Shown piece by piece: positions 1-5,717 of a stretch of 5,717 nt of DNA. The first letter of the stretch is position 1. Every line of letters starts with the position of its first letter. Below the pieces are notes generated by a model, which ran no database searches, was not told where the DNA came from, and worked only from the letters and a program-made list of their open reading frames with translations. Source of the DNA: Deltaproteobacteria bacterium (lineage in GTDB: Bacteria > Desulfobacterota > DSM-4660 > Desulfatiglandales > Desulfatiglandaceae); NCBI GenBank assembly GCA_003646995.1, contig QMLZ01000203.1:1-5717 (forward strand), in the 5' to 3' direction. The translations under genes were made by a program, and so were the position numbers.

Positions 1-1890
1 AGAAATGACGGTCATAACCCGTCGCTGGTGAGCAAGTTAGAGGCAAAGGGGATACCGTTTCTCCCGGGCTGGGCTGCCTCGGTGGCAAGGGGTAAAAAGC
101 TGGTCGATGGTGTCACCTTGGGAAGCCTTAATACCTCTGAAAGAAGAATATTTGATTGCGATCTGCTAGTGGCTTCGGCAGGGCTCACGCCCCTTAGCGG
201 CCCTTTATCCACCGTTGGTGCCAAGTTTGCTTATGATCCGCACACCAATTTCTTCCTTCCTACGGAAATTCCACCAAGGGTATTTGCTGCAGGGAGATTA
301 TTGGGTTATGCGGACCCTGCCTCTGTCGAGGCCTCAGGCAAGCTCGCAGGTCTGAGGGCTGCCCAGTGCTGTGGAGTCCAGGTATCCACCAAAGGGGCGG
401 AAGAAGCCATAAAGGAACTCCCCGGGCCTCAAAGAGGCTGCCATATTGTCCACGGACCAGGTATTGGCAAGGGAAGCAAGGCGTTTATTTGTTTCGATGA
501 AGACGGGACTTACAAAATTGCCAGGCAATGTGTACAACAGGGCTTTGATCTGCCTGAACTTGCCAAACGCTTTGGCGTGTTCGGCCTGGGGCCGTCCCAG
601 GGCGGTATCCCCGGCCACAATCTGCCTTTGGTATTGGCGGAACTCAGGGGATCCCATGTGGAGGACTTTTTCCCCACAACGGTGCGTTCTCCCCTGGTAC
701 CCACTTTGATGGCAACGGTGGCGGGGCCCAATCACCAAATATTCAAGAGAACGCCCATGCATGAACTTCAGGAAAAGGCGGGGGCGGTATTCCGTCGTAC
801 TGGAGCCTGGAAGCGAGCTAGATATTTTTCAAAGGATCTCACAAGCAGAGATGAAGTTACAGCAGTTCGGAGATCCGTTGGAATCATAGATGTCTCAACT
901 CTCGGGAAATTCCGCTTGTTCGGTCCCGATGCCCTCAAGGCCTTACAAAGGGTATATATCTCTGACATGAGCCGAGTAAGAGAAGGTAGCTTGAAATACT
1001 CCGCTATGCTCAATTATGACGGTATGATAGTGGATGATGGACTTGTAACCAAGATAGGAGAAAACGACTTTTATTTCACCACTTCCACGGGACGCGCCGG
1101 CAGCACCATCGAATGGTTTAGGTATCACACCAGGTATGACGGATGGGATTTCCATCTTGTCAATCTCACTGACCACCTGGCCGCCATTAACCTTGCTGGC
1201 CCCAAGGCGCGGGAAGTGCTGTCTCGGCTCACTGATGCAGACCTTTCAAACGAGGCATTTCCATATATGGGTTACCGGGAATTCAGGCTCGCGGGTAAGA
1301 TTCCTGTGCGTGCATTGCGAGTGGGTTTTGTAGGTGAGTTGTCTTATGAACTACACTTCCCTGCATCATACGGCGAAAGCGTATGGAACATGCTCCTGAA
1401 GGCAGGTGAAGACTTTGGTATCAGGCCTTTTGGGCTCGAAGCGCAGTTCACTCTGAGGCTCGAAAAGGGCCATATCATCATTGGGCAGGACACAGAGCAG
1501 AGGGTAAATCTGCTTGATCTCGGGCTGGGGTTTCTGTGGGACCGGAGTGATAAGGCCAGCAAGAAGATAGGTGCACCGGCCCTTACTTTTGTTGAGCGCC
1601 AGAAGGGGAGGTTGAAGTTGGTGGGCCTCAGAATGGAGGAACCCTCAAGGACGCCTGGGGACGGGTCAGTGATTAACCAGGGAAATGATGTAGTGGGATA
1701 TGTATGCAGCTCCCGTTACTCACCCACTCTGCAGCAGTCCATTGCCATGGCCTTGGTCATAGACGAACTGGCGCGTGAAGGAACAAAGGTCAATATCTAT
1801 CAGAACGACCATAATAGACCGGTTCGATACAAAGCCACGGTGGTTCGAATGCCTTTTTACGATCCAGAGGGAAAGAGGCTGAGAGAATGA
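1..1890 (+). CDS. soxA: Sarcosine oxidase alpha subunit-like protein, 5'-truncated by the window edge
   Basis: The frame is open from base 1 to the TGA at 1888, giving 629 residues; the GTG at 28 is only the first internal start, so the real start lies upstream. Family alpha subunits have about 960-1000 residues, so roughly a third is missing. Numbering from base 1: residues 1-125 are the end of the NAD/FAD-binding fold (CDLLVASAGLTP near 53-64, AAGRLLG near 96-102). Residues 147-230 match the SoxA linker region (KAFICFDEDG at 160-169). From TPMHEL at 251 to the C-terminus is a GcvT-like folate-binding domain, with IIDVSTLGKF, the DDG motif and VGFVGELSYELH at 441-452. The known family enzyme, with SoxB, D and G, demethylates sarcosine to glycine and passes the one-carbon unit to tetrahydrofolate. 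The exact N-methyl substrate and electron acceptor here are unknown. It is probably the A gene of a soxBDAG-type operon. Confidence 0.88.
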   Translation, partial: RNDGHNPSLVSKLEAKGIPFLPGWAASVARGKKLVDGVTLGSLNTSERRIFDCDLLVASAGLTPLSGPLSTVGAKFAYDPHTNFFLPTEIPPRVFAAGRLLGYADPASVEASGKLAGLRAAQCCGVQVSTKGAEEAIKELPGPQRGCHIVHGPGIGKGSKAFICFDEDGTYKIARQCVQQGFDLPELAKRFGVFGLGPSQGGIPGHNLPLVLAELRGSHVEDFFPTTVRSPLVPTLMATVAGPNHQIFKRTPMHELQEKAGAVFRRTGAWKRARYFSKDLTSRDEVTAVRRSVGIIDVSTLGKFRLFGPDALKALQRVYISDMSRVREGSLKYSAMLNYDGMIVDDGLVTKIGENDFYFTTSTGRAGSTIEWFRYHTRYDGWDFHLVNLTDHLAAINLAGPKAREVLSRLTDADLSNEAFPYMGYREFRLAGKIPVRALRVGFVGELSYELHFPASYGESVWNMLLKAGEDFGIRPFGLEAQFTLRLEKGHIIIGQDTEQRVNLLDLGLGFLWDRSDKASKKIGAPALTFVERQKGRLKLVGLRMEEPSRTPGDGSVINQGNDVVGYVCSSRYSPTLQQSIAMALVIDELAREGTKVNIYQNDHNRPVRYKATVVRMPFYDPEGKRLRE

Positions 1891-1922
1891 CGGCTAGCTC
1901 GCCTTTTGCGGCTGTATTGTGA
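1887..1922 (+). other. 11-codon mini-ORF in ATGA overlap with soxA stop
   Basis: ATG at 1887 overlaps the soxA stop (ATGA) and is preceded by AGAGG at 1874-1878 with an 8-nt spacing, a textbook translational-coupling arrangement. The reading frame encodes MTASSPFAAVL and stops at 1920-1922. Gamma subunits commonly have a short Ser-Pro-hydrophobic motif near the N-terminus (RVSPI in the real soxG downstream), so this may be the decayed original start of soxG, or simply a coincidence. It is not in the same frame as the soxG ORF at 2116. No function is claimed. Confidence 0.25.
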
Positions 1923-1963
1923 TGGGATTATGAGCCCGTCAGCCGAGGAATTCCCGAAGGCTT

Positions 1964-2100
1964 AGGAATGCTGGAATGGTGGAATAGTGGAATAATGGGA
2001 CATTGGAATAGTAGAGTGGTGGAATAGTGGAACGCCTGTCCGCCATGGTTTTGCGCGGAATGGAATAATGAAATAGTGGAAATATTGGAATGTTGGATTT
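1964..2100 (+). repeat. Degenerate 8-bp tandem repeat, unit TGGAATRN, in two blocks
   Basis: Nine consecutive 8-bp units run from 1964 to 2035 in strict register. Units at 1980, 2004 and 2020 are exactly TGGAATAG; variants include TGGAATGG, TGGAATAA, TGGGACAT, TAGAGTGG and TGGAACGC. A 25-bp non-repeat segment (2036-2060) interrupts, then five more 8-bp units follow at 2061-2100 with a one-base register shift. Both strands have spurious open frames through the tract because 8-bp units rotate the codons; these are not genes. The tract fills most of the 225-bp soxA-soxG gap and ends directly at the soxG ribosome-binding site. It is probably a slippage-prone minisatellite; any regulatory effect is inference. 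Confidence 0.85.
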
Positions 2101-2111
2101 GGAGAGGAAGG
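2101..2111 (+). promoter_or_regulatory. Ribosome-binding site of soxG, abutting the repeat tract
   Basis: The purine-rich string GGAGAGGAAGG lies immediately after the last repeat unit. Its GGAG/GAGG core sits about 8 nt before the ATG at 2116, which fixes that start. The GGA-rich composition continues that of the repeat, so the site may have arisen from repeat sequence (inference). Confidence 0.7.
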
Positions 2112-2115
2112 TACC

Positions 2116-2727
2116 ATGGAAATTCAAAGAGTATCACCAATAAAGTTCAAGACGAAACCAGTTGAGATTGAGTCGCGCGACGGTTGGGAAGTAGCCCTTT
2201 ACTATGGCAAGGGCACAGGCCCCCTTTTGATAGACTTAAGCCATTGCCGCAAGTGGGACTTGCAGGACTCCAATTTATCTAGGTTCCGGCCATTTGGGAT
2301 CAGTATCCCTGATAAACCTGGCCAATGCGTGTTCAACAACGGCATCTTAGTTAATCGCATGAACAGAACGCAATGCTATATCTGGGAGCTGGCCGCAAAC
2401 AAGCTACGGCCACCAAGGTCCGTTTCTTACACTGATATCACCGATGGCCATGCCCTACTTGCAGTCACCGGTCCTTCGGCCCTAGAGATAATGGAACGCG
2501 TTACCAATCTTGATCTGGGGGCCCCTTCCCTTTCTCCCCCCTGTTTACTCCAAGGTCCTGTTTTCCATATCCCGTGCCAGGTTGTTCTACTGTCAAGATC
2601 TAGCACTGGAGCGACAATCTTATTCTCATTTTCTCGTGGATATGGCCAGTCCGTAGCTGATGCATTACTTCATTCAGGAAGAGACCTCGGCCTTACTCCT
2701 GGAGGTGAATCAGAGCTCAAACTTTAG
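2116..2727 (+). CDS. soxG: Sarcosine oxidase gamma subunit-like protein
   Basis: The 203-residue protein is the usual size for SoxG. The best family match is YTDITDGHALLAVTGPSALEI (from residue 105), the conserved stretch of gamma subunits and a weak version of the GcvT-like fold; RVSPI near the N-terminus and the C-terminal RGYGQSVADALLHSGRDLGL segment also fit. In the heterotetrameric enzyme gamma packs against alpha and beta and carries no cofactor of its own. The ATG is chosen because GGAGAGGAAGG precedes it at good spacing. Gene order after soxA is canonical, but the gap is unusually long and repeat-filled for genes that are normally overlapping or nearly so. Five cysteines and divergent middle residues (DLSHCRKWDLQD) suggest a distant branch of the family. 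It is last in its operon; the next gene is convergent. Confidence 0.78.
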   Translation: MEIQRVSPIKFKTKPVEIESRDGWEVALYYGKGTGPLLIDLSHCRKWDLQDSNLSRFRPFGISIPDKPGQCVFNNGILVNRMNRTQCYIWELAANKLRPPRSVSYTDITDGHALLAVTGPSALEIMERVTNLDLGAPSLSPPCLLQGPVFHIPCQVVLLSRSSTGATILFSFSRGYGQSVADALLHSGRDLGLTPGGESELKL

Positions 2728-2814
2728 ACTTTAGCCGGATCAAGTTCTTTGGCTTACACCCCTGCTCATGCGGTGGCTGTTTTTGCTTGTGCTCAATTTC
2801 ACCTTTTGCTCAGG

Positions 2815-3672
2815 TTATCTATTTTCTAGGTAAACCAGCAACCCCACAGAAAGGATAATCAACCCTGCCCCCCAGTAAAAATAAATCCCTGGGAACTCAC
2901 CCATAAAGGCCATACCCCCCAGGGTCGCAAGAACAGGTTCCAGGAGAAGTGCAAGGTTGACCTTGTAGATCTCAATATGTCTCGATGCCCAGTTAAGGAG
3001 TGAATGGCCCGTAAGATTTGGCCCCAGTGCAAGGAGGACGATCATGATCCAGCTTATGGTACTATAGCCGCTGAGCCTTTCTCCTGTGGCCAATAAATAG
3101 ATGAGGCAGAATACTGAGGCGGCGCCATAGACTTGAATGAGATATTTGGCAAAATCAGGATCTGCTTTAAACATGCGAGCGATCATCAGGTACAGGGCGA
3201 CGAATGCAGCCGAGGAGATGGCGAGCAAATCCCCCAATAGCCTGCTATGCATGAGGGCCACGTCAGATGAAACGATCAAATACATGCCTACTCCAGCAAG
3301 CAGGAAAAAGGGTAGCGTGGATCTGGGAGGCGCCTCCTTCAGAAACAAGGCTGAAAAAAGGGCTGCAAATAATGGATGAGTGCCTTGCAAGAAAATGGAG
3401 TTGGCAATAGTTGTCATCTGAAGAGAGGCTATCCACGTGATAAAATGACCCGCTAGGAAAAACCCTGCCAACACATATTGCCACCGAAACCCGTGAATGG
3501 AGGAGGACAGTCCTCGCCTGCATGCATGCACAGGAAACAGTACGCCCATGGTGATAAAGACCCGGTAAAATGCTATCACACCAAAAGGCACTGCGCCTGC
3601 CCACCGAACAAGAAGAGAACTACTTGAGGCAATCAGCACTCCGGTGATAAGTAGCCCATATATCCTGGCCAT
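2815..3672 (-). CDS. EamA/DMT-superfamily membrane transporter
   Basis: The 285-residue, very hydrophobic protein has about ten predicted transmembrane helices (roughly 4-22, 29-49, 64-85, 88-111, 117-136, 144-166, 174-197, 204-228, 238-258, 263-282), the 5+5 inverted-duplication layout of drug/metabolite transporters. Family signatures are visible: FYRVFITMGVLF in helix 2, ANSIFLQGTHPLFAALFSALFLKE in helix 4, and ALGPNLTGHSLLNWA with LLEPVLATL in the second EamA half. It sits in the cytoplasmic membrane and probably exports or imports a small metabolite or amino acid; the substrate cannot be read from sequence. The ATG at 3672 has no convincing Shine-Dalgarno (a GGGGG run is about 14 nt upstream), but it gives a complete first helix and the next Met is at residue 42. 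It is monocistronic in view and divergent from iclR. Confidence 0.88.
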   Translation of the reverse strand: MARIYGLLITGVLIASSSSLLVRWAGAVPFGVIAFYRVFITMGVLFPVHACRRGLSSSIHGFRWQYVLAGFFLAGHFITWIASLQMTTIANSIFLQGTHPLFAALFSALFLKEAPPRSTLPFFLLAGVGMYLIVSSDVALMHSRLLGDLLAISSAAFVALYLMIARMFKADPDFAKYLIQVYGAASVFCLIYLLATGERLSGYSTISWIMIVLLALGPNLTGHSLLNWASRHIEIYKVNLALLLEPVLATLGGMAFMGEFPGIYFYWGAGLIILSVGLLVYLENR

Positions 3673-3703
3673 GTTATCTTAAGTAAACCCCCGCTTTCTA
3701 ATA

Positions 3704-3805
3704 TCTCCCCATTTGGTTGGGACTGGTGGTCAAAGCCTAGTAGTTAAGCTTTGGGCTTACAAGAAAAATAATGCGCCCCTGGGTCCCACCAAATCTAAGG
3801 GGAGA
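3704..3805. repeat. Long imperfect inverted repeat between divergent genes
   Basis: The left arm at 3704-3723 (TCTCCCC followed by ATTTGGTTGGGAC) pairs with the right arm at 3783-3805 (GTCCCACCAAAT, then CTAA, then GGGGAGA). That gives 19 base pairs interrupted by a 1-nt bulge (T at 3717/3718) and a 4-nt bulge (3795-3798). The 59-nt interior contains a smaller stem, AAGCC at 3733-3737 with GGCTT at 3754-3758, so a branched structure is possible. No T-run follows on either strand, so it is not an intrinsic terminator. It could be an RNA structure in a leader, a cruciform, or a small non-autonomous repeat element. I do not recognise a known riboswitch or tRNA. Confidence 0.65.
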
Positions 3806-3820
3806 AAAAAAATCGGTCAA
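3792..3820 (-). promoter_or_regulatory. Possible sigma-70 promoter of the DMT transporter
   Basis: On the minus strand, TTGACC (3820-3815) is followed after 17 bp by TAGATT (3797-3792), a 5/6 and a 4/6 match to the -35 and -10 hexamers. A transcript would start near 3785, inside the right arm of the inverted repeat, with a leader of about 110 nt. The -10 match is modest, so this is tentative. Confidence 0.35.
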
Positions 3821-3826
3821 AAGGTA

Positions 3827-3855
3827 TTGACACGAAATTTTAAAAGTTATATGCT
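3827..3855 (+). promoter_or_regulatory. Sigma-70-type promoter of iclR
   Basis: A perfect -35 TTGACA (3827-3832), a 17-bp spacer and -10 TATGCT (3850-3855) lie directly upstream of the IclR gene. The predicted transcription start is about 3861-3863, leaving a leader of only about 23 nt. The palindromic operator at 3875-3891 lies just downstream of the start point, suited to blocking transcription initiation or early elongation. Confidence 0.75.
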
Positions 3856-3874
3856 CCCAAAAAAACTGAACATA

Positions 3875-3891
3875 ATTTCATATTATGAAAC
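3875..3891. promoter_or_regulatory. Palindromic operator overlapping the iclR start codon
   Basis: TTTCATA-T-TATGAAA is a perfect 7+1+7 palindrome at 3876-3890, and its right half contains the iclR ATG (3885-3887). Its reverse complement over 17 bp matches the site at 4661-4677 at 16 of 17 positions. IclR-family regulators typically bind short palindromes of about this size, so autoregulation by the adjacent IclR protein is the natural inference. Confidence 0.7.
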
Positions 3892-4634
3892 TCTCATCTT
3901 TAGACAAGAGTTTAAGAATCATTGACCTTCTGGCCCAAAACCCAAAAGGTCTTACCCTGGCAGCAATATCCCAGGCATTACAGATTCCTAGCAGTACCGC
4001 CCACCACATCTTAGCAACCTTTGTTTCCCATGGATATGTCTCCAAAGACCCTGAGACCAGGAAGTATTCGCTAGGGTTTAAATTCGTTTCCGTCAGCAAA
4101 ACTATCTTGGAAAACCTCGACGTTCGTCAGATTGCACATGACTATTTAGTAAAACTTCACGAAAGGTGCAGGGAGAGCGTCTTCCTGGCAGTCTTACGCG
4201 ATGGCAAGATCGCTTATATCGACCGAATCAATTATCTCAGTGGACTCTCCCTTGCTACTAATGTGGGCTTTACAACAGAGCCCCATGCTACTGCCGGGGG
4301 AAAGGTCCTCCTTTCCGGTCTGAGCCGGCAAGAGATCGAACGGATTTACAGGTCTAGACGCCTTCGTCGCTATGGGAAAAATACAATAACGGCCTTGCAC
4401 GACCTTTTCAAAGAGCTGGAAAAGGTAAGACAACAAGGGTACGCCATCGACGATGAGGAGTATTATGAAGGGGTTAGATGCGTGGGCGCGCCAATTTGTG
4501 CCGGAGGCAAGATTATAGCGGCCCTTAGCATTACGGGCTCAGTCTTTTCCATGACAATGGAGAGAATTCAAGATGAATTGATAGAGCTCGCGGTAGAAAC
4601 GGCAATGGAAATCTCTTCCCAAATGAAGTGGTAA
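3885..4634 (+). CDS. IclR-family transcriptional regulator
   Basis: The 249-residue protein has the family's standard two-domain layout and length. Residues 5-64 form the N-terminal winged helix-turn-helix (LDKSLRIIDLL opening, helix-turn-helix about 25-46 with IPSSTAHHILATF, wing ending RKYSLG). Residues about 75-249 form the GAF-like effector domain, with HATAGGKVLLSGL, the GYAIDDEEYYEGVRCVGAPI signature and the AALSITG strand. It should bind DNA as a dimer or tetramer and respond to a small carboxylic or aromatic-type metabolite, as many relatives do; the ligand here is unknown. The ATG is the only ATG, GTG or TTG that retains the full HTH, since an in-frame TAA lies at 3873, yet no Shine-Dalgarno is visible and the start codon lies inside the palindrome. 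It is 58 bp upstream of porG and codirectional, and probably regulates that operon and itself. Confidence 0.93.
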   Translation: MKLSSLDKSLRIIDLLAQNPKGLTLAAISQALQIPSSTAHHILATFVSHGYVSKDPETRKYSLGFKFVSVSKTILENLDVRQIAHDYLVKLHERCRESVFLAVLRDGKIAYIDRINYLSGLSLATNVGFTTEPHATAGGKVLLSGLSRQEIERIYRSRRLRRYGKNTITALHDLFKELEKVRQQGYAIDDEEYYEGVRCVGAPICAGGKIIAALSITGSVFSMTMERIQDELIELAVETAMEISSQMKW

Positions 4635-4660
4635 TTTTTTTGCGTATAGTTGTGAAGCTT

Positions 4661-4677
4661 ATTTCATAATATGAAAT
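4661..4677. promoter_or_regulatory. Palindromic operator upstream of porG
   Basis: ATTTCATA-A-TATGAAAT is a perfect 8+1+8 palindrome. It ends 4 bp before the porG ribosome-binding site and covers a possible -10 (CATAAT, 4665-4670), though no good -35 is present at 17 bp. It is the near twin of the site at 3875-3891, which ties the IclR gene to the oxidoreductase operon. Binding here could repress transcription, or translation access if the RNA also folds. Confidence 0.7.
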
Positions 4678-4681
4678 CAAT

Positions 4682-4695
4682 AGGAGCAAAATGTG
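4682..4695 (+). promoter_or_regulatory. Ribosome-binding site and GTG start of porG with overlapping ATG-TGA
   Basis: AGGAG at 4682-4686 is followed after 6 nt by GTG at 4693. Two bases earlier, ATG at 4691 is followed at once by TGA (a start-stop pair in another frame). The porG frame can begin only at the GTG, because homologous PorG proteins start a few residues before the GRGGQG motif, as this one does. Confidence 0.65.
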
Positions 4696-5247
4696 AAAGA
4701 AATCTGTATTTACGGTAGAGGTGGACAGGGTTCTCTGGTTCTCGCCCAATTTATGGCAATAGCAGCCTTAGAGGACAATAAATACGGACAGGCCTTTCCT
4801 TTTCTGGGCGGAGGGGGAGAAAGAAGAGGCAAGCCTATCATGGCCTTTTGCAGGTTGGACAATACCCCTATTAGACTGAGGAGCCGAGTTAGTCAAGCTG
4901 ATTACCTTATTGTACAAGATGCTACTATTTTCAAAGACGAACCTGTCCTTGATAAGGTCAAACCTGGGGGAATTGTATTAGTGAATACAGAAAGGAAGCC
5001 AGAAGAACTCGGCATAGCAAAAGATGTCTGTGTGCATACTGTACAAGCAGAGAAACTCGCACGTGAAATCCTTGGTCGCCCTATCATGAATACAGCTCTT
5101 CTGGGGGCCTTCGCTGCTGTGACAAAGGAGCTCAGTTTGGAAGCTACGTTGAAGGCTGTTCGAAAAAAGTTCCCGGGAGAGTTAGGGGAGAACAATGCTT
5201 GGGTGGTAGAGAAAACTTACAAGGCACTCGTTGGGGGTCATTCATAA
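4693..5247 (+). CDS. porG: 2-oxoacid:ferredoxin oxidoreductase gamma subunit (PorG type)
   Basis: The 184-residue protein is full length for the gamma subunit of pyruvate/2-oxoacid ferredoxin oxidoreductases. It opens with the hallmark IYGRGGQG (GRGGQG at 8-13), followed by QAFPFLGGGGERRGKPIMAF (33-52), PIRLRSRVSQADYLIVQD and a C-terminal NTALLGAFAAVT segment. Gamma forms a Rossmann-like domain of the cytoplasmic heterotetramer that decarboxylates a 2-oxoacid to an acyl-CoA and reduces ferredoxin. The loop before ERRG has four glycines, about two residues more than the FFGxERRG I would expect. It is the first gene of the operon, starts with GTG, and its stop overlaps porD by one base (TAATG). 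Pyruvate is the default substrate; an aromatic or branched-chain 2-oxoacid cannot be excluded. Confidence 0.9.
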   Translation: MKEICIYGRGGQGSLVLAQFMAIAALEDNKYGQAFPFLGGGGERRGKPIMAFCRLDNTPIRLRSRVSQADYLIVQDATIFKDEPVLDKVKPGGIVLVNTERKPEELGIAKDVCVHTVQAEKLAREILGRPIMNTALLGAFAAVTKELSLEATLKAVRKKFPGELGENNAWVVEKTYKALVGGHS

Positions 5248-5504
5248 TGAGAATAACCATGGGAGCTGTTGTGGCTGGTGGAACCTCACTTGAGTACAAA
5301 ACCGGGTCATGGCGCGATCAACGCCCTATTATCGATCAAGATCTATGCAAAAAATGTGGCATTTGTGAAAGTGTCTGCCCTGACAGTTCGGTTCACGAAC
5401 AAGACGAAATCTATTTCATTGACTATGACTACTGCAAGGGTTGTGGTCTTTGCGCCTATGAATGCCCGGCTGATGCAATCAAGATGATCCCGGAGGAAAA
5501 ATAA
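5247..5504 (+). CDS. porD: 2-oxoacid:ferredoxin oxidoreductase delta subunit, 2x[4Fe-4S] ferredoxin (PorD type)
   Basis: The 85-residue protein has the canonical PorD opening (GAVVAGGTSLEYKTGSWR, 6-23), then two ferredoxin motifs: CKKCGICESVCP (Cys 34, 37, 40, 44) and CKGCGLCAYECP (Cys 63, 66, 69, 73). All eight ligand cysteines are present, so two [4Fe-4S] clusters should carry electrons from the thiamine diphosphate site to external ferredoxin. The ATG at 5247 shares its A with the porG stop, has GGGGGT about 8 nt upstream and starts at the conserved N-terminus; an in-frame start at 5199 would add 16 residues unlike the family. It is followed with zero spacing by porA, showing a single transcript and likely translational coupling. 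Confidence 0.95.
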   Translation: MRITMGAVVAGGTSLEYKTGSWRDQRPIIDQDLCKKCGICESVCPDSSVHEQDEIYFIDYDYCKGCGLCAYECPADAIKMIPEEK

Positions 5505-5717
5505 ATGACCAACACAGAGGTTTTAGAAGGATCTGAGGCAGTCGCTCTTGCTGTGAAGGCCTGTCGTCCTCAAGTCATTTCAGCTTATCCCATTAGCCCC
5601 CAAACCCATATTGTTGAGGCGCTCGCCAGGATGGTCGCAAACGGCGATCTTGATTCTGAATACGTCCGAGTTGAATCAGAGTTTTCTGCAGCGAGTGTGG
5701 TTAGCGGTGCTTCTGCC
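5505..5717 (+). CDS. porA: 2-oxoacid:ferredoxin oxidoreductase alpha subunit (PorA type), 3'-truncated by the window edge
   Basis: The ATG at 5505 follows the porD stop immediately (TAAATG) and has GGAGG at 5492-5496 with an 8-nt spacing. The 71 visible residues carry the alpha-subunit N-terminal signature: [34 protein letters not shown], then [20 protein letters not shown]. In family proteins this region (YPITPQT, ESEHSA) lines the thiamine diphosphate and substrate site. Here Phe replaces the usual His after the SE, a substitution worth noting for substrate choice. The full subunit is about 390 residues; porB with the TPP-binding beta subunit is expected next, outside the window. Confidence 0.92.

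Follow-up and report, generated by a model that had tools for sequence, protein, structure and literature searches.

The two palindromes that flank the iclR gene in the 5717-bp stretch analysed here (hereafter the window) are very likely the operators of the IclR-family regulator encoded between them, through which, judging from sequence comparison, this regulator would control both its own gene and the adjacent por operon. This is very probably the standard IclR arrangement of autoregulation plus regulation of an adjacent operon, with a conserved three-box operator as its most interesting addition. It provides a well-supported predicted operator for a group of IclR proteins of anaerobic Desulfobacterota-like bacteria that we did not find described in the open-licence PMC literature, where no paper on an IclR-por operator system was found either, and it ties this group to a ferredoxin-linked 2-oxoacid oxidoreductase operon.

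The por-side site is a 17-bp perfect palindrome on the plus strand (ATTTCATAATATGAAAT, 4661-4677), and the iclR-side site, on the same strand, is a 15-bp perfect palindrome spanning the iclR start codon (TTTCATATTATGAAA, 3876-3890). The first-pass annotation had placed both sites correctly, at the iclR start and before porG, and its agreement of 16 in 17 positions between the reverse complement of 3875-3891 and 4661-4677 holds; its description of each as a perfect 17-bp palindrome stands for 4661-4677 only, since in 3875-3891 the outer letters A3875 and C3891 are unpaired and the symmetry is perfect over 15 bp. It had also seen no further copy, and indeed TTTCATAWTATGAAA at up to three mismatches matches only these two places in the window, wherein 0.18 matches are expected and two or more occurred in 4 of 200 shuffles. 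The two palindromes lie 786 bp apart, with centres at -24 relative to porG and -2 relative to iclR, and the predicted iclR start ATG (3885) falls inside the iclR-side site, so that the right arm ATGAAA doubles as the Met-Lys start of the protein.

Conservation was examined at the loci of all window-IclR matches at E <= 1e-60 in overlapping searches of 85, 3, 389, 395 and 5 genomes, which gave 17 relatives in 16 genomes (42-86% identical), all chosen by protein similarity and none by motif, and thus 18 loci with the window; these loci are related to each other, five pairs being at least 70% identical. When a site was called as TTTCAT-N3-ATGAAA with at least 10 of the 12 letters, one was present 5′ of iclR in 17 of the 18 loci, lying within 200 bp in 16 of them; in the seventeenth, L125 (scanned over 320-330 bp upstream), the site is exact and stands 309 bp 5′ of the gene. 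The single locus with no site, L131, belongs to the most distant relative (42% identity). Between iclR and the next gene a site was found in 11 of the 18 loci (the window, L110, L111, L112, L113, L114, L116, L117, L120, L129 and L130), and none was found after iclR in the other seven (L115, L121, L122, L123, L124, L125 and L131). The palindrome proposed in the first-pass annotation is therefore kept at orthologous loci. Nor is it randomly scattered, the outcome that would have spoken against an operator: at 11 or more matching letters, of the sites in 259,395 bp of locus sequence, 15 were upstream of iclR, 10 were downstream of it, and the sole remaining one is the L125 copy at 309 bp, itself before an iclR gene. 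For L117, L116, L122 and L130, gene ends are off by 3-24 bp in the site and promoter counts and were corrected for the downstream side only, and the start codon of L117 is uncertain.

The downstream site follows the por genes incompletely. porG comes after iclR in 13 of the 18 loci, eight of which have a site in between and five of which do not, and L111, L114 and L116 keep both sites though genes other than por come after iclR. In the five por loci that lack a por-side site, por may be reached by readthrough from iclR. Conservation, concentration at the locus, fit to the group-1 IclR motif and covariation with the recognition helix all favour the operator reading, while the five site-less por loci count against it. 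One genome (G002) carries two members of the IclR group (at L114 and L120), each with a site on both sides, one member lying before por and the other before NuoF-like genes, divergent from a KDPG/KHG-aldolase cluster.

The motif is also largely specific to this group of regulators. Among 75 IclR genes that are more distant (28-45% identity), a single one had a site with at least 11 of 12 letters in the 150 bp upstream, versus 15 of the 18 loci here (Fisher 1.6e-13), where the distant genes were scanned over 150 bp and the orthologs over 110 bp, and one of 76 distant loci was left out for too little upstream DNA; at the looser cut-off of 10 letters, 8 of the 75 distant genes had a match. At the genome level, G017 (3.9 Mb) has exact A/T-centred TTTCATWWWATGAAA sites on either side of iclR and nowhere else, and G030 (4.1 Mb), which holds the closest relative (86%), has a single one, at iclR, its por-side site reading TTTCATAACATGAGA. 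When any centre was allowed, 15 genomes contained 26 exact TTTCATNNNATGAAA sites as against one for the reversed-pattern control; 15 of the 26 lie at loci of the window's IclR group and one (in G457) directly 5′ of another IclR gene. The surroundings of eight of the ten exact sites elsewhere were examined and revealed no pattern (the remaining two are in G025 C182 and G030 C71), and the nine single-mismatch sites in G030 and G017, all examined, delineated no coherent gene set. The first-pass annotation had anticipated that the motif would lead to further genes of the pathway and hence to its substrate; no wider regulon emerged in G017 and G030, the two relatives scanned, and since exact A/T-centred copies are confined to the locus in these genomes, the motif is a signature of this locus and not of a broad set of genes. 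Among the single-mismatch copies, G017 and G030 share an identical 15-mer (TTTCATTAAATGGAA), in both cases within a reading frame of response-regulator type (L146 1501-1515 and L147 1501-1515), and another in G017 (L148 1501-1515), possibly by chance, lies over the predicted start of an isopropylmalate/citramalate-synthase-like gene.

The sites agree with what Suvorova and Gelfand (2021; PMC8222616) give for IclR-family operators, namely the group-1 motif GKTYCRYW3-4RYGRAMC and its subgroup WTT-11-AAW, WTTYCRYW3RYGRAAW, to which the por-side site fits at 17 of 17 positions and the iclR-side site at 16 of 17. Both window sites likewise fit KTYCRYW3RYGRAM, that is, the group-1 half-sites YC-R-Y and R-Y-GR around a W3 centre. 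In the same paper, group-1 site centres are commonest at -22 with a second peak at -3 to +1, close to the window's -24 and -2, and its family rule of autoregulation plus an adjacent operon matches the arrangement here. A difference is that Delta/Epsilonproteobacteria make up 0% of the subgroup in Table 2 of that source (PMC8222616).

Within the protein, recognition helix residues 40-41 are His-His, invariant in the 22 proteins aligned and present at 17 of the 18 loci of the group. Residue 41 was compared with site letters 3/13 in the 21 loci that have a good site, defined as a group-1 score of at least 14 and at least five of six arm pairs (L044 and L048 were left out): His41 goes with T/A in 13 loci and C/A in one, and Arg41 with C/G in four, C/A in one and T/A in two. 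This association (Fisher 0.0055) is largely confounded with phylogeny, as the His41 proteins form a single clade and T/A is retained at two of the sites that go with Arg41. The telling case is L122, which lies inside the clade and escapes that confounding, and which carries Arg41 together with the site TTCCAT-AAT-ATGGAA.

An additional half-site, missed by the first-pass annotation, lies on the 5′ side of the palindrome and gives the conserved three-box pattern ATGAAA-N5-TTTCAT-N3-ATGAAA. When 28 sites were aligned (17 upstream and 11 downstream), ATGAAA with at least five of six letters stood exactly 5 bp before TTTCAT in 13 (10 of 17 upstream and 3 of 11 downstream), as compared with three occurrences in all at the 19 other 5′ gaps from 0 to 19 bp and three at 3′-side gaps of 0-14 bp. 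The RAA core is present at this place in 27 of 28 sites, against a background of 4.9%, and no other offset has it in more than 16 of 28. In the window itself the box is degenerate before the iclR operator (ACTGAA, 3865-3870, plus strand; 3/6 to ATGAAA and 5/6 to RYGRAA) and weak before the por-side operator (TGTGAA, 4651-4656, plus strand; 2/6 and 3/6, respectively), the core GAA being kept in both. In L122 the third box reads ATGGAA, so that all three half-sites differ together (GG/CC); with Arg41 for His41 and TTCCAT/ATGGAA throughout, this locus offers an experiment of nature through which recognition by IclR, and the alternative dimerisation proposed for this family, can be tested directly.

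Three-box operators have precedents in the family, since PMC8222616 lists PcaU, PobR, HmgR and 32 orthologous groups, and because the 5′ pair TGAAA-N5-TTTCA has the group-2 spacing published there, the operator of this group of loci belongs to the three-box type. In the PcaU/PobR/HmgR-type operators, too, the direction alternates over three half-sites, which form one pair at group-1 spacing and another at group-2 spacing; however, their half-site sequence differs, they govern aromatic ring cleavage whereas the genes here are ferredoxin-linked, and in the window itself the third box is degenerate (PMC8222616). At one mismatch, the three-box pattern had eight matches in 85 genomes (three at this locus, one before another IclR gene and four elsewhere) and the reversed pattern had none. 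The match before another IclR gene, found by the DNA pattern alone, is at L156 1501-1526, 5′ of an unrelated IclR-family gene (PF09339, PF01614). Certain distant IclR genes whose sites have other letters show a third box at the corresponding position as well, such as L017 with ATGAAA-N5-TTTCGT-N3-ACGAAA; others, L062 and L065 among them, are without it.

A predicted iclR promoter lies on the plus strand directly before the operator, with TTGACA at 3827-3832, a 17-bp spacer and TATGCT at 3850-3855 (10 of 12 consensus letters). Promoter-like matches in 3600-4800 number four versus 1.9 in shuffles, which is not significant alone; in the 16 loci scored (the promoter geometry of L125 was not counted), a TTGAC[AG] -35 element lies upstream of the operator in 14, and the operator starts 8-28 bp after the best-scoring -10 in 15, L115 being the exception. 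An operator 8-28 bp past the iclR -10 suits repression by blocking of initiation or escape. On the por side, no canonical promoter was found, and a run of seven T (4635-4641, plus strand) ends 21 bp before the operator. In 8 of 11 loci, the window included, a run of 5 to 8 T has this same end point, exactly 21 bp ahead of the downstream operator, while in these eight the operator starts at anything from 25 to 34 bp past the iclR stop codon; at the upstream sites, TTTTT stands at this offset in just 2 of 17. As a speculation, should the operator's A/T centre serve as the por -10, this would place the T-run near -40, where UP elements bind. No terminator-like site was detected on the plus strand in 3600-4800, so that readthrough from iclR into por is possible.

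Based on these findings, we propose that an IclR dimer would dock on TTTCAT-N3-ATGAAA, and that the third half-site 5 bp 5′ of it might be contacted by one more subunit or by a dimer in another register. At iclR, where the operator is just 3′ of the TTGACA/TATGCT promoter, bound IclR would repress its own transcription, and at por, occupation of the operator between iclR and porG would block either an overlapping por promoter or readthrough from iclR. The regulator would be released by a metabolite, which probably arises along the catabolic pathway that supplies Por with its 2-oxoacid. A further, tentative idea, which we consider possible though rather unlikely, is that the asymmetric operator with its three half-sites comprises two dimer sites that overlap and have opposite order, group 2 and then group 1, between which IclR would exchange register upon effector binding, so that iclR (with the stronger third box in relatives) and por (with the weaker one, plus the fixed-distance T-run) would respond at thresholds of their own, or one might even be turned on as the other is turned off.

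Other ways in which the same regulator could use these sites have to be weighed. IclR might bind them and activate por, or repress iclR while activating por; the IclR family comprises repressors, activators and dual regulators according to PMC8222616, and a por side with a fixed T-run and without a canonical promoter might suit an assisted promoter. Such activation is nevertheless unlikely, as the iclR-side operator takes the repressor position 3′ of the promoter in nearly all loci scored, and the por-side operator lies just ~24 bp before porG. Pairing of the two operators by an IclR tetramer, which would loop out the iclR gene, would draw on the tetrameric binding recorded for IclR proteins in PMC8222616 and on the joint presence of both sites in 11 loci at 765-838 bp. 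Yet no common helical phase is evident in these 11 distances, as judged by eye, and of the 17 loci that have the upstream site, 6 lack the second, which makes looping distinctly unlikely.

The remaining alternatives deny the palindromes to the window IclR or to DNA binding altogether. Perfect palindromes suit many dimeric regulators, and another transcription factor could in principle own them, but the motif tracks the IclR gene across loci of otherwise different neighbours, fits the IclR consensus of PMC8222616 and covaries with the IclR helix, so that a foreign factor is highly unlikely. Leader RNA hairpins acting in translation or attenuation are extremely unlikely and were set aside after folding and Rfam tests: the predicted folds of both sites are slightly more stable than those of shuffled sequences (z -3.55 and -2.02), as any palindrome's would be, but they reach just -2.8 and -2.6 kcal/mol with loops of 3-5 bases, show no Rfam match at the gathering threshold, and would leave the same-strand third half-site and the covariation with the DNA-binding helix unexplained. 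That chance produced the pair, helped by the conserved Met-Lys start whose codons form the iclR-side right arm, has a next to negligible probability. This arm is indeed coding, and 50 of 1000 first-order Markov sequences of window length contained two or more such 15-bp palindromes; none of the 1000, however, had two with identical arms, and a start-codon constraint is contradicted by conservation, as 14 of the 17 upstream sites lie outside the predicted start codon and are still conserved. Operators of the IclR encoded between them stay the preferred reading.

With respect to the regulator itself, the 249-residue product of iclR (3885-4634, plus strand) is an IclR-family protein by PF09339 (61.5 bits, cut-off 22) and PF01614 (135.4 bits, cut-off 24), and it reached no NCBIfam equivalog cut-off. 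It scores well below the NCBIfam equivalog cut-offs for KdgR, the KDG regulon repressor after which JGI names some relatives (147.7, cut-off 275), and for IclR (120.2, cut-off 380). KdgR and E. coli IclR belong to the same protein family and also have A/T-rich palindromes, but their half-sites run in the opposite order (RWWGAAACGNCGTTTCAKKA; TGGAAATNATTTCCA) to those here. The closest solved structure by whole-protein sequence is 1mkm (124 bits, a low similarity), the IclR-family regulator TM0065. The Thermotoga sites in PMC8222616 are of group 2 only, unlike the group-1 sites here. A viral-contig search with the window IclR protein gave no relative.

The putative target operon starts with porG (4693-5247, plus strand; PF01558), the gamma subunit of a 2-oxoacid:ferredoxin oxidoreductase, preceded by an RBS-like AGGAG (4682-4686, plus strand), and continues on the same strand with porD (5247-5504), the delta subunit (4Fe-4S), and porA (5505-5717; PF01855), the alpha subunit, which is truncated by the window end and 92% identical to the porA of L110. 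The proteins fall into the pyruvate/2-ketoisovalerate family by TIGR02175 (171.3, cut-off 81.1) for PorG and TIGR02179 (98.5, cut-off 60.05) for PorD. The pyruvate-specific PorGDAB equivalog cut-offs were missed by the window PorG (198.5 of 225) and by L110 PorA (489.9 of 550) and PorB (369.5 of 405); because the pyruvate models score best for the Por subunits but stay under cut-off, the Por substrate is not settled.

In the relatives the operon runs on as porG-D-A-B, and after por, at least 6 of the 13 por loci (several being cut by contig ends) contain a kduD-like dehydrogenase gene, and at least 6 of 13, with the same limit, an HpaB-family gene closest to 4-hydroxybutyryl-CoA dehydratase (1u8v). 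This dehydratase-like gene lies at L110 11765-12379 and L121 8084-9607, the L121 protein scoring 546 bits against 1u8v, and also in L123, L124, L125 and L130, hinting at a 4-hydroxybutyrate-type route. Other neighbours differ from locus to locus: L113 has a DctP-type binding protein together with galactarate-dehydratase-like genes, L129 has a Liv-type permease and also a molybdopterin hydroxylase, and L114 has a NuoF-like gene along with a KDPG/KHG aldolase; the common element across these varied neighbourhoods is ferredoxin-linked 2-oxoacid oxidation.

Three genes lie upstream of iclR in the window: a sarcosine-oxidase-alpha-like one (1-1890), whose reading frame is open at the window start, a small one of GCV_T type (2116-2727) and, on the minus strand, an EamA transporter gene (2815-3672). 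The first two are shared with L110 (76% and 66%, respectively), where a gene for a SoxB/ThiO-like FAD oxidoreductase stands in place of the EamA gene. At 1965-2032, the window carries an imperfect 8/16-bp tandem repeat (GGAATGGT / TGGAATAGTGGAATAG) that lies between its soxA-like and GCV_T genes.
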